Shown: positions 1 through 64,000 of the stretch, one piece after another | Layout of the letters: each line of letters opens with the position of its first letter | Position numbering within the stretch: position 1 is the first letter of the stretch | Translations under genes and position numbers: made by a program | The notes under the pieces: generated by a model | The model's database searches: none | Seen by the model: only the letters and a program-made list of their open reading frames with translations | Told to the model about the DNA's origin: nothing | Assembly: GCF_000758525.1 (NCBI RefSeq) | Contig: NZ_CP009241.1 | Coordinates: 1,240,001-1,304,000, forward strand | DNA: 64,000 bases | Reading direction: 5' to 3' | Source of the DNA: Paenibacillus sp. FSL H7-0357 | Lineage (GTDB): Bacteria; Bacillota; Bacilli; Paenibacillales; Paenibacillaceae

Positions 1-151
1 GCATGGAGGTGACCAGACTGGAGATAGACAGGGCGGCTGCGGCCGGGAGGGCCAGGGCAAGCGGCCTCGATAGCTGAAGTTGTCTGACCGGACGTCCGGC
101 TTCGCGGACGACGAGCAGTGTAATCCGGTTATGATCGGGCTGACTCTTCAT
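1..151 (-). CDS. N-terminal fragment of an envelope protein, possibly an M23-type peptidase
   Basis: Minus-strand reading frame that starts with ATG at 149-151 and runs off the left edge, leaving about 50 residues. It begins MKSQPDHNRITLLVVREAG and then has a run of Ala/Leu residues that could be a membrane anchor. A good ribosome binding site (AAAGGAG, 5-nt spacer) lies just upstream and decides the start. This kind of N-terminus (short polar tail, then a single membrane segment) resembles anchored peptidoglycan hydrolases of the M23 family in Paenibacillus, but the catalytic part lies outside the window, so the function is a guess. It is divergent from the cardiolipin synthase gene. Confidence 0.55.
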   Translation of the reverse strand, partial: MKSQPDHNRITLLVVREAGRPVRQLQLSRPLALALPAAAALSISSLVTSM

Positions 152-466
152 AGCTACTCCTTTCTGCGGCTTGTGCAGCCGCCTCGTGGTAACTAAAACT
201 CCGTGCCTGCGAGTGTTGGCTATTAAATGGGCTCATCCGAATTGTCCTACTACTCTATGTATTCCAGGCCTTTGGTGAACATGACAACGGTTTGGTTGAA
301 TAAAGAAGGAGAGTTACGGCAAAACCTGTACTAGAATTGGCTTGGGTGCAGCTAATTCCCGGTTTTTCATGGTGAACAAAGTGATGCGGGTACCAAAGCC
401 CGAAACCCGGCTTGTACGAAGCTCAGGCAGGAGACAGCTATTATAGACTTTCAGGAGGTGTGCGCC
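152..466. other. Divergent intergenic region
   Basis: About 315 bases between the divergent envelope gene and cls. It must hold promoters for both, but no convincing -35/-10 pair was found; TTGTAC (412-417) and TATTAT (439-444) are too far apart (21 nt). No repeat, RNA gene or clear terminator is visible. Confidence 0.4.
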
Positions 467-1897
467 TTGAGAATATTTGCAATTATTTTATGCCTTTTTA
501 TTCTGCAGATTGCCGTAATACTGCTGCTGGAGCACCGCCGTCCGCAAAGAGCGCTGGCCTGGCTGTTTATTACATTCTGTTGTCCGCCTGCCGGGCTGTT
601 GTTCTATTATTTTTTGGGCCATGATTATTGGCAGAACCGCAGGATCGGCAAACGCTGCACGCCGCTGCTTCGTGAAATTCGCGCCCATGTCTCCGGCAAA
701 ATTCAGATCGTGAAAAATACGTCAGATATCGGCAACCCGGAGTTTGAAGGCTGCGATGAACTGCTGCATCTGCTCTCCGGGCTCTCGGAAAGTCCAGTTA
801 CCGGACGCAATAAGTGCCGGATACTTTCCAGCGGCCAAGAAGCCTATGAGGATATGCTGGAAGCGATGGAAACGGCGCGGGAGAATATCCATCTGGAGTT
901 TTATATTTTTCGGGATGATGTCACCGGTGAGCGGTTTCAAGAAGTCATGATCCGTAAGTGCCGCCAGGGGGTTAAAGTGCGTCTGCTATGCGACGGTCTC
1001 GGCAGTCATAAGCTGAGCCGCAGATTTATCCGCACCTTAAAAAATGCGGGCGTAGAGGTCCATTTCTTTCTGCCGCCACTGACCTCACTCATGGACCGCC
1101 GCTTTAATTACCGCAATCACCGCAAAATTCTGGTTGTTGATGGTCTAATAGGATATACGGGCGGATTGAATGTCGGGGATGATTATCTGGGCAAGGATCC
1201 CAAGCTGGGCTACTGGCGGGATACCCACCTGCGGCTAGAAGGAGATGCAGTTTATAATCTGCAATACGTGTTCCTCAAGGATTGGAGATTGGCGGCAGGA
1301 GACGCCCTGAGCCATCCCCGCTTTTTTCCAAAGCACAGCTGTGAGGAACAGGAGTCTGTGCTGATTGTGGCAAGCGGGCCGGATGGAGCAATAGATGCCT
1401 CACTGGAGATGTATTTTGCCGCATTGTGTGCAGCCAGGCAGCGAATCTGGATTGCTTCACCGTATTTCATTCCCGATCCGACGATTTGCCGGGCCCTTAA
1501 GAATGCTGTGCTCAGCGGTGTGGATGTGAGAATTATCATTCCTGCCACACCAGACAACAGGCTGGTTTATAATGCTTCTTTATCCTATCTGGAGAATCTG
1601 CAGGATGCCGGGGTGAAATTCTACCGCTACAAGAAGGGATTTATGCATGCCAAAGTCATGATCATAGACGATCTGCTGGCTACTGTGGGCAGTGCCAATC
1701 TGGACATGCGCAGCTTCTACTCCAACTTCGAGCTTACCGCGGTGCTGCTCCAGCCGGAGATCATTAATTCGCTTAAGTCAGCGTTCCAGAATGATCTCAA
1801 GCATAGCGAATTTATTGACCCTGCAAAATTTAGCAGGAGGGGACGAAATGTCAAGTTGATTCAAGGGCTCTGTCAGCTGCTTTCGCCGCTATTATGA
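467..1897 (+). CDS. cls: Cardiolipin synthase (phospholipase D superfamily)
   Basis: 476-residue membrane enzyme expected to condense two phosphatidylglycerol molecules into cardiolipin and glycerol. The N-terminus holds two hydrophobic segments (about residues 2-20 and 30-50). Two HxKxxxxD phospholipase D motifs follow: HRKILVVD in the first half and HAKVMIID near the C-terminus, each followed by the usual Gly/Asn-rich segment (GGLNVGDDY, GSANLDMRS). Length and layout match bacterial Cls of the B. subtilis ClsA/YwnE type. TTG at 467 is preferred as the start because AGGAGGT lies 7-8 nt upstream; the upstream in-frame GTG at 458 overlaps that site. The gene stands alone, divergent from the left-edge gene. 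Confidence 0.93.
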   Translation: MRIFAIILCLFILQIAVILLLEHRRPQRALAWLFITFCCPPAGLLFYYFLGHDYWQNRRIGKRCTPLLREIRAHVSGKIQIVKNTSDIGNPEFEGCDELLHLLSGLSESPVTGRNKCRILSSGQEAYEDMLEAMETARENIHLEFYIFRDDVTGERFQEVMIRKCRQGVKVRLLCDGLGSHKLSRRFIRTLKNAGVEVHFFLPPLTSLMDRRFNYRNHRKILVVDGLIGYTGGLNVGDDYLGKDPKLGYWRDTHLRLEGDAVYNLQYVFLKDWRLAAGDALSHPRFFPKHSCEEQESVLIVASGPDGAIDASLEMYFAALCAARQRIWIASPYFIPDPTICRALKNAVLSGVDVRIIIPATPDNRLVYNASLSYLENLQDAGVKFYRYKKGFMHAKVMIIDDLLATVGSANLDMRSFYSNFELTAVLLQPEIINSLKSAFQNDLKHSEFIDPAKFSRRGRNVKLIQGLCQLLSPLL

Positions 1898-1971
1898 CGG
1901 AAAAAGGGTCAAAACCCTAACTTTTCGAAGGCGCGAACATGTTCCGTTCCTTATTTTAGCTTCTTTTATGA

Positions 1972-1977
1972 TATAAT
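1972..1977 (+). promoter_or_regulatory. Possible -10 box for the YitT-family gene
   Basis: TATAAT about 90 bases before the start codon in an AT-rich stretch. The matching -35 is poor (CCTTAT at 1949-1954), so this is only a candidate. Confidence 0.35.
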
Positions 1978-2064
1978 ATAGGTATAAGAAGAAATTTAAG
2001 AAAGTATAGCTTAACAATTATGCTTTCGATTATTCTTGTTTATACTTTTTATAGGGGGAGTTCT

Positions 2065-2973
2065 ATGACTGTAAGCCAAAAAGTCTTTACGAGTGAGGAA
2101 CAGAAGAAACCGCAGAAGTCGGGGGCTTTGAAGACCGCCAGACTGGCCCAGCGGATTATTATGATGGTGCTCGGGGCGGGTATGATGTCTGTTGCACTGG
2201 AGATTTTTCTTGTTCCCAATCAGTTGATTGACGGCGGAATTACGGGTATTTCTATTATGCTGTCCGATATTTTTGACATCCCGCTCGGGATTTTGCTGAC
2301 GCTGCTTAACTTGCCGTTTCTGGTTATAGGTTATAAGCAGATTGGCAAAACCTTTGCCTTATCCACATTATTTTCCGTAGTAGTAATGTCCATCGGTACT
2401 CAGCTGCTCCATCCTGTAAATCCCATAACGGTGGAACCGCTGCTTGCCGCAGTGTTTGGGGGCGTCATTCTCGGCGTGGGTGTAGGACTCGTTGTACGTT
2501 ACGGGGGATCACTTGATGGTACAGAGATTGTCGCCATTCTCGTGTCTAAGAAGCTGCCGTTTTCCGTAGGTGAGGTAGTTATGTTTTTCAACCTGTTTAT
2601 TCTTTCAAGCGCAGGTTTCGTGTTCGGCTGGAATAATGCGATGTTTTCTCTAATTGCTTACTATATTGCGTTTAAGCTGATTGATATTACGCTTGAGGGG
2701 CTTGATCAATCCAAGTCGGTATGGATTATCAGCGATAAATTCCGTGATATCGGCGAAGCGCTGACCGAGCGTCTGGGACGCGGCGTTACCTATCTTGATG
2801 GGGAAGGCGGCTTCTCCGGTGAGAACAAGAAAGTGATCTTTGTGGTAATCACCCGTTTGGAAGAAGCCAAACTGAAGTCGATTGTTGAGGATTGGGATTC
2901 CGATGCCTTTATCGCAATTGGCAATATCCATGATGTTAAAGGCGGCCGCTTTAAGAAAAAATCAATCCACTAG
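2065..2973 (+). CDS. YitT family membrane protein (DUF161 + DUF2179)
   Basis: 302-residue protein of the YitT family, of unknown biochemical role. The N-terminal two thirds have about five hydrophobic segments with the family's GGITGISIMLS and GGSLDGTEI stretches; the last 90 residues form a soluble DUF2179 domain (VIFVVITRLE...DAFIAI). ATG at 2065 was chosen because AGGGGGAG ends 4 nt before it; the reading frame is open for 15 codons further upstream but has no binding site there. Single gene followed by a strong hairpin. Bacilli usually carry several paralogues of this family, so the exact counterpart cannot be named. Confidence 0.85.
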   Translation: MTVSQKVFTSEEQKKPQKSGALKTARLAQRIIMMVLGAGMMSVALEIFLVPNQLIDGGITGISIMLSDIFDIPLGILLTLLNLPFLVIGYKQIGKTFALSTLFSVVVMSIGTQLLHPVNPITVEPLLAAVFGGVILGVGVGLVVRYGGSLDGTEIVAILVSKKLPFSVGEVVMFFNLFILSSAGFVFGWNNAMFSLIAYYIAFKLIDITLEGLDQSKSVWIISDKFRDIGEALTERLGRGVTYLDGEGGFSGENKKVIFVVITRLEEAKLKSIVEDWDSDAFIAIGNIHDVKGGRFKKKSIH

Positions 2974-3104
2974 CGATTCTCACAACCTGAACGCTATCCG
3001 AAGGAAGGTATATTTACGAAAGTCAGAGTAATCAATAGGGCGGTTGCGTTTGGCAGCGCCGTATTCTCATATATAATACCTTCCGTCCAAAAGCTGGACG
3101 CCTG

Positions 3105-3141
3105 ATAAGCCCGCAGCCTGAAAAGGCAGTTGCGGGCTTAT
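3105..3141. terminator. Bidirectional terminator hairpin
   Basis: Perfect 11-bp stem (ATAAGCCCGCA / TGCGGGCTTAT) with a small GCC/GGC inner pair, placed between the convergent YitT gene and the LigD-type polymerase gene. Confidence 0.75.
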
Positions 3142-3154
3142 TGCTGTTTCAGAA

Positions 3155-4039
3155 TCAAGGGAGCCGGGAGATAATGTTCTCTACCGGCTGAGGCGGTACA
3201 CCAACAATTAAATCGCCCATGCGGCTGAGGCGTTCCTCAATATTCAGCAGATGAAAATCTGCAGGGGAGACATTGCGCTGCACCTCTTCCCATAAGAGGG
3301 GAGTAGAAACAGTGGCCAGCGGTCTGGCACGCGGTGTATAAGGAGCGGCAAGGGTTTTGCCTCCGTAGTGCTGAAGATAATCAAAATAAATTTTGTCGCC
3401 GCGGTGTTTCTTCAGCCGCTCCAGGGTGAACAGATCGGGACGTTTCTCGGTGACATAACGTCCCACAAAATGCCCGATCTTGCGCAAGTCATCGAAAGTA
3501 ACACCAGGCCGGATAGGAATGATGATCTGCACACCTGTGGCCCCCGAAGTCTTCGGAACGGAAGCCAGTCCCAGCGATTTCAGCACTTCACCGACAGTGG
3601 CGGCCGCTTCCATGATCCGCGGCTCCACCTCAAGGGAGGGATCAAGATCAATCATCCATTCACAGGGAAGCCCGCTTCCCGCATAATGCAGGGAAGGGTG
3701 AAACTCCAGTGCAGCCAGATTGCCCAGCCAGAGCAGCTCCGGCAAGCCCTGAAGCACGATATAGTTGATTTTGTCCTGTACCGCCGTTCGGACAAAGTCC
3801 GGCAGGGGGTCCGGGGCGTTTTTTTGATAAAACGACATGCCGGAAATGCCGTGGGGGTAGCGAATTACCGTCAGCAGCCGGTCCCGGCAATAGCGCAGTA
3901 AATAAGGGGAGAGTGCGGCCAGCTTTTCCAGATAGATCCGTTTGGTAATCCCTGCCTCGGGCCATAATGGTTTATCGGGGTTCGTTATCGTAATTTCTTG
4001 TCCGGCTACAGTAATGGAGCCTTTGATTGTTGCCGGCAT
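3155..4039 (-). CDS. LigD-type DNA polymerase/primase domain protein (end joining)
   Basis: 294-residue polymerase domain of the archaeo-eukaryotic primase type found in bacterial LigD, which fills gaps and adds nucleotides at Ku-bound double-strand breaks. Visible marks are GMSFYQKNAPD, the metal-binding DLD in EWMIDLDPS, and the C-terminal KIYFDYLQ...APYTPRARP block. ATG at 4037-4039 is preceded by GGGAGGAG; the frame is open further upstream but the extra residues look unlike the family. It is a stand-alone gene 56 nt after the ligase gene, whereas in B. subtilis the two domains are fused in one LigD. Both proteins look complete, so this seems a true split and not a frameshift. Confidence 0.9.
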   Translation of the reverse strand: MPATIKGSITVAGQEITITNPDKPLWPEAGITKRIYLEKLAALSPYLLRYCRDRLLTVIRYPHGISGMSFYQKNAPDPLPDFVRTAVQDKINYIVLQGLPELLWLGNLAALEFHPSLHYAGSGLPCEWMIDLDPSLEVEPRIMEAAATVGEVLKSLGLASVPKTSGATGVQIIIPIRPGVTFDDLRKIGHFVGRYVTEKRPDLFTLERLKKHRGDKIYFDYLQHYGGKTLAAPYTPRARPLATVSTPLLWEEVQRNVSPADFHLLNIEERLSRMGDLIVGVPPQPVENIISRLP

Positions 4040-4095
4040 GCCGGATCTCCTCCCTTCCCTTCCTCGTACATAGCTGCAGCGCACACTTTTTGCGC

Positions 4096-5061
4096 TTAAT
4101 CCCTTGTTTCTAATTGCCCCTTCTGCTCTATCCGGCAAGACTGCGGCGGCAAATCCACTTGTGCCTGAATGACTGGTTGGCGAAAGGTACCCGAGCTGTT
4201 CCATTCCAAAAAATGAAGCTTGAAGACCAGCTCGGGCTTGATCCATACCGCATCCTTGCTGCGCTGGGGCAGGGCTGCAAAAGGCATCTTCGGGACGGTG
4301 AGGCGGTGGGCTGCCGCAGTCACGTTCCGCCAATCCGCCGCCGTCATTCTGCCCGCACCGGCATGACCGATGTAATGCAGCTTACCTTCGTCGTCGTACA
4401 GGCCGAAGAGCAGCGCATTTACAATCCCGTCACGAAAGGTTACCCCGCCGGCGACAGCAGTTACATCGGAAATGATTTTCCGCTTCTGCCAGCGTTTGTC
4501 CTTCCCTCCCGGCGCGTAAGTACTATTCACGTCCTTGCATACGATGCCTTCCAGACTGCCGCTTTGGGCTGCGGAGAACAGCTCCGCCGGATTGGCATAG
4601 CTCGGCACATTCTGGACATGGGGATGGGGCAGCAGCATTTCATTTAAGTACTGCTGCCTCCGGGATAGGGGCTGATCAAGCAGCCATAGTCCGTTGCAAT
4701 ATAGGATGTCAAACACCATATATAGAACCGGAACCTGCGGTCTAACCGCCCGGATGGCAGCTTCATTCTTCAGGCTGTCGCGGCGCATGACCTCATGAAA
4801 GGAAGGTTTGCCGGCACTGAGCGCAATGACTTCTCCGTCCAGGATAAAAGAGCCGGCCCGGCAATAGCTGCGGGGCTCGGCCAGCTCGGGATACTGCGGC
4901 GTGCGGCGGTTGCCCCGGCGGTTAATGAGCTCTGCATGGCTGCCATCGTAATAAGAAAGCATGCGCACACCGTCCCATTTGATTTGTGCGATCCACTCGC
5001 CGCCGGACGGAAGCTGCGCGGCCAGTACAGGCTCAAATGGAATGACTGGCTGCAGCTTCAT
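4096..5061 (-). CDS. ATP-dependent DNA ligase (LigD ligase part)
   Basis: 321-residue ATP-dependent ligase that would seal breaks in the Ku pathway. Motif I, KWDGVR, carries the lysine that takes AMP; further nucleotidyltransferase motifs are RRGNR, LDGEVI and EGIVCKD...WQKRK; the C-terminal OB-fold ends with LEWNSSGTFRQPV. AGGAGGGG lies just upstream of the ATG. The gene sits between Ku (36-nt gap) and the separate polymerase domain, all on the minus strand, so the three are probably one transcript. Confidence 0.93.
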   Translation of the reverse strand: MKLQPVIPFEPVLAAQLPSGGEWIAQIKWDGVRMLSYYDGSHAELINRRGNRRTPQYPELAEPRSYCRAGSFILDGEVIALSAGKPSFHEVMRRDSLKNEAAIRAVRPQVPVLYMVFDILYCNGLWLLDQPLSRRQQYLNEMLLPHPHVQNVPSYANPAELFSAAQSGSLEGIVCKDVNSTYAPGGKDKRWQKRKIISDVTAVAGGVTFRDGIVNALLFGLYDDEGKLHYIGHAGAGRMTAADWRNVTAAAHRLTVPKMPFAALPQRSKDAVWIKPELVFKLHFLEWNSSGTFRQPVIQAQVDLPPQSCRIEQKGQLETRD

Positions 5062-5097
5062 AGCAACCCCTCCTAAAGGAAATATAGGCTAATAAGC

Positions 5098-6066
5098 TTA
5101 GGAAACTGTGTCTTTGCTCTTGGCGCTGCGGCGTTTCGGCTTAGGTGAAATGACCGGAATCGGTCCGGTTGCTTCGTTAAGCACAGCGGCTGCAGGAGCG
5201 GCGGCTGTTGTTTTGGCCTTGGCGGTTTTTTTCCTGGCAGCGGCTGTTTTCGGTTTGGCCGCAGCACCGGACGGGGAGGGTCCGGGGTCTGTCGGGATAT
5301 GCTGAACCGCTTCGATACTGGCCTGCAGCGCGGCCATCAGGTCGATTACATTGCTCTCCTGCCGCGCCGGAGCAATATGGAATTCTTCACCGGCAATTTT
5401 ATGGGAGATCAGATCCAGCATCCGCTGGCGGTAATCATCGGTGTATTTTGCCGGCTCGAAGGGTGTAGACAGCTGGGATATGAGCAGTTTGGCCATATCC
5501 AGCTCCTTGTCATTGACCATGCCGGCTTCCGGCAGGCCTGGAACCTGGGAGACGGGCCGCACCTCGTCGGGATAATAGATGGTTTCAATCGCCAGGCAGT
5601 CCGACAAGACGCGGATGGCGGCGAGACTGCTTTTAGAGCGGATGGAAATTTTGGCAATGCCGATCTTTCCGGTCTGGCGCATTGCTTCCATCAGCAGCCG
5701 GTAGGCGTTCATCCCGGCTTGATCGGGAGAAAGATAATAGGTCTTTTGAAAATAAATCGGGTCGATCTCCGTTAAATCCACAAAGTCTAAAATGGTGATG
5801 CTTTTGCTGCTCTCCTCGGTAAGCTGATCCAGCTCCTCTTTGTCGAAGAGGACAAACTTTCCCTTCTCATACTCATAGCCTTTGCCGATTTCTTCCCAGG
5901 CTACTTCCTTGTCACACACGGGACATTTGCGCACGTATGACAGCGGACTGCCGCATTCCTTGTGGATATAACGCAGGGAAATGTCCTTATCCTCCGTGGC
6001 GGAGAACATTTTGACCGGAACATGTACAAGCCCGAAGCTGATGGCTCCTTTCCAAACGGTATGCAT
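5098..6066 (-). CDS. ku: Ku protein, non-homologous end joining
   Basis: 322-residue bacterial Ku, the homodimeric ring that binds DNA ends and recruits LigD. It starts MHTVWKGAISFGLVHVPVKM, has the family's CGSPLSYVRKCPVC pair of CxxC-like cysteines near residues 38-50, and ends in a long Lys/Ala/Pro-rich tail (about 70 residues), the kind of extension that binds DNA in other Ku proteins. AGGAGG precedes the ATG. In B. subtilis the counterpart is made in the forespore under sigma-G; here a sigma-G-like -10 (CATACTA, minus strand, 6100-6106) lies about 35 nt upstream, without a good -35, so forespore control is only suggested. Confidence 0.95.
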   Translation of the reverse strand: MHTVWKGAISFGLVHVPVKMFSATEDKDISLRYIHKECGSPLSYVRKCPVCDKEVAWEEIGKGYEYEKGKFVLFDKEELDQLTEESSKSITILDFVDLTEIDPIYFQKTYYLSPDQAGMNAYRLLMEAMRQTGKIGIAKISIRSKSSLAAIRVLSDCLAIETIYYPDEVRPVSQVPGLPEAGMVNDKELDMAKLLISQLSTPFEPAKYTDDYRQRMLDLISHKIAGEEFHIAPARQESNVIDLMAALQASIEAVQHIPTDPGPSPSGAAAKPKTAAARKKTAKAKTTAAAPAAAVLNEATGPIPVISPKPKRRSAKSKDTVS

Positions 6067-6218
6067 GGATATCGCCTCCTGATAATAAGTGCTTTGGCTT
6101 AGTATGGAGCGGCGGGGCTTTTTCTAGCCGGATGCATTTTTTGCGAAGCATGGGAAAAAATAAAGTCAGCAAACCTTGAAGGATGAAAAAAGAATCAGGA
6201 ACGCAGCGGAGGTATTAT

Positions 6219-6407
6219 ATGGGGCGTGGACCAAATGATTGGATTGACAGCTTATCGGAGCAGGATATCCCGGCAGAGGTTGTGGACTGGGAGAATATTA
6301 TTGCGGTACGGGAGGACAATGGGTTAAGTGATGAGTCAGAGCACCTCGATGCCGTGGCGACGATTGGTGAACCGCCTACTGCCGAGGAGGAGACAGAGGA
6401 ACATTGA
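6219..6407 (+). CDS. Small acidic hypothetical protein
   Basis: 62-residue acidic protein (MGRGPNDWIDSLSEQD...) rich in Glu and Asp at its C-terminus; no domain recognised. ATG at 6219 follows GGAGGT with a 5-nt spacer, which is why it is preferred to the in-frame ATG at 6183. It is divergent from Ku. Confidence 0.6.
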   Translation: MGRGPNDWIDSLSEQDIPAEVVDWENIIAVREDNGLSDESEHLDAVATIGEPPTAEEETEEH

Positions 6408-6764
6408 CGTGTGATGTTGTGAAGGAATGGAATCAAGCTAGGGTGCAAAAAAGCGTATATTTACAAAAATAAAGCGCAAGCTTCCCGAAGCTATATTAGT
6501 TGAACTAAAGAACTACCTAGAGGCAAAAGCAGCGGAGGGGAATTTTGGAACTGTAGGAGCGATAGCGACCGCCTTTGTCTACGGATTTCAACCGCAAATA
6601 GCGGTAAAAATCAAGAAATCTGTAGACAACAGCGGCCGGAAGTCCAAATATTCACCGCAGTTGCGTTCTATGCCGGCTCGGTAAATCTAAAGTTCAACTT
6701 ATATAGTTGTGTACGATGATAATCAATGGAGCATATGCTCACAAAACTTTAAGGAGCCAAAAAA
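6408..6764. other. Intergenic region with a palindromic element
   Basis: 357 bases between two small genes. Most of it (6490-6707) is the nested inverted-repeat element listed separately; the rest is AT-rich and would carry the sspH promoter. No gene seen. Confidence 0.5.
6490..6707. repeat. Nested inverted-repeat intergenic element
   Basis: About 218 bases bounded by imperfect 17-bp inverted repeats (6490-6506 and 6691-6707, 15 of 17 positions matching). Inside is a second inverted pair, 6575-6589 with 6615-6629 (14 of 15 matching), and inside that a perfect ACCGC-AAATA-GCGGT hairpin (6591-6605). It has no open frame of note. The layout suits a MITE/REP-like mobile repeat or a folded transcript; which one cannot be told from one copy. 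Confidence 0.6.
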
Positions 6765-6950
6765 ATGGATGTACAACGGGCGAAGGCTATTTATGCCTCC
6801 AAAGATATGATCTCCGTGCATTTGGATGGAGAGCCGGTATGGATTGAGCATGTTGATGCGGACAATGGCATGGCTACGGTGCAGGTCGGCTCTCGTCCGA
6901 CCAATACGCATACCGTCGGTGTGGAACGGCTGGAGGAGCAGGGAAGTTAG
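6765..6950 (+). CDS. sspH: Small acid-soluble spore protein, H type
   Basis: 61 residues, MDVQRAKAIYASKDMISVHL then a VWIEHVDADNGMATV stretch, matching the SspH family of minor spore-core proteins that are made in the forespore. Length agrees with the roughly 59-residue B. subtilis protein. GGAG lies 9 nt before the ATG. Single gene with its own terminator. Confidence 0.9.
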   Translation: MDVQRAKAIYASKDMISVHLDGEPVWIEHVDADNGMATVQVGSRPTNTHTVGVERLEEQGS

Positions 6951-6973
6951 AATTAATGACAGGCAATGAACCC

Positions 6974-7013
6974 AACCGGTTGAAGGGATAACCCCCTATT
7001 CAATCGGTTTTTT
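6974..7013 (+). terminator. Terminator after sspH
   Basis: AACCGGTTGAA pairs with TTCAATCGGTT (one wobble), followed by a T-run. Confidence 0.7.
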
Positions 7014-7175
7014 GTATTTGCCAATTGTCGCTGCATTCGGATTATGAAACCGTTAGAATAAGTGGACTCGCATAACCTGCTCTCCCTGCGCCCGGGAAAG
7101 GATAACTGCACTTGCAGCATAGGAAAGACCGGCAACGGGGGCTTTGCTGCCGAGGGAAAGGAGTAGAGCGGGTTG

Positions 7176-7204
7176 TTGCGGTAGCAGTACCATACCGATA
7201 TAAT
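7176..7204 (+). promoter_or_regulatory. Probable promoter of the tsaE-tsaD operon
   Basis: TTGCGG (7176-7181), 17-nt spacer, TATAAT (7199-7204), about 50 bases before the tsaE start. Confidence 0.55.
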
Positions 7205-7254
7205 TAAGAGTATTGTTACCGGCAAGGTATATTCTAAAAGGTGGTAGTTGCAGC

Positions 7255-7746
7255 TTGGACAATAATGTTGAAACGGTGTTTACTTACCGTTCTTACAGCT
7301 TGCAGGATACGGAGCTGCTCGCTGCCGCTGTCGCTGCTGCTTCAACGGCGGGGATGGTTATCGGCCTGGACGGCGATTTGGGTGCGGGCAAAACGGCATT
7401 CTCGCAGAGGTATGCCCGCCATTTGGGCGTACAAGGGATTGTAAACAGTCCTACTTTTACAATTATTAAAGAATATGAAGGCAGATTGCCGCTGTATCAT
7501 ATGGATGTATACCGGATTTCGCTTCAGGAAGCGGACGAGCTGGGGCTGGATGAATATTTTTACGGACAGGGCGTTTGCCTGGTGGAATGGAGCAGCATTA
7601 TACAAGAGTTGATGCCGCCGCGGCATCTGCATATATACATGGAAACAGCCGGGCCGGACGAACGACTGATCACGGTTACCGGAATCGGAGAGCCTTACGG
7701 CGAGGTCTGCCGGGCTCTGATCCAGAAGTGGGGTAAAGAAAGATGA
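7255..7746 (+). CDS. tsaE: tRNA t6A biosynthesis ATPase TsaE
   Basis: 163-residue P-loop ATPase that works with TsaB and TsaD to put threonylcarbamoyl on A37 of ANN-decoding tRNAs. Walker A is GDLGAGKT; the family's SPTFTI and VYRI..ADELGLDEYF blocks and VEWSS are present. TTG at 7255 is taken as start because AAAAGGTGG lies 10 nt upstream and the resulting protein has the normal length; the frame extends upstream to an ATG at 7213 without a binding site. First gene of a four-gene operon. Confidence 0.92.
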   Translation: MDNNVETVFTYRSYSLQDTELLAAAVAAASTAGMVIGLDGDLGAGKTAFSQRYARHLGVQGIVNSPTFTIIKEYEGRLPLYHMDVYRISLQEADELGLDEYFYGQGVCLVEWSSIIQELMPPRHLHIYMETAGPDERLITVTGIGEPYGEVCRALIQKWGKER

Positions 7747-8576
7747 CGAATGAAAATAAAGAGCCGCGCAAGCGGTTTTTGTCGCTGGATACATCAACGG
7801 CTGTCCTGGGTGTGGCTATCACCGGAGACGGCAGGCTTTTGCATGAAATTAATGCATCCGGGGAGCGGAACCATTCGGTTCATCTGCTGCCGATTATTCA
7901 GGAGGCGCTGCAGGCTTCGGGGACTACCTCAGATATGCTGGCTGGAGTCTCCGTCGGAGTCGGGCCCGGTTCGTATACGGGAACGCGCATTGCGGTTACA
8001 GCAGCGAAGACGCTGGCCTGGGCCTGGAAGGTTCCGGTAGCGGGCGTGTCGAGCCTGCATGCACTGGCCTGGGGAGGCCTGGGCGCCGCTCTTGCGCAGC
8101 AGCACCCGGAAGCCGGAGGACAGATGCCGGAGAAGGCCGGGACCGGCCCGGACTGGATTATTCCGCTGCTCGACGCGCGCCGGGGCCAAGCCTATACGGC
8201 GTTGTTTGCCGCCAATGGCGATGAGGCCCCGAAGCGGCTTGAGCCCGATGCGATCCGCCTTATGGCAGACTGGGTGCTGCAGCTGGAAGTACGGCTTAAG
8301 CAGGCAGCGGCAGAGGGTGTAAAGCCGCGTATCCTGTGGTTTGTCGGGGAGACCGAGCTGCACGGCAGTGAGGACAGCCTTCGTACATTGATGGAAGAAG
8401 GTTGTGTGCGGGCCGTGCCTTATGAGCTGGAAGGCCGCTGGACAGGCTACCTCGGTGAGGAACGGCTGCTGGCGGGAAGTGATGATATTCACGGGTTAAT
8501 CCCGAACTATACCCAGCTTTCCGAAGCGGAAGAGAATCTGCGCCGGAGCAGTGAAGGGAGCCTGAACAAAAGATGA
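7743..8576 (+). CDS. tsaB: tRNA t6A biosynthesis protein TsaB
   Basis: 277-residue TsaB, the inactive ASKHA-fold partner that dimerises with TsaD. Marks are FLSLDTSTAVLGVAI at the N-terminus and GVGPGSYTGTRI around residue 75. The start codon overlaps the tsaE stop (ATGA), which points to translational coupling. The mid-part (about residues 110-135) is longer than in many homologues and Gly/Ala-rich. Confidence 0.93.
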   Translation: MTNENKEPRKRFLSLDTSTAVLGVAITGDGRLLHEINASGERNHSVHLLPIIQEALQASGTTSDMLAGVSVGVGPGSYTGTRIAVTAAKTLAWAWKVPVAGVSSLHALAWGGLGAALAQQHPEAGGQMPEKAGTGPDWIIPLLDARRGQAYTALFAANGDEAPKRLEPDAIRLMADWVLQLEVRLKQAAAEGVKPRILWFVGETELHGSEDSLRTLMEEGCVRAVPYELEGRWTGYLGEERLLAGSDDIHGLIPNYTQLSEAEENLRRSSEGSLNKR

Positions 8577-9097
8577 CGGAATCGGAGCCAATTAGAGACC
8601 AGGGTAGCGAGCTAATTTTCCGCCTGATGAAGCTGGAGGATATTCCCGAAATTCTTGTAATTGAGCGGGAAGCCTTCACTATGCCATGGACCGAGGAAGC
8701 GTTCCGCAACGAGCTGACGCATAATCATTTCGCTAAATATATGGTTATGGAGCTGGAGAGCCATATTATCGGGTACGCCGGAATGTGGGCAATTGTGGAC
8801 GAAGCCCATGTGACAAACATCGCCCTGCTCGAGGCCTACCGGGGACGCAAATGGGGGGACAGGCTGCTGGATGAACTGATGAAGACAGCTGCTTATTTAG
8901 GCATGAAGTCGATTACGCTGGAGGTGCGGGTCTCCAACGAGGTAGCCCAGAATTTATATCGAAAAAAAGGCTTCCGGCCCGCGGGTACCCGCAAGGGCTA
9001 CTATTCGGACAACCGTGAGGATGCACTTATTATGTGGGCGGATCTGCCGGAGTACGAGGAGCATGGAATGATGGAAGGAAGCGTGGATCTGAAATGA
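8573..9097 (+). CDS. rimI: Ribosomal protein S18-alanine N-acetyltransferase RimI
   Basis: 174-residue GNAT enzyme. It holds the RimI signatures FTMPWTEEAFRNEL, HVTNIAL near the active site, and the acetyl-CoA-binding YRGRKWGDRL followed by LEVRVSN..AQNLYRKKGF. The start overlaps the tsaB stop (ATGA) and its stop overlaps the tsaD start (ATGA), so the whole block is coupled. The tsaB-rimI-tsaD order is conserved in Bacilli. Confidence 0.92.
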   Translation: MTESEPIRDQGSELIFRLMKLEDIPEILVIEREAFTMPWTEEAFRNELTHNHFAKYMVMELESHIIGYAGMWAIVDEAHVTNIALLEAYRGRKWGDRLLDELMKTAAYLGMKSITLEVRVSNEVAQNLYRKKGFRPAGTRKGYYSDNREDALIMWADLPEYEEHGMMEGSVDLK

Positions 9098-10143
9098 AGA
9101 CAGAAACGGGCGGAGCTCAGCCTGTACTTATATTAGCCATTGAAACCAGCTGTGACGAGACATCGGTCGCGGTCATCAAGGACGGCAGCGAGGTGTTGTC
9201 GAATATTATTTCAAGCCAGATTGAGACACACCGCGCGTTCGGCGGGGTAGTTCCTGAGGTGGCTTCACGCAAGCATGTCGAGGTTATAACGCTGGTCATC
9301 GAAGAAGCGCTGGCAGCGGCGGGTGTTGAGCCGCAACAGCTGACCGCAGTTGCCGTAACGCAGGGTCCTGGGCTGGTCGGCGCGCTGCTGGTTGGCGTAG
9401 TTGCGGCCAAGAGTCTTGCGCTGGCCTGGGGCAAGCCGCTGATCGGTACGCATCATATTGCCGGGCATATTTATGCCAACCGGCTGGTCAAGGAATTGCA
9501 ATATCCCTGCATGACTCTTGTTGTGTCCGGGGGACACACTGAACTCGTGAACATGGAACGGGAAGGGGAATTCCGGATTATTGGACGCACCCGGGACGAT
9601 GCAGTAGGCGAGGCTTATGACAAAGTGGCGCGGGCGCTTGGTTTTCCTTATCCCGGCGGCCCCCATGTAGACCGGCTGGCCCGGGAGGCGGAGGAAGCTG
9701 TGCCGCTGCCGCGGGTCTGGCTGGAGCCGGATTCCTATGATTTCAGCTTTAGCGGTCTGAAGTCGGCTGTGCTGAATGTAGTCAACCAGAGCAAGATGAA
9801 GGGGCTCACACCGGATGTTGCCGGCATCGCCCGCGGTTTCCAAGAGTCGGTTGTCGAGGTGCTTGTAGAGAAAGCCGTCCGTGCCGTAAAAGCCTGCGAG
9901 GCCAAACAGCTGCTGCTGTGCGGCGGGGTTGCCGCGAACAAGGGCTTGCGTGAAGCGCTGATTGCCCGTTGTGACAGGGAAAAGATCGAACTGATCATCC
10001 CGCCGCCGGTGTACTGCACCGACAATGCGGCGATGATCGGCGCCGCGGCCTATGTCAAATGGGTGCATGATGGAGACACACCGCTGGACATGGTGGCCGA
10101 TCCCGGCTTGTCGCTGGAGAAGTGGTCGGTAGCCGCCTATTGA
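9094..10143 (+). CDS. tsaD: tRNA N6-adenosine threonylcarbamoyltransferase TsaD
   Basis: 349-residue catalytic subunit of the t6A machinery. It carries AIETSCDETSVAV at the N-terminus, the metal-binding HHIAGH, VVSGGHTELV, and GGVAANKGLR with CTDNAAMI near the C-terminus. ATG at 9094 overlaps the rimI stop and is preceded by GGAAGG; the frame remains open upstream within rimI but that part is not TsaD-like. Last gene of the operon; its stop codon lies inside the -35 of the leuA leader promoter. Confidence 0.95.
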   Translation: MKTETGGAQPVLILAIETSCDETSVAVIKDGSEVLSNIISSQIETHRAFGGVVPEVASRKHVEVITLVIEEALAAAGVEPQQLTAVAVTQGPGLVGALLVGVVAAKSLALAWGKPLIGTHHIAGHIYANRLVKELQYPCMTLVVSGGHTELVNMEREGEFRIIGRTRDDAVGEAYDKVARALGFPYPGGPHVDRLAREAEEAVPLPRVWLEPDSYDFSFSGLKSAVLNVVNQSKMKGLTPDVAGIARGFQESVVEVLVEKAVRAVKACEAKQLLLCGGVAANKGLREALIARCDREKIELIIPPPVYCTDNAAMIGAAAYVKWVHDGDTPLDMVADPGLSLEKWSVAAY

Positions 10144-10168
10144 CAGCATCTGGAGCCGCGGGTATAAT
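10140..10168 (+). promoter_or_regulatory. Consensus sigma-A promoter of the T-box/leuA transcript
   Basis: TTGACA (10140-10145), exactly 17 nt, TATAAT (10163-10168): a full match to the vegetative consensus, overlapping the tsaD stop codon. Confidence 0.9.
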
Positions 10169-10189
10169 CAAGGGCAATTAAACGAAACA

Positions 10190-10550
10190 AACGCGATGAA
10201 TGGAAGCAGTAAGGAAACTCCGGGATAAGAGAGCTGCGGGCAGGTGCGACGCAGTCGAAGGAGCCCTGAACTCGTCCGGGAGCGGAGCGGTGGAAGCAGG
10301 GGCCTCCTGTTCACAGGAGTGTTGAACGGCGTGCAGGATTGCCGTACCTTTCGTACACCGTTACGGGTTACCTCCGTGAGAGGGTGGTCGGGTAAGACAG
10401 GCGGAATTATTATGAGGCCGGATGATCTTACTTGGCTGTAAAGTGGATATCTTAGGATGGCAGAGGTTTGGCTGATCCGTGATATCAACAAGAGTGGTAC
10501 CGCGAAGGTTAACAGCCTGTCGTCTCTTGAATGAGATGGCAGGCTTTTTT
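10190..10550 (+). ncRNA. T-box leader 1 (probably leucine-specific)
   Basis: Riboregulator that senses uncharged tRNA. It has the AGAGAGCTGCGGG stem I element, a specifier segment TGAACTCGTCC in which CTC (Leu) fits, the T-box AAGAGTGGTACCGCG (10490-10504), and an intrinsic terminator (10514-10526 with 10533-10545, then T-run). The specifier reading is an inference supported by the leuA gene downstream and by the aligned second leader. Confidence 0.9.
10514..10550 (+). terminator. Regulated terminator of T-box 1
   Basis: 13-bp stem with one mismatch and loop TTGAAT, followed by six T; the 5' arm starts 9 nt after the T-box sequence, as expected for terminator/antiterminator switching. Confidence 0.85.
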
Positions 10551-10594
10551 GTATGGATTTTCAGGGATTCAGAGGTCAAAATCAATATCAATAC

Positions 10595-10901
10595 ACGCAA
10601 TGAACGGGAGCAGTAGATGACGAAGGTGAACAGAGAGCTGCGGGGTGGTGCGACGCAGTCACCGGAAAACATTGAATCTCGCCCGGGAGCGGAGCGGCGG
10701 AAAGGCAAGAGGTACGCCGCAACGGTTGTCCCCGTTAACGGACCTTCATGTATCGTGGTCGGTTCCTTATGAAACCGGTACGGGATACATGGGGAAGAGC
10801 TGGACGCAGCTGGGCTTGGCATTACCAGGAGCCTATGCGTCAAAAAGAGTGGTACCGCGGAGGGGTGACCCGCCGTCTCTTTATTGAGACGGCGGGTTTT
10901 T
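10595..10901 (+). ncRNA. T-box leader 2 in tandem (probably leucine-specific)
   Basis: Second complete T-box: GAGAGCTGCGGGG stem I element, specifier segment TGAATCTCGCCC (CTC again fits), T-box AAGAGTGGTACCGCG (10845-10859) and terminator. No separate promoter is seen between the leaders, so the two act in series on one transcript. One extra base before CTC compared with leader 1 leaves ATC (Ile) as a less likely reading. Confidence 0.9.
10869..10901 (+). terminator. Regulated terminator of T-box 2
   Basis: Perfect 11-bp stem CCCGCCGTCTC / GAGACGGCGGG with loop TTTATT and T-run. Confidence 0.88.
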
Positions 10902-11302
10902 GCGTTGTTCAGGAGGTGAACGGGGGACCGGACACCTCCGGTAACGGCGTTTGAGAGTGACGGCTTTCCGCATGCTGCGGGAGGTCCACTCTCTACTTGC
11001 TGCCGGCAGCAGTGGGCGGGAAATCAGCAGGGCCGCAAGTCGACGTGTGGTTCTGCGCAAGAAGTGCCAGGGAAGAAAACGTAAGACCAGACTGGAAGAC
11101 AAAGTATGAGACAGACAGGATGACAATGTGTTAGACAGACTGTAATACAAACTGTAATACAAGCGGAAATACAAAAATGTAATCCAAAATGTAATACAAA
11201 ATGTAATACAAAAGCTCAGACCACTACGCTGACCAACTCAGCAAAATGCATACTCACACTAAGGGGATGCGGTCAATCAACCCACTTTCAGGAGGTTATT
11301 CC
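10902..11302 (+). other. Long leader segment between T-box 2 and leuA
   Basis: About 400 bases without a gene. It holds a GAGAGTG/CACTCTC inverted pair (10953-10959, 10987-10993) and, at 11140-11214, degenerate repeats of an ATGTAATACAAA-like unit (about six copies). No terminator or promoter is evident, so leuA is presumably read from the upstream promoter. Confidence 0.5.
11140..11214. repeat. Short degenerate direct repeats (TGTAATACAAA)
   Basis: Roughly six copies of an 11-12 nt A-rich unit in the leuA leader, varying as TGTAATACAAAC, GGAAATACAAAAA, TGTAATCCAAAA. No coding role. Confidence 0.6.
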
Positions 11303-12877
11303 ATGATTATTCCGGTGAAGAAACGTATACAGATTTTTGACACGACACTGCGAGACGGTGAGCAGGCCCCCGGTGCGAGCCTGACTCCCGAGCAAAAGAT
11401 AATATTGGCCTACAAGCTCGCCGAACTGGGTGTCGATGTGCTGGAGCCGGGTTTCCCGGTCTCGAGTCCGGGTGATTTTGCAGCGGTGGAGACGATTTCC
11501 CGCAAGGTGGAGGGCGTAGAGATTTGCGGCTTCGCCCGCGCGGTCAAAGGTGACATCGATGCCGCAGTCCGGGCAACCCGGGACGCGCAGCGCCGGCGGA
11601 TTCACCTGTTCATCTCCTCTTCCGACATTCACCTGCGCCATCAGCTGCGCAAAAGCAGACCCGAGGTGGTTGCTGCCGCCCGCGAAATGACAGCCTATGC
11701 CCGCCAGTTCTGCGATGTCGTGGAATTTACCGCCATGGATGCCGCACGGACAGGGATCGACGATCTGATCGAGATGGTGGAAGCGGTCATTGAAGAAGGG
11801 GCGACTATTATTAATCTGCCGGATACAGTCGGCTATGCGCTGCCGCAGGAATACGGAGAGATGTTCCGCCGGGTGCGGCTGGGTGCCAGAGGCGGCGGGA
11901 ACGTGAGCTACAGTGCCCATTGCCACAACGATTTGGGCCTTGCTGTAGCGAACAGCCTGGCAGCGATCGAGGGCGGCGCGACCCAAATCGAGGTCACGGT
12001 CAACGGCGTTGGTGAACGTACTGGCAACTGTGCATTGGAGGAATTGGTTATGGCTCTGGAAACCCGCGGGGACGTCCTTGGCGCAGAGACGGGAATCGTC
12101 CTCGAAAAGCTGTACGATACTTCCCTGATCATCAGCGGGGCGATGCATTTTCCGATTGCCTACAATAAGCCGGTTGTCGGCAGAAACGCCTTCCAGCATG
12201 AATCGGGGATTCATCAGGACGGCCTGCTGAAGGACCGCAGCACCTATGAGATCATGGACCCTGAACGGCTGGGCATTCCGCGCAGCATGATCATTCTGGG
12301 TAAGCACTCCGGCAGACATGCGCTGAAGGACCGGGCAGCGAAGTACGGCATTGCCTTGGATTCGGCAGAGCTTGATGCGCTCTACGAATCCTTCAAGGAG
12401 ACCGCTGACCGTCAAAAGGCCGTCAGCGACGACGAACTGCTGCGGATGGTCAGCAGCACAACAGGGCAGCAGGCGCAGGTCTACGGGCTGGGCGAGGTTC
12501 AGGTGCTGGCCGGCAGTGCGCCGCGCCGTGTAGCTGCCGTTACGGTGCATCACCTGAAAAGCGGCAAGGAGACCTCGCATACCAGCACCGGCAACGGTCC
12601 GCTGGAGGCAGTCATTGCAGCGATCGCCCAAGGCATCACTGAAGAGATCCGCTTTGACGGTCTGGAGCTGCATTCGCTCGGCAGCGGTGAGAACGCTCAG
12701 GCTGAGGCTGCTGTTATGGTGGAATGGGCAGGCTGCAAATTCCGGGGGACAGCGATCCATCAGGATATTGTAATGGCGGCGGGGATTGCCTACATTGCTG
12801 CGTGCAATTCGGCGCTGCTGTCTGCCGGGGAAGAGGCTGATCCGGTGGCAGCGGAATTTCAGGCCGCGGAATCCTAA
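11303..12877 (+). CDS. leuA: 2-isopropylmalate synthase
   Basis: 524-residue enzyme that condenses acetyl-CoA with 2-oxoisovalerate, the first step of leucine synthesis. The DRE-TIM catalytic domain shows FDTTLRDGEQAPG at the N-terminus, SAHCHNDLGLAVAN with the metal-binding HxH, and NGVGERTGN; the HESGIHQDG linker and a C-terminal LeuA allosteric domain (from about residue 390) follow. ATG at 11303 has AGGAGG 7 nt upstream. It stands alone without leuBCD or ilv genes nearby, behind two T-boxes, so its control is by tRNA charging. The C-terminal domain suggests feedback inhibition by leucine as well. Confidence 0.93.
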   Translation: MIIPVKKRIQIFDTTLRDGEQAPGASLTPEQKIILAYKLAELGVDVLEPGFPVSSPGDFAAVETISRKVEGVEICGFARAVKGDIDAAVRATRDAQRRRIHLFISSSDIHLRHQLRKSRPEVVAAAREMTAYARQFCDVVEFTAMDAARTGIDDLIEMVEAVIEEGATIINLPDTVGYALPQEYGEMFRRVRLGARGGGNVSYSAHCHNDLGLAVANSLAAIEGGATQIEVTVNGVGERTGNCALEELVMALETRGDVLGAETGIVLEKLYDTSLIISGAMHFPIAYNKPVVGRNAFQHESGIHQDGLLKDRSTYEIMDPERLGIPRSMIILGKHSGRHALKDRAAKYGIALDSAELDALYESFKETADRQKAVSDDELLRMVSSTTGQQAQVYGLGEVQVLAGSAPRRVAAVTVHHLKSGKETSHTSTGNGPLEAVIAAIAQGITEEIRFDGLELHSLGSGENAQAEAAVMVEWAGCKFRGTAIHQDIVMAAGIAYIAACNSALLSAGEEADPVAAEFQAAES

Positions 12878-12937
12878 AGGAGCGCGAAGAATCCTCCTCA
12901 GGCCGTTGAGTTTTCTGACTGAAGAGTACATGGAAAG

Positions 12938-12973
12938 GCCCTCATCCTGTGCACAGCAGGATGAGGGCTTTTT
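12938..12973 (+). terminator. Terminator after leuA
   Basis: Perfect 12-bp stem GCCCTCATCCTG / CAGGATGAGGGC followed by five T. Confidence 0.88.
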
Positions 12974-13042
12974 ACTGCTGGAGCACCTCTGATTTTTTTG
13001 GCGAAAAAGGTAGAAAATTAGCGAATGCATCTTTTGTCAAGA

Positions 13043-13301
13043 TGTGGACAACGTTATCCACATATTCTGTCCGAGTTGTGTAAAAACCGTGTAAAATCAG
13101 CAATAACGCCCTTTTTTTGAAGCCTCAAAATGCTGATTTCTCCAGAGGACATTTCTTGTGGAAATTGTGGATAATGTGGATAATTCGGTGGATAAAAAGT
13201 CCTTGACAACGAAAATAGCGATTTTACGCCTAAAAAAAGGCCCCAAGGGCCTTTTTGAAGCGTGAGTTATACACGAAATCTGTGGATGAGCTTGTGGATA
13301 A
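13043..13301. promoter_or_regulatory. Cluster of DnaA boxes
   Basis: Four perfect DnaA boxes: TTATCCACA at 13054-13062, and its complement TGTGGATAA at 13166-13174, 13175-13183 (directly abutting) and 13293-13301. One-mismatch boxes lie at 13043-13051, 13187-13195 and 13281-13289. Most are in the same orientation. The cluster sits in the 478-base gap between leuA and the convergent ydiF, next to AT-rich DNA. With no dnaA/dnaN nearby it is more likely a DnaA-titrating or regulatory cluster than the origin. Confidence 0.8.
13234..13256. terminator. Bidirectional terminator between leuA and ydiF
   Basis: AAAAAGGCCC-CAA-GGGCCTTTTT, a perfect 10-bp stem that works on both strands. Confidence 0.75.
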
Positions 13302-13355
13302 GTATTTTTGAACAAATCAGAAACACTTAAAAAATATTTATTTAACGCATTTACA

Positions 13356-15311
13356 TTATTCGTCAGCAAGGTTTTCCCATTCGCTAAATAATTCTGTAAG
13401 AGTTGCTTTCTTGCTCTTCAGGTCGCTTTCATGTTCTTGAAGCGCCATATAGTCCTGATAAACTTCAGGTTTGGTCATTTCATTTTCGACACGGGCGATG
13501 TCTTCCTCAAGCCGGGCAATGTTCTCTTCCAGCTCGGAAATCCGCCGCTGGCGGTTGCGTTCCTCGCGTTTGGCCTGTTTGTCGGCTTCATAAGAGGAAG
13601 CGGTGCCTTTTTCCGCTGCTGAAGCTTCGATGTCAGCATTCCGGGACGCTTTGGCAGAGGCAAGTTCGGCTTCCTCCAGTGCGATGTCTTCAAGCTCCTT
13701 TTTCTTCTCGACATAGTCGTCATAATTTCCGAGATATTGGTCAATGCCGCCGGGGTGAAGCTCCAGAACGCGCTCGGCCATTTTATTAAGAAAATAACGG
13801 TCATGGGAGATAAAAAGCAGCGTTCCCTCGAAATCGATTAGCGCCGATTCCAGCACTTCACGGCTCACCAGATCCAAATGGTTGGTCGGCTCATCGAGAA
13901 TGAGCATGTTCGCACCGCGCAGCATGAGCTTCGAGAGTGCTACCCGTGCTTTCTCGCCGCCGCTGAGGGAAGCGACTTTCTTCAGGACATCCTCGCCGCT
14001 GAACAGGAAGTTGCCGAGGATAGTGCGGATTCGCGCTTCTTCCAGCATCGGGTACTCGCTCCATAACTCTTCCAGCACCGTATTGCGCGGATTCAACCGG
14101 GTCTGTTCCTGGTCGTAGTACGCGATTTTCACTTTTGTTCCCCAGTTGACCGTTCCGGCCGAAGGTTCGCGCGTGCCAGTCAGGCACTGCAGCAGCGTGG
14201 ATTTACCGATCCCGTTCGGGCCAATCAGCGCCGCAGTTTCGCCGCGCCGCAGCTCGAAGGAAGCGTGCTGAAACAGCGGTGCCGATTTTTCGCTGAAGGC
14301 CACAGCGACGTCACGGAGCTGAAGCACCTCTTTGCCCGACATGAAATCAGGCTCGAAGGAGAAGCTGGCCTTCTTGAGATCCCCCAGCGGCTTGTCGAGG
14401 CGGTCCATTTTGTCGAGTGCTTTGCGGCGGCTCTGCGCACGCTTGGTGGTGGAGGCGCGCACGATATTACGCTGCACGAAATCCTCCATCCGCGAGATTT
14501 CATCCTGCTGTTTCTCATATTGCTTCATGCGGATTTCATACTCTGCAGCTTTCAGCTCCATGTAGCGGCTGTAGTTCCCGGTGTATCTCCGGGACTGATG
14601 CCGTTCGATCTCAACGATGGTCGTAACCAGCCGGTCGAGGAAATACCGGTCATGGGAGACGACCAGGATGCCGCCGGCATAGCCGCGCAGGTAATCCTCC
14701 AGCCAGGTGAGCGTCTCGATATCCAGATGGTTGGTCGGCTCATCCAGCATAAGCAGATCCGGAGCCTGAAGCAGGATACGGGCCAGTGCCAGCCGAGTCT
14801 TCTGGCCGCCGCTTAACGTCGCGATAGGTGTCTCCGGTGCAAATTCACCGAAGCCCATACCATGAAGCACGCTGCGAATCCGCGTATTCATCTCATATCC
14901 GCCGTGGTCCTTGAACCAATCCGAGCGTTTAGCATACCGTTCCAGCAGGTCCTCATACCGCTTGGGATCCTCCGCGAGCCGGGGATCGGCGATACTGGCT
15001 TCCAGCTGCCGCAGCTCGGCTTCCGCTTCAATCAGCGGAGCAAAGACAGCCAGCATTTCCTCCTGAATGGTCTTGTCCGACTGGAGGCCGCTGTTCTGGG
15101 CCAGGTAGCCGATTGTGGTTTCCTTGGATTTATGAATTTGCCCGCTGTCAAAAGACATCTCGCCTGCGAGAATCTGCAGAAAGGTGGATTTGCCGGCGCC
15201 GTTGACGCCGACGAGCCCCACTCTTTCCTTCTCGTTTACTTGCAGACTTATGCCGTCCAGCACGCTTTGTATCCCATATGATTTCGTAATTCCTGTCGCT
15301 TGAAGAAGCAT
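13356..15311 (-). CDS. ydiF: ABC-F family ATPase, YdiF type
   Basis: 651-residue soluble protein with two ABC cassettes and no membrane part, the ABC-F family that acts on the ribosome. Cassette 1 has GVNGAGKST, LSGGQKTR and LDEPTNHLD; cassette 2 has GPNGIGKST, LSGGEKAR and LDEPTNHLD. The linker between them (about residues 240-320) is basic and coiled, and the C-terminus (from about 550) is a charged coiled coil. Length and gene neighbourhood (tsaD, moaC, tat, groESL) match B. subtilis ydiF, but here it is inverted relative to those genes. Whether it rescues stalled ribosomes or gives drug protection cannot be read from sequence. Confidence 0.9.
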   Translation of the reverse strand: MLLQATGITKSYGIQSVLDGISLQVNEKERVGLVGVNGAGKSTFLQILAGEMSFDSGQIHKSKETTIGYLAQNSGLQSDKTIQEEMLAVFAPLIEAEAELRQLEASIADPRLAEDPKRYEDLLERYAKRSDWFKDHGGYEMNTRIRSVLHGMGFGEFAPETPIATLSGGQKTRLALARILLQAPDLLMLDEPTNHLDIETLTWLEDYLRGYAGGILVVSHDRYFLDRLVTTIVEIERHQSRRYTGNYSRYMELKAAEYEIRMKQYEKQQDEISRMEDFVQRNIVRASTTKRAQSRRKALDKMDRLDKPLGDLKKASFSFEPDFMSGKEVLQLRDVAVAFSEKSAPLFQHASFELRRGETAALIGPNGIGKSTLLQCLTGTREPSAGTVNWGTKVKIAYYDQEQTRLNPRNTVLEELWSEYPMLEEARIRTILGNFLFSGEDVLKKVASLSGGEKARVALSKLMLRGANMLILDEPTNHLDLVSREVLESALIDFEGTLLFISHDRYFLNKMAERVLELHPGGIDQYLGNYDDYVEKKKELEDIALEEAELASAKASRNADIEASAAEKGTASSYEADKQAKREERNRQRRISELEENIARLEEDIARVENEMTKPEVYQDYMALQEHESDLKSKKATLTELFSEWENLADE

Positions 15312-15506
15312 ACCGATGAAACCTCCGCCCTTGCTTATTTCGCCTCGGCTTTGAACGCTTCGGCCATATTACATACTTATTCTATAGTTTACATGAAAAG
15401 CGTTTGCGGCGCGAGAGGTGCACCCCAGCGTCCGAAGGGGAAATCAAGGTGCTGGAGCGAAAAATAGTTGGGCATTGGTTCGTTTAACAACGTGATTCAA
15501 GCTACC

Positions 15507-15536
15507 TTGGCGAACCGGGGAGAAGAGTGGTAAACT
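15507..15536 (+). promoter_or_regulatory. Possible promoter of the cyclo-ligase/moaC genes
   Basis: TTGGCG (15507-15512), 18-nt spacer, TAAACT (15531-15536). Confidence 0.35.
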
Positions 15537-15589
15537 GAGTTTACAAACTATGATAAGCTAGGTATATGAACAAGAGGAGGCGGCTGCCT

Positions 15590-16231
15590 ATGACGGGCCA
15601 AAAGCTCCCGCTAGCTGAGTGGAAGCGGGAGCTTCGCGCGGAGAAAGCCGCCCTCCGTGACAGTCTGTCCTTGGATCAGAGGACGTCCTGGTCTTCTCTG
15701 GCCTGCAGTCATGCATCAGAATGGCTCCGGCAGGAAGAAGCATCTTCATTCATGGCCTATGTTTCGTTCCGCTCGGAGCTGGATACACGTCCGCTCATCA
15801 CCGCGGCTTGGGCGCAAGCGCGTAAGGTATTGCTGCCCCGGGTAATTCAGGCCAGCGGAAGGATGAGCCTGCATGCGGTAGCTTCCTGGGAGGATTTGGC
15901 GCCGGGAGCCTACGGGATTCAAGAGCCGATTACCGGCGCTATAGAGCTCCCGTGCCCTGAGGGAGTGCCGGATGTTGTATTCGTGCCGGGGCTGGCCTTC
16001 GACTCTCGGGGCGGACGGCTCGGTTACGGGCGCGGCTACTATGACCGCTTGCGGGCAGCTTGGGAAGCGGAGCTTCCGGAATCCGCCAGACCGCCGGTAT
16101 GGGCCGGACTGGCGTACGGACTGCAGCTGGTGCAGGAAGTGCCGATGGATGACCATGATGCCTATATGGACATGCTGATTACGGAAGACGGCATTATTCA
16201 TTGCCGGAAGGAGAGAAAGCTGTGGAGTTAA
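15590..16231 (+). CDS. 5-formyltetrahydrofolate cyclo-ligase
   Basis: 213-residue enzyme of the YqgN/MTHFS family, which converts 5-formyl-THF to 5,10-methenyl-THF with ATP. Visible marks are [16 protein letters not shown] at the N-terminus, SFRSELDT, and the family signature [13 protein letters not shown] near residue 150. ATG at 15590 follows AGAGGAGG with a 9-nt spacer and is preferred to the ATG at 15566. Its end overlaps the moaC start by 10 nt. Confidence 0.9.
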
Positions 16232-16695
16232 CCCATTTCAATGAGCAGGGCAGAGCGCGCATGGTGGATGTCAGCGACAAGGATATTAGCAAGCGGACAG
16301 CTGTCGCGCGGAGCAAGGTGCAGATGGACCCGAACACGCTTGCGGCCATTAAAGCGGGCAAGATCGGCAAAGGCGATGTTATGGCTGTTGCCCAGGTTGC
16401 CGGAATTATGGCCGCGAAGAACACCTCCAGCTGGATACCAATGTGCCACCCGCTGCCGCTTACCGGTGTTGATATCAGCTTCTCGGATAACAGCGAAGAT
16501 GAACTCTATATAGAAGCAACCGTCAAGACGACCGGAAAGACCGGAGTGGAGATGGAGGCGCTGACTGCGGTTTCTGCGGCGGCGCTGACTGTATATGACA
16601 TGTGCAAGGCGCTGCAAAAGGACATGATTATCGGTCCGACGATGCTGGTATCCAAGAGCGGCGGGAAAAATGGAGATTACGCGCTGGAAGCTTAG
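16222..16695 (+). CDS. moaC: Cyclic pyranopterin monophosphate synthase MoaC
   Basis: 157-residue molybdenum-cofactor enzyme acting with MoaA to form cPMP. The active-site [29 protein letters not shown] and the C-terminal LVSKSGGK are intact. GTG at 16222 is taken as start: AAGGAG lies 8 nt upstream and the overlap with the preceding gene is typical of coupling. MoaC also sits near ydiF and tat in B. subtilis. Confidence 0.95.
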
Positions 16696-16870
16696 CAGTG
16701 GCAATAGGCTTAGCTCAGTAGCAGATACCTGAGTGACATTCACAGTATCACCCGCAGGCGTAAGCATTTGCTAAAAAGGGCGGCGCAGCCGTTCTTCTTG
16801 GCGGAAAGTGCGAGAAGGCAGCACATTGCAGGCCTTCCATACATAATACATAGAGAGGGAGGGACAACCT

Positions 16871-17356
16871 ATGGCGTGGAAAACAGCAATCCTGACGGCC
16901 AGCGATAAAGGGGCCAGGGGCGAACGGGAAGACACGAGCGCCCAGGTTATTCGGGAACTGGTGGAAGAGGAGCTTGGCGGTGAGATTATTGAGTACCGGA
17001 TCGTGCCGGATGAGCAGGATGAGATCATTGCTGCTTTGATTGAACTTACGGATTATTTTCAGGCGGATCTGGTGCTGACTACCGGAGGGACTGATCTGGC
17101 GATTCGTGATGTTACGCCGGAAGCTACACGGCGTGTGATTGAGCGGGAGGTGCCCGGCCTCTCTGAGGCCATGCGCAGTACCGTCATGCAGAAGAACCGC
17201 GCGGTTATGCTGTTCCGCGGTATTTGCGGCATTCGCGGGAGAACGCTGATCGTTAATTTGCCGGGTACACCGAAGGGTGTCCATGAGAATCTGGCAGCGA
17301 TTATGGATCAGCTGCCTGAAGCACTGCTCATGGTAACCGGCCAATACCGTCAATAA
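16871..17356 (+). CDS. moaB: Molybdenum cofactor biosynthesis protein MoaB
   Basis: 161-residue MogA/MoaB-fold protein that binds molybdopterin and adenylylates it. It has ILTASDKGARGEREDTS, LVLTTGGTDLAIRDVTPEAT and LVNLPGTPKGVHENL-like blocks typical of the family. GGGAGGGA precedes the ATG. It lies 175 nt after moaC, so a shared transcript is possible; no other moa/moe gene is in the window. Confidence 0.9.
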   Translation: MAWKTAILTASDKGARGEREDTSAQVIRELVEEELGGEIIEYRIVPDEQDEIIAALIELTDYFQADLVLTTGGTDLAIRDVTPEATRRVIEREVPGLSEAMRSTVMQKNRAVMLFRGICGIRGRTLIVNLPGTPKGVHENLAAIMDQLPEALLMVTGQYRQ

Positions 17357-17484
17357 ACTTGTCAATTCCAGTAATGTCACAGGAATCACCCCGGATAACA
17401 GATGGATGTGTGACATAAGTTATGGTATTATTAATTTATTGTTAACGATATCATGAACGGACAAAGTGACAAGGAGGAATGACT

Positions 17485-17727
17485 ATGCTAAACGGTATTG
17501 GTGCTCCCGGAATTATTTTACTGGTTATTTTAGCGCTATTGCTCTTTGGCCCCAACAAGCTTCCTGAGCTTGGCCGGGCAGTCGGGCGGACCTTCCGCGA
17601 ATTTAAGGACGGGGCGCGTGAAATTATCAGCGAACCTGAGCCGGCCAAGAAGAGTGAGGCTCCTGTTCCGCCGGCCCCGCACATATTAGCAACAGAACTC
17701 CCGCAGGACAGACGCCTGCCGGAGTAA
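17485..17727 (+). CDS. tatA: Twin-arginine translocase subunit TatA
   Basis: 80-residue protein with one N-terminal membrane helix, the FGPNKLPELGRAVGR hinge and an amphipathic helix (FREFKDGAREI), then a polar tail. These are the standard TatA parts; it oligomerises with TatC to export folded proteins. ATG at 17485 fits AAGGAGG (7-nt spacer) better than the ATG at 17479. Confidence 0.93.
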   Translation: MLNGIGAPGIILLVILALLLFGPNKLPELGRAVGRTFREFKDGAREIISEPEPAKKSEAPVPPAPHILATELPQDRRLPE

Positions 17728-17742
17728 TACCATCCATTACGC

Positions 17743-17792
17743 GGGGGCGTTTCTCTCAGTTCTGTTTCAGACTGGGAAGACGCCCTTTTTTT
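17743..17792 (+). terminator. Hairpin between tatA and tatC
   Basis: GGGCGT...CAGT pairs with ACTG...ACGCCC and is followed by seven T. It would dampen tatC relative to tatA. Confidence 0.7.
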
Positions 17793-17838
17793 CTGCCATT
17801 AATCATGCTATACATATGTCAATTGGGTGGTGTCTGTC

Positions 17839-18603
17839 ATGACTCTGGAACCGGAAGAAATGTCGGTAGTTGAACATCTCACCGAACTGCGTAGGCGGAT
17901 TATCTACGTGCTGATTGTTTTTGTAGTCGGTCTCATAGGCGGACTGTTCGTCGCCAAACCGATCTATTTATACCTGATCCATGCGGACCATGCCCAGGGT
18001 TTTGTACTGCATGCCTTCTCTTTCTGGGATGGCATTGGCATGTACATGAAGATTGCCATGGCAGTTTCGCTAACGGTATCCCTGCCTTTCATCGTCTATC
18101 AGCTGTGGGCTTTCATCAGTCCCGGGCTGCGGCAAGTGGAGCGGAGTGCGGCTTTGCGGTATGTGCCCTATGTGTTTATCCTTTTTCTGCTGGGCATTGC
18201 CTTTGCCTATTACATTGTATTTCCCATGGCGCTGTCGTTTACCATCTCGATTACCCGCGGTATGGGACTGGAAGAAACCTACGGAATCGCACAGTATTTC
18301 AGCTTTATGTTCAGCCTGGTGATTCCGCTGGCTCTGCTCTTTGAGCTGCCGCTGCTTGTTATGTTCCTGACGAAGCTGAGAATTCTCAATCCGCTGCGGC
18401 TGCGTAAGATGCGGAGATACGCCTATTTTGCGCTCGTCTTCATCGCAGTGGTCATCACACCACCCGATTTCATCTCGGACTTTTTGGTGACGATCCCGCT
18501 GCTGGTGCTGTATGAGTTCAGCGTGTTTCTGTCTGCGTTCGTTTACCGCAAGCAGCTGGCTATGGACAACGAGCGGGAGGCGCGCTACGTCAGGAAAGAG
18601 TAG
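17839..18603 (+). CDS. tatC: Sec-independent protein translocase TatC
   Basis: 254-residue membrane protein with six hydrophobic segments. The N-terminal VVEHLTELRRRIIY, with the conserved Glu that contacts signal peptides, PFIVYQLWAFISPGL and the ITPPDFISDF block are typical of TatC. ATG at 17839 follows a G-rich site. It forms the minimal TatAC pair with the upstream gene, as with the tatAy-tatCy pair of B. subtilis in the same neighbourhood. Confidence 0.95.
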   Translation: MTLEPEEMSVVEHLTELRRRIIYVLIVFVVGLIGGLFVAKPIYLYLIHADHAQGFVLHAFSFWDGIGMYMKIAMAVSLTVSLPFIVYQLWAFISPGLRQVERSAALRYVPYVFILFLLGIAFAYYIVFPMALSFTISITRGMGLEETYGIAQYFSFMFSLVIPLALLFELPLLVMFLTKLRILNPLRLRKMRRYAYFALVFIAVVITPPDFISDFLVTIPLLVLYEFSVFLSAFVYRKQLAMDNEREARYVRKE

Positions 18604-18887
18604 GCCCGGCGGGGAGAAGACTCCCGCAGGGCTGCTCTGCGGCTGTGGCCGGCTGCTGCAGTTGGGGCTGGCTTCTGCCCAGCGGGATCTAGTGCATATC
18701 CTATTGAAACTCCATACTAACAGCAGATTGGCGAGGCTCAGTATCCGAATGGCGGAGAAACGTTCGTTGCCCTGGCAATCCGCAGCATATTTTATTTTCT
18801 GCTGGATAGAATGTAAGAGAGTATGTGTCGGACAACCTCTGAAACCATATTTTTCCCAAAAACAGATCACAATTTACGTAAAAGGAC

Positions 18888-18916
18888 TTGAAATCCGTCC
18901 TCAAGTTGAGTATCAT
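18888..18916 (+). promoter_or_regulatory. groESL promoter
   Basis: TTGAAA (18888-18893), 17 nt, TATCAT (18911-18916), placed just before CIRCE. Confidence 0.8.
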
Positions 18917-18927
18917 AAAAATTGTTG

Positions 18928-18954
18928 TTAGCACTACAGAGGGTTGAGTGCTAA
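18928..18954 (+). promoter_or_regulatory. CIRCE operator (HrcA site)
   Basis: TTAGCACTA-N9-GAGTGCTAA, one mismatch from the consensus inverted repeat in the left arm. It lies 11 nt after the -10, so bound HrcA would block groESL until heat or folding stress. Confidence 0.93.
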
Positions 18955-19098
18955 TGCTGCTCGAAAATATGGGATTAGCGCTTAAAAGCTGCGCTTAAGA
19001 CGATATTTTCATAACTGCCGCATGAATCCTTGGGATTCACCGGTACCCTATCTATGTTTTCAAGGTAAACAACATAATTTCAAAGGAGGCTATTTTTC

Positions 19099-19380
19099 AT
19101 GATCAAACCACTAGGTGAACGCGTATTGGTAGAACCAAGCGAGCAAGAGGAAACCACTTCTTTCGGGATTGTGCTTCCGGACTCCTCTAAGGAGAAACCG
19201 CAAGAGGGTAAAATTATCGCTGTAGGCAGCGGTGTATTGAAAGACGGAGTGCGTGTACCACTCGAAGTTAAAGAAGGCGACCGCGTGATTTTCTCGAAAT
19301 ATGCCGGAACTGAAATCAAATACGAAGGCAAAGAATATTTGATTATGAAAGAAAGCGACATTCACGCGATTCTTGACTAA
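19099..19380 (+). CDS. groS: Co-chaperonin GroES
   Basis: 93-residue GroES. It starts [18 protein letters not shown], has the mobile loop around residues 16-32 and [13 protein letters not shown](I)KYEGKEYLI near the end, ending in DIHAILD. AAAGGAGG lies before the ATG. Codon use is strongly biased, as expected for a very highly expressed gene. It caps GroEL during folding cycles. Confidence 0.97.
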
Positions 19381-21202
<1,822 letters not shown>

Positions 21203-21230
21203 TCGTCTACACAACCTTATTTATCCAAAG

Positions 21231-21256
21231 AAACGGGACCTTCACAGGTCCCGTTT
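21231..21256 (+). terminator. Terminator after groEL
   Basis: Perfect AAACGGGACC / GGTCCCGTTT stem with a T-run. Confidence 0.9.
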
Positions 21257-21485
21257 TTTTTGTTGTCTGAATGCAGCAGGAATGATTAATAGTTCAGGTG
21301 GAACGGGAGCTATTCTAACAAAATACTATTTTACCCAATCAAAATCATAGAAAAAGAATAGATTACAATATACGATCTTCCGGCTCGAAGTATGATATGC
21401 CTTATGCCGAAAGGTTGGACAGGTTGAGCAGATTATGCTTAGACCCGGAAACAGCAGGAATCTCAAACCAACAACGAACGGGGGG

Positions 21486-21743
21486 ATGATGATGGATTTG
21501 AACGCATTGACTGGCCTATTCAACGACAACAGCGGTTCAGTCGTGCTCAATGTCCTTCTCTCTATTGCATTAATCTGGAGCGTTAGGCAGTTAGCCAGTA
21601 AGGAAAAGATCATTCAGAACTATCAGAAACGCGATGAGGAGAACGAGAAGCAGCTTAACCAATACAATCGTACACTCGTCAAACTTCTAATAGAAAGAGG
21701 GAGCACCGATAAAACCAATGGTGAGGAGGTCGTCGACAAGTGA
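21486..21743 (+). CDS. Small single-pass membrane protein, coiled-coil tail
   Basis: 85-residue protein, not recognised. One hydrophobic segment (VVLNVLLSIALIW, about residues 17-30) is followed by a charged helix (KEKIIQNYQKRDEENEKQ). Three ATG codons in a row (21486, 21489, 21492) follow a G-run, so the exact start is open; 21492 has the best spacing. A TM segment plus charged coiled coil is seen in holin-like phage proteins, but nothing here proves that. Its stop overlaps the next start. It is the first of three small genes bracketed by the groEL-tail repeat. Confidence 0.65.
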   Translation: MMMDLNALTGLFNDNSGSVVLNVLLSIALIWSVRQLASKEKIIQNYQKRDEENEKQLNQYNRTLVKLLIERGSTDKTNGEEVVDK

Positions 21744-21916
21744 AGCTCCTCGATATATTCAGAAAGAGCGAGATCAAACCCAGTCGTGTAAAACGGGAGA
21801 TTGAAAAACTAGGCAGAATCCAGGAAGCCTATGAATCGAATGATATCGAAAGCCTTATTGACCTGCACCGTTCCGGCTTAGGCAAGAGAGGAGATGATCT
21901 TCATGGAAATTATTGA
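21740..21916 (+). CDS. Small basic/acidic soluble protein
   Basis: 58 residues from a GTG start at 21740, with AGGAGG 10 nt upstream; it reads MKLLDIFRKSEIKPSRVKR and ends DDLHGNY. No membrane segment and no known domain. It overlaps the stop of the previous gene and the start of the next, which supports translation. Confidence 0.55.
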   Translation: MKLLDIFRKSEIKPSRVKREIEKLGRIQEAYESNDIESLIDLHRSGLGKRGDDLHGNY

Positions 21917-22232
21917 TTTAACTATATTCACACTGGAAGCCATTGCATTTTTCGTGTTCACCGCCTATGTGATCCGTTACAGTAAATATTTCATCGGACG
22001 CGGCCCGCAGCGGAGTTATAATTTGTATCTCCGCAGTGTATGGGTGACCTACATTACCGTCGCGCTGCTCTGCCTCAATCTGATGTGGGGCCGGTTGAAT
22101 ATTGTTTTTGGATACAACATAGAGAGTACTTCCAATAGTCTCAGAGAGTTTGTTATGATTCTGACACTGCTCCTTCTAGTACATGCAGGTTGGACGCATA
22201 AGGACATTTGGGAGAGCAATAAAGACAAATAA
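21903..22232 (+). CDS. Small three-pass membrane protein
   Basis: 109-residue protein, not recognised. Three hydrophobic segments are visible: about residues 5-25, 47-65 and 82-98, with a basic loop (RGPQRSYNLYLR) between the first two. ATG at 21903 is preferred to 21894 because AGAGGAG sits 9 nt upstream. The end is followed by a terminator. With its two neighbours it forms a compact module of small membrane-linked proteins; a phage-lysis or bacteriocin-immunity role is possible but unsupported. Confidence 0.65.
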   Translation: MEIIDLTIFTLEAIAFFVFTAYVIRYSKYFIGRGPQRSYNLYLRSVWVTYITVALLCLNLMWGRLNIVFGYNIESTSNSLREFVMILTLLLLVHAGWTHKDIWESNKDK

Positions 22233-22253
22233 GCCACCTGGAGGTGGCTTTTT
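22231..22253 (+). terminator. Terminator of the small-protein cassette
   Basis: AAGCCACC-TGGA-GGTGGCTT stem followed by T-run, overlapping the last codons of the membrane-protein gene. Confidence 0.85.
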
Positions 22254-22281
22254 GTGCTGTATTAGCTATGATAGATTGGCT

Positions 22282-22308
22282 TGGGCGGTATGGGCGGCAT
22301 GATGTAAT
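22282..22308 (+). repeat. Right copy of the 27-bp groEL-tail direct repeat
   Basis: Identical to 21176-21202 (groEL 3' end), with no groEL sequence upstream of it. It ends where the SDR pseudogene begins. Confidence 0.8.
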
Positions 22309-22311
22309 AAG

Positions 22312-22635
22312 CTGGGGCCAGCTTCTTCGGAGCCCCGGTAATCAGCGTGACCCAGAGGCGAGAGAGATTGATGGTCAGCAGCGGAATATCATAGAAGGTT
22401 CTGTGCTTATGCATCACCTTCGCCGTTCTCTGCATCATCTCTTTGTAGGTCATGCTGTCAGGGCCGCCTACATCAATCGCACGGCCGTTTTATGCGGCGT
22501 TGCCTATACTCTTCTTCAAAGCAAGCAGTACGTCTGACAGGGCAATGGGATGCGTCTGGGTGCGCGTCCATTTCGGCAGTACCATAACCGGCAGACGCCG
22601 GACCAGCTTCGCCAGAATGGGGCTGAAGTGAAAGG
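22312..22635 (-). pseudogene. Remnant of an NAD(P)H-binding SDR / NmrA-like protein
   Basis: Minus-strand frame reading FHFSPILAKLVRRLP, then HPIALSDVLLALKK, an in-frame TAA (22490-22492), then RAIDVGGPDSMTYKEMMQR and RLWVTLITGAPKKL. These blocks fit the middle and C-terminal part of an NAD(P)-binding epimerase-like protein. The N-terminal Rossmann part is missing, a stop interrupts the frame, and the C-terminus is cut off at the groEL-tail repeat. A decayed gene, not a functional one. Confidence 0.7.
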
Positions 22636-22667
22636 TTTGTGCTTTCCGTTACCCTTTTTACACGGCT

Positions 22668-23954
22668 TCAACCGGAAGCGGCAAGCTTTCTTGGGATATG
22701 GAACAGAACGACCTCCACTTGAAACAGACCGCTGTTATAGGAAATATCCAACAGGCCGCCCCATTCCTCCACAGTTTTCCGGATGTTTCGCAGTCCGATG
22801 CCATGCGACCGTGTATCGGCCTTGGTCGAAGAGATTTCACCATAACGGTTGGTGCTGATTTCATGGGCATACGGATTCTGAATTTTTATGAACAAGCTGT
22901 CATTCAGATAATGCATATGGATCAAGACATAACGCTCCTGATTAAAGGTCTCCCGGCAGGCTTCAATTGCATTGTCCAGGGTATTGCCGAGAATGACGCT
23001 GATCACCGTAGTGTCCAGCTCAAGCTGCGGCGGAATGTTCAGCTCTAAGCGAAAGGGGGTGTCATAGCTGCCTGCGGTTTGCTCCTTGTAGCTGATCATC
23101 GCATCAATGACCGGGTTTCCGGTATCGCAGCTGCCTGCAGGCTGTCCAATCGTGCCCAGCAGACGGTCCAGTTCATGGATGGAAGTTTCTTCATCTTTGG
23201 CAAGCCCTGCGCGCAAGCCAAGCAGGATGTTTTTGAAGTCATGCTGAAATTTGAAGGCTTCCTCCTGCTTGTCCCGGGTCATCAGATATTGGTTAACATA
23301 GTAGGTGTTCTGCTGTTCCAGCAGCAGACGTTTGCTTCTCTCGGACTGCACGCACAGGATATGGTCGCTGAGCACAAAAATCAGGCAGTTGATCGCCAGC
23401 AGCAGGGTAGGTACCACGGGGAACAGGTTGGGATACGCCTGGAAGAAGAAGTTGTCCGACAGCGAGACCAAAGTAATAACGCTCAGAACAGGGCAGACCA
23501 GCAGCAGACTCCAGTACCATCCCGCTAAATTACCGCGCCCTTCCCCTTTGGTGATTCGCAGCAGAAGGTATACGAGTGACAATACCAGCAGCTTGGAAAG
23601 AAAGAGGTTTGCTATGTATCCGCTATCCGTATACGCAAACGGCATCACGGCTTCGCCAAGAAAGATGAGAGCCGTAACAAAAAAGGCGGAATACCCCCTC
23701 CACAGGTTATCCCCCCGGTAGAGCAGTGATAACAAGAAGATCAAGCCGGTATTTGCGGTGAGCAGAACCATGTCCGGAAGCTGGCTGTGATGCAGCGCGA
23801 GATGACAAGCCATATAGAGAGCGTAGATCAGGACAAGATAAGGGTTGCTCTTGATCCGGCAGGTGAAGCTGCGGCTGAAGAAATAATGAAGGATTACAGG
23901 AATCAGCGGAAAAGTGATCAGATACAGCAGCTCTTCCCGCAGCATGGTATTCAT
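22668..23954 (-). CDS. GHKL sensor histidine kinase (AgrC-like)
   Basis: 428-residue membrane kinase. The N-terminal 210 residues carry about six hydrophobic segments; the cytoplasmic part has the H-box FQHDFKNILLGLRAGL, the N-box GNTLDNAIEA and the G-box SHGIGLRNI. This is the peptide-sensing HPK10/AgrC type (GHKL ATPase). Its ATG overlaps the stop of the response-regulator gene (ATGA), so the pair is coupled. The ligand is unknown; no peptide precursor gene was found. Confidence 0.9.
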   Translation of the reverse strand: MNTMLREELLYLITFPLIPVILHYFFSRSFTCRIKSNPYLVLIYALYMACHLALHHSQLPDMVLLTANTGLIFLLSLLYRGDNLWRGYSAFFVTALIFLGEAVMPFAYTDSGYIANLFLSKLLVLSLVYLLLRITKGEGRGNLAGWYWSLLLVCPVLSVITLVSLSDNFFFQAYPNLFPVVPTLLLAINCLIFVLSDHILCVQSERSKRLLLEQQNTYYVNQYLMTRDKQEEAFKFQHDFKNILLGLRAGLAKDEETSIHELDRLLGTIGQPAGSCDTGNPVIDAMISYKEQTAGSYDTPFRLELNIPPQLELDTTVISVILGNTLDNAIEACRETFNQERYVLIHMHYLNDSLFIKIQNPYAHEISTNRYGEISSTKADTRSHGIGLRNIRKTVEEWGGLLDISYNSGLFQVEVVLFHIPRKLAASG

Positions 23955-24685
23955 ACGAGCGTCCCCCTAAAGCTGAGGTAGGCTTTCCGCACGGATAAGC
24001 TGTGCTTCTCACTGACCGGCAGCTCCTTGCCGCTGACTAGCGTAACCCTCTTCGCACTGATTTCTTTAATAAAGAAAAAGTTCACAATGTAAGATTGATG
24101 AATCCGCACGAAATGACCGCCGGGCAGCTTGCGCGCCTCATCCTTAAGCATGCCGTAATACTGGATCTCCCTGTCCTTCGTGATAAGGGAAACCCGTCTG
24201 ATGCTGCTCTCCAAATAGAGGATGTCCCGAAAAGGGATCAGCAGCTCCTTTCCTTTTTGCTGTACCGGCAGGAAGTTGGTTTTGCCCTGCTGGCGGGTAC
24301 GTATGGCCTTTTGCAAGGCGGGAATAAGCTTATGTATGAATGCTTCCGGTTCAACCGGCTTCTTAATAAAACCCGACGGCCGCACATCGAACAGCTGCAG
24401 ATGATACTGCTCATGGCTGGAGATATAAATCAATTGTACAAGATCATTTCCGTCATCTTCCCGCAGCACTTGCCCCGCTGTAATTCCATCCATTCCACCC
24501 ATTTCAATATCCATGAAAATAAGGTCAAAGCGGTCTCCGTCCTGAAGAGCCTGGGCGAAACTTTCCCCGGAGTAATAGAGGGATACCTCCAGCTCTTCCG
24601 AACATTGGTGCCGGGCATCTAGAATCAGGTTCTCAATCTGTCCTGCAGCCTGCAGATCGTCGTCACAAACGGCGATATGAATCAT
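23951..24685 (-). CDS. LytTR-family response regulator
   Basis: 244 residues: receiver domain (HIAVCDDD with acidic pocket, phospho-accepting Asp in LIFMDIEM, Lys in GFIKKPVEP) and a C-terminal LytTR DNA-binding domain (from about residue 145; DILYLESSIRRVSLI, FVRIHQSYIVN). ATG at 24685 has GGAG 7 nt upstream; the longer frame lacks a binding site. First gene of the RR-HK pair, divergent from an ABC transporter that is its likely target. Confidence 0.9.
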   Translation of the reverse strand: MIHIAVCDDDLQAAGQIENLILDARHQCSEELEVSLYYSGESFAQALQDGDRFDLIFMDIEMGGMDGITAGQVLREDDGNDLVQLIYISSHEQYHLQLFDVRPSGFIKKPVEPEAFIHKLIPALQKAIRTRQQGKTNFLPVQQKGKELLIPFRDILYLESSIRRVSLITKDREIQYYGMLKDEARKLPGGHFVRIHQSYIVNFFFIKEISAKRVTLVSGKELPVSEKHSLSVRKAYLSFRGTLV

Positions 24686-24814
24686 GCCTTCACTCCGTTC
24701 CGTATTTATCGCTCTATTATACATTTCCAGGGAAAAACGGGCCAGATGTTATGGAGTACTCCTTAAAAACGACAATAACCTGCCTAAAAATAGCAGACGG
24801 TGTGGCCGGACCGC

Positions 24815-24843
24815 TTACCCATGATAAGGTTGCCCAGTATACA
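24815..24843 (+). promoter_or_regulatory. Possible promoter of the ABC transporter
   Basis: TTACCC, 17 nt, TATACA, ending 27 nt before the TTG start. Confidence 0.35.
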
Positions 24844-24870
24844 TATCAGCGAGATGAAGGAGTGTTCTGA

Positions 24871-25791
24871 TTGAAACCGCTTGTGTTCGAAACCAGAGAG
24901 CTGACTAAAAAGTATGGCTCCGCGTTTGCGCTTCAGCATTTGAATATGACCATTGAAGAGGGAGATATCTACGGATTTGTCGGGGAGAATGGTGCCGGAA
25001 AAAGTACGCTGATGAAAGTGATCGGCGGGCTTGTACACCCGACAAGCGGAGAAGTCTCACTGTTTGGGCAGCGGGAAAAGCAGGAGCTCATCCGTGCCAG
25101 GCGGCAGGTTGGGTTTCTGATTGAAACGCCGTCTCTTTATCCGCATATGAACGCCGAGGAGAACCTGGGTTTTTATTGCCGGATCTTCGGAATTCAGGAT
25201 AAAGCAAGAATCGGGGAGGTGCTGCAGACTGTAGCGTTAACGGATGCCGGAAGCAAAAAAACCTCGCAATATTCCCTCGGCATGCGTCAGCGTCTCGGCC
25301 TCGCCATCGCGCTGCTTAATCATCCGAAGTTCCTTGTGCTGGACGAGCCCATCAACGGGCTGGACCCTGTGGGGATTGTGGACATGCGGGGGATTCTGGA
25401 GCTGCTGGCGCATGAGCAGGGGGTAACGATATTGATCTCCAGCCATATTCTGGGTGAGCTTCAGCTGCTGGCGACTAAATACGGGTTCATACATCAGGGG
25501 CGGCTGATCAAAGAGGTCTCTGCCGGTGAATTACTGCAATCGGCACAGTCAATGATTACAATTTCAACACCTCATCCGGCTGCTGCTATGGCTCTTCTGA
25601 AGGAGAAGCTGCAGCTTGAAGACATCTCCATCAATACTGCCGGGGCCATTGAGATTCCCAAGGCAGCAGCAGATTTGGAGCAGCTGATGACGGTTCTCCT
25701 GCAGCAGGGAATTCCGGTTGACGGGTTCAACCTGTCCGCGCCTAATCTGGAACACTATTATATGGATCTGATTGGAGGCAAAGGTCAATGA
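24871..25791 (+). CDS. ABC transporter ATP-binding protein (bacitracin/lantibiotic type)
   Basis: 306-residue ATPase with Walker A GENGAGKST, signature SLGMRQRLGLA, Walker B FLVLDEP and the H-loop ISSHIL; a C-terminal extension of about 90 residues follows, as in BcrA-type exporters. TTG at 24871 follows GAAGGAG with an 8-nt spacer. It overlaps the permease gene by 4 nt. Divergent from the LytTR pair, it may export or give immunity to a peptide. Confidence 0.9.
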   Translation: MKPLVFETRELTKKYGSAFALQHLNMTIEEGDIYGFVGENGAGKSTLMKVIGGLVHPTSGEVSLFGQREKQELIRARRQVGFLIETPSLYPHMNAEENLGFYCRIFGIQDKARIGEVLQTVALTDAGSKKTSQYSLGMRQRLGLAIALLNHPKFLVLDEPINGLDPVGIVDMRGILELLAHEQGVTILISSHILGELQLLATKYGFIHQGRLIKEVSAGELLQSAQSMITISTPHPAAAMALLKEKLQLEDISINTAGAIEIPKAAADLEQLMTVLLQQGIPVDGFNLSAPNLEHYYMDLIGGKGQ

Positions 25792-26585
25792 GGAATTTTT
25801 TGCAGGCTGAAATTTATTATTTGCGAAAAGATCTGGCGTTCAAAAGCATCAATGCTGTGTTTGTGCTGGGATCGATTCTGCTGGTTGTGATCATCGGGAA
25901 CCATGGCGGGTATGAATTAAGCAGTCCCATGCAGCCCTTAAAGCTCGCTGGTTCATTCTCCCTGTTTCTATATCTGGTTATCCCGATGCATGCCTGCTTT
26001 TTCTCTACAGAAGGTTTTGAATACGGTTCGGTGCAGAATATAATCGCTTCGGGGCAGAGCCGGCCGGGGTATTATATGGGTAAATATATGCTGGAGCTGC
26101 TGGCGATTTTTTGGTGGCTGCTGCAATTTTTCGGACTCTTCTCCATCTTATATCTGGCTGCGGCGCTTGTTACCGGATCTCCTATTGGGATGGAGAGCTT
26201 AAGAGACGACACCATTCAGGCGGTCAGGACTTTCGGGTTGAATATCTTATATTTGGCGGCTTATTGCGCCGTAATCATGATGCTGGGGGTGCTTATCCGT
26301 AAAGCGGCTTCCGCTGTGGTGGCAACCTTTTTCTTTATTTTCGGTAATTTACTTCTTACAGGTTATCTCAAGGATTCGTCTTCGGCATTCTTGAAATGGG
26401 TATCGGATCATTCCCTGATGACGCAAATCATGAAATTTTCCGGGATGTATGTAGCGGACTCGGAGCAGATCCTGCTGTCGGGTGCGGGAGATTACATTCA
26501 AGCGGTGCTCATTCCGGTTATTGTTATCCTCGTTTGCTTGCCGGTGGCCCTGATTTCTTTGGAGAAGCAGGATATTCATATATAA
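25788..26585 (+). CDS. ABC transporter permease (ABC-2 / BcrB-like)
   Basis: 265-residue membrane protein with six hydrophobic segments, the usual partner for the preceding ATPase (ATGA overlap). The loop FSTEGFEYGSVQNIIASGQSR resembles the conserved E-rich motif of ABC-2 permeases. Substrate unknown. Confidence 0.85.
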   Translation: MRNFLQAEIYYLRKDLAFKSINAVFVLGSILLVVIIGNHGGYELSSPMQPLKLAGSFSLFLYLVIPMHACFFSTEGFEYGSVQNIIASGQSRPGYYMGKYMLELLAIFWWLLQFFGLFSILYLAAALVTGSPIGMESLRDDTIQAVRTFGLNILYLAAYCAVIMMLGVLIRKAASAVVATFFFIFGNLLLTGYLKDSSSAFLKWVSDHSLMTQIMKFSGMYVADSEQILLSGAGDYIQAVLIPVIVILVCLPVALISLEKQDIHI

Positions 26586-26647
26586 TGGAATTCCAGCATG
26601 GACGGATGATGAAGTGCCTGGACTAAATTCGGAGGGAGTTGTTCTGG

Positions 26648-27613
26648 ATGAATGGAGACAAAGCTGTACAACAACTCGCCACCTTCGCCGGCGGCTGCTT
26701 CTGGTGTATGGTCAAGCCGTTCGACGAGCTGCCGGGCATTGTTTCGGTGGTGTCTGGCTATACCGGCGGGCATACAGTCAATCCGACTTATGAGGAAGTG
26801 GGAACAGAGACGACAGGGCATATTGAGGCAGTGCAGATTACCTATGAGCCGGAGCTATTCCCGTATGAGCGTCTGCTGGAGATATATTGGCAGCTCATAG
26901 ATCCTACCGATAAGGGCGGGCAATTTATGGATCGGGGCTATTCCTACCGGACGGCGATCTTCGTGCACAGCGAAGAGCAACGGGAGAAGGCGGAAGCCTC
27001 GAAGGTGGCGCTGAAGGCAAGCAAGCGGTTCAAAGCTCCGATTGTGACGGAGATTCTGCCTGCGGCCCCGTTTTATCCGGCGGAGGCTTTACATCAGGAT
27101 TACTATAAGACCCACCCGATGGATTATAAAATGTACCTGAAGGGCTCGGGCCGAGGCGAATTCGCTGAGCAGCACTGGAACAACCGCGAAGACCGGGAGC
27201 GGCTGCGTAAGCAGCTGACCGGGCTGCAATACGAAGTCACGCAGAACAAGGGTACGGAGCCGCCGTACCAGAATGAATATTGGGACCATTTCCGTGAAGG
27301 GCTGTATGTTGACGTGCTGAGCAGCGATCCGCTGTTCAGCTCAGCCGATAAATTCGATTCCGGCACCGGCTGGCCCGCTTTTACCAGACCTATTGAGGAG
27401 GGGCTGATCCGCAGGGAAGCGGACTACAGCAGCGGTCAAGTACGGACGGCGCTGCGGAGCAGGCTGAGCGGAGCCTATGTGGGACATCTGTTCCACGACG
27501 GCCCGGAGCCAACGAAGCAGCACTACCGCATCAACTCCGCTGCACTGCGGTTTATTCCCAAGGAGGAGCTGGAGGCAAATAGCCTGGGACGGTATTTGAG
27601 TCTATTTGAATAG
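26648..27613 (+). CDS. msrAB: Fused methionine sulfoxide reductase MsrA-MsrB with altered MsrB active site
   Basis: 321 residues. MsrA (about 8-165) keeps the catalytic cysteine in GGCFWC and repairs methionine-S-sulfoxide. The MsrB part (about 190-315) is recognisable from [29 protein letters not shown] and INSAALRF, but the catalytic cysteine of the usual RYCINS motif is Arg (HYRINS), and the recycling position is Thr. The zinc cysteine pairs are absent. MsrB-type reduction is therefore doubtful. ATG at 26648 has GGAGGGAG 9 nt upstream. Single gene. Confidence 0.9.
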
Positions 27614-28271
27614 CGGGTGATTGAGGGACGCAGGAATTGAGTAGGAGTGAGGAAGCGGCGCCGGAGGATTAAAGCATCAGCAGGTGAGCCGGTGATTGGT
27701 TGCGAGGTGAAAGCGGCAATAGTAAGGTTAACAGCAGTAGTATAAATTGGAGTGAGTGCAGAAACATTAGCAGTTGAAGTCTGCTAAGTGTACTTCGTAC
27801 AACTAAATCCAGGGGGTTTTAAGACAAATTACAGATAGTTGCACTCCGTACATTTATTTTTGCGTGATCTAGCGTAAATGACTCGAATTGCGAATTTTAA
27901 GTGTACGAAATACATCTAACTCCTGAGAGGGGCGTGATTTGTGCGTTTTAGCTGCACAGAGTACAACTATCCTTCTGAGCATAGCCACAGACCTCATCCT
28001 GCCTAGAATCTACTGCAGGAAATGCAGCAGATTCCTTTTTTGGCTGGAGATTGAGCAATTCTGCTGTATTTTCTGCAATCATACAAGAGCAGAAGGCGAT
28101 GGGTGATACCCGGGAGGCGTAGGGCTCCAGTCTGAACCACTGCTTTTTAATTACATAATCCAGTACTGTCTAGCATTCCGGGATCTCAGGTGCTTGATTA
28201 CGTTATTCCTCATTGCAGCAAAAGTCGGAAATCATACGCAGAAGCTATAACAAAACGGAGAAGCTATAGCT
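27614..28271. other. Long intergenic region with palindromic repeats
   Basis: About 650 bases with no convincing gene. At 27780-27970 there are four related semi-palindromes (listed separately); the rest is unremarkable. Confidence 0.5.
27785..27965. repeat. Four related GTAC-centred semi-palindromes
   Basis: GTGTACTTCGTACAACTA, TAGTTGCACTCCGTACAT, AGTGTACGAAATACATCT and TAGCTGCACAGAGTACAACT lie about 50-60 bases apart. Each can form a short hairpin around a TGTAC/GTACA pair. They look like one intergenic repeat family. Confidence 0.55.
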
Positions 28272-28313
28272 ACACCAAACAGCCAGGCTCCGGGAAGCCT
28301 GGCTGTTTGGTGT
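28272..28313. terminator. Strong hairpin after the SLH protein gene
   Basis: Perfect 18-bp stem (28272-28289 with 28296-28313), 6-base loop, just downstream of the minus-strand SLH gene. No strong T-run on either side. Confidence 0.65.
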
Positions 28314-28347
28314 TAATTTGTACGTATACTTGAATCTGCTTAATGAA

Positions 28348-31300
28348 CTATTCGTTTTCTCTTGCAATCTGATTAAAAATTTCATGAAGAGCTTTTATGG
28401 CTTCGAGCCAATCTGCCGCAGTTGCTTCGGTGTTGTTTATAACGGCTTTGGCAGCAGTTACAGCTTCCGCAAGGCCGGGATGAGTTGAGCCATCCAGCAG
28501 CATTTTATCGGCTAGTTCAATAGAATCAGGCAGCGCGGTGAATACACTAGGAACCGTAATAATAATTTCTTTGGTAACCGCGGAAAAGTCGCGTTTTAAT
28601 TCCAGTTTGATGCTATAGTCGACAGGATTTGCGGTGCCGTTGTAATTCATGTACCATACCGCGTAATCTCTTAGGATGTATACATCATCAGTCACTGTGG
28701 ATGGGCCATCATAATTCAATACAGTTACGCGGAGGTCCCTTGGCAGCGGCTGCTGTGGATCAGGCAGATAAACGACATCTCCCACAGTCATTGTGCCAGG
28801 CAGTACTTTATCCTTAAATGAAGCGGCGACCGTTGTTTCCAGTTCAGCATATTGTGCTTCCGAGTAGACAGATATAGGTACAGCATGGCTCTCCGAATGG
28901 TTCGGTTTCTTTAAGGAAATATAGACAGTGGTGCTGTCTGCACCGAAATCAAGACCTGTCAGCTTAACGCTGGTTGAGCCTTCGGCCACTGTTGCAGTTT
29001 GCAATAACTGGCTGTGGTCAATCTCGTCTGCGTAGACAGAAACCACATCTCCGGGTGCAAGGCTTCTCACATTTACAACGTCATTGGCACCGGCATGATT
29101 TTCTACACTCAGGAAGTTTGTATTAACAGTAGGACTCTCAGTATCCTGACCATTGTCTTGATCAAGATCAGACTTTGGAGCCGTGTCTGTCAGCATGTTC
29201 TTGTCCACAAAGGTCAATTCGCTGCCGGATATGTTCATATCAAAAACGTACCAGTATAGCATCTTGGTGTCTGTAACAGGAATGTGGTACGTTTTAACAG
29301 GCGTAGCATTGTGGCCGTTGTAAATTTCTACTTTGGCACCGGAAGCGGTTAAAGTGTTCGCTTGGGCTGTGCCGTTTCCGCTGAAGTTGTGAACGAAGAA
29401 GGTGTACTTTCCATCCACACGTTTACGAATGGTGGTCGTCTCCGGGCCGTAAGAATCTACATCATCATGGTCCAGATCGGCATAAGTTTGATTATTATAA
29501 CTATATACTCTATCGCCGTACCAGGTATGGAATGACTTATTATTGGGTGCAGCGCCAATCAGATGTGAATCTTCATCCAGCGGAAGCAAGTCCCAAGTGA
29601 GTACAATTCGAATTTCGTCGCTGGCTGGGATTTTGATTGCTGTGGCATTCTGGTTAATATTCTTATGAGTGCTCAGCGAAGCACCAACAACGTGAGTAGT
29701 AATAAATCCGGATTTCGATAATTCACCGGTGTAAACGCCAGGGGCCAGATTGGCAAAATATTTACCTGCCGCATCCGTAACCACAGTTGCTGCGATTTCG
29801 CCTGTAGTTGCTCCGAGGCCTCTACGGAAATGGATTGTCATATCTGCTACGGGCTGATCGTCTACATCCGTAATTATGCCTTCGAAGCCATACACTGTCT
29901 CTGTCACAGTGCCTGGATTGCTGCCGTTTGAACCGCCGTTTGAACCGCCGTTTGAACCGCCGTTTGAACCGCCGGATGAACCACCAGATGAACCACCGGA
30001 CGAACCGCCGGATGAGCCGCCTCCGGAAACAACCGGAGTGCCGATGACAGCTGTAGCATTATTGCCGTAGGTTACATGCTCAGGAGTCTGGGCAAGAGTT
30101 GAACCGTTGGCATTGATAGAGGCAGTGCCAATGGAGCCTGTTCCGGTTACTCTGGCAATGGCATTTAGAATTAGAGCATTGATGCGGGCTCCGCCTGTAA
30201 TGTCAATTCCCGTATTTCCGGCGCCGGGAGCCACTTGAAGCTGGCCGATCGAACCGGAACTCAGGTTTACTTGAATGGAGGTTGCCATAACATCCACCGT
30301 CTCGAAGGATCCGGCTAAGGACACCTGTGCATTTGCCGGAATTGCTGCGGAGAGATCGACATTGCCGAAGCCGCTGCCTGTGCCGCTGCCTTCTTCCAGT
30401 AGCGCGCCGGATTGCAGCGTGATCTGTTCAACCGAGCTGGCACCTTCAGTAACGATTCGGATACTTCCGTCTTTTTTATTGACAATGACGGTTACCAGGA
30501 CTGAATCCACTACGTGGATACTGTTTTTACCGCCTCCGGCAATGGTAGTGGTGCCTTTAACAGTGACATTCTTTAGCGTCACATCACCTTTGCCAACGCC
30601 TTCACCAATCACCAGATCACCTGTGATAAGCGTGTTGTTCAGTACAACTCCGGGCGCTTCAATATATACCGAACCCTTTACTGTAGTAAGACCTGTCTCC
30701 GGGCCATAGTTCCCGGCTTTGTCATAAACGACCTTTTCAGAGGATTTGGCCGCTGCAAACTTCAATGCCCGGTCAAGCACACTGACTGCTTCTGCTCTGG
30801 TGGCTGTGTCGAGCGGTCTGAATTTTTGATCATTTCCACTCATAAGGCCGGCTTGAGCAATGGCATTAATCTGGAGCTTGCTCCACTGGTGGCCTACAGC
30901 TGTATCCGAAAATGCAGCAGGTGAATCGGTGGCGCTCAGCTTAAGAATAGAGCTCACAATGGCTGCCATTTCTTCACGGGTAAGCGGCTGGTTAGGTCTA
31001 AACGTCTGATCAGTGTATCCTTTTATGTATCCTGCGGCAGTTGCCTTTGCAATATCCGCGTAGAACCAATTAGATGCTTTAACATCTTTATAAGCAATTT
31101 CCGCTGTGTTTGTATAACCGAAAGATTTGTTAATCAATGCTGCAAATTCCGCGCGGGTAATCTTGTGGTCAGGCTGAAGGGTTCCATCCTGATAGCCTGA
31201 AAGTAACCCTTGCTGCTGCCATTCTTTTAAGACGTTCTCTGACCAGTGGCCGGATATGTCCTTTGCTGCAACGGAAGTCCCGGAAGCACCGGATGCGGCA

Positions 31301-31386
31301 AAAGCTTGACCAAAGGACATTAGATTTAAACAAATACATAATAGTACAATAAGAGTATTTCTGCGTACCTTGTTCTTCCTTCTCAA
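28348..31386 (-). CDS. S-layer homology domain surface protein with YfaP-like domain
   Basis: 1012-residue secreted protein. A signal peptide (about residues 8-31, ending AFAA) is followed by three SLH domains (about 40-85, 98-142, 158-206: DISGHWSE, NWFYADIA, HQWSKLQI), which bind secondary wall polymers. Next come a repetitive beta-rich segment (210-470), a GGS/GGN linker made of 12-bp DNA repeats, a carboxypeptidase-regulatory-like domain (VYGFEGIITDVDDQPV) and a YfaP-like domain with WDLLPLDEDSHL and FHTWYGDRVY. TTG at 31386 is the apparent start but has only a weak binding site (CTGGTG). Ligand and function unknown. Confidence 0.88.
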   Translation of the reverse strand: MRRKNKVRRNTLIVLLCICLNLMSFGQAFAASGASGTSVAAKDISGHWSENVLKEWQQQGLLSGYQDGTLQPDHKITRAEFAALINKSFGYTNTAEIAYKDVKASNWFYADIAKATAAGYIKGYTDQTFRPNQPLTREEMAAIVSSILKLSATDSPAAFSDTAVGHQWSKLQINAIAQAGLMSGNDQKFRPLDTATRAEAVSVLDRALKFAAAKSSEKVVYDKAGNYGPETGLTTVKGSVYIEAPGVVLNNTLITGDLVIGEGVGKGDVTLKNVTVKGTTTIAGGGKNSIHVVDSVLVTVIVNKKDGSIRIVTEGASSVEQITLQSGALLEEGSGTGSGFGNVDLSAAIPANAQVSLAGSFETVDVMATSIQVNLSSGSIGQLQVAPGAGNTGIDITGGARINALILNAIARVTGTGSIGTASINANGSTLAQTPEHVTYGNNATAVIGTPVVSGGGSSGGSSGGSSGGSSGGSNGGSNGGSNGGSNGSNPGTVTETVYGFEGIITDVDDQPVADMTIHFRRGLGATTGEIAATVVTDAAGKYFANLAPGVYTGELSKSGFITTHVVGASLSTHKNINQNATAIKIPASDEIRIVLTWDLLPLDEDSHLIGAAPNNKSFHTWYGDRVYSYNNQTYADLDHDDVDSYGPETTTIRKRVDGKYTFFVHNFSGNGTAQANTLTASGAKVEIYNGHNATPVKTYHIPVTDTKMLYWYVFDMNISGSELTFVDKNMLTDTAPKSDLDQDNGQDTESPTVNTNFLSVENHAGANDVVNVRSLAPGDVVSVYADEIDHSQLLQTATVAEGSTSVKLTGLDFGADSTTVYISLKKPNHSESHAVPISVYSEAQYAELETTVAASFKDKVLPGTMTVGDVVYLPDPQQPLPRDLRVTVLNYDGPSTVTDDVYILRDYAVWYMNYNGTANPVDYSIKLELKRDFSAVTKEIIITVPSVFTALPDSIELADKMLLDGSTHPGLAEAVTAAKAVINNTEATAADWLEAIKALHEIFNQIARENE
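29926..30016. repeat. 12-bp tandem repeats coding for the GGS/GGN linker
   Basis: About seven to eight copies of a TTTGAACCGCCG-like unit inside the SLH gene, encoding a (GGSS/GGSN)n linker; likely to vary in copy number. Confidence 0.85.
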
Positions 31387-31672
31387 TACGACACCAGCTT
31401 TCGTTTAATAGTACTTTTGTAAAGGTGAATAGTTAGGAGACTACCCCTCCTTTGAATAAAATAGGTCTACCTAAGTGATATTAGCTTTTTATTGTAGATA
31501 AAAGTAGTTTTTTGTAAAAAAATAGGCGTAATGAACGATAAAATTGCGCAAAGGCGAAGGGGGAAATAGGTTTTTATATTTAAAATATTAAAAAATATAT
31601 TATGATAATTCAAAGAAATAGCCTATAATCTGGAATAAATATTCCAGTTCAGGCCGAGGAGGGATAACCCCT

Positions 31673-32188
31673 ATGTACATAAGAGTTCTTAATTCTGCCG
31701 ATGCGGAAATATACCGCGAGATTCGGCTGCAGTCGTTGTTGAACCATCCTGAGGCTTTCCTCAGCTCCTATGAAGCGGAGTCGGGAATGCCGATAGAGAC
31801 AACCCGGGCCAGGCTTCAGGCGGTGGACGGCAAATTCACACTTGGCGGCTTTAATAGGAGGGAGGAACTGGTTGGTGTAGTCACATTTGTCCGTGAGAGC
31901 AGAGACAAGATCAGCCATAAAGGCAATGTATACGCCATGTATGTGAGTCCCTCGGCACGGAAGCAGAAGCTGGGGCATTTGCTGATGACGGAGCTGATTG
32001 CGAGGGCCAAGCAGTCTCCGGGACTTGAAATCCTTAATTTGGCAGTGTTCTCAGATAACCTTCCAGCCATCCGGCTGTACCAATTGCTGGGATTCACCTG
32101 CTACGGAACGGAGCGGAAAGCGGTGAAGCTGAAAGGCAGTTATCTGGACGAAGACCTGATGACCTTGCCGCTGATCCCATCACCCTAG
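31673..32188 (+). CDS. GNAT family N-acetyltransferase
   Basis: 171 residues with the GNAT core: beta strand GNVYAMYVSP, acetyl-CoA-binding RKQKLGHLLM, and NLPAIRLYQLLGF. GAGGAGGG lies before the ATG. The substrate cannot be told. Single gene divergent from the SLH protein. Confidence 0.85.
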   Translation: MYIRVLNSADAEIYREIRLQSLLNHPEAFLSSYEAESGMPIETTRARLQAVDGKFTLGGFNRREELVGVVTFVRESRDKISHKGNVYAMYVSPSARKQKLGHLLMTELIARAKQSPGLEILNLAVFSDNLPAIRLYQLLGFTCYGTERKAVKLKGSYLDEDLMTLPLIPSP

Positions 32189-32273
32189 AGAAAAATCAAC
32201 AAGCAGACATAATGAAAGCTGCCGCAAGCATAAGCTTGTCTAAAAGGTCCTGTCCATAAAAGGGGTTGAAGAC

Positions 32274-33005
32274 TTGGCGACTGCGCTGCTTGGCAGCTTT
32301 TTATCGGCGATGGCGACTGTTCTCGGAGTGGTTCCCATCCTGTTTGTGAAAAAACTTTCCGAGCTGTGGAAGGATGTGCTGGTCGCCTTCACCGCCGGAA
32401 TTATGGTTTCTGCGTCTACCTTTGGCCTAATGCCGCAGGCGATGAGGGAGTCGGGGATCATCGCTCTGACGCTGGGACTGATTACCGGTGTGCTGCTGCT
32501 CGATCTGATCGAGAACAACATCCCGCATATCGACGTGGAGAACAAACCCGGATTCACCAACATGGATTCCAAGGCGCTGCTTGTTTTGATCGCATTGTTC
32601 ATCCACAACATTCCCGAGGGTCTCAGCACAGGTTTCAGCTATGCCAGCGAGCAGGCCAGCCTGGGTCCTATGGTGGCAATTGCCATTGGTGCGCAAAATA
32701 TGCCGGAGGGACTGATTTTGGCCATCTTCCTGATGAATTCGCAGGCAACCCGGCGAAAAGCATTATTTATGGCCGGTTTAACCGGGCTTATGGAGATGGT
32801 GTCGGCAGTCATTGGTTATTGCACGGCCAGCTATTTGCATAATGCCGTAGGTTACGGACTGGCTTTTGCTGCCGGAGCCATGCTCTTCATCGTCTATAAG
32901 GAGCTGATTCCCGAGAGTCATGGTCATGGCTATGAGCGGCCCTCCACCTATTCGTTTATCTTCGGATTGCTCGCAATGCTGTATATTACGCAGTTTTTTG
33001 GCTGA
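32274..33005 (+). CDS. ZIP family metal transporter
   Basis: 243-residue protein with about eight hydrophobic segments. The ZIP metal-binding motifs are HNIPEGLSTGF in helix 4 and QNMPEGLI in helix 5. It should move Zn2+ or another divalent cation inward or out of stores; direction cannot be read. TTG at 32274 is the likely start, following AAAAGGGG with about 8 nt. A perfect terminator follows. Confidence 0.87.
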   Translation: MATALLGSFLSAMATVLGVVPILFVKKLSELWKDVLVAFTAGIMVSASTFGLMPQAMRESGIIALTLGLITGVLLLDLIENNIPHIDVENKPGFTNMDSKALLVLIALFIHNIPEGLSTGFSYASEQASLGPMVAIAIGAQNMPEGLILAIFLMNSQATRRKALFMAGLTGLMEMVSAVIGYCTASYLHNAVGYGLAFAAGAMLFIVYKELIPESHGHGYERPSTYSFIFGLLAMLYITQFFG

Positions 33006-33050
33006 CGTAGAGGACATTATAGACATTGGCCCAATTCAGCAGAGTTCAAT

Positions 33051-33102
33051 GAAGAAGAGGCTATCCCGGCTGCGGCAACAGTCAAGGGATAGCCTCTTCT
33101 TC
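33051..33102. terminator. Bidirectional terminator, 17-bp stem
   Basis: GAAGAAGAGGCTATCCC pairs perfectly with GGGATAGCCTCTTCTTC, between convergent ZIP and aldo/keto reductase genes. Confidence 0.85.
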
Positions 33103-33112
33103 GTGTATTGAA

Positions 33113-34021
33113 TTAAAGGTGTACAGTGTAGCGGTTTGGTTTGCTTACGCGACGGACGGCCTCAAGCTCCTGCGGAGAGAGCGGGGAGGCCGTGGCGGCT
33201 GCAATATTCAGCTGCAGCTGCTCCAGACTGCTCGCGCCGGGGATGATCGCGGCCACAGCGGGATGCGCCAGCGGATAGTGAAGCGCTGTTTGCGTCAGGG
33301 TGCGGGAACCGGCGGATTGCTTCATCAAATGCTCCTGCAGCCCAGGCAGTTCCCCGGTTTCATAATCAAGGTACGCCTTGCCTGTCCGGCTGCGACCTTG
33401 CTCGGTCAATATGCCTCCGGCCAGCGGCCCCCGGGCGATCAGGCTGATTCCATGCTCCGCCAGTAAAGGCAGGATCTCTTCCTCGGGCCGTCTGTCCAGG
33501 ATGCTGTATTGGCTCATCACACTAATAATAGCGGAGCGCTGCACGTATTCCCGGATCACATTGGGGCGGATCGAGGAGATCCCGTAATAACGGATGAGGC
33601 CTTCCTGCTTCAATTCTTCAAAAGCCTCTATCGTCTCGTCGATGGGGTCCTGGATCGTTCCTCCGTGCAGCTGATAGAGATCGATATAATCTGTCTGCAG
33701 CCGGCGAAGGCTCTCTTTTACTGCTGATTTAATATAGGCCTTGGAAGGGTCCCAGCTCCAGCCTTCTTTGCCGGGGATTCTGCGGTTGCCGACCTTCGTA
33801 GCCAGGATGACGTCCGCACGCCGATGGCGCACCGCGTTGCCGATGATTTCTTCATTCCGTCCCTCATCATATAGATCCGCAGTATCCAGGAAATTAATGC
33901 CCTGCTCCAGCGCTTCGTGAATGATCGCCGCAGCATGAGTCTTATCGGTCCCCAGGGACATGCAGCCAAGGCCCATGGCACTTACATATAAATCGGATTG
34001 GCCCAAACGGTTTTTGTTCAT
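33113..34021 (-). CDS. Aldo/keto reductase
   Basis: 302-residue NADPH-dependent oxidoreductase of the AKR fold. The catalytic set is visible: Asp in FLDTADLYD with the Tyr, Lys in ATKVGNR, His in YQLHGG. The C-terminal IIPGASSLEQLQLN binds the cofactor phosphate. Substrate unknown. It is followed by another AKR gene upstream on the same strand (128-nt gap). Confidence 0.9.
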   Translation of the reverse strand: MNKNRLGQSDLYVSAMGLGCMSLGTDKTHAAAIIHEALEQGINFLDTADLYDEGRNEEIIGNAVRHRRADVILATKVGNRRIPGKEGWSWDPSKAYIKSAVKESLRRLQTDYIDLYQLHGGTIQDPIDETIEAFEELKQEGLIRYYGISSIRPNVIREYVQRSAIISVMSQYSILDRRPEEEILPLLAEHGISLIARGPLAGGILTEQGRSRTGKAYLDYETGELPGLQEHLMKQSAGSRTLTQTALHYPLAHPAVAAIIPGASSLEQLQLNIAAATASPLSPQELEAVRRVSKPNRYTVHL

Positions 34022-34075
34022 TCTGCAACCCTTTCTGTGCTGTTTTTGTGTCCATTATACCATTCCTATGCCAAA

Positions 34076-34098
34076 AGACGGCCATTGCGCGCCGTCTA
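34076..34098. terminator. Hairpin between the two aldo/keto reductase genes
   Basis: AGACGGC pairs with GCCGTCT. Confidence 0.5.
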
Positions 34099-34148
34099 GC
34101 CAGCTGGCTGTATGGGCGCGATTGCCGTCTTTAGGATTAAGCTCCGGG

Positions 34149-35138
34149 TTATCCCTGCAAAATCTTTTCGATTTGTTCCAGCTCTTCCGCGCTTAGCTCA
34201 GGGGCGTTCAAGGATGCCACGGCATCTTCGATCTGGCTTACCTTGCTTGCGCCAATCAGTGCCGAGGTGACTTTGCCGCCGCGAAGCACCCACGACAAGG
34301 CGAGCTGCGACATCTTCTGGCCGCGTGCGGCTGCCAGCTCATTCAGCTTGCGTACCTTAACGATGACCTCTTCGGTAATTTCCTTCTCTGAGAGGAATAC
34401 GCTGGGGCCAGCTGCGCGGGAATCCGCAGTAATTCCGTTCAGATAACGGTCGGTCAGGATGCCTTTTTGCAGCGGTGAGAAGGCGATGGTGCCGATGCCT
34501 TCTTCGGCAAGCACATCCTGCAGGCCGTCTTCAATCCAGCGGGACATCATGGAGTAGTTGGGCTGGTGAATCAGGCAAGGTGTGCCCAGACGGCGGAGGA
34601 TTTGAGCGGCCTCGCGCGCCTGCTCGGCACTGTAGTTGGAAATGCCGACATACAGCGCTTTGCCTTGGCGCACCAGGAGATCCAGCGCACTCATGGTTTC
34701 CTCCAGCGGCGTGTTCGGGTCCGGACGGTGATGATAGTAAATATCCACATAATCAAGGCCCATCCGCTTCAGACTCTGATCAAGACTTGCGACGAGGTTT
34801 TTCTTCGAGCCCCATTCGCCATAAGGGCCGGGCCACATATAATATCCGGCTTTGCTGGAGATGATCAGCTCATCACGGTAAGTAGTGAAGTCCTTCTTAA
34901 GAATTTGGCCGAAACTCTCCTCGGCAGAACCTGCGGGCGGACCATAGTTGTTGGCGAGGTCAAAATGGGTAATTCCCAGATCGAAGGCCCGCCGGACCAT
35001 TGCGCGGCCGTTCTCAAAGACGTCATTGCCGCCAAAGTTATGCCACAGCCCGAGTGAAATGGCAGGCAGGAGCAGGCCGCTTCGGCCGGTGCGGTTATAT
35101 TTCATCTGGTCATAGCGTTCAGGATTCGCGTTGTACAA
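34149..35138 (-). CDS. Aldo/keto reductase, YghZ / L-glyceraldehyde-3-phosphate reductase type
   Basis: 329 residues. The features GLWHNFGGND, FDLANNYGPPAGSAEE, SSKAGYYMWPGPYGEWGS and YYHHRPDPNTPLEET are typical of the YghZ/Kv-beta-like AKR group, which reduces small aldehydes such as methylglyoxal or L-glyceraldehyde 3-phosphate. TTG at 35138 is used as start because AGGAGG lies 8 nt upstream. A repeat array follows upstream. Confidence 0.9.
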   Translation of the reverse strand: MYNANPERYDQMKYNRTGRSGLLLPAISLGLWHNFGGNDVFENGRAMVRRAFDLGITHFDLANNYGPPAGSAEESFGQILKKDFTTYRDELIISSKAGYYMWPGPYGEWGSKKNLVASLDQSLKRMGLDYVDIYYHHRPDPNTPLEETMSALDLLVRQGKALYVGISNYSAEQAREAAQILRRLGTPCLIHQPNYSMMSRWIEDGLQDVLAEEGIGTIAFSPLQKGILTDRYLNGITADSRAAGPSVFLSEKEITEEVIVKVRKLNELAAARGQKMSQLALSWVLRGGKVTSALIGASKVSQIEDAVASLNAPELSAEELEQIEKILQG

Positions 35139-35154
35139 TTTGTTTTCCTCCTAA

Positions 35155-35339
35155 AAGTTTTGTAAGCATCAGCTTCCTCGTGTCACTTCGTACAAAACTT
35201 GCCTCGGAAGCGTAAGCTAAGTTTTATGGAGCATTACTTTCATACATCCTTCGCAATAAAACTCGCTTCGGAAGCATCACTAAGTTTTGTAAGCATCAGC
35301 TTCCTTGTGTCACTTCGTACAAAACTCGCTTCGGAAGCG
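35155..35339. repeat. Three copies of an intergenic repeat of about 60 bp
   Basis: 35155-35212 and 35282-35339 match over 58 bases with only a few differences; a shorter diverged copy lies between. Each has AGTTTTGT and ACAAAACT as an inverted pair and ends in CTTCGGAAGCG or similar. Related strings occur in the groES-groEL spacer. Confidence 0.75.
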
Positions 35340-35412
35340 TTTACTACATTGCCGGGTACGTTCCTATTGTAGCGAAAGCACGGCGACAAACGTATGTCAG
35401 CAAGGAAGAAGT

Positions 35413-36261
35413 TTATAGAACAATGTCATTATCGGCATGCTGGAGGCGGTATCCTTTGGGGGAACATCCCTTGACCTTCTTAAACATGCGGGAGAAGAGC
35501 AGCGGGTCCTGATAACCGACGGAACGCGAGATCTCACCGATGGTACAATCGGTTTCTGTCAGCAGCTCGCAGGCCTTGGCGATCCGGTAATTTAGCAAAT
35601 ACTGCTGCGGCGGAAGGCCGATGGCCCGTTTAAATAATGCGGATACGTATTTACGGTCCAGCCTAAGGGAAGATGACATCATCTCCATCGTGAAATTTTC
35701 ACAGTAATGGGCATGCAGGAAATGGAGACATTGCTCGACGTAAATGCTTTTTTGGCGCGGAATCGGGAATATATCCTTGGCCGCCGGTACCTTGCTCAGC
35801 AGGAGAGAGAAGAACTCATACATCATCGCTTTGAGCGGCAGATTCAGGCAATCACTGCGGTCCGCTGCCTCTGTCAGCCGATCATACAGTGAGGGCATAA
35901 GCAGTTCATCCATCGGAAAGACGGGATGCTCCGGCGACAGCGAGGTTTTGGACAGCAAGTGTTCAATTTCTTCTCCGGTAAAAGCTATCCATGAATAATT
36001 CCAAGGCGTATTCAGGTCAGCCGCGTAATAAGTCACGATATGCGGATAGGTCAGAAAGGCCTGACCCGCCTGAAGTGTATGTGTCTCTTCACCGACGGTC
36101 ACCTTGCCGGTACCTTCGTGGATGAAATGGATTTTGTACAAATCGCGTACACAGGGTCCAACGGTATGACCGGGGGCACACTGCTCCCGTCCCCAATAAT
36201 GAAGATGCAGATCGGAATTCCCCCGGAACGGACGCTGTGAATTATATTTGAATATGGCCAT
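35413..36261 (-). CDS. AraC family transcriptional regulator
   Basis: 282 residues: an N-terminal cupin sensor (about 25-110, YKIHFIHEGTGKV) and two C-terminal helix-turn-helix motifs (about 185-280, MSSSLRLDRKYVSALFKRAIG and EISRSVGYQDPLLFSRMFKK). Such regulators usually sense sugars. It lies 274 nt upstream of the AKR gene on the same strand; a link to that gene is only a possibility. Confidence 0.9.
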   Translation of the reverse strand: MAIFKYNSQRPFRGNSDLHLHYWGREQCAPGHTVGPCVRDLYKIHFIHEGTGKVTVGEETHTLQAGQAFLTYPHIVTYYAADLNTPWNYSWIAFTGEEIEHLLSKTSLSPEHPVFPMDELLMPSLYDRLTEAADRSDCLNLPLKAMMYEFFSLLLSKVPAAKDIFPIPRQKSIYVEQCLHFLHAHYCENFTMEMMSSSLRLDRKYVSALFKRAIGLPPQQYLLNYRIAKACELLTETDCTIGEISRSVGYQDPLLFSRMFKKVKGCSPKGYRLQHADNDIVL

Positions 36262-36352
36262 GCTTCAGCCTCTTTCCTGTATGAGGTTGTCCTGGACAAC
36301 GCCCGGGATATGCTCCCATTATACAATAGATTCGAAACGGCGGATAAACCGC

Positions 36353-36388
36353 AAAAAGTCCCAGCCCCCTTTTGGAGGGGGAGGGACT
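36353..36388 (-). terminator. Terminator after the 2Fe-2S protein gene
   Basis: AGTCCC/GGGACT stem with inner G/C pairs; read on the minus strand it ends in TTTTT. Confidence 0.7.
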
Positions 36389-36404
36389 CGCAGAGCAGGC
36401 TGGA

Positions 36405-36716
36405 TTAAGCCTCCATTTTCAGCATCACCAGATCTTCCACAGGCTCGCCGTTTACCAGATGCTCTTCCACGATGCGCGGAACATCGTCTGTCGTCACATT
36501 GTAGTACCAGATGCCGTCAGGGTAGACGATAACAAACGGTCCGTTGCCGCATAGCCCGAGACAGCTGGTTTTGTTGATTTTAACCGTTTTATGGATGCCT
36601 TGCTCTACCAGCTGTTCCTTGAATGCCTGCATAACATCCTCTACCTCCTGATTGTTGCAGTGCTCGCTGCAGCAGAAGAGCAGATGTTTTTTTAACACCT
36701 TTAAACGCATATTCAT
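36405..36716 (-). CDS. Thioredoxin-like [2Fe-2S] ferredoxin domain protein
   Basis: 103-residue protein with cysteines in CCSEHC near the N-terminus and CLGLCGNGP in the middle, the arrangement of the thioredoxin-fold [2Fe-2S] ferredoxin family. The VYPDGIWYYNVT stretch fits. ATG at 36714-36716 follows GGAGG; the longer open frame adds residues without family likeness. Electron partner unknown. Confidence 0.85.
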   Translation of the reverse strand: MNMRLKVLKKHLLFCCSEHCNNQEVEDVMQAFKEQLVEQGIHKTVKINKTSCLGLCGNGPFVIVYPDGIWYYNVTTDDVPRIVEEHLVNGEPVEDLVMLKMEA

Positions 36717-37060
36717 GGTTAAGCCTCCTCGATCTTGTGGGAAATGTGGACGTATCTTTAGGAGGAGTATAGTCTCTTTTGCAAACTCTGTAATGAGGTA
36801 GAGAGCATTGTTCTCAAAGGCTACATATATAGGATAAATCCGGGAGATTAGTGTTAGATTAGTTGACTTTCCAAGCAGATGTTTGAACAAAAAGTGTCAT
36901 TTCCCTTATTTCCCAGAGTATTTCCTGTTTGAGAAATATAATTGAGGACTCTCCTTTGAATTTAAAGTAAAGCAGTTTAGCGCATGATCGATTGGTTAAT
37001 TAAGAGCTATGAAAGAATGATTATGCAACATCAAACTTTAACTATCAGGAGGGAATCGTT
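36717..37060. other. Divergent intergenic region
   Basis: 344 AT-rich bases between the ferredoxin-like gene and the stress-protein gene. A GTTTAG-N13-GGTTAA pair at 36975-36999 loosely resembles a sigma-B promoter; nothing else stands out. Confidence 0.35.
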
Positions 37061-38236
37061 ATGAATAAGAAAATAGTAGGTGTATTTTATACCGAGCATG
37101 AAGCTTCACGGGCAATTGAAGACTTGAAGAACCAAGGATTTCTGACAGAGGATATCTCCGTGATTGCCAGAAACAAAGATGATGTTGACGCGATTAACAA
37201 TGAGATGGGCACCAAGGCGCCAGAAGGTATGGCATCCGGTGCGGCTACCGGCGGTTTGCTGGGCGGTGTCACCGGGCTTCTTGCAGGAATCGGGGCGCTG
37301 GCCATACCGGGAATTGGACCGATACTCGCCGCAGGACCGATTGCCGCGACATTGGCAGGAGCTGCTGTTGGTGCAGGAACCGGCGGACTGGTCGGTGGAC
37401 TGATTGGTCTCGGCATTCCTGAGGATGAAGCGGAAAGTTATGATAATTATGTAGATGAAGGTCGTATTCTGGTTATGGTGGATGTGGATAATACACGGGC
37501 CGAAGAGGTATATTCTGTGTTCCGCAGCCACAATTCAGCCAATGCCGACCGTTATATGGATGATAATATGGCAGCAGGAGATGTTACGGGGACGGCCCGC
37601 AATTCTGTAACAGACACAGTGGATGCTGCATTTAACGGATCAGGGCTGGAGGGACGTCAGGATACGGGGCTGGATACAATGAATTCTGCTCCTGTTCATG
37701 ATCTTCCTGAAACACGGGCGCTGGATGATGTGAACCGGCCGGGAATGACAGGGGATGTATATTCCGGAACTCCGGATGGCATAGCGAATTTGGATCGAAC
37801 CGGATCAGATCCATTCACGGATGAGGATGAAGCCCGCAAGCTGCGCCTGCGTGAGGAACAGCTGGATGTGTCCAAGAACAAGGTGCAGACCGGTGAAGTC
37901 CAGGTGCGCAAGGAAATTATTGAAGAGCAGAAGACGATCAATGTACCGGTTACCCATGAGGAGATTGTAATTGAGCGAAGATCTGTCAATAATGACTCTA
38001 CGGATACCCCCATCGGAAAAGATGAGACAATCCGCATTCCTGTAAGTGAAGAGCAAGTCGAGGTCCGCAAGAACACGGTAGTTACCGGTGAAGTGGATAT
38101 TCATAAGCGTGAAGTCCAGGGCACTGAACAGGTTAAGGATACAGTGAAACGCGAGGAAGCCCGGGTGGACAAAACAGGCAAGGTGAAGCTCGATTCCAGC
38201 GATGAACTGCTGAGAGACCACAGCCGGATGCATTAA
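37061..38236 (+). CDS. YsnF-like protein (YflT-type domain + DUF2382)
   Basis: 391 residues. The N-terminus (KIVGVFYTEHEASRAIEDLKNQGF) is a general-stress-protein 17M-like domain, with a Gly/Ala-rich hydrophobic stretch (about 60-120) that resembles glycine-zipper membrane segments. The C-terminal half (from about 260) holds two related segments typical of DUF2382 (LREEQLDVSKNKVQTGEVQVRK and PVSEEQVEVRKNTVVTGEVDIHK). Relatives in Bacilli are general stress proteins. AGGAGGG precedes the ATG. Molecular role unknown. Confidence 0.85.
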   Translation: MNKKIVGVFYTEHEASRAIEDLKNQGFLTEDISVIARNKDDVDAINNEMGTKAPEGMASGAATGGLLGGVTGLLAGIGALAIPGIGPILAAGPIAATLAGAAVGAGTGGLVGGLIGLGIPEDEAESYDNYVDEGRILVMVDVDNTRAEEVYSVFRSHNSANADRYMDDNMAAGDVTGTARNSVTDTVDAAFNGSGLEGRQDTGLDTMNSAPVHDLPETRALDDVNRPGMTGDVYSGTPDGIANLDRTGSDPFTDEDEARKLRLREEQLDVSKNKVQTGEVQVRKEIIEEQKTINVPVTHEEIVIERRSVNNDSTDTPIGKDETIRIPVSEEQVEVRKNTVVTGEVDIHKREVQGTEQVKDTVKREEARVDKTGKVKLDSSDELLRDHSRMH

Positions 38237-38272
38237 GCGAAAGTTTCCTGTTTAACTCCGGTCACTATAACT

Positions 38273-38325
38273 CAAAACAAGGTTTCCCCAAGGTCCTTTT
38301 CGGGCCCCGGGGAAACCTTGTTTTG
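38273..38325. terminator. Bidirectional terminator, 17-bp stem
   Basis: CAAAACAAGGTTTCCCC pairs perfectly with GGGGAAACCTTGTTTTG between convergent genes. Confidence 0.85.
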
Positions 38326-38366
38326 ATGTTATGAAGGAATATCCTCTGCGCTACAGGTTAGGCTCT

Positions 38367-39362
38367 TTACATAAAAGCCGCATTCGGTCTGGCCGAGTAG
38401 CCCTGCGGAATCTCCTTGCCGGGCAGGAAGTGGATGCTGCGGATATAACGGATCGTCCGGCTCTGTGACCGCATGATGACAGAATGTGTCTCGGCGCGTT
38501 CCTTGCCGATGAAGCGGACTCCGTTCAGGAATTCACCGGAGGTGACCCCGGTAGCGGCAAAGATAACATCGCCCGTCCCGACCATATCCTCCATGGACAG
38601 AATGCGTGTCGGATTGTCGATGCCCATATGCAGGCAGCGCTGCATCTCAAAAGGGCCCTCCGGCAGCAGTCTTCCCTGGAGCTCTCCGCCGAGGCATTTC
38701 AGCGCGGCGGCAGCAAGCACGCCTTCGGGCGCCCCGCCGGAGCCCATGTACAGATCCACATCGCTGTCCGGCAGCGCGGCGGCGATAGCCCCGGCCACAT
38801 CGCCGTGGCCGATCAGCTTGATCCGTACGCCCGCTTCGCGCAGGCTGCGGATCAGCTCCTCATGCCGCTTGCGGTCAAGCACCATCACCGTCAGCTCGGA
38901 GAGCGATTTGCCGGTGATCATGCTGGCCTTGCGCAGCGTAACCCCGGCAGGATCTGCGAGGCTGAGCCTGCCGGCCAGCTCGGGGCCGCAGGCGAGCTTC
39001 TCCATATAAATGTCGGGAGCATGCAGCAGGCTGCCCCGGTCGGCAATGGCAATCACCGACTGGGCGTTGTGCAGTCCGCAGGCTACCACCTCGGTGCCCT
39101 CCAGCGGATCAACAGCCACATCAACGGAAGGGCCACTTTTGTTCCCGACCCGTTCTCCGATATAGAGCATCGGTGCCTCATCCATCTCGCCTTCGCCAAT
39201 GACGACAGTCCCGTCAATGGAGACGGAATCGAACATGGAACGGATAGCAGTCGTAGCAGCATCATCCGCCGCATGTTTATCGCCCCGGCCAATCCAGCGG
39301 GCCGAGGATAAAGCGCCCAATTCAGTTACCCGTACAATCTCCAGTGCCAATTCGCGTTCCAT
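38367..39362 (-). CDS. glpX: Class II fructose-1,6-bisphosphatase GlpX
   Basis: 331-residue GlpX-type FBPase for gluconeogenesis. Visible marks: GRGDKHAADDAATTAIR, GEGEMDEAPMLYIGE, DPLEGT (metal site) and MGSGGAPEGVLAAAAL. ATG at 39362 follows GGAGGG; the codons further upstream lie inside the end of ppsR. It is third in a ccpN-ppsR-glpX run, so it fits a module that switches carbon flow between glycolysis and gluconeogenesis. Confidence 0.94.
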   Translation of the reverse strand: MERELALEIVRVTELGALSSARWIGRGDKHAADDAATTAIRSMFDSVSIDGTVVIGEGEMDEAPMLYIGERVGNKSGPSVDVAVDPLEGTEVVACGLHNAQSVIAIADRGSLLHAPDIYMEKLACGPELAGRLSLADPAGVTLRKASMITGKSLSELTVMVLDRKRHEELIRSLREAGVRIKLIGHGDVAGAIAAALPDSDVDLYMGSGGAPEGVLAAAALKCLGGELQGRLLPEGPFEMQRCLHMGIDNPTRILSMEDMVGTGDVIFAATGVTSGEFLNGVRFIGKERAETHSVIMRSQSRTIRYIRSIHFLPGKEIPQGYSARPNAAFM

Positions 39363-39376
39363 ATGCTTTCCCTCCA

Positions 39377-40219
39377 TTACATTTTTAGTGTGGATGTTTC
39401 CGGTGTTTCCGGAGAATCGGAGATATACCCCATAATAATTCCCGCTGTCTCCTCAATGGCTTTGTTCGTAATATCTATGACGGGGCAGCCCAGCTTGGCA
39501 AAAAGCCCTGCTGCATACTCCGTCTCTTCCTGAATGCGTTCAAGGCTGGCATATTGGGAGCCTGCCGGCAACCCCAGCATCTTAAGGCGTTCCGAACGGA
39601 TCTTCAGCATATATTCCGGCTTCATCGTAAGGCCGATGATCCGGTTCGGCGGCAGACTCATCAACTGCTGCGGCGGGCCAATCTCGGGGACAACAGGGTA
39701 ATTGACGACCTTCTTGCCCCGGTGGGCCAGAAAAATGCTGAGCGGAGTCTTGGAGGTGCGGGACATGCCGAGCAGCACAATATCGGCCTTAAGCATCGCG
39801 CCAAGATCGCGTCCGTCATCACTGGCAACCGTGAATTCGATCGCTTCGATCCGCTGGAAATAATCTTCGTCGAGCTGATGCAGTAGTCCCGGCCGGGCCT
39901 GAGGCGCATCGTCGAAAGTGTCGATGAAGGCCTGCATCATCGGGCCCATAATATCGACAATCCTCAGGTCCAGCCGGACAGCCTCTTCACGGATCATCTC
40001 CCGGAGCTCCGGCTGGACCAGTGTATAGGCGACAAAACCTTGCAGCTGCGCCGTTTCCTCCATCAGTTTCCGCAGTTCGTCCTCATGTCTTACATTGCCG
40101 TATCTTCTGATGGTAACCCGCTGATTCTGAAATTGGTGAATGACAGCCTGCACAACCGCCTCCGCCGTATCTCCTATCGAATCTGAGCAGATCGTAATGA
40201 AGTGTGAAGATTGCTCCAT
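39377..40219 (-). CDS. ppsR: Kinase/pyrophosphorylase regulating PPDK (YqfL/PpsR family)
   Basis: 280-residue DUF299 protein, a bifunctional ADP-dependent kinase and Pi-dependent pyrophosphorylase that inactivates or reactivates pyruvate phosphate dikinase or PEP synthase. The P-loop-like GMSRTSKTPLS and LAHRGKKVVNYPVVPEI are conserved. It sits directly after ccpN (17-nt gap), an arrangement also known in B. subtilis (ccpN-yqfL). Confidence 0.92.
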   Translation of the reverse strand: MEQSSHFITICSDSIGDTAEAVVQAVIHQFQNQRVTIRRYGNVRHEDELRKLMEETAQLQGFVAYTLVQPELREMIREEAVRLDLRIVDIMGPMMQAFIDTFDDAPQARPGLLHQLDEDYFQRIEAIEFTVASDDGRDLGAMLKADIVLLGMSRTSKTPLSIFLAHRGKKVVNYPVVPEIGPPQQLMSLPPNRIIGLTMKPEYMLKIRSERLKMLGLPAGSQYASLERIQEETEYAAGLFAKLGCPVIDITNKAIEETAGIIMGYISDSPETPETSTLKM

Positions 40220-40236
40220 GCGTTTAGATTCCTCCG

Positions 40237-40881
40237 TTATCCTTTGGCTTCTAGATCGAGGAGAAGCTTTACGATGGAGGTTTTGGTCAGGCGCCCTACC
40301 ACGTCAAGCTTGGGGCCGGTTTCCTCCGTGCCGCTGGGCACAACCACCGGCAGACTGTCTACCTCGTGAACAATCATTTTATGCGCGGCCTCAAGCACCG
40401 GGTCATCGGGAGAAACGGTTACTACCTTGGGCTGGCGGGTCATTACCATACTCACCGGCATGGATACTGCGCCGGGATTGCCGAGCGTTACCTTCAGAAA
40501 ATCTTTGCGTGAGGCGACACCGGCCAGTTTGCCGTCGCCATCGCAAATAATAAGCGTGCCGACATCCTGCAGGAACAGCGTAACCACGGCATCCTGAATG
40601 GTTGTCGTCTCGCGGATAATAATCGGGATGCTCTGGATATCCCTGACTCTGGTTTCCTGCAGCAGAGAGCTGCTGCCTTGACGCTGAGCTGCTTTCTTGC
40701 CGGGGAAATATCCGACCTTTGGCTTGGCATCAATGTATTCCAGCATGACCAGGATGGACAGGTCGTTGCGGATGGTCGGCCGGCTGAGATTCAGGGTTTC
40801 CGCAATTTGGTCGCCGGTAATCGGCGCTCTTTTTTTTACAATGTCAATGATTTGCATTTGACGGGATGTCAGTTCAATCAC
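40237..40881 (-). CDS. ccpN: Transcriptional repressor CcpN
   Basis: 214 residues: an N-terminal helix-turn-helix (about 1-60, SRQMQIIDIVKKRAPITGDQIAETLNL... ) and two CBS domains (about 75-205; VRDIQSIP...DAVVTLFLQDVGTLIICD and VSMVMTRQPKVVTVSPDDPV). CcpN represses gluconeogenic genes in the presence of glucose, with ATP/ADP sensed by the CBS domains in B. subtilis. First gene of the ccpN-ppsR-glpX run. Confidence 0.92.
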   Translation of the reverse strand: MIELTSRQMQIIDIVKKRAPITGDQIAETLNLSRPTIRNDLSILVMLEYIDAKPKVGYFPGKKAAQRQGSSSLLQETRVRDIQSIPIIIRETTTIQDAVVTLFLQDVGTLIICDGDGKLAGVASRKDFLKVTLGNPGAVSMPVSMVMTRQPKVVTVSPDDPVLEAAHKMIVHEVDSLPVVVPSGTEETGPKLDVVGRLTKTSIVKLLLDLEAKG

Positions 40882-41001
40882 AGGTTTCCTCCACTTTCCG
40901 GATACAATCAGGTGCTCCTCTATAGAAAAGGAGTTCTGTTAAGCAAGATCCCCCTTTCAATTAGACGTCCTAATGGTAATAAAATCCCCTAACTTGGTTA
41001 T

Positions 41002-41030
41002 ATAATACGCAATAATAATCAATTATGCAA
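41002..41030 (-). promoter_or_regulatory. Promoter of ccpN-ppsR-glpX
   Basis: Minus-strand TTGCAT (41025-41030), 17 nt, TATTAT (41002-41007). Confidence 0.65.
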
Positions 41031-41114
41031 CATATAGTATGTCATATATAATATTTTTTTTGAATTTTCATTTCAGCCATGAGGAGCGGTAATGAACTGA
41101 GCTGAGAAATAGGG

Positions 41115-41174
41115 AAGAGAACAACAGAAAAGCCTGGAGCCCATTTTTTTTCAGGGGTCCAGGCTGTTCTCTTG
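41115..41174 (-). terminator. Terminator after the EamA transporter gene
   Basis: Outer AAGAGAACA/TGTTCTCTT and inner AGCCTGGA/TCCAGGCT pairs form one long stem. Confidence 0.7.
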
Positions 41175-41193
41175 TTTAGGAAATATACAATAT

Positions 41194-42144
41194 TTATTCC
41201 TGTGGAAGAGCCTCAATGCTTCCTTTTTGAAGAATCGGGGCAGGCGGTTTTTGTTTGAAAATCAGCTGTTTCAGCGCTCCCGCATTCACAAGCACGGTTC
41301 CGGCAATGATGGTGAATACCCCGAGGACGGTTATCCAGCTTACTGCTTCCCCGTAGAATACAAGACCCACACCGACGGCGATCGGCGGAGAAATATACAG
41401 CCAAGTCGATGGAAAGACGGGATTAGTCTTGGCGACGAGCCAGTAGAACAAGGTGTGTCCAACCATGGAGCCGATAACGGTCAGGTAGAGCAGTGAGCCA
41501 GCGGTTTTGAACGAGAGCAGAAACCCGGGATGCACATTTTCGGTGAAAAGCGACAGGATGAACAGGAGCGCTCCGCCATATATCATTTGTGCTGCATTCA
41601 ACGCGACGGGTGAAACCTCGGAAAAGGTTGTGGTTACTTTTTTGGAGTAAATTGCCCCCGCCGCATAGCAGCATTCCCCAATCAGCACAGCAGCGCAGCC
41701 GATGAGCCACAAGGGGGAGACATCAATCGCCAGACTGGGCAGAACCAGCAGCAGAACGCCGGTGAAGCCGATGATACAGCCGTAGATCGAATACGACGGA
41801 GCTTTTTGACGGAACAAAGCGGTCTGCAGCAGCAGAATCATCATCGGTCCGGTAGCTGACAGCACGGCGGCAAGCCCGGAGGATACATGTTGCTCTGCCC
41901 AGTACAGCCCGGCGAAGGTTCCGAAGGTCAGTGCGGCGCCGGTGAACAGCATCTCTTTGCGCAGTAGCAGGGAGAAGCTTGCTTTGCCTTTCCAGACCAT
42001 CCAGAGGAACAATATTGCTCCTGCCATAAAGAAACGGATTCCTGCTGAGAAAAAAGGCGGCGCTCCGGCATCCACACCAATTTTAATCGCTAAAAAGGTA
42101 GTGCCGAAGATCAGACAGACAAGAGAGTAAGCCAACAGAATCAT
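41194..42144 (-). CDS. EamA/DMT family exporter
   Basis: 316-residue membrane protein with ten hydrophobic segments and two EamA repeats (YWAEQHVSSGLAAVLSATGPM in repeat 1, YWLVAKTNPVFPSTWLYISP in repeat 2). DMT exporters move amino acids or other metabolites out of the cell. The start at 42144 lies 186 nt from a divergent MocR regulator, which may control it. Confidence 0.88.
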   Translation of the reverse strand: MILLAYSLVCLIFGTTFLAIKIGVDAGAPPFFSAGIRFFMAGAILFLWMVWKGKASFSLLLRKEMLFTGAALTFGTFAGLYWAEQHVSSGLAAVLSATGPMMILLLQTALFRQKAPSYSIYGCIIGFTGVLLLVLPSLAIDVSPLWLIGCAAVLIGECCYAAGAIYSKKVTTTFSEVSPVALNAAQMIYGGALLFILSLFTENVHPGFLLSFKTAGSLLYLTVIGSMVGHTLFYWLVAKTNPVFPSTWLYISPPIAVGVGLVFYGEAVSWITVLGVFTIIAGTVLVNAGALKQLIFKQKPPAPILQKGSIEALPQE

Positions 42145-42330
42145 ATCCAGTTCCCCTTTGTAAAGTTAATATGGCAGCCTAGTAGAATCATTTTGTTAAT
42201 CATATAGGGGTGGGGACAGAACAGATTGCAGACAGCAGAACAGATGAGAGGAATAATGAGGTACAATACGGGAAAGAGGATTGGCAGAATAGGCTGCAAT
42301 ATGCGGTTATCACAGGGAGGGTGGATTACG

Positions 42331-43767
42331 ATGAAAAAAGCTACGGGAACGGACCAAAGCCATCCCTTGTTCCGCCAGGTCTGCGAATTCATCCTGAACC
42401 GGATGGAACGTGGAGAATGGAAGGCGCATGATAAGCTGCCCTCGATCCGTCTGCTGGCGGAAGAGCTGAAGGTGCACCGGCTGACTGTATTCAAGGCCTA
42501 CCGGGTGCTGACTGAGGACGGCAAGGTCTATGTGAAAGACAAATCCGGTTATTATGTATCTCCGGGCGACAGGGCGCTGGGCGGTGGTTCAAGCGAAGGG
42601 GCATCGGTAGCCACTTATTCACTGACGAATCCCTTATCCGATATCCAGCGGATGCCGGTCCAATACCAATTTTCGCAGGCGCTTATTGATCCGAATCTGC
42701 TGCCGAACCTGTTCCTGTCCGATTATGTGAAAAAAGTGTTCGACCTTTATCCGAAGGTCATGGGAACCTATTCCTCTGTTCAGGGCGATGAGGAGCTGCG
42801 CGAAACGCTGAGCCGCCATTTCCACGATCAGCACCGGCTGCAGCTATCGGCCCAGGAGCTGCTGATCACCTCGGGTGCGCAGCAGGCGATCAATCTGATC
42901 GCCGGTATTGTGCTCGGGCCGATGGACAATGTGCTGGTGGAGCGGCCGACGTACAGCGTGGCCATGGATATTTTTCGCCGGGCCGGTGCACGGCTTATAC
43001 CAGTGGAGATTACACCGCAGGGCTATGATCTGGAGGCGGTGGAGGAGCTGATGCGCAGGCACAAGCCGCGGATGTTCTACATGAATCCGACCCATCACAA
43101 TCCGACCGGATATACCGTTCCGGCGCGGCAGCGCAAGCTGATGGTTGAACTGGCCGAGCGGTACCGCTGCCTGCTGGTGGAGGATGATCCCTTCCGCGAT
43201 ATGTATTTCGGGGAGAAGCCGCCGCCGCCGTTTTTTGCCTATGATACGGAGGGCTGGGTCATTTATATCAGCAGCTTCAGCAAGTATGTCGCTCCGGGGT
43301 TGCGCATCTGTGCGGTTGCCTGCCGTTATCCGTTTATGGAGCGGCTGATTACCGCCAAATCACTGGCTGATAACGGGACTCCGCTGCTTAACCAGAAGAT
43401 TTTCCTGCACTATTACACCTCGCCGCGGCTGCAGCGGCATCTCGGCAAGCTGCGCATTGCGCTCCAGGTGCATAAGGAAATTGTGGAGGAGGAGCTGGCG
43501 TCTGCCGGCTGGGAATGGACAGCGCCGGAGGGCGGGCTGAACCTGTGGGTGAAGCTGCCGGAATCCATCTCTGTGGCAGCGTTGTTTGACCGCAGCATGG
43601 AACAGTCGATCTCCTTCATACCGGGAGAAATCTGCGATCCGCTCGGTGAAATGAAATCCTGGCTGCGGCTCAGCTATTCCTTTGCCAGCGAAGGTGTGCT
43701 GCGTGAGGGCATCCGGCGTTTGGTGATGCTTGCCGGACAATTAGAAAATGAACAAGATTGTAAATAA
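42331..43767 (+). CDS. MocR-type GntR/aminotransferase regulator
   Basis: 478 residues: an N-terminal GntR winged helix (about 10-80, QVCEFILNRMERGEWKA...LPSIRLLAEELKVHR) fused to an aminotransferase-fold domain. The PLP-binding lysine lies in SSFSKYVAPGLR; NPTHHNPTG and VEDDPFRDMYF are also conserved. MocR proteins bind PLP and often control vitamin B6, GABA or amino-acid genes. ATG at 42331 follows GGGAGGG; the in-frame GTG/ATG codons upstream lack a site. Divergent from the DMT exporter. Confidence 0.9.
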   Translation: MKKATGTDQSHPLFRQVCEFILNRMERGEWKAHDKLPSIRLLAEELKVHRLTVFKAYRVLTEDGKVYVKDKSGYYVSPGDRALGGGSSEGASVATYSLTNPLSDIQRMPVQYQFSQALIDPNLLPNLFLSDYVKKVFDLYPKVMGTYSSVQGDEELRETLSRHFHDQHRLQLSAQELLITSGAQQAINLIAGIVLGPMDNVLVERPTYSVAMDIFRRAGARLIPVEITPQGYDLEAVEELMRRHKPRMFYMNPTHHNPTGYTVPARQRKLMVELAERYRCLLVEDDPFRDMYFGEKPPPPFFAYDTEGWVIYISSFSKYVAPGLRICAVACRYPFMERLITAKSLADNGTPLLNQKIFLHYYTSPRLQRHLGKLRIALQVHKEIVEEELASAGWEWTAPEGGLNLWVKLPESISVAALFDRSMEQSISFIPGEICDPLGEMKSWLRLSYSFASEGVLREGIRRLVMLAGQLENEQDCK

Positions 43768-44397
43768 AAGCTCATGATGAAGGTGTATGCAGAAGAGTGT
43801 GAGCAGGTGCGTAGTAAAGTGTGTATAAGAGAACCATGGAGAAGTGTTTGATAAGGGTACATTGAAGTGCGCGAGGTGTTGCTTGGTGATGTTCACTCGG
43901 AGTCGTATTGAGAAATGTGAGAGGATGCACAGAAGTTGGCGTTGGGAGTAAAGCGATTTGTGCCCGCGGGGTTTCAATAGTAGCCTGCTGCTGCCGAGTA
44001 TGTATAACTCTAGACGGACTCCAGCGGCGCTATTTGTGCTAAAAGCTCCATTTCAGGAGTGTTGCGGACTCCAGCGCCGTTATTCTTCTGATTTCCTGCT
44101 GCTGATTGGCTTTTTCCAGCAAATAACGTCGCTCCAGTCCGGAAGGGATGGAAAAAGGCCAAGCCAGGCACAATAGCGGCTTTCCTGTCCGCTTGGAATT
44201 GGAAGGGAACAGAAAAGGCAGGATCGTGGGGGAAGGTAACAAAAAATCCACAGTAGCGGAGTCTGACTTAGTTAACACTAAATGCATCAAAGCATCAAAG
44301 CATCAAAGCATCAAAGCACCGAAAGCACCGAAAGCACCGAAAGCACCTGTGATCAGTTGAAGAAAGCACAACAGCGGCGATAGCACAGACGTACCAT
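43768..44397. other. Intergenic region with GGACTCCAGCG-type repeats
   Basis: 630 bases without a credible gene. It contains three related strings, GACTCCAGCGGCGCTATT, GACTCCAGCGCCGTTATT and the inverted AATAACGTCGCTCCAGTC, between 43990 and 44150; the second and third can pair as a hairpin. A microsatellite follows at 44284-44347. Confidence 0.5.
44284..44347. repeat. Short tandem repeat (GCATCAAA)n then (GCACCGAAA)n
   Basis: Four copies of GCATCAAA followed by about three copies of GCACCGAAA. Probably slippage-prone; not coding in a credible gene. Confidence 0.85.
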
Positions 44398-44852
44398 CAA
44401 GCAGGCTTCCAGAAGCGCATCAGTGTCTCAACTAAATAGGCCTCCAGAAGAGCGCATCAGCGCCTCAATTAAGTAGGCCACCAGAAGCGCATCAGTGTCC
44501 CAACTAAGCAGGCGCCCAGAAGCGTATCAGCGCCTCAACTAAGTAGGCCACCAGAAGCGCATCAGCGACTCAACTAAGCAGGCGCCCAGAAGCGTATCAG
44601 CGCCTCAACCAAGCAGGCCACCAGAAGCGCACATCAGCGCCTCAACTAAGTAGGCCACAGAAGCGCATCAGCGACTCAACTAAGTAGGCCACCAGAAGCG
44701 CATCAGCGCCTCAACTAAGCAGGCGCCCAGAAGCGCATCAGCGTCTCAATTAAGTAGACCTCGAGAAGCGCAACAGCGCCTCAACTAAGTAGGCCACCAG
44801 AAGCGCATCAGTGTCTCAACTAAGCAGGCGCCCAGGCATTAGTGTCTCATCC
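44398..44852. repeat. 35-bp minisatellite, about 12.5 copies
   Basis: Tandem units of about 35 bases of the form AGTAGGCCACCAGAAG + CGCATCAGCGCCTCAACTA. Variants alternate, e.g. AGCAGGCGCCCAG versus AGTAGGCCACCAG, and TCAGTGTC versus TCAGCGCC. The last unit is degenerate. 35 is not a multiple of three and no long frame runs through it, so it is non-coding. There are no unique spacers, so it is not a CRISPR. Confidence 0.9.
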
Positions 44853-44862
44853 ACAAGCACCC

Positions 44863-44910
44863 AGACCCAAAGCGCCCTGTCCGAGCAAGCAGACAGGGCG
44901 CTTTGGGTCT
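44863..44910. terminator. Terminator of the cysC/STM operon
   Basis: Perfect 19-bp stem AGACCCAAAGCGCCCTGTC / GACAGGGCGCTTTGGGTCT; it overlaps the cysC stop codon. Confidence 0.85.
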
Positions 44911-45634
44911 ATTTATTAAGTGTAGGCAGAGTCCCTCTTCGTGTTAGCCAGGACCATATCTCATTCACGCTTTCCTCCGGCGTCTGCTCGGCTGTGCGGA
45001 GCGTTAACTCTGGGCTGACAGGCGCCTGGTAAGGATCAGAAATGCCGGTGAAGGAGGGGATTTCGCCCCGGCGGGCCTTGGCATACAGCCCTTTGACATC
45101 CCGCGACTCGCAGATTTCTAAAGGGCAATCTACATAGACTTCTGTGAAACCGGGCAGCGACTGGCGGGCATAGTCGCGCATTTCCGCATAAGGGCTGATG
45201 ACCGAGACCACTGAAATGACGCCATGCCGGTTCAGCATTCCGGCGACGTAGACGGCCCGGCGGATATTCTCGAACCGGTCTTCCCGGCTGAAGCCGAGGC
45301 CTTGTCCGAGCGCGCGCCTCAGCTCATCTCCGTCGAGCCATTCGGCAGCCAGACCCTGTTCTCTCAGTCTGTCCGTCAGAAGCGAGGCAATCGTTGATTT
45401 GCCCGCCCCGGACAAGCCGGTGAGCCACAGAGTCATACCGCGACCTGAACGAATCCCCGCACTTTTGTGCGCTGCTTCAAATTCGGAGCCTTCGTACTCT
45501 GCTCCAATTCCAGCATCTGCTCTATGTCCTGCACCTTCGTGCTCAACTCGAATCCCCGCACTTTTGTGCGCTGCTCCAAACTCGGAACCTTCGTGCTCTG
45601 CTCCAATTCCAGCACTTTCCCGATTTGCTCTCAT
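44909..45634 (-). CDS. cysC: APS-kinase-like protein (CysC family) with repeated N-terminal extension
   Basis: 241 residues. From about residue 67 it is an adenylylsulfate-kinase-like P-loop enzyme (GLSGAGKST; LDGDELRRALGQGLGFSRED; VISPYAEMRDYAR; SRDVKGLYAKARRGEI), expected to phosphorylate APS to PAPS. The first 66 residues form an unusual acidic extension with two near-identical copies of an AGIGAEHEGSEFGAAHKSAG unit. ATG at 45634 has GGAGGTG 6 nt upstream and overlaps the STM4011 stop (ATGA), so the extension should be translated; the internal ATG at 45436 lacks a good site. No cysND or other sulfate genes are nearby. Confidence 0.87.
   Translation of the reverse strand: MRANRESAGIGAEHEGSEFGAAHKSAGIRVEHEGAGHRADAGIGAEYEGSEFEAAHKSAGIRSGRGMTLWLTGLSGAGKSTIASLLTDRLREQGLAAEWLDGDELRRALGQGLGFSREDRFENIRRAVYVAGMLNRHGVISVVSVISPYAEMRDYARQSLPGFTEVYVDCPLEICESRDVKGLYAKARRGEIPSFTGISDPYQAPVSPELTLRTAEQTPEESVNEIWSWLTRRGTLPTLNK
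45450..45614. repeat. Direct repeat of about 65 bp inside cysC
   Basis: 45450-45515 and 45549-45614 are nearly identical (a few substitutions) and encode the duplicated N-terminal unit. Confidence 0.85.
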
Positions 45635-46503
45635 CTCTGCACCTCCGCGATTCCGTAGGGTATTCGTTCCAGCAGGCCGGAGCCATAAATCTGCTCCAGC
45701 CGGAGCCCGGGCATGTGGATGTAACCGATATAGCAGTCGCAGAAGTTCATGCGGCAGCTCCGCTCCGCAGCGAGGCCTTCCAGTCCGTCACGGTAGAGGT
45801 TGCCGATGATGCCCCTGTCCTTATAGCAGCGTTTTACTATACCGGGTCCCTGCACATAAAACACATTGCTGCCGGCGTTACAGAGTTTGCCCAGGCTTTC
45901 ATAGTCGACTGTATTGATATGAAAATGCGGATCAATGCTGCCGAGAAAGGCGAGATCTTCTGGTGTGTAATAATCCGGTTTGTCTTTGTAGGCATTCACC
46001 CACAGATAGACATCATCCGGCAGGGCGGCCCGCAGCGAGGCAATTGCCGGAAAGGCGCTGCGCAGGCCCACACTGCCGACACTGAAGGGAATGCCCTGCT
46101 TATAGACAGCCATACATTGGGCCAGAAACCGTTCCTCCCGCACCTGTCCCGGGTGATAGGTCGCCCAGAAGGCAGCCGTGGCCGGATTCAGCTCCGGGAT
46201 AAAATCCAGGCTGGCCGACAGGTTGGTCTGGATAGCCACCTTGTCCACATGGGGGAGATGGGAGAGGGTAATCAGCGCTTCTTTATACCAGCGGTGAATC
46301 AGTCCTTCACCGTAAGGATTGAAGAAGATCGACAGCCGGTGGCCTGCCGCGCCTTGCTCAGCAGCCCAGCGGACAAAGGTCTCCAGTCCTTCGCGGTCCT
46401 TGGCAAGCGTAGCGGCGCTGTCTCTCGTCTTGCCGAACGGACAGTAGGGACAATCATAATTGCAGGAGGTGAGGGCCCCGCGGTAGTAGAGGACGGCATT
46501 CAT
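45631..46503 (-). CDS. STM4011-family radical SAM protein
   Basis: 290 residues. The N-terminal CNYDCPYC is the radical SAM CxxxCxxC cluster motif. Extra cysteines occur near the C-terminus (CRMNFCDCYIGY), which could bind a second cluster. It matches the STM4011 family in length and neighbours. The start overlaps the STM4012 stop and its stop overlaps cysC (both ATGA). Reaction unknown. Confidence 0.85.
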   Translation of the reverse strand: MNAVLYYRGALTSCNYDCPYCPFGKTRDSAATLAKDREGLETFVRWAAEQGAAGHRLSIFFNPYGEGLIHRWYKEALITLSHLPHVDKVAIQTNLSASLDFIPELNPATAAFWATYHPGQVREERFLAQCMAVYKQGIPFSVGSVGLRSAFPAIASLRAALPDDVYLWVNAYKDKPDYYTPEDLAFLGSIDPHFHINTVDYESLGKLCNAGSNVFYVQGPGIVKRCYKDRGIIGNLYRDGLEGLAAERSCRMNFCDCYIGYIHMPGLRLEQIYGSGLLERIPYGIAEVQR

Positions 46504-47891
46504 GGCAAAATGAATCCTTCCATACGTTCCCTGATTTCACCCGAGATGAACCAGTCGCCGATGGAGTCCGAGTAGCCTAGACCCTCAGGGGTTAATCGCA
46601 GGATACCTTCCTCTACTTCGCCCAGACCACTTTGAAGCAGCAGGTCAAGCTCAGGATAATCATTCCACAGCGATGCCGAGAAACGTCCGCTGTAGTCGGC
46701 CAGCTTCAGCCCCTCACTGTGCAGCACAGCTTTTAGAATAAAGCGCCGTTTCTGTTCTTCCCGGCTCAGCATAATGCCGTAATCGGCCGTGTCATAAGAC
46801 TTGGACGACACATAATCGGCAATGATGCTCTCTGTTGCCTTGCGGCTGACGCCGTAGCGGGAGGCGTAATGCACCTCCCGCGTATAGGAACGGGCTCCGC
46901 AGCCGAGGCCGACCATCCCCTCCTCCTGACAGCTGTAGTCGAGGATGGCTTTGCTGGTGCCTGCCGTTTCCTTAGCGAAGCGGCGCATGGAATACTGGCG
47001 GTAGCCGTGCTCTGCGAGGAGCTGGCAAGCGGCAGTATAGCAATCATGGCGGAGATCCTGCTGGCGCAGCAGATCTCCCGGCTTCACAATCGTATGCTCG
47101 CGGGTGTAGAGCGGATAGAGAAAAATCTCCTCCGGTTCATACAGGAGCGCCTGATTCAGCGAATAGAGCCAGGACTCCACGCTCTGGCCGGGAAGCCCAT
47201 AGATCAGATCCAGATTCAGGATGGGGAATTGATATTTCCCCAGCAGCTCCAGTGCCCGGTATACCACCTCAGGGTTCTGCGGACGGTAGATGGCCGCCGA
47301 TTCGGCGGCGACGAAGCTCTGAATGCCCATGCTGACCCGGTCCACGGTATTGTCCTTCAGGATGGCGAGCTTCTCTTCCGTAATCGTCTCGGGTGAGGTT
47401 TCGACTGAGATTGAAGCAAGGGCGGTGTCCAGGCCCATGATCTCCCGGGCGATCCGGAACAGCCGGCTTAGCTGCGGTGCGGCCAGCAGGGTTGGCGTAC
47501 CGCCGCCGATCGCGAACCGGGCATACGGCTTATGGCCGGTAAAGGCCGACCACTGCTTTGCCTGCCGTTCCAGTGCATCCACATAGGCGGCGTGGACATC
47601 CGCACGTTTGTCCGGCAGGGTGAAGAGATTGCAGAAGCCGCAGCGTGCGCCGCAGAACGGAATATGCATATAGAGAAAAAAAGAATCCGCAGGCTCTTCC
47701 AGCCACAGCTGTTCCAGCGGAATAGGAGGCTGGAATTCACGATAGGCTGTCTTGTGCGGATAGGAATAGAGATAATTGCGGTAAGGGTTAGCGGTAATCT
47801 GCTCTTTCCAGCGCTTAAGCTCCTCCGAAGAGAGAGACGGTCTTACGTCGTTGTCATTAGGTTGCTGCAGGAAATTGCCGGTTGACGTCAT
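46500..47891 (-). CDS. STM4012-family radical SAM protein (HemN-like)
   Basis: 463 residues with the HemN-like radical SAM core: HIPFCGARCGFC (CxxxCxxC), the GGGTPTLL SAM-binding glycine motif, SVETSPETIT and GIQSF. It resembles coproporphyrinogen dehydrogenase but belongs to the STM4012 family by context; a heme role is not supported by the neighbours. Overlaps STM4011 by 4 nt; 39 nt after the STM4013 gene. Confidence 0.87.
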   Translation of the reverse strand: MTSTGNFLQQPNDNDVRPSLSSEELKRWKEQITANPYRNYLYSYPHKTAYREFQPPIPLEQLWLEEPADSFFLYMHIPFCGARCGFCNLFTLPDKRADVHAAYVDALERQAKQWSAFTGHKPYARFAIGGGTPTLLAAPQLSRLFRIAREIMGLDTALASISVETSPETITEEKLAILKDNTVDRVSMGIQSFVAAESAAIYRPQNPEVVYRALELLGKYQFPILNLDLIYGLPGQSVESWLYSLNQALLYEPEEIFLYPLYTREHTIVKPGDLLRQQDLRHDCYTAACQLLAEHGYRQYSMRRFAKETAGTSKAILDYSCQEEGMVGLGCGARSYTREVHYASRYGVSRKATESIIADYVSSKSYDTADYGIMLSREEQKRRFILKAVLHSEGLKLADYSGRFSASLWNDYPELDLLLQSGLGEVEEGILRLTPEGLGYSDSIGDWFISGEIRERMEGFILP

Positions 47892-47930
47892 ACGTTTCTC
47901 CTTTCTTCCGGGTTGAACCGGGCTGTTGAT

Positions 47931-48716
47931 CTAGAGGAAGAATTCCCGGTAAGGGACATTCCACACGGTCTCATGTGCCAGACGGTGTCCCTGATAGCCA
48001 TCTTCTCCATAGGCTGTGCCGTGGTCCGAGAAGGCCAGGCAGAAGACCGGATTGCCGCGTTCGCGAAAGCGCTCAAACAGGCGCCCCAGCTCTCCGTCGG
48101 CATAACGCAGTGCGGCACGCTGGCTGTCCACGGAATCCTTCCGGGCACCCGGAAGGAAGAAATGGTTCGGCCCGTGGATGGCTGACACATTGAGGAACAG
48201 GAACAGCCTTTGATCCAGCGGAGTATCGTTCAGCACCTTCAGGGCGTGGTTCACCTGATGCTCCGTGGAGCGCGGGTTCGTGACACCGAAGGTCATCCGC
48301 CAGTAGCTCTGCTGGAAATAACCGGGCAGTACACGGGCAAGCGGGACCTTTTTAGTGAAAAAAATAACCCCGCCAATACATACCGTACGGTAGCCCTCGG
48401 CAGCAAGCCCTGATACAAGATCCGGCGTGTCGAACAGCCAGGTGTGCGGATGGGTCTTCATCCCGGTATTTCTGGAATGGAACAGCCTCACATGCGCAGC
48501 TTTATCTGTGTCTGCGGGAGTCGGCAGGAAACCGCCGAAGAAGGCATGATGTGCGGCATAAGTGAAGCTGCCGGGCGTATGTCTTTTCTCCCAGGAACCG
48601 GTGCCGCACAGATTGGGGCAGTTCTCTTCCTCCAGAACGGCAGCATCGTAGCGCAGGGTATCCAGTGTGATCATCAGGATGTCATGGGTGCCAACAATGG
48701 CATTCATATCTGTCAT
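47931..48716 (-). CDS. STM4013/SEN3800-family sulfatase-like hydrolase
   Basis: 261 residues of the alkaline-phosphatase/sulfatase superfamily: DILMITLDTLRYD carries the N-terminal metal ligands, and FSDHGTAYGEDGYQGH the C-terminal Asp/His pair. The CxPxR formylglycine motif of true sulfatases is absent; the segment after the metal site is TPGSFTYAAHHAFF, so a Ser/Thr nucleophile (phosphatase or transferase style) is possible. Third gene of the operon. Confidence 0.82.
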   Translation of the reverse strand: MTDMNAIVGTHDILMITLDTLRYDAAVLEEENCPNLCGTGSWEKRHTPGSFTYAAHHAFFGGFLPTPADTDKAAHVRLFHSRNTGMKTHPHTWLFDTPDLVSGLAAEGYRTVCIGGVIFFTKKVPLARVLPGYFQQSYWRMTFGVTNPRSTEHQVNHALKVLNDTPLDQRLFLFLNVSAIHGPNHFFLPGARKDSVDSQRAALRYADGELGRLFERFRERGNPVFCLAFSDHGTAYGEDGYQGHRLAHETVWNVPYREFFL

Positions 48717-48778
48717 AACCGTTATAAGCGCCCTTTCTTAATAGATATGGATTAAAAATAGCAATACGCTATAAGGTC

Positions 48779-50059
48779 TCATTCATGATTCGCAATTGCA
48801 TTCAGCTTTTTCATTTCCCATTCATAGGTGCCGCAGCCGTCATATTCCACATCGTAGAGCAAGTCGCCAAAAGGATTTACGTCCGCAGCATAAGTGCGCC
48901 GGGAACTGCCGGAGGATACCAGGATATCAATCCCGGCAACAGCCGAGCGGGGGAAGGCGGCAAGGGCCTGTACGGCTGTACGCCGTACCTGCTCCTGCAC
49001 CTCTTCCGTGAGCCCGGCTTCTGCCGGAGACATCCGCTGGCTGCGCAGATGCAGGTTCGTAATGGGCGTGGTGCTGACCCGGGCAACGGAATGGCAGGCT
49101 TCTCCAAGCACGACAAGCTGGCGGATGTCGAACGAAACTCCGGCTGCGCCCGGCTTGGGAATCCATTGCTCAGCATACGCGCCATGGCTGTAGAGCCAGT
49201 TGATGATTCCGGACAGGACAGCGGAGTCGGTATAACGCCGCAGTTTCCCCGAATTATAGTACACGGGTGGGCGAGTGATATACTGTTCAACCCCGATAGT
49301 AGTCACAGCGATTTCGGCTCCCGTAGCGGGATTGATCTGATAGGCGATGACGCCGGAAGCGGCAGAGCCGCAGGACAGCTTGATGAATACCCGGTGCATC
49401 CGCTCCGTGATCATCAGCTCCCGCAGGGACGCATAGTCTGACGGAGGATGTCCGCCGCCCAGGGGCCGGGGCACCGGAACACCGGACTCAGCCAGAATCT
49501 GCTGAGTCCGGCGTTTGTCGGTCATGGCGGCAATATCCCCGGGATGGTTCTGCCAACGGGCTTCAGGCAGCAGCTCTGCGGCCTCGCGCTGAAGCCTGGC
49601 CAGCAGCCGGCAGTAGCCGCGGAACCATTGAGATGGATGATGCAGCACGCCGGGCATGTCCTTCAGCCGCCCGGCGGCCTGGAGACTCAGGGGATGGGGA
49701 TCAGGATGATGCCCGAAGGGGTGCAGCGAGTCATCCTGCTCCCCGGCATCCGGTGCGCCCAAGGCAATGAGGGCCTGCTCAATCTCGAAGCTGCCGCCGG
49801 GTGAATCCAGCCGCAGGAGAGGCGGAGCTGTTGCCGGACGTGAACCGGAAGGCTCTGGGCACAGGCCCGCCTGTCCGCTGGTCTGCAAGTGCAGCGCCTT
49901 CTCCAGCAGCTCGGCGAGCGAACTTCCCCGCAGCAGCCCCGAATACGGGATGAGCAGGGCCGGAGGCATCACGAGGCGGCTCCGCGCCTGCTGGATACCG
50001 TCCGAGCGCCTGTCGCCGGGACAACATAGCAGGATCAGCGGCTGCGGTTCCTGCATCAT
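48779..50059 (-). CDS. STM4014-family ATP-grasp-like protein
   Basis: 426 residues. The second half looks like an ATP-grasp ligase: MTDKRRTQQILAESGVPVP, VFIKLSCGSAASGV and AGIDILVSS...DVNPFGDLL. ATP-grasp enzymes couple carboxylates to amines, often on peptides. ATG at 50059 overlaps the STM4015 stop (ATGA), which fixes the start. The N-terminal 150 residues are not recognised. Confidence 0.8.
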   Translation of the reverse strand: MMQEPQPLILLCCPGDRRSDGIQQARSRLVMPPALLIPYSGLLRGSSLAELLEKALHLQTSGQAGLCPEPSGSRPATAPPLLRLDSPGGSFEIEQALIALGAPDAGEQDDSLHPFGHHPDPHPLSLQAAGRLKDMPGVLHHPSQWFRGYCRLLARLQREAAELLPEARWQNHPGDIAAMTDKRRTQQILAESGVPVPRPLGGGHPPSDYASLRELMITERMHRVFIKLSCGSAASGVIAYQINPATGAEIAVTTIGVEQYITRPPVYYNSGKLRRYTDSAVLSGIINWLYSHGAYAEQWIPKPGAAGVSFDIRQLVVLGEACHSVARVSTTPITNLHLRSQRMSPAEAGLTEEVQEQVRRTAVQALAAFPRSAVAGIDILVSSGSSRRTYAADVNPFGDLLYDVEYDGCGTYEWEMKKLNAIANHE

Positions 50060-50901
50060 TCGGTGATGGAAGGATAACGCCAATCTTCCTCGTCATCGCT
50101 TTTTTGCTGGTCGCTGACATCGGCCGGCAGGCCGCTTGCCTTCCAGCGGGCAATCATTTCATTCGACATATAATGATAGCTCAGGTTCAGTGCCTGCAGG
50201 CCTTTAATCCGCTCACTGGCCAGCAGCGCCTCCGCACCCTTGTCACTAAGCGTTCCAAGCGAAAGGTCCAGCGTATGAAGCTGGTCCAGAATGGGCGCAT
50301 CGGCCACGGCCGCAGCGATTTCATCCTGAATTTCACTGTTTTTCAGTCCCAGATAGGTAAGCTTAGGGAACCTATCCGGCTGGATCAGCGGGTAGAGATC
50401 TTCCAGTCCGCCATCAAAGCCATAGTTGTCCACGCCAAGGTACAGCTCCAGCTTGCGCAGATTCGGCAAATGTCCTGCGGCGATTTCTGCCAGAACGCTT
50501 TTGCCAAGTCCGCCGGTAATAATAATCAGTTCCTCCAGCTTGTCATGCTGCAGACTGCTGAGGCTCAGATCATTTCCGCCTTGAATGGTGAGTGACTGAA
50601 GCTCCGGATAAGCGGGGAGCAGCGGGGAAAGATCGCTTTGTGTAATCCACGAAATTTCGCATTCTTCATAACCCATCTCCCCGATAAACAGCTTGCGCAG
50701 AGCCGGGAAGCTTCCGCTGTATTTCACAAGGGCTGACACAACCTCCTCGGAGCTGTTTTCATAGGCCTGTCCCCAATCCCCAATGATGAGGCTGGTTAGT
50801 TGCGCAGCTTCAGGACTTGTGCTCAAGCGTTCAATCTCCGTGCCTATTCTTTGACCTTCTTCAAATTCGTCGTACCCGACAGTAAGCTTTACTTCCGTCA
50901 T
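50056..50901 (-). CDS. STM4015-family leucine-rich-repeat-like protein
   Basis: 281 residues with leucine-rich-repeat-like periodicity from about residue 60 (LRKLFIGEM, LQSLTIQGG, LEELIIITGG, LRKLELYLG, LTYLGLKN, LHTLDLSLG, LQALNLSYH), hence likely a protein-binding scaffold. First gene of the STM operon. ATG at 50901 fits GGGAGGG with a 7-nt spacer better than the ATG at 50907. No signal peptide, so cytoplasmic. Confidence 0.82.
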   Translation of the reverse strand: MTEVKLTVGYDEFEEGQRIGTEIERLSTSPEAAQLTSLIIGDWGQAYENSSEEVVSALVKYSGSFPALRKLFIGEMGYEECEISWITQSDLSPLLPAYPELQSLTIQGGNDLSLSSLQHDKLEELIIITGGLGKSVLAEIAAGHLPNLRKLELYLGVDNYGFDGGLEDLYPLIQPDRFPKLTYLGLKNSEIQDEIAAAVADAPILDQLHTLDLSLGTLSDKGAEALLASERIKGLQALNLSYHYMSNEMIARWKASGLPADVSDQQKSDDEEDWRYPSITE

Positions 50902-51065
50902 TAACATTCCCTCCCGGAAAAATATGGCTTCAATTTCACCCTAACATCTGAGAAGGGGGGGAGTCAAATCACGGGACAGAACGGGAGCGGAGCATTGAAA
51001 GGAGCCTGTCAGGCAGTTGCAGCAGCAGCTGGAATTCCGCATTCTCCGGAAATGTGCGGATACAC

Positions 51066-51107
51066 AAAAACGGCCCGGCCCCTCCCTGTATACGGGAGAA
51101 GCCGGGC
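51066..51107 (-). terminator. Terminator after the feo operon
   Basis: GCCCGGC/GCCGGGC stem with an inner CTCCC/GGGAG pair; on the minus strand it ends in TTTTT. Confidence 0.85.
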
Positions 51108-51121
51108 GCGTAAGAACTCTG

Positions 51122-52531
51122 TCAGACCCAGCCGAACAAGCGCGCTGCCTGTGCAACCAGGAAAGTAACGGCAATGGCGATGCCCAGCGGTATGACGGCC
51201 GAGAGCACTGCCCATTTCATGCTTTTGGTCTCTTTGTAGATGTTGATCAGGGTAGTGCCGCATGGATAGTGGAGCAGGGAGAACAGCATCATATTGAGCG
51301 CGGTCAACCACGTCCAGCCATGGCTCAGGAAGATATCCTTGATGCTGCCGATACCTTCGACATCGACCATAGCACCGGAGGACATGTAGCCCATAAGCAG
51401 AATCGGCAGTACGATTTCATTGGCCGGAAGCCCCAGGATGAAGGCCATCATAATGAAGCCGTCCATGCCGAGCAGCTGGGCAAAAGGATCAAAAAAAGCG
51501 GCCATATGGTTCAGCACGCTGTCTCCGCCAACGAACACATTCGCTAGGATCCAGGTGATAATGCCTGCCGGAGCAGCTACGACGATTGCGCGGGTCAGCA
51601 CATTCAGCGACTTCTCCTTGGAGGAGCGGACAATCGTCTTCCAGATCTGCGGACGGCGGTACGGCGGGAGTTCGAGCGTGTAGTGGGTGGGAACGCCGCG
51701 CAGCGCGGTTTTGGACATGACCCAGGACACCGTTAAGGTTACCGTGATACCGACCATTACGATTCCCATCAGGACAAGGGCTGTCGAGAAGGTCCGCAGC
51801 GCACCAGTGGTAGCGGCCCCCACCATAAACATGGAGGACAGCAGAATCAGGGTCGGCCAGCGGCCGTTGCAGGGCACGAAATTATTGGTCAGAATAGCCA
51901 GCATCCGTTCACGCGGCGATTCGATAATGCGGGTGGAGAGAATGGCGGCAGCATTGCAGCCGAAGCCCATCGACATCGTTAACGCCTGTTTGCCGTGCCC
52001 GCCGGATTTCTTGAACAACCGGTCCATGTTAAAAGCAACGCGCGGCAGATAGCCGAAATTCTCCAGCAGCGCAAATACCGGGAAGAAAATCATCATCGGC
52101 GGCAGCATGACGCTGATAACCCAGGAGGTTCCGCGGTACAGGCCAAGCACAAGCACGCCGTGCAGCCAGGCCGGAGCGCTCACTGCTTCGAATCCGGCGG
52201 TTAAATAACCTTCGATGAAGCCGAACAGCGAGGCCAGCCAGCTCGAAGGATAGTTCGCGCCGGCAATCGTAATCCAGAAGACGAGTCCGAGCCCGGCGAG
52301 CATAATGGGGAATCCCCATATTTTGGAGGTGACAATATTATCAAGCTTATAAGTGCTGCCCAGCTTCTTTTTGTCCTGGTAGGTAACTGCATCTCTGCAG
52401 ATCCCCGCAGATACACCATATATTCCGCTTACGATTTCATCACGGATTCCGCCCTTGTCTGCGAGATTCTTCGCTGCAGAGAGCAGGGAATCCATCGGAT
52501 CGGGTCCCTTAATGACATGCGGTGACTCCAT
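51122..52531 (-). CDS. feoB: FeoB permease part (ferrous iron transport)
   Basis: 469 residues with about nine hydrophobic segments and the two Gate motifs of FeoB (GLYRGTSWVISVMLPPM, GFGCNAAAILSTRI and FVPCNGRWPTL). It forms the pore for Fe2+. In most bacteria this is fused to the G domain; here it is a separate gene that overlaps the G-domain gene by 23 nt. Confidence 0.93.
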   Translation of the reverse strand: MESPHVIKGPDPMDSLLSAAKNLADKGGIRDEIVSGIYGVSAGICRDAVTYQDKKKLGSTYKLDNIVTSKIWGFPIMLAGLGLVFWITIAGANYPSSWLASLFGFIEGYLTAGFEAVSAPAWLHGVLVLGLYRGTSWVISVMLPPMMIFFPVFALLENFGYLPRVAFNMDRLFKKSGGHGKQALTMSMGFGCNAAAILSTRIIESPRERMLAILTNNFVPCNGRWPTLILLSSMFMVGAATTGALRTFSTALVLMGIVMVGITVTLTVSWVMSKTALRGVPTHYTLELPPYRRPQIWKTIVRSSKEKSLNVLTRAIVVAAPAGIITWILANVFVGGDSVLNHMAAFFDPFAQLLGMDGFIMMAFILGLPANEIVLPILLMGYMSSGAMVDVEGIGSIKDIFLSHGWTWLTALNMMLFSLLHYPCGTTLINIYKETKSMKWAVLSAVIPLGIAIAVTFLVAQAARLFGWV

Positions 52532-53240
52532 GGCTCACTACCCCCTTCGATCCGGAAATATTCCTCTGTCCCATATTGGCTTTGAGCGAAGCGAGCAGGC
52601 TTTCGTCACCGTCCAGCAGCCGCAGGGCAATCCAGCGTGCCGGATACCTTGAACCGACCGTCTGCTCTACCATAGGAAGGAGCGCAGCAATGCCCTGTTC
52701 AATCTCATCGCTATACGTAATCCGCAGCGGCTCCGCTGTATAAGTACCAGTAGCCACACGCTCAATTTGATCCAGCAGCGCCTCAATGCCGATTTCACTC
52801 CGGGCCGAAATTGCGGCTACCGGCACGCCGAGCCGTTTCGAAATGGCCTTCAGGTTAATATCAATGCCCAGCTTCTTCGCTTCATCGATCAGGTTGATGC
52901 AGACAACGGCCCGCCCGGTAATTTCCAGCACCTGCAGGGCAAGATTGAGATTGCGCTCCAGCGAAGTGGCGTCCAGCACCACCAGCGTCACATCAGGCTG
53001 TTCAAAAATAATGTAGTCCCTTGCGGCCTCCTCGTCAGCTGAGTTGGAGTACAGGGAGTAGGTACCCGGAAGATCTACAGCCAAGTAGGTATTGTTCTTG
53101 TGGGTAAACTCGCCTTCGGCGGTGATGACGGTCTTGCCCGCCCAGTTGCCGGTGTGTTGGCGCAGGCCGGTCAATAGATTGAAGAGTGTGCTCTTGCCCG
53201 TGTTGGGATTGCCTGCAAAAGCTACAGTGTAACGGTTCAT
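52509..53240 (-). CDS. feoB: FeoB G-domain part
   Basis: 243 residues: the GTPase and GDI-like domains of FeoB. G1 GNPNTGKST, G3 DLPGTYS and G4 NLID are present. It would drive or gate the separate permease. Its start overlaps the feoA stop and its end overlaps the permease gene, so all three are coupled. Confidence 0.93.
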   Translation of the reverse strand: MNRYTVAFAGNPNTGKSTLFNLLTGLRQHTGNWAGKTVITAEGEFTHKNNTYLAVDLPGTYSLYSNSADEEAARDYIIFEQPDVTLVVLDATSLERNLNLALQVLEITGRAVVCINLIDEAKKLGIDINLKAISKRLGVPVAAISARSEIGIEALLDQIERVATGTYTAEPLRITYSDEIEQGIAALLPMVEQTVGSRYPARWIALRLLDGDESLLASLKANMGQRNISGSKGVVSHGVTACH

Positions 53241-53491
53241 GCTTCATCACCTCCGATTAATTCTCCGTGAATCAGAGCGCTTTCTTCCCGGCGCAGGGCA
53301 ATGGTTGTATTGCTTACCCGGAAGGCGGTAGGGTCTCCGAGCGGACTGCGCCGCAGTACCTCGACAACATTGCCGACGACAAACCCGAGGTCGAGCAATC
53401 TTCTCCTCAGCACACCCTGTACTTCTATGCTGCGGATACGCAGCGTACTGCCGTTCACAGCTTCAGATAATGGAATTACGGCTCCGTCCAT
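53237..53491 (-). CDS. feoA: FeoA
   Basis: 84-residue SH3-like cytoplasmic protein needed for Fe2+ uptake by FeoB (LRRRLLDLGFVVGNVVEVLRR-like core with FRVSNTTIALRREE). GGGGGA precedes the ATG. First gene of feoA-feoB(G)-feoB(permease). No clear Fur box was identified upstream. Confidence 0.9.
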   Translation of the reverse strand: MDGAVIPLSEAVNGSTLRIRSIEVQGVLRRRLLDLGFVVGNVVEVLRRSPLGDPTAFRVSNTTIALRREESALIHGELIGGDEA

Positions 53492-53647
53492 AAGATTTTC
53501 CCCCGTTCCATCCAGAATGATTGAGCATGTATGATTTATTGATTTATGTTATGCACATGGGTTAGATTCTTGTAGTCTGCCACAATATTAGTATACGTAA
53601 ATAAATTTGTCCTTGCAACAAAAAAGTTTCCTTAGGGAAAAATAAAT

Positions 53648-53691
53648 AACCCTTAGAGAAAGGCAGCTGTTGCTGCTTTTCTCCAAGGGTT
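53648..53691 (-). terminator. Terminator after the SRPBCC gene
   Basis: AACCCTTAGAGAAAGGCAGC pairs with the facing GCTGC...AAGGGTT arm, with few mismatches; minus-strand tail is T-rich. Confidence 0.8.
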
Positions 53692-53750
53692 GGGGAGGGC
53701 TCAGGAAGGAGCCTATACATTCGATTGGGTGTGGCGGAGACTGGCTGCTT

Positions 53751-54209
53751 CTACTCCCAGCTACCAAAATCCAGCGTATTGCCTGTCTCTACCAAGGTCT
53801 TGATGTTGCTGAGAATCTGCCACCAGGAGCTTTCGCTGGGGCCGTAGGACGGATCATCAGGTTGCCATTGATCATGAATCAGTGTCAGCTTGGTACAGCC
53901 GCCAACCGGCTCCAGCAGCCAGGAGATGCGTGATTCATGCGGTTCGCCGCTCTTGAGATAGGAGGGGCCGACCTTGTGGGTAAAGCGGAATGCCTGCTCT
54001 GGGGAGAATTCCAGCACTGTGCCGTATACATGCAAGGTGTCGGGGCCATCTGCCCCCGGCCCGATATATTTCAGCGGCTCCCCTGCTGTAAAGCTGGAGT
54101 GGATCGTGCTGCCGTAATAGATTTGCTGTACTTTATCCGGTGAGACGAGGCTGTCCCACACCTGTGCTGGTGTTCCGCCGATATAGAATTGATATTTCAG
54201 TTCTTTCAT
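53751..54209 (-). CDS. SRPBCC (AHSA1/START-like) domain protein
   Basis: 152 residues with the SRPBCC pattern: YQFYIGGTPAQVWDSLVSPDKVQQ at the N-terminus and SWWQILSNIKTLVETG at the C-terminus. Small ligand-binding fold, role unknown. AGGAGG precedes the ATG. It is often found beside WYL/ArsR-type regulators, as here (127 nt from the WYL gene). Confidence 0.87.
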   Translation of the reverse strand: MKELKYQFYIGGTPAQVWDSLVSPDKVQQIYYGSTIHSSFTAGEPLKYIGPGADGPDTLHVYGTVLEFSPEQAFRFTHKVGPSYLKSGEPHESRISWLLEPVGGCTKLTLIHDQWQPDDPSYGPSESSWWQILSNIKTLVETGNTLDFGSWE

Positions 54210-54298
54210 GCTGTATTCCTCCTGCCTTTTATGTTCTCATTTGCCTCGGCAAAGTCCTATGAATGTTTGCCTCAGCGATAAGCTCACTATACAAAAGA

Positions 54299-54323
54299 AT
54301 CACTGACAGCTGCGGTCAGTGAT
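54299..54323 (-). terminator. Hairpin after the WYL regulator gene
   Basis: ATCACTGAC-loop-GGTCAGTGAT stem. Confidence 0.6.
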
Positions 54324-54336
54324 CCGGAAAAAGATA

Positions 54337-55293
54337 TTATTCTTTATAATAATCCGCTAGGTCCGCAGTGATGGCTGCCAGCTTCTGCCTCAAAGCTGCG
54401 GGTTCGAGAATCTTAAGCGCTTTGCCGTAAGGCAGCAGGAAATAGGGGGTGTAGCTGTATAACGAGGCTTCATCCAGCAGGAAGCTGGCTTGCTCCGGGG
54501 TTCGCTCCGCAAGCATATGGCCGAACAGCCAATGGCTGCACAGATCATTCAGGACGGCTTCCGCGGACTGGATGATGACAGCCACGAGTGCGGAATCTTT
54601 ATCCTGGCCGGGAAGCAGGCCGCGCAGCAGAAACTCGCGTGCGGAGAATCCGGCAGGGCGCACAAAGCCATCCCCGGTCCGCCGCAGTCCCCCAATCCGG
54701 TCTACCCGGAAGCTGCGGATTTCCTGGCGGTGATGGCAATAGCCGGCCATATACCACTGGCCCTTCCACAGCACCAGCCCGTAAGGGTCTATAGACCGGG
54801 CAGAAACATCCGCTCCGTTTCCCTTGCGGTAGTCCATCTGCAGGGTAAGGCTGCCTGCGATGCAAGCCTCCAACTCCTCCAGCAGCGGCTGCAGCGCAGC
54901 GCCAGGTGCATGGAGCATCTCCATGCCGGCTTCGTGGCGCTCCATTTGCGACAGCTGCGCCGCATTGCTGTAGCGTTTGAGCTTGGCAATCGCTCCGTCC
55001 AGGGCTGCGACATAAGGGTATCCGCTGCCCCGGGCAAAAGCGGAGGCCTGTACGAGCGCCCTCTGTTCCCCGGTGTCGAAGAACAGGGGCGCTGCACTGA
55101 AATGCTCAGGCAGGCTGTACCCGCCTCCCGGCCCGGCGTCGGCAATTACGGGAACACCGCTGGCACAGAGCGCGTCAATATAACGGTAGACGGAGCGGAT
55201 GCTGAGCTCCAGCTCCTCCGCGAGTTCGGCAGCGGTTCTTCTCCGCTGTTGCAGCATCCACAGGATGGACAGCATATGATCGGCTTTGGACAT
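54337..55293 (-). CDS. YafY-type WYL-domain transcriptional regulator
   Basis: 318 residues. N-terminal HTH (LQQRRRTAAELAEELELSIRSVYRYI) followed by GVPVIADAGPGGGYSL and a WYL domain (about 140-230, LTLQMDYRKG, IDPYGLVLWKGQWYMAGYC). WYL proteins sense small ligands or nucleic acids. GGAGGT precedes the ATG. The likely target is the adjacent SRPBCC gene; this is inferred from position only. Confidence 0.9.
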   Translation of the reverse strand: MSKADHMLSILWMLQQRRRTAAELAEELELSIRSVYRYIDALCASGVPVIADAGPGGGYSLPEHFSAAPLFFDTGEQRALVQASAFARGSGYPYVAALDGAIAKLKRYSNAAQLSQMERHEAGMEMLHAPGAALQPLLEELEACIAGSLTLQMDYRKGNGADVSARSIDPYGLVLWKGQWYMAGYCHHRQEIRSFRVDRIGGLRRTGDGFVRPAGFSAREFLLRGLLPGQDKDSALVAVIIQSAEAVLNDLCSHWLFGHMLAERTPEQASFLLDEASLYSYTPYFLLPYGKALKILEPAALRQKLAAITADLADYYKE

Positions 55294-55405
55294 CGGGCAG
55301 AACCTCCGGTACGCCTGTTATTCTGCTCTCTGGTTGCAATCAAGCAGCGGCGTTTTATTCTCAATCACTAGGATACAGCATTCATTGTAGCCTAACGCCT
55401 CCGGG

Positions 55406-57352
55406 TTACACCATCATCTTCTTCAGACTATGGATATAGCGGGATCTGACAATGATGAAATACACGGTTTGCACAACCAGGAAAGCTGCTGATGTGATCA
55501 GCACAGGAACGGTAACATTCGTGATATCCATCACTTTCAGCACGGGACGGACAACTACAAGAGTCTGCACGGCTGCAATAAGAATAGGGATATAGAACAG
55601 CAGTGCAATCTGTCTGGTGGCGGAAGCCGACATTTCTCTGGTGCTGAGTCCGATCTTGGAGAGTGCATGGTACATCCGCATATCTGCGTTCAGCTCCGTA
55701 TGCAGCTTGAAATAGAGAAAGCTGGCTGAAGAGAGCGAAAAGATCAGGGCGATAAAGATGCCGATAAAGCTGACCATTGAGGTTCCCTGCTTGGTATTCA
55801 TATAGCTATCAGCCCGTGCACTTATTAACGTGTGCCAGTTGTCAGTCGCATGATTCCTGTCCCGGCTCCATTGCACCAGCTCACTGGAGATGACAGTCTC
55901 CGGCTCCCCGGTCTTGGGAAGCAGTGCATCCCACGCCGGGATTTTATAAAAGTAATTTATTTCACGATCATTAGCTCTAGCCGTACCGGCAGCTTTTGCA
56001 TACAGACTGTCGCTGACAATCATCACGGACGGGTTGTATTGGCCAAAAGGCATGACCGGGGGATTGATAAGATGATTCAGGACGAGTTCCACATTTACTT
56101 GATCTGCCAGCAGAATCTTCTCTCCTGCGTTATATTCGAAAATGGCATTCTGGGGGTTAAGCAGCAGCACAGCTTCTCCGTCAGACAAAGGAGGGATTCC
56201 GGTGACATCCATTTGTCCTGCCAGTTGATTGAATACGGACACCGTCAGCAATTGAACGTTGTCAAACTGGTCCACATCGTTAAGGCCTCGGATAGAAACG
56301 CGGATGAATTCCACTTTGTTCTCTGTGTACTGCAATCCGGCGTTTTCCAGGGCATCATGAATGGTGGTCAGTCCGGGTTCGGGATCGTGTCCATTGTCAA
56401 CGGAATAGTCGATAGCGAATGGACTGTTCAAATACGTCGTATTGTTCGAAGAACTGATGGATAGAAGAAGACTTGCAGCCATGCAGGCCAATGAAGTGAC
56501 AACCGTTACCAGAAACAGCATCCGCGCATTGTCTTTAACCTTGTAGCTCATTTCGTTGATCCAGAGCAGATTGGTTCCGCGCCATAGCCGTTTGCGGCTC
56601 AGCTTCAGCAGGCGGATGCCCAGCACCGACAGCTGGGAGTAGAAGAAATAAGTGCCGGCGATGCCTGTGACGGCAGCGATCAGCAGCGTGTTTGGAGACA
56701 GCTCCTGCCCGATGGAAATAGCTCCTGTTGTCAGCAGTGCAAGTCCGAGAAGCGAGAGCAGCCAGGATACTTTGGGCTCCTTCTTCGGTTTCACGCTTCC
56801 CTTGAGCAGCTCAAGCACCTGGTTCTTGCGGATGAACAGCAGGGTGAAGATTGAATTTGTCAGGAATAGCGCCAGAAAGGAAACGGAAGTGATAACAAGT
56901 GCCTTTACCGGCCAATAAAACGGCATATCTGCCACCCCGATAATATTCGTGCTGAGCAGCAGGAACAGCTTGGACAGCAGCATCCCGGCGGCCATGCCGC
57001 TCAGGATCGACAGCAGGCCGATGATCATATTTTCCAGCAGAATCAGTCTGTTGATCTGCCCGGGACGCGCGCCCAGGATCATCAGGATGCCGAATTCAAG
57101 ATTCCGCAGCTTGAGGAAAGCGCTGATCGAGTACAGGACAAAGAAGAAGGCGAAGATGAAGACAATATAGGAAGCAATTTTCATCCCGGTAGCCGAATTT
57201 TTCCCAAGCTCAATAGAGGTCACGTCAGGATGATAGATGAACACCGAATAGGAAAAGAAGATCATGACCATAAAGGCGCTGCTGAGGAAAAAGGCCATAT
57301 ATGCCCGGGAGTTGCGCCGCACATTATTAAACGCGAATTGAGGAAAGCTCAT
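55406..57352 (-). CDS. Bce-type ABC transporter permease (FtsX family)
   Basis: 648-residue membrane protein with ten hydrophobic segments and a large extracellular domain (about 330-540), the layout of BceB-type permeases that detect and remove antimicrobial peptides from lipid II targets. MSFPQFAFNNVRRN is the typical start; ATG at 57352 follows GGGAGGG. It overlaps the ATPase gene by 26 nt. Confidence 0.9.
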   Translation of the reverse strand: MSFPQFAFNNVRRNSRAYMAFFLSSAFMVMIFFSYSVFIYHPDVTSIELGKNSATGMKIASYIVFIFAFFFVLYSISAFLKLRNLEFGILMILGARPGQINRLILLENMIIGLLSILSGMAAGMLLSKLFLLLSTNIIGVADMPFYWPVKALVITSVSFLALFLTNSIFTLLFIRKNQVLELLKGSVKPKKEPKVSWLLSLLGLALLTTGAISIGQELSPNTLLIAAVTGIAGTYFFYSQLSVLGIRLLKLSRKRLWRGTNLLWINEMSYKVKDNARMLFLVTVVTSLACMAASLLLSISSSNNTTYLNSPFAIDYSVDNGHDPEPGLTTIHDALENAGLQYTENKVEFIRVSIRGLNDVDQFDNVQLLTVSVFNQLAGQMDVTGIPPLSDGEAVLLLNPQNAIFEYNAGEKILLADQVNVELVLNHLINPPVMPFGQYNPSVMIVSDSLYAKAAGTARANDREINYFYKIPAWDALLPKTGEPETVISSELVQWSRDRNHATDNWHTLISARADSYMNTKQGTSMVSFIGIFIALIFSLSSASFLYFKLHTELNADMRMYHALSKIGLSTREMSASATRQIALLFYIPILIAAVQTLVVVRPVLKVMDITNVTVPVLITSAAFLVVQTVYFIIVRSRYIHSLKKMMV

Positions 57353-58097
57353 GACTATTCCCTCCCCAGAATGAAAGTGTATCAATGATCTTCTGGAAGA
57401 AGGCCTGGCGGTTGTCGCCGCGGTGGAGTTCCGCAGCCAGCTTGCCGTCCTTGATGAAGACGATGCGGTTGCAATAGCTTGCTGCCAGCGGATCATGCGT
57501 AACCAGCATCAGCGTCGTACCTTCCTTGCGGTTGATGTCCTCCAGCGACTCCATTACGATCCGGGAGGAGTTCGAATCGAGCGCTCCCGTCGGCTCATCG
57601 GCGAGCAGAATGGCAGGCGAAGTTATAATTGCCCGGGCAATGGCCGTCCGCTGGCGTTGTCCGCCGGAAATTTCATAGGTCCGCTTATTGAGGATGTCCG
57701 TGATATTCAGTCGCCCGGCCACCCGCTGCAGCAGCGCGTCCATCTCGGCCAGCTTGCGGTTGTCCAGAGTCAGGGGAAGAACGATATTTTCCCCTACGGT
57801 CAATGTCTCCAGCAGGTTGAAATCCTGGAACACAAAGCCAAGCTTCCTGCGGCGGAACAGGGCCAGCTCTTTTTTGTTCATCTGATAGGGATTGCTGCCG
57901 CCGATCTTCACTTCACCCGAGGAGGGCTGGTCAATGGTTGAGACCATGTTGAGCAGGGTGGTTTTGCCGCTGCCCGAAGGGCCCATAATTCCCACAAATT
58001 CACCTTGTTCGATACTAAGATGAATATCGGTAAGAGCCTGCGTAAGCACTTTTCCCGGATATACTTTATTCATTGCCGTGACTTCGAGCACATTCAT
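57327..58097 (-). CDS. Bce-type ABC transporter ATPase
   Basis: 256 residues with Walker A GPSGSGKTT, Q-loop FVFQDFNLL, signature ISGGQRQR, Walker B ILLADEPTGALD. It pairs with the following permease. ATG at 58097 has AAGGA 9 nt upstream, better than the ATG at 58106. No regulator genes adjoin; a candidate operator lies upstream at 58207-58226. Confidence 0.9.
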   Translation of the reverse strand: MNVLEVTAMNKVYPGKVLTQALTDIHLSIEQGEFVGIMGPSGSGKTTLLNMVSTIDQPSSGEVKIGGSNPYQMNKKELALFRRRKLGFVFQDFNLLETLTVGENIVLPLTLDNRKLAEMDALLQRVAGRLNITDILNKRTYEISGGQRQRTAIARAIITSPAILLADEPTGALDSNSSRIVMESLEDINRKEGTTLMLVTHDPLAASYCNRIVFIKDGKLAAELHRGDNRQAFFQKIIDTLSFWGGNSHELSSIRV

Positions 58098-58206
58098 GGA
58101 ATTCATTCCTTTCTAACCGAAAACGTGAGTGTCACCCGTTGTTGCCCCTTGGGTGCTTATCTTCTGATTTCGAGTGTACAGGATGAGCTTCCGGCATGCT
58201 ATGGTT

Positions 58207-58226
58207 TTACCTTAACGTTACCTTAC
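58207..58226 (-). promoter_or_regulatory. Direct-repeat operator candidate upstream of the Bce-type transporter
   Basis: On the minus strand TAAGGTAACGTTAAGGTAA: two TAAGGTAA copies with an 11-base period, as bound by OmpR/BceR-type response regulators. An inverted relative (GGTTAAGGTTA) follows at 58232-58242. It lies about 110 nt before the ATPase start. Confidence 0.5.
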
Positions 58227-58254
58227 AGCGCGGTTAAGGTTATGTTCGCTTTTG

Positions 58255-59352
58255 TCAGGAGGATGTTCGTTTGAACCATCCCCGCAGCAGAATGGATATT
58301 GAGAGCAGCAGCGGGATACCGATTTGGAACAGCGGGTCAATCTTGAGGCTTGGCCCCAGGCCGATGGCAATATGCTGAGTATAATCCCTCGCCAGAAAGG
58401 AAGTGCCATAGATTGCCGCTCCTACGGGAAATACCCACCATTTGGCTGGTTTGCCGCTCAGTTCACTGATGCCTTTAACCGCGCAAAAGTAGAAGAGCAT
58501 CATCTTGATCAGCAGCCCGATAAAAAGCTGGGTCGTTACCAGAATATCGAGCCGTTCCACAAATTTGAGGTTTGATAAAGTACGGACTGTCTTTAAAAAA
58601 GGCAGCTGGCTGATCCCTGCAATCGTTGGCCCGAGGACAGCCACATTCAGCGCGTTCATGAAGATGAGAAAGATGCTGATGGCAATATAGGCGGTCACTG
58701 TATTTTTTACCGGCACACCGGGTTTTTCCCAGAGGGACCACAACATCAGGAATACAATCATTTGACCGAAGGGAAAGGAGACAAGATCCGGCAGTGCAGC
58801 TTCTACAATCGGCATGAACCCACCCTCGTTGACTGGACTTAGCCGGTAGAAATCAATGGAGCCCATAATGCCAAGCAGCAGCACAATCAGGAAATAAAAG
58901 AAGAGAACCAGAGGGAGCAGCACCTCGGGCAGCCGGAAGACAACCTCTGCACCCTTCCAAATGGCATAGAGTGCAATCATTACAAAAATGAACATCGTGA
59001 GTGGCAGCGGAGATCGCGGCAGCAAAGTCAAAGCCGTCAGCTCGCCGAGATCGCGGACATTGCGCATCGACTGATATGCGAAGTAGAAGCAGTAGATCAA
59101 GCCGATCACAGAGCCGGCAACACCTCCGAAATGAAATTTAAGCATGCCGATGAGGTCCAGCTTGGGCGAGCGGTGCTGGATCCACAGCAGGAGCAGCAGG
59201 AGGATGAACCCGCCCAGCGAGCCGGTGCACATCGCCAGCCATGAATCCTGCTTGACCTTACCGCCCAGCAGAAAGAGCGGCGTGCTGCCGATCTCGAACA
59301 GCATAATCATAAACGCAATTTGCAGGGCAGACACCTGTTCCTTTTTTTGCAT
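58255..59352 (-). CDS. Spore germination permease, second B subunit
   Basis: 365-residue membrane protein of the GerAB/GerKB (spore permease, APC-like) family, with ten hydrophobic segments and PFLKTVRTLSNLKFVERLDIL near residue 255, typical of B subunits, which bind the germinant. It ends the operon and is less related in sequence to the other B subunit upstream. Confidence 0.87.
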   Translation of the reverse strand: MQKKEQVSALQIAFMIMLFEIGSTPLFLLGGKVKQDSWLAMCTGSLGGFILLLLLLWIQHRSPKLDLIGMLKFHFGGVAGSVIGLIYCFYFAYQSMRNVRDLGELTALTLLPRSPLPLTMFIFVMIALYAIWKGAEVVFRLPEVLLPLVLFFYFLIVLLLGIMGSIDFYRLSPVNEGGFMPIVEAALPDLVSFPFGQMIVFLMLWSLWEKPGVPVKNTVTAYIAISIFLIFMNALNVAVLGPTIAGISQLPFLKTVRTLSNLKFVERLDILVTTQLFIGLLIKMMLFYFCAVKGISELSGKPAKWWVFPVGAAIYGTSFLARDYTQHIAIGLGPSLKIDPLFQIGIPLLLSISILLRGWFKRTSS

Positions 59353-59362
59353 AACTCCGAAA

Positions 59363-59596
59363 TCAGCCTCCTAACCACTTGATAATGAATCTGCCGGCGG
59401 GTTGAAAGTAAGCAATATATAAGGTAGCCATATTGAAATGCGGCGTTTCTGTAATCCCGCAAATGTTCTCATAAGCACACCAGACCAGAATGCAGCCAAA
59501 CCACAGCCGGTGCAGCTTCCTTCCTTCTCCGCGCAGGCGGGTGCAGCCCCAGACGAAAGCTAAGGCATAAAGCAGAAGAGTGATCGCTATTTTCAT
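59363..59596 (-). CDS. Small membrane protein of the germination operon
   Basis: 77 residues, two or three hydrophobic stretches (about 4-18, 30-47 and 58-72). Lies 12 nt after the GerC gene and 10 nt before the second B gene. Some ger operons carry a small fourth (D) subunit of this size that modulates germination; that role is inferred from position. AAAGGGG precedes the ATG. Confidence 0.7.
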   Translation of the reverse strand: MKIAITLLLYALAFVWGCTRLRGEGRKLHRLWFGCILVWCAYENICGITETPHFNMATLYIAYFQPAGRFIIKWLGG

Positions 59597-59608
59597 AGAG
59601 TAGCCCCT

Positions 59609-60892
59609 TTACTTATGCTGGATGGATTTAAAGGATTTGTTACTGAGTCCGCTCCGTTCAATTTGGATCGAAACATGCGGTTTGATCTCAATATTCTGGA
59701 ACATGCGGTCCCAGCTTTTGTCCTTCTCAATCTGCTTCCAGCGCTTGCGGTCACTGCGGTGAATCCTCACAGCAAAGCCCGTGACGTCCGCTCCCAGCCG
59801 CTTGACCTCACTCCAGGAGTTGCCCACGAGTTCCAGAATACGCTGTTCAATGGCTTGCTCCATCCCTGTTATTGAAGTCCGTTCATTCAAATCCATGACG
59901 CTTCCAAGCTCCTGCAATACGCCGCTTCCTTTGATGTTCACATCCATGATGTAGTGATCTTTATCCCAGACGGGATGAACGGAAGTGGTCGAATTCTGGA
60001 GGATGAAGGAAGCGTCCGGTTTGTCGCTGATTTCGGGGCGGGAGGCGAAGGCGATGGTGGCAGAATCAATTTTGTTCGTCAGAAAGGACAAGCCGAAGGC
60101 TTGCTTCTGCGTTAGCCATCCCACCAGTTTTTCACCTTTTAAGACACCGAGCCTTCCGAGCGCCAGCCGTGAAGGCAGGTCGGTCCGTCCAGTCTCACTG
60201 GTCTCATCCATGATCTGGTCGCCGGTAAGGAAGATTTCCGGCAGCACGGCACTTCCGGATTCGGAGGACAGGGCCATGGCCAGTTCAAACAGCCGGATGC
60301 CGGGGTAAAAGGAGAGCAGCTTCGATTCCTGCTCAATCATGAGCTGGATACCGGCTCCCTGATTTTTGGTCAGCTGCATCAGCTGATTCAGAATATCTCC
60401 GGCTTCGTCTTTGGATAGAAATACATATACAGTTTCCCGGGCGTCCTGCTTGCGCAGGAACATGTCGATCAGTTGACTGATCCCGTGTTTGGCCAGAGAC
60501 TCTCCAATTATGGCGATGCGCGAATGAGAAAAAAACATCTCACGCGTACTGGTCAGATTGGTTCTTTCTATCGCGTCCATAATCGTTGGTCCTTTTACCG
60601 AGAAGGTGACGAACGGTGGAGAGCTGGTGCTCCCGCCTCCACTGCCTCCCATGCTGCTGGCACCGGAAGAAGGGTTGATGACCTGGTATGTGGCTTTCCA
60701 TTCGTTATTCTTCCAGTCATATGCCGAACCGGAGGTAATGCCCAGCTCACTCAGTTCCCGGTCATCCCAGCATCCGGTCAGCAAAGTCGACAGGAGGGGG
60801 AGGCAGAGACCAATGCAGAGCGTTTTTTTCGCGGCGTAAGCCAGAGGCCTCGCGGGATTTGCTGAATAGGATTCGGTGTGCTGCTGCTTCAT
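59609..60892 (-). CDS. Ger(x)C family germination lipoprotein
   Basis: 427 residues. A signal sequence ending in the lipobox LLTGC (about residue 42) is followed by WDDRELSELGI, the hallmark of GerC proteins, and the C-terminal Ger(x)C domain. It anchors in the inner spore membrane with A and B. ATG at 60892 overlaps the stop of the B gene (ATGA). A Gly/Ser insert occurs at about residues 80-95. Confidence 0.9.
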   Translation of the reverse strand: MKQQHTESYSANPARPLAYAAKKTLCIGLCLPLLSTLLTGCWDDRELSELGITSGSAYDWKNNEWKATYQVINPSSGASSMGGSGGGSTSSPPFVTFSVKGPTIMDAIERTNLTSTREMFFSHSRIAIIGESLAKHGISQLIDMFLRKQDARETVYVFLSKDEAGDILNQLMQLTKNQGAGIQLMIEQESKLLSFYPGIRLFELAMALSSESGSAVLPEIFLTGDQIMDETSETGRTDLPSRLALGRLGVLKGEKLVGWLTQKQAFGLSFLTNKIDSATIAFASRPEISDKPDASFILQNSTTSVHPVWDKDHYIMDVNIKGSGVLQELGSVMDLNERTSITGMEQAIEQRILELVGNSWSEVKRLGADVTGFAVRIHRSDRKRWKQIEKDKSWDRMFQNIEIKPHVSIQIERSGLSNKSFKSIQHK

Positions 60893-61992
60893 GTTTCCCA
60901 CCCCTTAGGTTTGGATTTTGGCTTCTGGAGCCGGTGAAGCAGGAGCGCAGCCAGCGGAACGAGTACATTGAACAGGAAGAAGACCGAGAAACGCCCTTCC
61001 TTGTTGTAGAGATTCAATTGGTCTGCGCTCTGCCAGGTAAAGAGACACTCTAAAGCGATTATCAGACCCAAGGCTCCGATAAAAGGCCGATTGCTGTTTA
61101 CCCGAAAGGTCTGCTTGAAGCATTCGACCGTCGCAAACAGAAAGATCGAGAATTTCAGATAGATGGACAGGACCCAATAGGAGATGAACAGAATGTCCAG
61201 CTTTTCGATAAATCTGCCGATATGAACAACCCCGGCGGTGGAAAAACCCGGATATGTGCTGAGCTTGATGAATTCGGACCCGAACACCATCAGTGTCGTT
61301 ACGAGCGAAAACATCATCAGCCCAGCAACGAAAAGAAGTCCTGCCCAGCTGGCGATGCGCGCTTTTTGCGGATTCTGCAAATAAGGAGCCAGAAACAGCA
61401 GCACCGCGACTTCGGACATCCAGGTAGCCGGTGTTATGCCGGCCAGTGTCAAGGAGGCCAGAGAGTGATCAAAGATCGGCAGCAGCTGATGCACATCCAT
61501 GTCCCGGTACAGCCCGAACAGATAGAGCGGCACGAAGAAAAAGTACAGCAGCAGCACGAGGGTGTTTACTCTGGCGATGGACTCGAGGCCCTGCCTGACC
61601 ATATAGATCGTAATTAATAGAATCAGGATGGTCATTACGGTGACCGGGGTGTCGATGAGTACATTGTCTTTGATGAAATTGACGAATTCGCGCAAAATGG
61701 TTGCCGATGTGTCCAGGTAGAACTGCAGCATCAATAGGCCCAGAATTGTAGCAGCAACAGGAGAACTCATCTCGCCAATCCAGGTCAGAAACGGTGCGCC
61801 ATTGCTGTAGCGGATGACGGTCCCGACAATCGCCGCGAACACGAGCCCGGCCAGAGTCGATAACAAAATAGCCAGCGGCGCGTCCTGCTCCGCGTAGTTG
61901 CCAATGATGACGGGAAGCACGACGGTGGCTGTCGGCAAGATAGTGTTGACGATCAGCATGGCGGCCTGGGTGGTGCCGATTTTACCGTTCAA
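60889..61992 (-). CDS. Spore germination permease, first B subunit
   Basis: 367 residues, ten hydrophobic segments, GerAB-like (TTQAAMLIVNTILPTATVVLP; FIEKLDILFISYWVLSIYLKFSIFL). It would bind a germinant. Overlaps the A-subunit gene by 4 nt. Confidence 0.9.
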   Translation of the reverse strand: MNGKIGTTQAAMLIVNTILPTATVVLPVIIGNYAEQDAPLAILLSTLAGLVFAAIVGTVIRYSNGAPFLTWIGEMSSPVAATILGLLMLQFYLDTSATILREFVNFIKDNVLIDTPVTVMTILILLITIYMVRQGLESIARVNTLVLLLYFFFVPLYLFGLYRDMDVHQLLPIFDHSLASLTLAGITPATWMSEVAVLLFLAPYLQNPQKARIASWAGLLFVAGLMMFSLVTTLMVFGSEFIKLSTYPGFSTAGVVHIGRFIEKLDILFISYWVLSIYLKFSIFLFATVECFKQTFRVNSNRPFIGALGLIIALECLFTWQSADQLNLYNKEGRFSVFFLFNVLVPLAALLLHRLQKPKSKPKGWET

Positions 61993-63608
61993 CTGGGATC
62001 CTCCTCCTGCGGCTGCCGGGTTTGCTGGTTGTTCTGCGCCTCTTCTTGCGGCTGCGGCTTTTGATCCGGGCCTTGTCTGCGTGTTTCTTTGCCCAAATTG
62101 GTCTTTGGCCGCATGGTCATGCTCCAGAGCGGAACGCGGAAAAAAATATCCTTCAAATATCGCGGAGTCATTGGAGCTACCGGGGACAGGTACGGCACAC
62201 CAAAGGAACGCAGTCCGGCCAAATGAATCAGCAGCACCATCAAAAAGGACATGATGCCGAACAGGCCAAGGGTAGCGGCGATCAGCATCATGACAAACCG
62301 GATCAGGCGGATCGAATTGGCGATAGCCAGGGACGGGATGACAAAGTTAGAGATGGCGGTAAACGACACCACGATAACCATGGCTGCGGAGACGAGTCCG
62401 GCTTGAACGGCGGCCTGTCCCAGCACGAGTGCCCCAACGATGGAAATCGCCGGCCCGATGGTGCGCGGCATACGGACCCCGGCCTCGCGCAGCACATCGA
62501 AAGTCAGTTCCATCAGCAGCGCTTCCGCCAGTGCCGGAAACGGTACGCCTTCACGCTGGGCGGCCAGGCTGATCAGCAGGGTTGTCGGCAGCATTTCCTG
62601 GTGAAAGGTAGTCACGGCGATATACAAGGCCGGCAGCAGCATGGATACAAAAAAAGCGGCATACCGGATTAGCCGCAGGAAAGAAGAAATATCAAAACGC
62701 TGATAATAATCTTCACTCGACTGAAAAAAATTGAAGAAAGTGGAGGGGGCAAGCAGTGCAAAGGGAGTCCCGTCAATAATAATTCCGACCTGGCCCTCCA
62801 GAATGCCTCCGGCAAGCGCATCCGGACGTTCCGTGTTCTGAATGGTCGGAAAGGGAGTCAGTCCGCCATCCTGAATGAATTCCTCGATGTAATTGCTCTC
62901 CAGAATGCTGTCGGTTTCAATCGCGTTTAAGCGCCGGCGGATTTCCGCCACCACCTGTTCGCTGGCGATACCCTCCAGGTAGACAAGCGCCACACCGGTC
63001 TGAGTGCGCTGACCGATCTTATACTCTTCTATTCTAAGATCGGAGGTTTTGAGTCTGCGCCGCAGCATGGAGGTGCCTGTCCGCAGGCTCTCCGTGAAGC
63101 CTTCTTTGGGTCCGCGGATAACACCTTGGGAGGTTGGCTCGTTGATGCTTCTTTTCTCCCAGCCGGAGGTATCGGCAGCCATTGCCACCTGAAGTCCTTC
63201 AAACAGAATGAGGGTATAGCCGTCGAAGAGCATGGGGAGCAGGCTCTCCAGTGTTTTGCCTTCTTTGACGCCCCCGACCGGCAGCATCTGATCTTTAATC
63301 AGGCTGAAGGCGTCCTCGGCGGTAATGGCGCCGCTCTTGGGGGCAACCATTTCCATCAGCGGCTGCAGCACCGTCTGGTTGACGGCATCCGCATTAACGA
63401 GTCCGTCGATATATATAAAAGCAAGAGAGAGGGAGCTTAAAGATTCATTAGTGAATCTGCGGAAAACAACGTCGGAGCTTTGACCGATCCGCTTAGTAAT
63501 CTCCTGCAAGGTAATATCAAGTGAGGGGTGAAGAGGCAGCGGTGCAGGAACGGAAGTCGGGGCGGGATCTGTTCCTTTCTTGCGGCGTTGCTGCAGATGG
63601 GTTGGCAT
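61989..63608 (-). CDS. Spore germination protein, GerA family A subunit
   Basis: 539 residues: an N-terminal cytoplasmic domain (about 1-290), then five hydrophobic segments and a basic tail. SSDVVFRRFTN, EGIASEQVVAEIRRRL, LEGQVGIIIDGTPFALLAPSTFFNFFQSSEDYYQRF and LMELTFDVLREAGVRMP are GerAA-type signatures. AGGAGGAG precedes the ATG. First gene of an A-B-C-small-B' operon, expected in the forespore. Confidence 0.93.
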   Translation of the reverse strand: MPTHLQQRRKKGTDPAPTSVPAPLPLHPSLDITLQEITKRIGQSSDVVFRRFTNESLSSLSLAFIYIDGLVNADAVNQTVLQPLMEMVAPKSGAITAEDAFSLIKDQMLPVGGVKEGKTLESLLPMLFDGYTLILFEGLQVAMAADTSGWEKRSINEPTSQGVIRGPKEGFTESLRTGTSMLRRRLKTSDLRIEEYKIGQRTQTGVALVYLEGIASEQVVAEIRRRLNAIETDSILESNYIEEFIQDGGLTPFPTIQNTERPDALAGGILEGQVGIIIDGTPFALLAPSTFFNFFQSSEDYYQRFDISSFLRLIRYAAFFVSMLLPALYIAVTTFHQEMLPTTLLISLAAQREGVPFPALAEALLMELTFDVLREAGVRMPRTIGPAISIVGALVLGQAAVQAGLVSAAMVIVVSFTAISNFVIPSLAIANSIRLIRFVMMLIAATLGLFGIMSFLMVLLIHLAGLRSFGVPYLSPVAPMTPRYLKDIFFRVPLWSMTMRPKTNLGKETRRQGPDQKPQPQEEAQNNQQTRQPQEEDPS

Positions 63609-63648
63609 CGATACTCCTCCTCGTTGCTGGATACTGGATGATTTGCTG

Positions 63649-63679
63649 TATTATCCCCTGGGAGCGGATTCCTTATTCT
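63649..63679 (-). promoter_or_regulatory. Candidate sigma-G promoter of the ger operon
   Basis: Minus-strand AGAATA (63674-63679) and GATAATA (63649-63655), 18 nt apart, about 40 nt before the gerA-type start. Similar to but not matching the sigma-G consensus. Confidence 0.35.
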
Positions 63680-63815
63680 GACTGCATTATGAGATTAGCA
63701 GACATAAAGAAGAGAGCACTCTACCGGCCATTTGGTCATGGCGGGCGGAATGCTCCCGGTTGTGAAGCTTGTGGCAGCTCCAGCCAGCCTTAGGAAGCTG
63801 AGCGGATGCTGCAGT

Positions 63816-64000
63816 TCAGCCGCGAAGAGGATCAACTGCTCCTCCGAAAGTAATGCGAACCGTGGTCCCCTCGCCGGGCCGGGATTGCAGCTCTACCGTA
63901 TGCCCGAGCCTTGTGCAGATCTCACGGACCAGATAGAGGCCCATCCCGGTGGATTCATGATACTGGCGGCCGCGTTCTCCGGTGAAATAAGGATTGAACA
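63816..64000 (-). CDS. C-terminal fragment of a Bce-type sensor histidine kinase
   Basis: Minus-strand frame open from the right edge to a TGA at 63816-63818 (about 60 residues). FNPYFTGERGRQYHESTGMGLYLVREIC is the G-box region, and LGHTVELQSRPGEGTTVRITF closes the ATPase domain. This ending is typical of BceS-type kinases with short sensors. It might regulate the Bce-type transporter at 55.4-58.1 kb, but the rest lies outside the window. Confidence 0.8.
   Translation of the reverse strand, partial: FNPYFTGERGRQYHESTGMGLYLVREICTRLGHTVELQSRPGEGTTVRITFGGAVDPLRG

Follow-up and report, generated by a model that had tools for sequence, protein, structure and literature searches.

Judging from gene content, conservation and predicted structure, the STM4015-4014-4013-4012-4011 gene cluster of Paenibacillus sp. 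FSL H7-0357, extended here by an APS kinase (CysC), resembles a small assembly line with the final Glu of an LRR protein, STM4015, as the attachment site. The ATP-grasp protein STM4014 is proposed to join an amine to this terminal Glu, like LysX on LysW, for later processing by radical SAM enzymes. Taken as a whole, this carrier, ATP-grasp and radical SAM model is fairly probable. Beyond Paenibacillus, the cluster or proteins belonging to it occur in Salmonella, Escherichia, Streptomyces, Deinococcus, cyanobacteria and Myxococcus, among others; searches of the open-licence PubMed Central literature returned no paper on what it does.

The six-gene operon

The window (the entire 64,000-nt stretch of DNA that was analysed) contains the six genes as an operon with every gene on the minus strand, according to both the ORF list and the sequence (Table 1). 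All five STM genes are adjacent and score above the NCBIfam curated cut-offs, as does CysC, which bears out the preliminary description of an STM4015-4011 operon extended with an APS kinase. Three junctions (4015/4014, 4012/4011 and 4011/CysC) are 4-nt ATGA overlaps, with gaps of 62 nt (4014/4013) and 39 nt (4013/4012) at the remaining two. These had been listed correctly, but the accompanying count of "four of the five" is a slip, because there are three overlaps and two gaps. The inverted repeat at the CysC stop is a possible transcript end; it is not among the results of the terminator scan, the loop limit of which is 8 nt, and the sequence has no T run after it on the minus strand. In a check for defence systems (PADLOC), the single component with a match was STM4012, to one candidate model (PDC-M51A, E 5.5e-10). 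A DUF6745 protein (PF20530) and its partner of ~100 aa adjoin the cluster in four of seven annotated plasmid regions (two further regions carry no annotation); neither is among the six genes of the window operon.

Table 1. Features of the operon and its flank, with positions in the window
Feature	Position	Strand	Evidence
Inverted repeat at the CysC stop	44863..44910		19-nt perfect repeat, 10-nt loop
CysC, APS kinase	44909..45634	-	TIGR00455, 219 bits (cut-off 138.7); kinase domain from Met 45436 onward
STM4011, radical SAM protein with SPASM-like C-terminal cysteines	45631..46503	-	NF038073, 386 bits (cut-off 200)
STM4012, HemN-like radical SAM protein	46500..47891	-	NF006067, 579 bits (cut-off 380); Radical_SAM and HemN_C
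STM4013, alkaline-phosphatase-superfamily hydrolase/transferase	47931..48716	-	NF038075, 395 bits (cut-off 250); Pfam Sulfatase
STM4014, ATP-grasp protein, proposed ligase for Glu281 of STM4015	48779..50059	-	378 bits (cut-off 175); ATG start
STM4015 family LRR protein, 281 aa, proposed carrier/substrate	50056..50901	-	NF038076, 358 bits (cut-off 275)
C-terminal tail WRYPSITE with invariant Glu281, proposed attachment site	50059..50082	-	Glu counts across relatives
Acidic stretch DQQKSDDEED ahead of the tail	50083..50112	-	Sequence read

The LRR protein tail and its putative ligase

STM4015 consists of an LRR domain, an acidic stretch and a conserved C-terminal tail. Its AF2 model has a pLDDT of 94.1, and the nearest solved structure, with a homologous LRR domain, is 2ra8 (B. 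fragilis Q64V53), an uncharacterized structural genomics entry (TM 0.90 by query length, 37% identity). The profile match on 2ra8 covers the tail up to its last residue (...YSYPMITE) and stops at residue 354 in a chain of 362. The C-terminus of the matched tail is thus not free in 2ra8, because the chain continues for 8 residues beyond it; these are probably an expression tag.

The final residue is Glu in all 118 STM4015 proteins (109 distinct, mostly from Paenibacillaceae) and in 115 of 120 Salmonella-centred relatives, the remaining five of which look truncated or aberrant. A profile lacking the tail recovered 37 members, 36 of which end in Glu, compared to 0/6 among other LRR proteins; the 60-bit line between members and controls was set by choice, with all members scoring 120.9 bits or more and all controls 51.6 or less, and 10 of the 118 loci are shared with this set. 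Conservation among the 118 proteins covers several tail residues rather than Glu alone; tail residues are also conserved across phyla. Ahead of the tail (positions -24 to -9), the excess of acidic over basic residues in these proteins has a mean of 6.4 and a range of 0 to 9. No cysteine is invariant across 37 sequences (set A3). A six-frame ORF scan with a tail pattern, a narrower one that 111 of the 118 proteins match, returned STM4015 itself, and otherwise scattered chance ORFs and cyanobacterial and myxobacterial paralogues.

RiPPs are made from a ribosomal precursor with a modified core, which is usually cleaved. The preliminary description saw no precursor peptide, and this has to be revised: the STM4015 tail is a precursor-like element, and the "missing precursor" looks, by its sequence, like STM4015 itself. 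Peptide-bond-type ligation on an LRR-held substrate is supported and can be sharpened, since the LRR protein seems to be itself the acceptor, at its last residue. Sulfation of the tail Tyr was also considered as a universal step and was dropped because Phe or Ser takes the place of Tyr in some STM4015 members, and Tyr is absent there in many of the 120 Salmonella-centred relatives; sulfation may still occur in the window protein.

LysX/ArgX and RimK are ligases that work on a C-terminal Glu or on C-termini. The structure prediction of STM4014 suggested earlier was run, and the predicted fold is nearest to LysX/ArgX and RimK, which VIA-align ranks first, narrowly. STM4014 shares a DIR..TN motif with LysX/ArgX, and we infer that it acts on STM4015. 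In the LysW/AmCP pathway, the GSWGR motif of the ligase recognises EDWGE of the carrier, and an amide bond is formed to the gamma-carboxyl of the last Glu of the carrier. The LysW/LysX and ArgX systems and the proposed one have in common a protein carrier with a C-terminal Glu beside acidic residues and an ATP-grasp enzyme of the same, here predicted, fold. Full membership in the LysW/LysX system is rejected because both motifs are absent (EDWGE at the carrier C-terminus in 0/118 STM4015 proteins, GSWGR in the ligase in 0/118). Furthermore, LysW is a small protein with zinc-binding cysteines, whereas the putative carrier here is a 281-aa LRR protein; no gene of the six bears the name of a later enzyme of the lysine pathway, and the cluster brings with it two radical SAM proteins, a member of the alkaline phosphatase superfamily and, in this genome, an APS kinase.

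Two other systems invite comparison. RimK, described in PMC10092738 as an ATP-grasp ligase that adds residues to the C-terminus of ribosomal protein S6 (RpsF), resembles STM4014 in fold and family matches, but its substrate is ribosomal, while the cluster has a proposed substrate that is not ribosomal, dedicated radical SAM partners and a tail conserved across phyla. Pearlins (3-thiaglutamate, 3-thiahomoleucine), as presented in PMC9303977, involve amino acid chemistry on a carrier C-terminus with radical SAM enzymes. Their amino acid is loaded by a tRNA-dependent PEARL enzyme, whereas the cluster has an ATP-grasp enzyme and no PEARL-like gene among its six.

The other enzymes of the cluster and the APS kinase

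STM4013 was expected to be a sulfatase-fold hydrolase without CxPxR, and it is: its nucleophile position is occupied by Thr52 (48561-48563) in the context [SN]FT[YFW]. The Thr is invariant in 23 aligned sequences, and SDHG is invariant in the alignment. FGly sulfatases carry Cys or Ser in CxPxR/SxPxR at this place, and FGly sulfatase activity is therefore rejected despite the top PDB sequence match being an arylsulfatase (6hhm, E 1.8e-6). The nucleotide pyrophosphatase 2gsn is matched with E 2.8e-5 and aligns weakly with the Thr52 region. In STM4012, C80, C84 and C87 are invariant in 20 sequences. STM4011 has eight cysteines invariant in 23 sequences (C14, C18 and C21 plus C208, C226, C250, C255 and C257) and matches SkfB weakly in the PDB (E 0.0014). 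The combination of CxxxCxxC with C-terminal cysteines recalls SkfB-type SPASM radical SAM peptide maturases; STM4011 differs from these in that just 3 of 23 members match Pfam SPASM at E<=0.01 and that a small precursor peptide is not known here.

In the proposed pathway, STM4015 would be a protein carrier or precursor, with the LRR domain responsible for recognition and the tail displaying the terminal Glu. STM4014, using ATP, would activate a carboxylate of this Glu and then link an amine, probably an amino acid. The two radical SAM proteins, SPASM-like STM4011 and HemN-like STM4012, would next modify the tail or the group tethered to it, and STM4013, with its Thr nucleophile, may remove or transfer a phospho- or related group. 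The APS kinase, which in Paenibacillaceae is often a dedicated one, would there provide PAPS or phosphorylate a related intermediate. The identity of the amine, the order of the steps, the role of PAPS and the choice between release of the product and its retention on the LRR protein are guesses.

The kinase motifs of CysC (P-loop, DGD..R, KG[LM]Y and FTG) are intact and are present in 45/45 linked relatives. The first 66 codons of its ORF precede the kinase domain, and this extension is partly a 27-bp tandem repeat (45533-45606). Where CysC is linked (45 relatives), the 4011 stop varies in position, between 31 nt past the start of the kinase-domain match and 563 nt ahead of it; neither the 4011/CysC overlap nor the first 66 codons are a conserved feature. 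The link of CysC to the cluster is not accidental. Among 100 genomes of the genus, an APS kinase (E<=1e-20) is found in 41/41 cluster-bearing genomes (one of which, G208, has STM4013 split over two frames and below the cut-off) compared to 10/59 cluster-free ones. By computed distance, 34 of the 41 have it adjacent to the cluster (within 6 kb), and it is the sole APS kinase in 29 of these 34. In a family sample that shares genomes with the genus sample, 53/53 cluster-bearing genomes have an APS kinase and 20/53 have it adjacent, as judged by eye, both counts being among the matches listed, in one list with a cut at E of about 6e-5. CysC is thus a coupled member, as had been proposed, and because of these counts its link is not confined to one genome; adjacency was seen in Paenibacillaceae only. 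In the window genome, the linked CysC is the only PF01583 match, sat and cysH are also present, no Sulfotransfer_1 or Sulfotransfer_3 match was found, and no PAPS user was identified.

Alternative readings and significance

The conservation of several tail residues and the LRR being a typical binding fold would also suit a tail that is a docking or recognition signal, with STM4015 as a scaffold and the enzymes working on another substrate. This is unlikely: a docking motif need not stop at the chain terminus, whereas Glu is last in almost every intact copy, and the partner ATP-grasp protein has the predicted fold of enzymes that work on a protein C-terminus. Less likely still is that STM4014 is a PPIP5K-type small-molecule kinase, the operon product a phosphorylated, possibly sulfated metabolite and STM4015 regulatory. 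PPIP5K2 and Asp1 are among the top Foldseek and VIA-align matches of STM4014, its best sequence match is a yeast PPIP5K-type kinase (E 0.00033), and STM4013 and CysC are by family phosphate or phosphosulfate enzymes; however, the other NCBIfam families matched by at least 3 of 39 STM4014 members are glutamate or D-Ala ligases, LysX/ArgX/RimK rank first, if narrowly, and the invariant terminal Glu is left unexplained. A possible, though on balance doubtful, alternative shares its first step with the carrier model and takes the LRR proteins for the final, regulatory or effector product, their tails modified as RimK modifies RpsF and no small molecule released. It would fit the several STM4015 paralogues per cluster with differing extra domains (e.g. 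HEAT in Nostoc) and six genes without a peptidase or transporter, but the set of two radical SAM enzymes, an APS kinase and a member of the alkaline phosphatase superfamily is large for a simple tail.

For CysC itself, the competing view is that of a passenger serving general sulfate metabolism, its place behind STM4011 being inherited rather than functional. In the CysC tree (the window and 40 of 45 linked loci, with 5 identical sequences merged, L168 left out by choice and L169 lost to the sequence motif), 35 of 41 linked CysC fall in one clade (95/89), which makes common descent the source of much of the adjacency. Moreover, the Fisher tests of cluster against APS kinase ignore phylogeny, and 10 of the 59 cluster-negative genomes of the genus have the enzyme too; where CysC of a cluster-negative genome has sulfatase homologues next to it, these belong to another locus type. 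The passenger view is nevertheless improbable. Every cluster-bearing genome in the two overlapping samples has an APS kinase (for the family, among the matches listed), so genomes without a linked copy carry one elsewhere. The tree requires the linked label to change at least twice, although long branches meet there, and the linked copy is the sole one in the window genome, although sat and cysH are present.

The carrier model can be carried further, at a rather low probability, to a class of carrier-protein biosynthesis that had not been recognised before and that is spread over several phyla. Its carrier would be an LRR protein that must end in Glu and that holds an amine-linked building block. 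The two radical SAM enzymes, together with a phosphohydrolase/transferase using a Thr nucleophile, would convert this block into a cofactor, signal or weapon, and a dedicated APS kinase would supply PAPS as an additional donor; where a cluster has several LRR carriers, they might direct one chemistry to different partners. The terminal Glu makes the model precisely and cheaply testable. If it is true, five "unknown" families would become one pathway, and the LRR carrier would join the short list of protein-tethered biosynthetic logics.

Operon layout, neighbouring genes and enzyme motifs

Prediction of the ORFs and reading of the sequence place the six minus-strand genes where the preliminary description had put them and reproduce its junctions: three are ATGA overlaps of 4 nt, and at the other two the genes stand 62 and 39 nt apart. 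Its family assignments hold as well: STM4011, STM4012, STM4013, STM4014 and STM4015 all exceed their NCBIfam cut-offs, and the sixth, CysC-like gene scores above the cut-off of the APS kinase model TIGR00455. The window belongs to a single-contig genome of 7.69 Mb. A perfect 19-nt inverted repeat at the CysC stop would fit a transcript end; it is absent from a simple terminator scan, in which the loop limit is 8 nt versus the 10 nt found here.

A minisatellite, in which a 35-bp unit is repeated about 12 times, lies downstream of cysC. Another repeat, of 27 bp, is found inside the N-terminal extension of CysC, a site at which related genomes carry open extensions of varying length. The window also contains feoA followed by feoB, the latter as two overlapping ORFs. 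This split looks natural and not like a sequencing error, because 10 related loci match the FeoB_N query (729 nt) along all of its 243 aa.

In STM4013, an invariant Thr takes the position of the sulfatase Cys/Ser; the region around this Thr aligns weakly with nucleotide pyrophosphatase, and the best PDB match is an arylsulfatase. STM4011, which matches SkfB weakly, has eight invariant cysteines: three belong to the radical SAM motif and the remaining five to a C-terminal part resembling SPASM. STM4012 is HemN-like with an intact CxxxCxxC motif.

Coordinates of features in the window and in loci and genomes used for comparison
Feature	Sequence	Position	Strand
Minisatellite	window	44398-44829	
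Perfect 19-nt inverted repeat	window	44863-44881/44892-44910	
feoA and feoB	window	51122-53491	minus
Gate/FeoB_C	window	51122-52531	minus
FeoB_N	window	52509-53240	minus
DUF6745 gene and neighbour	L154	11031-12352	
DUF6745 gene and neighbour	L155	4489-5814	
DUF6745 gene and neighbour	L156	3168-4632	
DUF6745 gene and neighbour	L161	11012-12309	
STM4013-like gene and neighbours	L158	7738-9901	
Nostoc cluster	L149	3839-13510	
Split STM4013	G208:C1	7019551-7020323	

The C-terminal tail of STM4015

STM4015 was found in 118 of 120 loci (mostly from Paenibacillaceae and partly redundant, with 109 distinct sequences and 10 loci from other phyla), and all 118 proteins end in Glu. Their tails, preceded by an acidic region, carry Arg at -7 in 117, Tyr at -6 in 111 and Pro at -5 in 108. 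A search from Salmonella STM4015 gave 241 relatives; among the best 120 of these, 115 are Glu-terminated, and the other five (P0139, P0145, P0146, P0196 and P0199) look truncated or aberrant. A profile made without the tail columns and run on loci L141–L161 and L182–L185 found 37 strong members, 36 of which end in Glu and have an aliphatic or aromatic residue, Met or Thr at -3; the lone exception is an extended Oscillatoria copy with a degenerate RYCSVAD. Of six weaker LRR matches outside the clusters, taken as controls, none ends in Glu; of 692 background ORFs of at least 200 aa, 52 do. Although common, the R-Y pair is missing from some tails (Salmonella IYMNAMYTE, Methylobacterium YRSIAVSE, Deinococcus WRFVALGE). 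As judged from the Glu counts across these sequence surveys, the invariant part of the tail is its terminal Glu.

At least two tail-bearing copies per cluster occur in Nostoc, Oscillatoria, Myxococcus, a Myxococcales bin, Streptomyces, Nonomuraea and Deinococcus, part of them with HEAT repeats; a WD40 protein within the Nostoc cluster has no tail. AlphaFold2 confidently predicts an LRR fold for STM4015 (pLDDT 94.1), with the confidence dropping toward the end (87 for residues 261–270, 79 for 271–280 and 65 for residue 281).

Nostoc clusters (L149, L151, L148) hold several repeat proteins of the HEAT-LRR, LRR and WD40 types, many of which begin with a common ...DAVLGG... N-terminus; the Glu tail is common to the LRR ones. 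Beside the STM clusters of two Deinococcus, one Methylobacterium and one Streptomyces, a gene for DUF6745 (PF20530), named in no paper found by literature search, adjoins an unnamed gene of ~100 aa, and all four DUF6745 proteins likewise end in a short similar stretch. On a Streptomyces albidoflavus plasmid (L158), a distant STM4013-like gene adjoins genes for a NUDIX hydrolase and a lasso-peptide B2 protein; the other four STM genes are absent from the annotation of that stretch.

Linkage of CysC to the cluster

The host genome has one APS kinase match, the CysC of the operon, and one ATP sulfurylase, adjoining a CysH-like gene whose CC and CxxC cysteines are characteristic of an APS reductase; no cysC occurs in the 3.6 kb examined near this pair. 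The coupling of CysC to the cluster proposed in the preliminary description recurs in other genomes. CysC lies within 6 kb in 20 of the 53 cluster-positive genomes (STM4013 over cut-off) of a 148-genome family sample, with three genera represented and none of the 22 such genomes of the other four genera. In a 100-genome genus sample, the corresponding figure is 34 of 41, CysC being the sole APS kinase in 29 of the 34. One of the 41 has STM4013 split over two frames, with an adjacent APS kinase still present. An APS kinase occurs in 53/53 cluster-positive versus 50/95 other genomes of the family (E<1e-20) and in 41/41 versus 10/59 of the genus (E<=1e-20; Fisher p 6.6e-19, uncorrected for phylogeny, the two samples overlapping). 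Within loci, CysC is matched in 26 of 68 named Paenibacillaceae loci (L073–L140) and in none of the 21 loci L141–L161 (20 from other families, some short). In other phyla, 11 of 12 cluster-bearing genomes have an APS kinase somewhere (E<=1e-8), the exception being a Thiomargarita draft genome.

The P-loop, DGD..R, KG[LM]Y and FTG motifs are kept in 45/45 linked kinases. In the CysC tree, one clade (95/89) holds 35 of 41 linked sequences, five, from P. elgii, P. tyrfis and their relatives, form a separate group and one, from P. massiliensis subsp. panacisoli, groups with unlinked kinases; the tree forces at least two changes of the linked label, at a place where long branches meet. Based on these counts, motifs and tree, the link is real in Paenibacillaceae and largely inherited, and it probably arose repeatedly.

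Nine further loci (L162–L167, L169, L180 and L181) have CysC beside genes of the sulfatase superfamily and, on visual inspection, genes for Gfo/Idh-like oxidoreductases. Eight of these loci come from genomes with no STM cluster, and the genome of L162 (G092) has one elsewhere. One of these sulfatase-superfamily genes was flagged by a rough CxPxR-like scan; close to the corresponding position, four others carry Thr or different residues.

A proposed pathway and its alternatives

Searches of the open-licence PubMed Central literature yielded no study of what the five STM families do. Tables of two genome-wide Salmonella studies list a sigma-54 binding site at STM4013.S, in opposite orientation to the ORF, in Salmonella LT2 (PMC3844500) and, in a positive-selection analysis, STM4015 as a hypothetical protein (PMC2784778).

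We propose, at somewhat better than even confidence, that STM4014 ligates an amine to the C-terminal Glu of STM4015. The conserved end could instead be a docking tail. In a separate reading, STM4014 would be a PPIP5K-like kinase. Alternatively, the LRR protein would itself be the end product, with the same first step. After the proposed ligation by STM4014, STM4011, STM4012 and STM4013 would act and CysC would supply PAPS or perform a phosphorylation, steps that we hold with clearly less confidence. No standard PAPS user was found, since Sulfotransfer_1 and Sulfotransfer_3, the two families searched, have no match in the host genome; a rival reading makes CysC a passenger. Our confidences in these readings overlap and do not sum to one, because the end-product alternative shares the first step and the passenger alternative concerns CysC alone.

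The STM system falls outside the LysW family, as it lacks the EDWGE carrier motif, the GSWGR ligase motif that recognises it and the zinc fold. The cluster may work in a manner like that of an amino-group carrier or RimK system.
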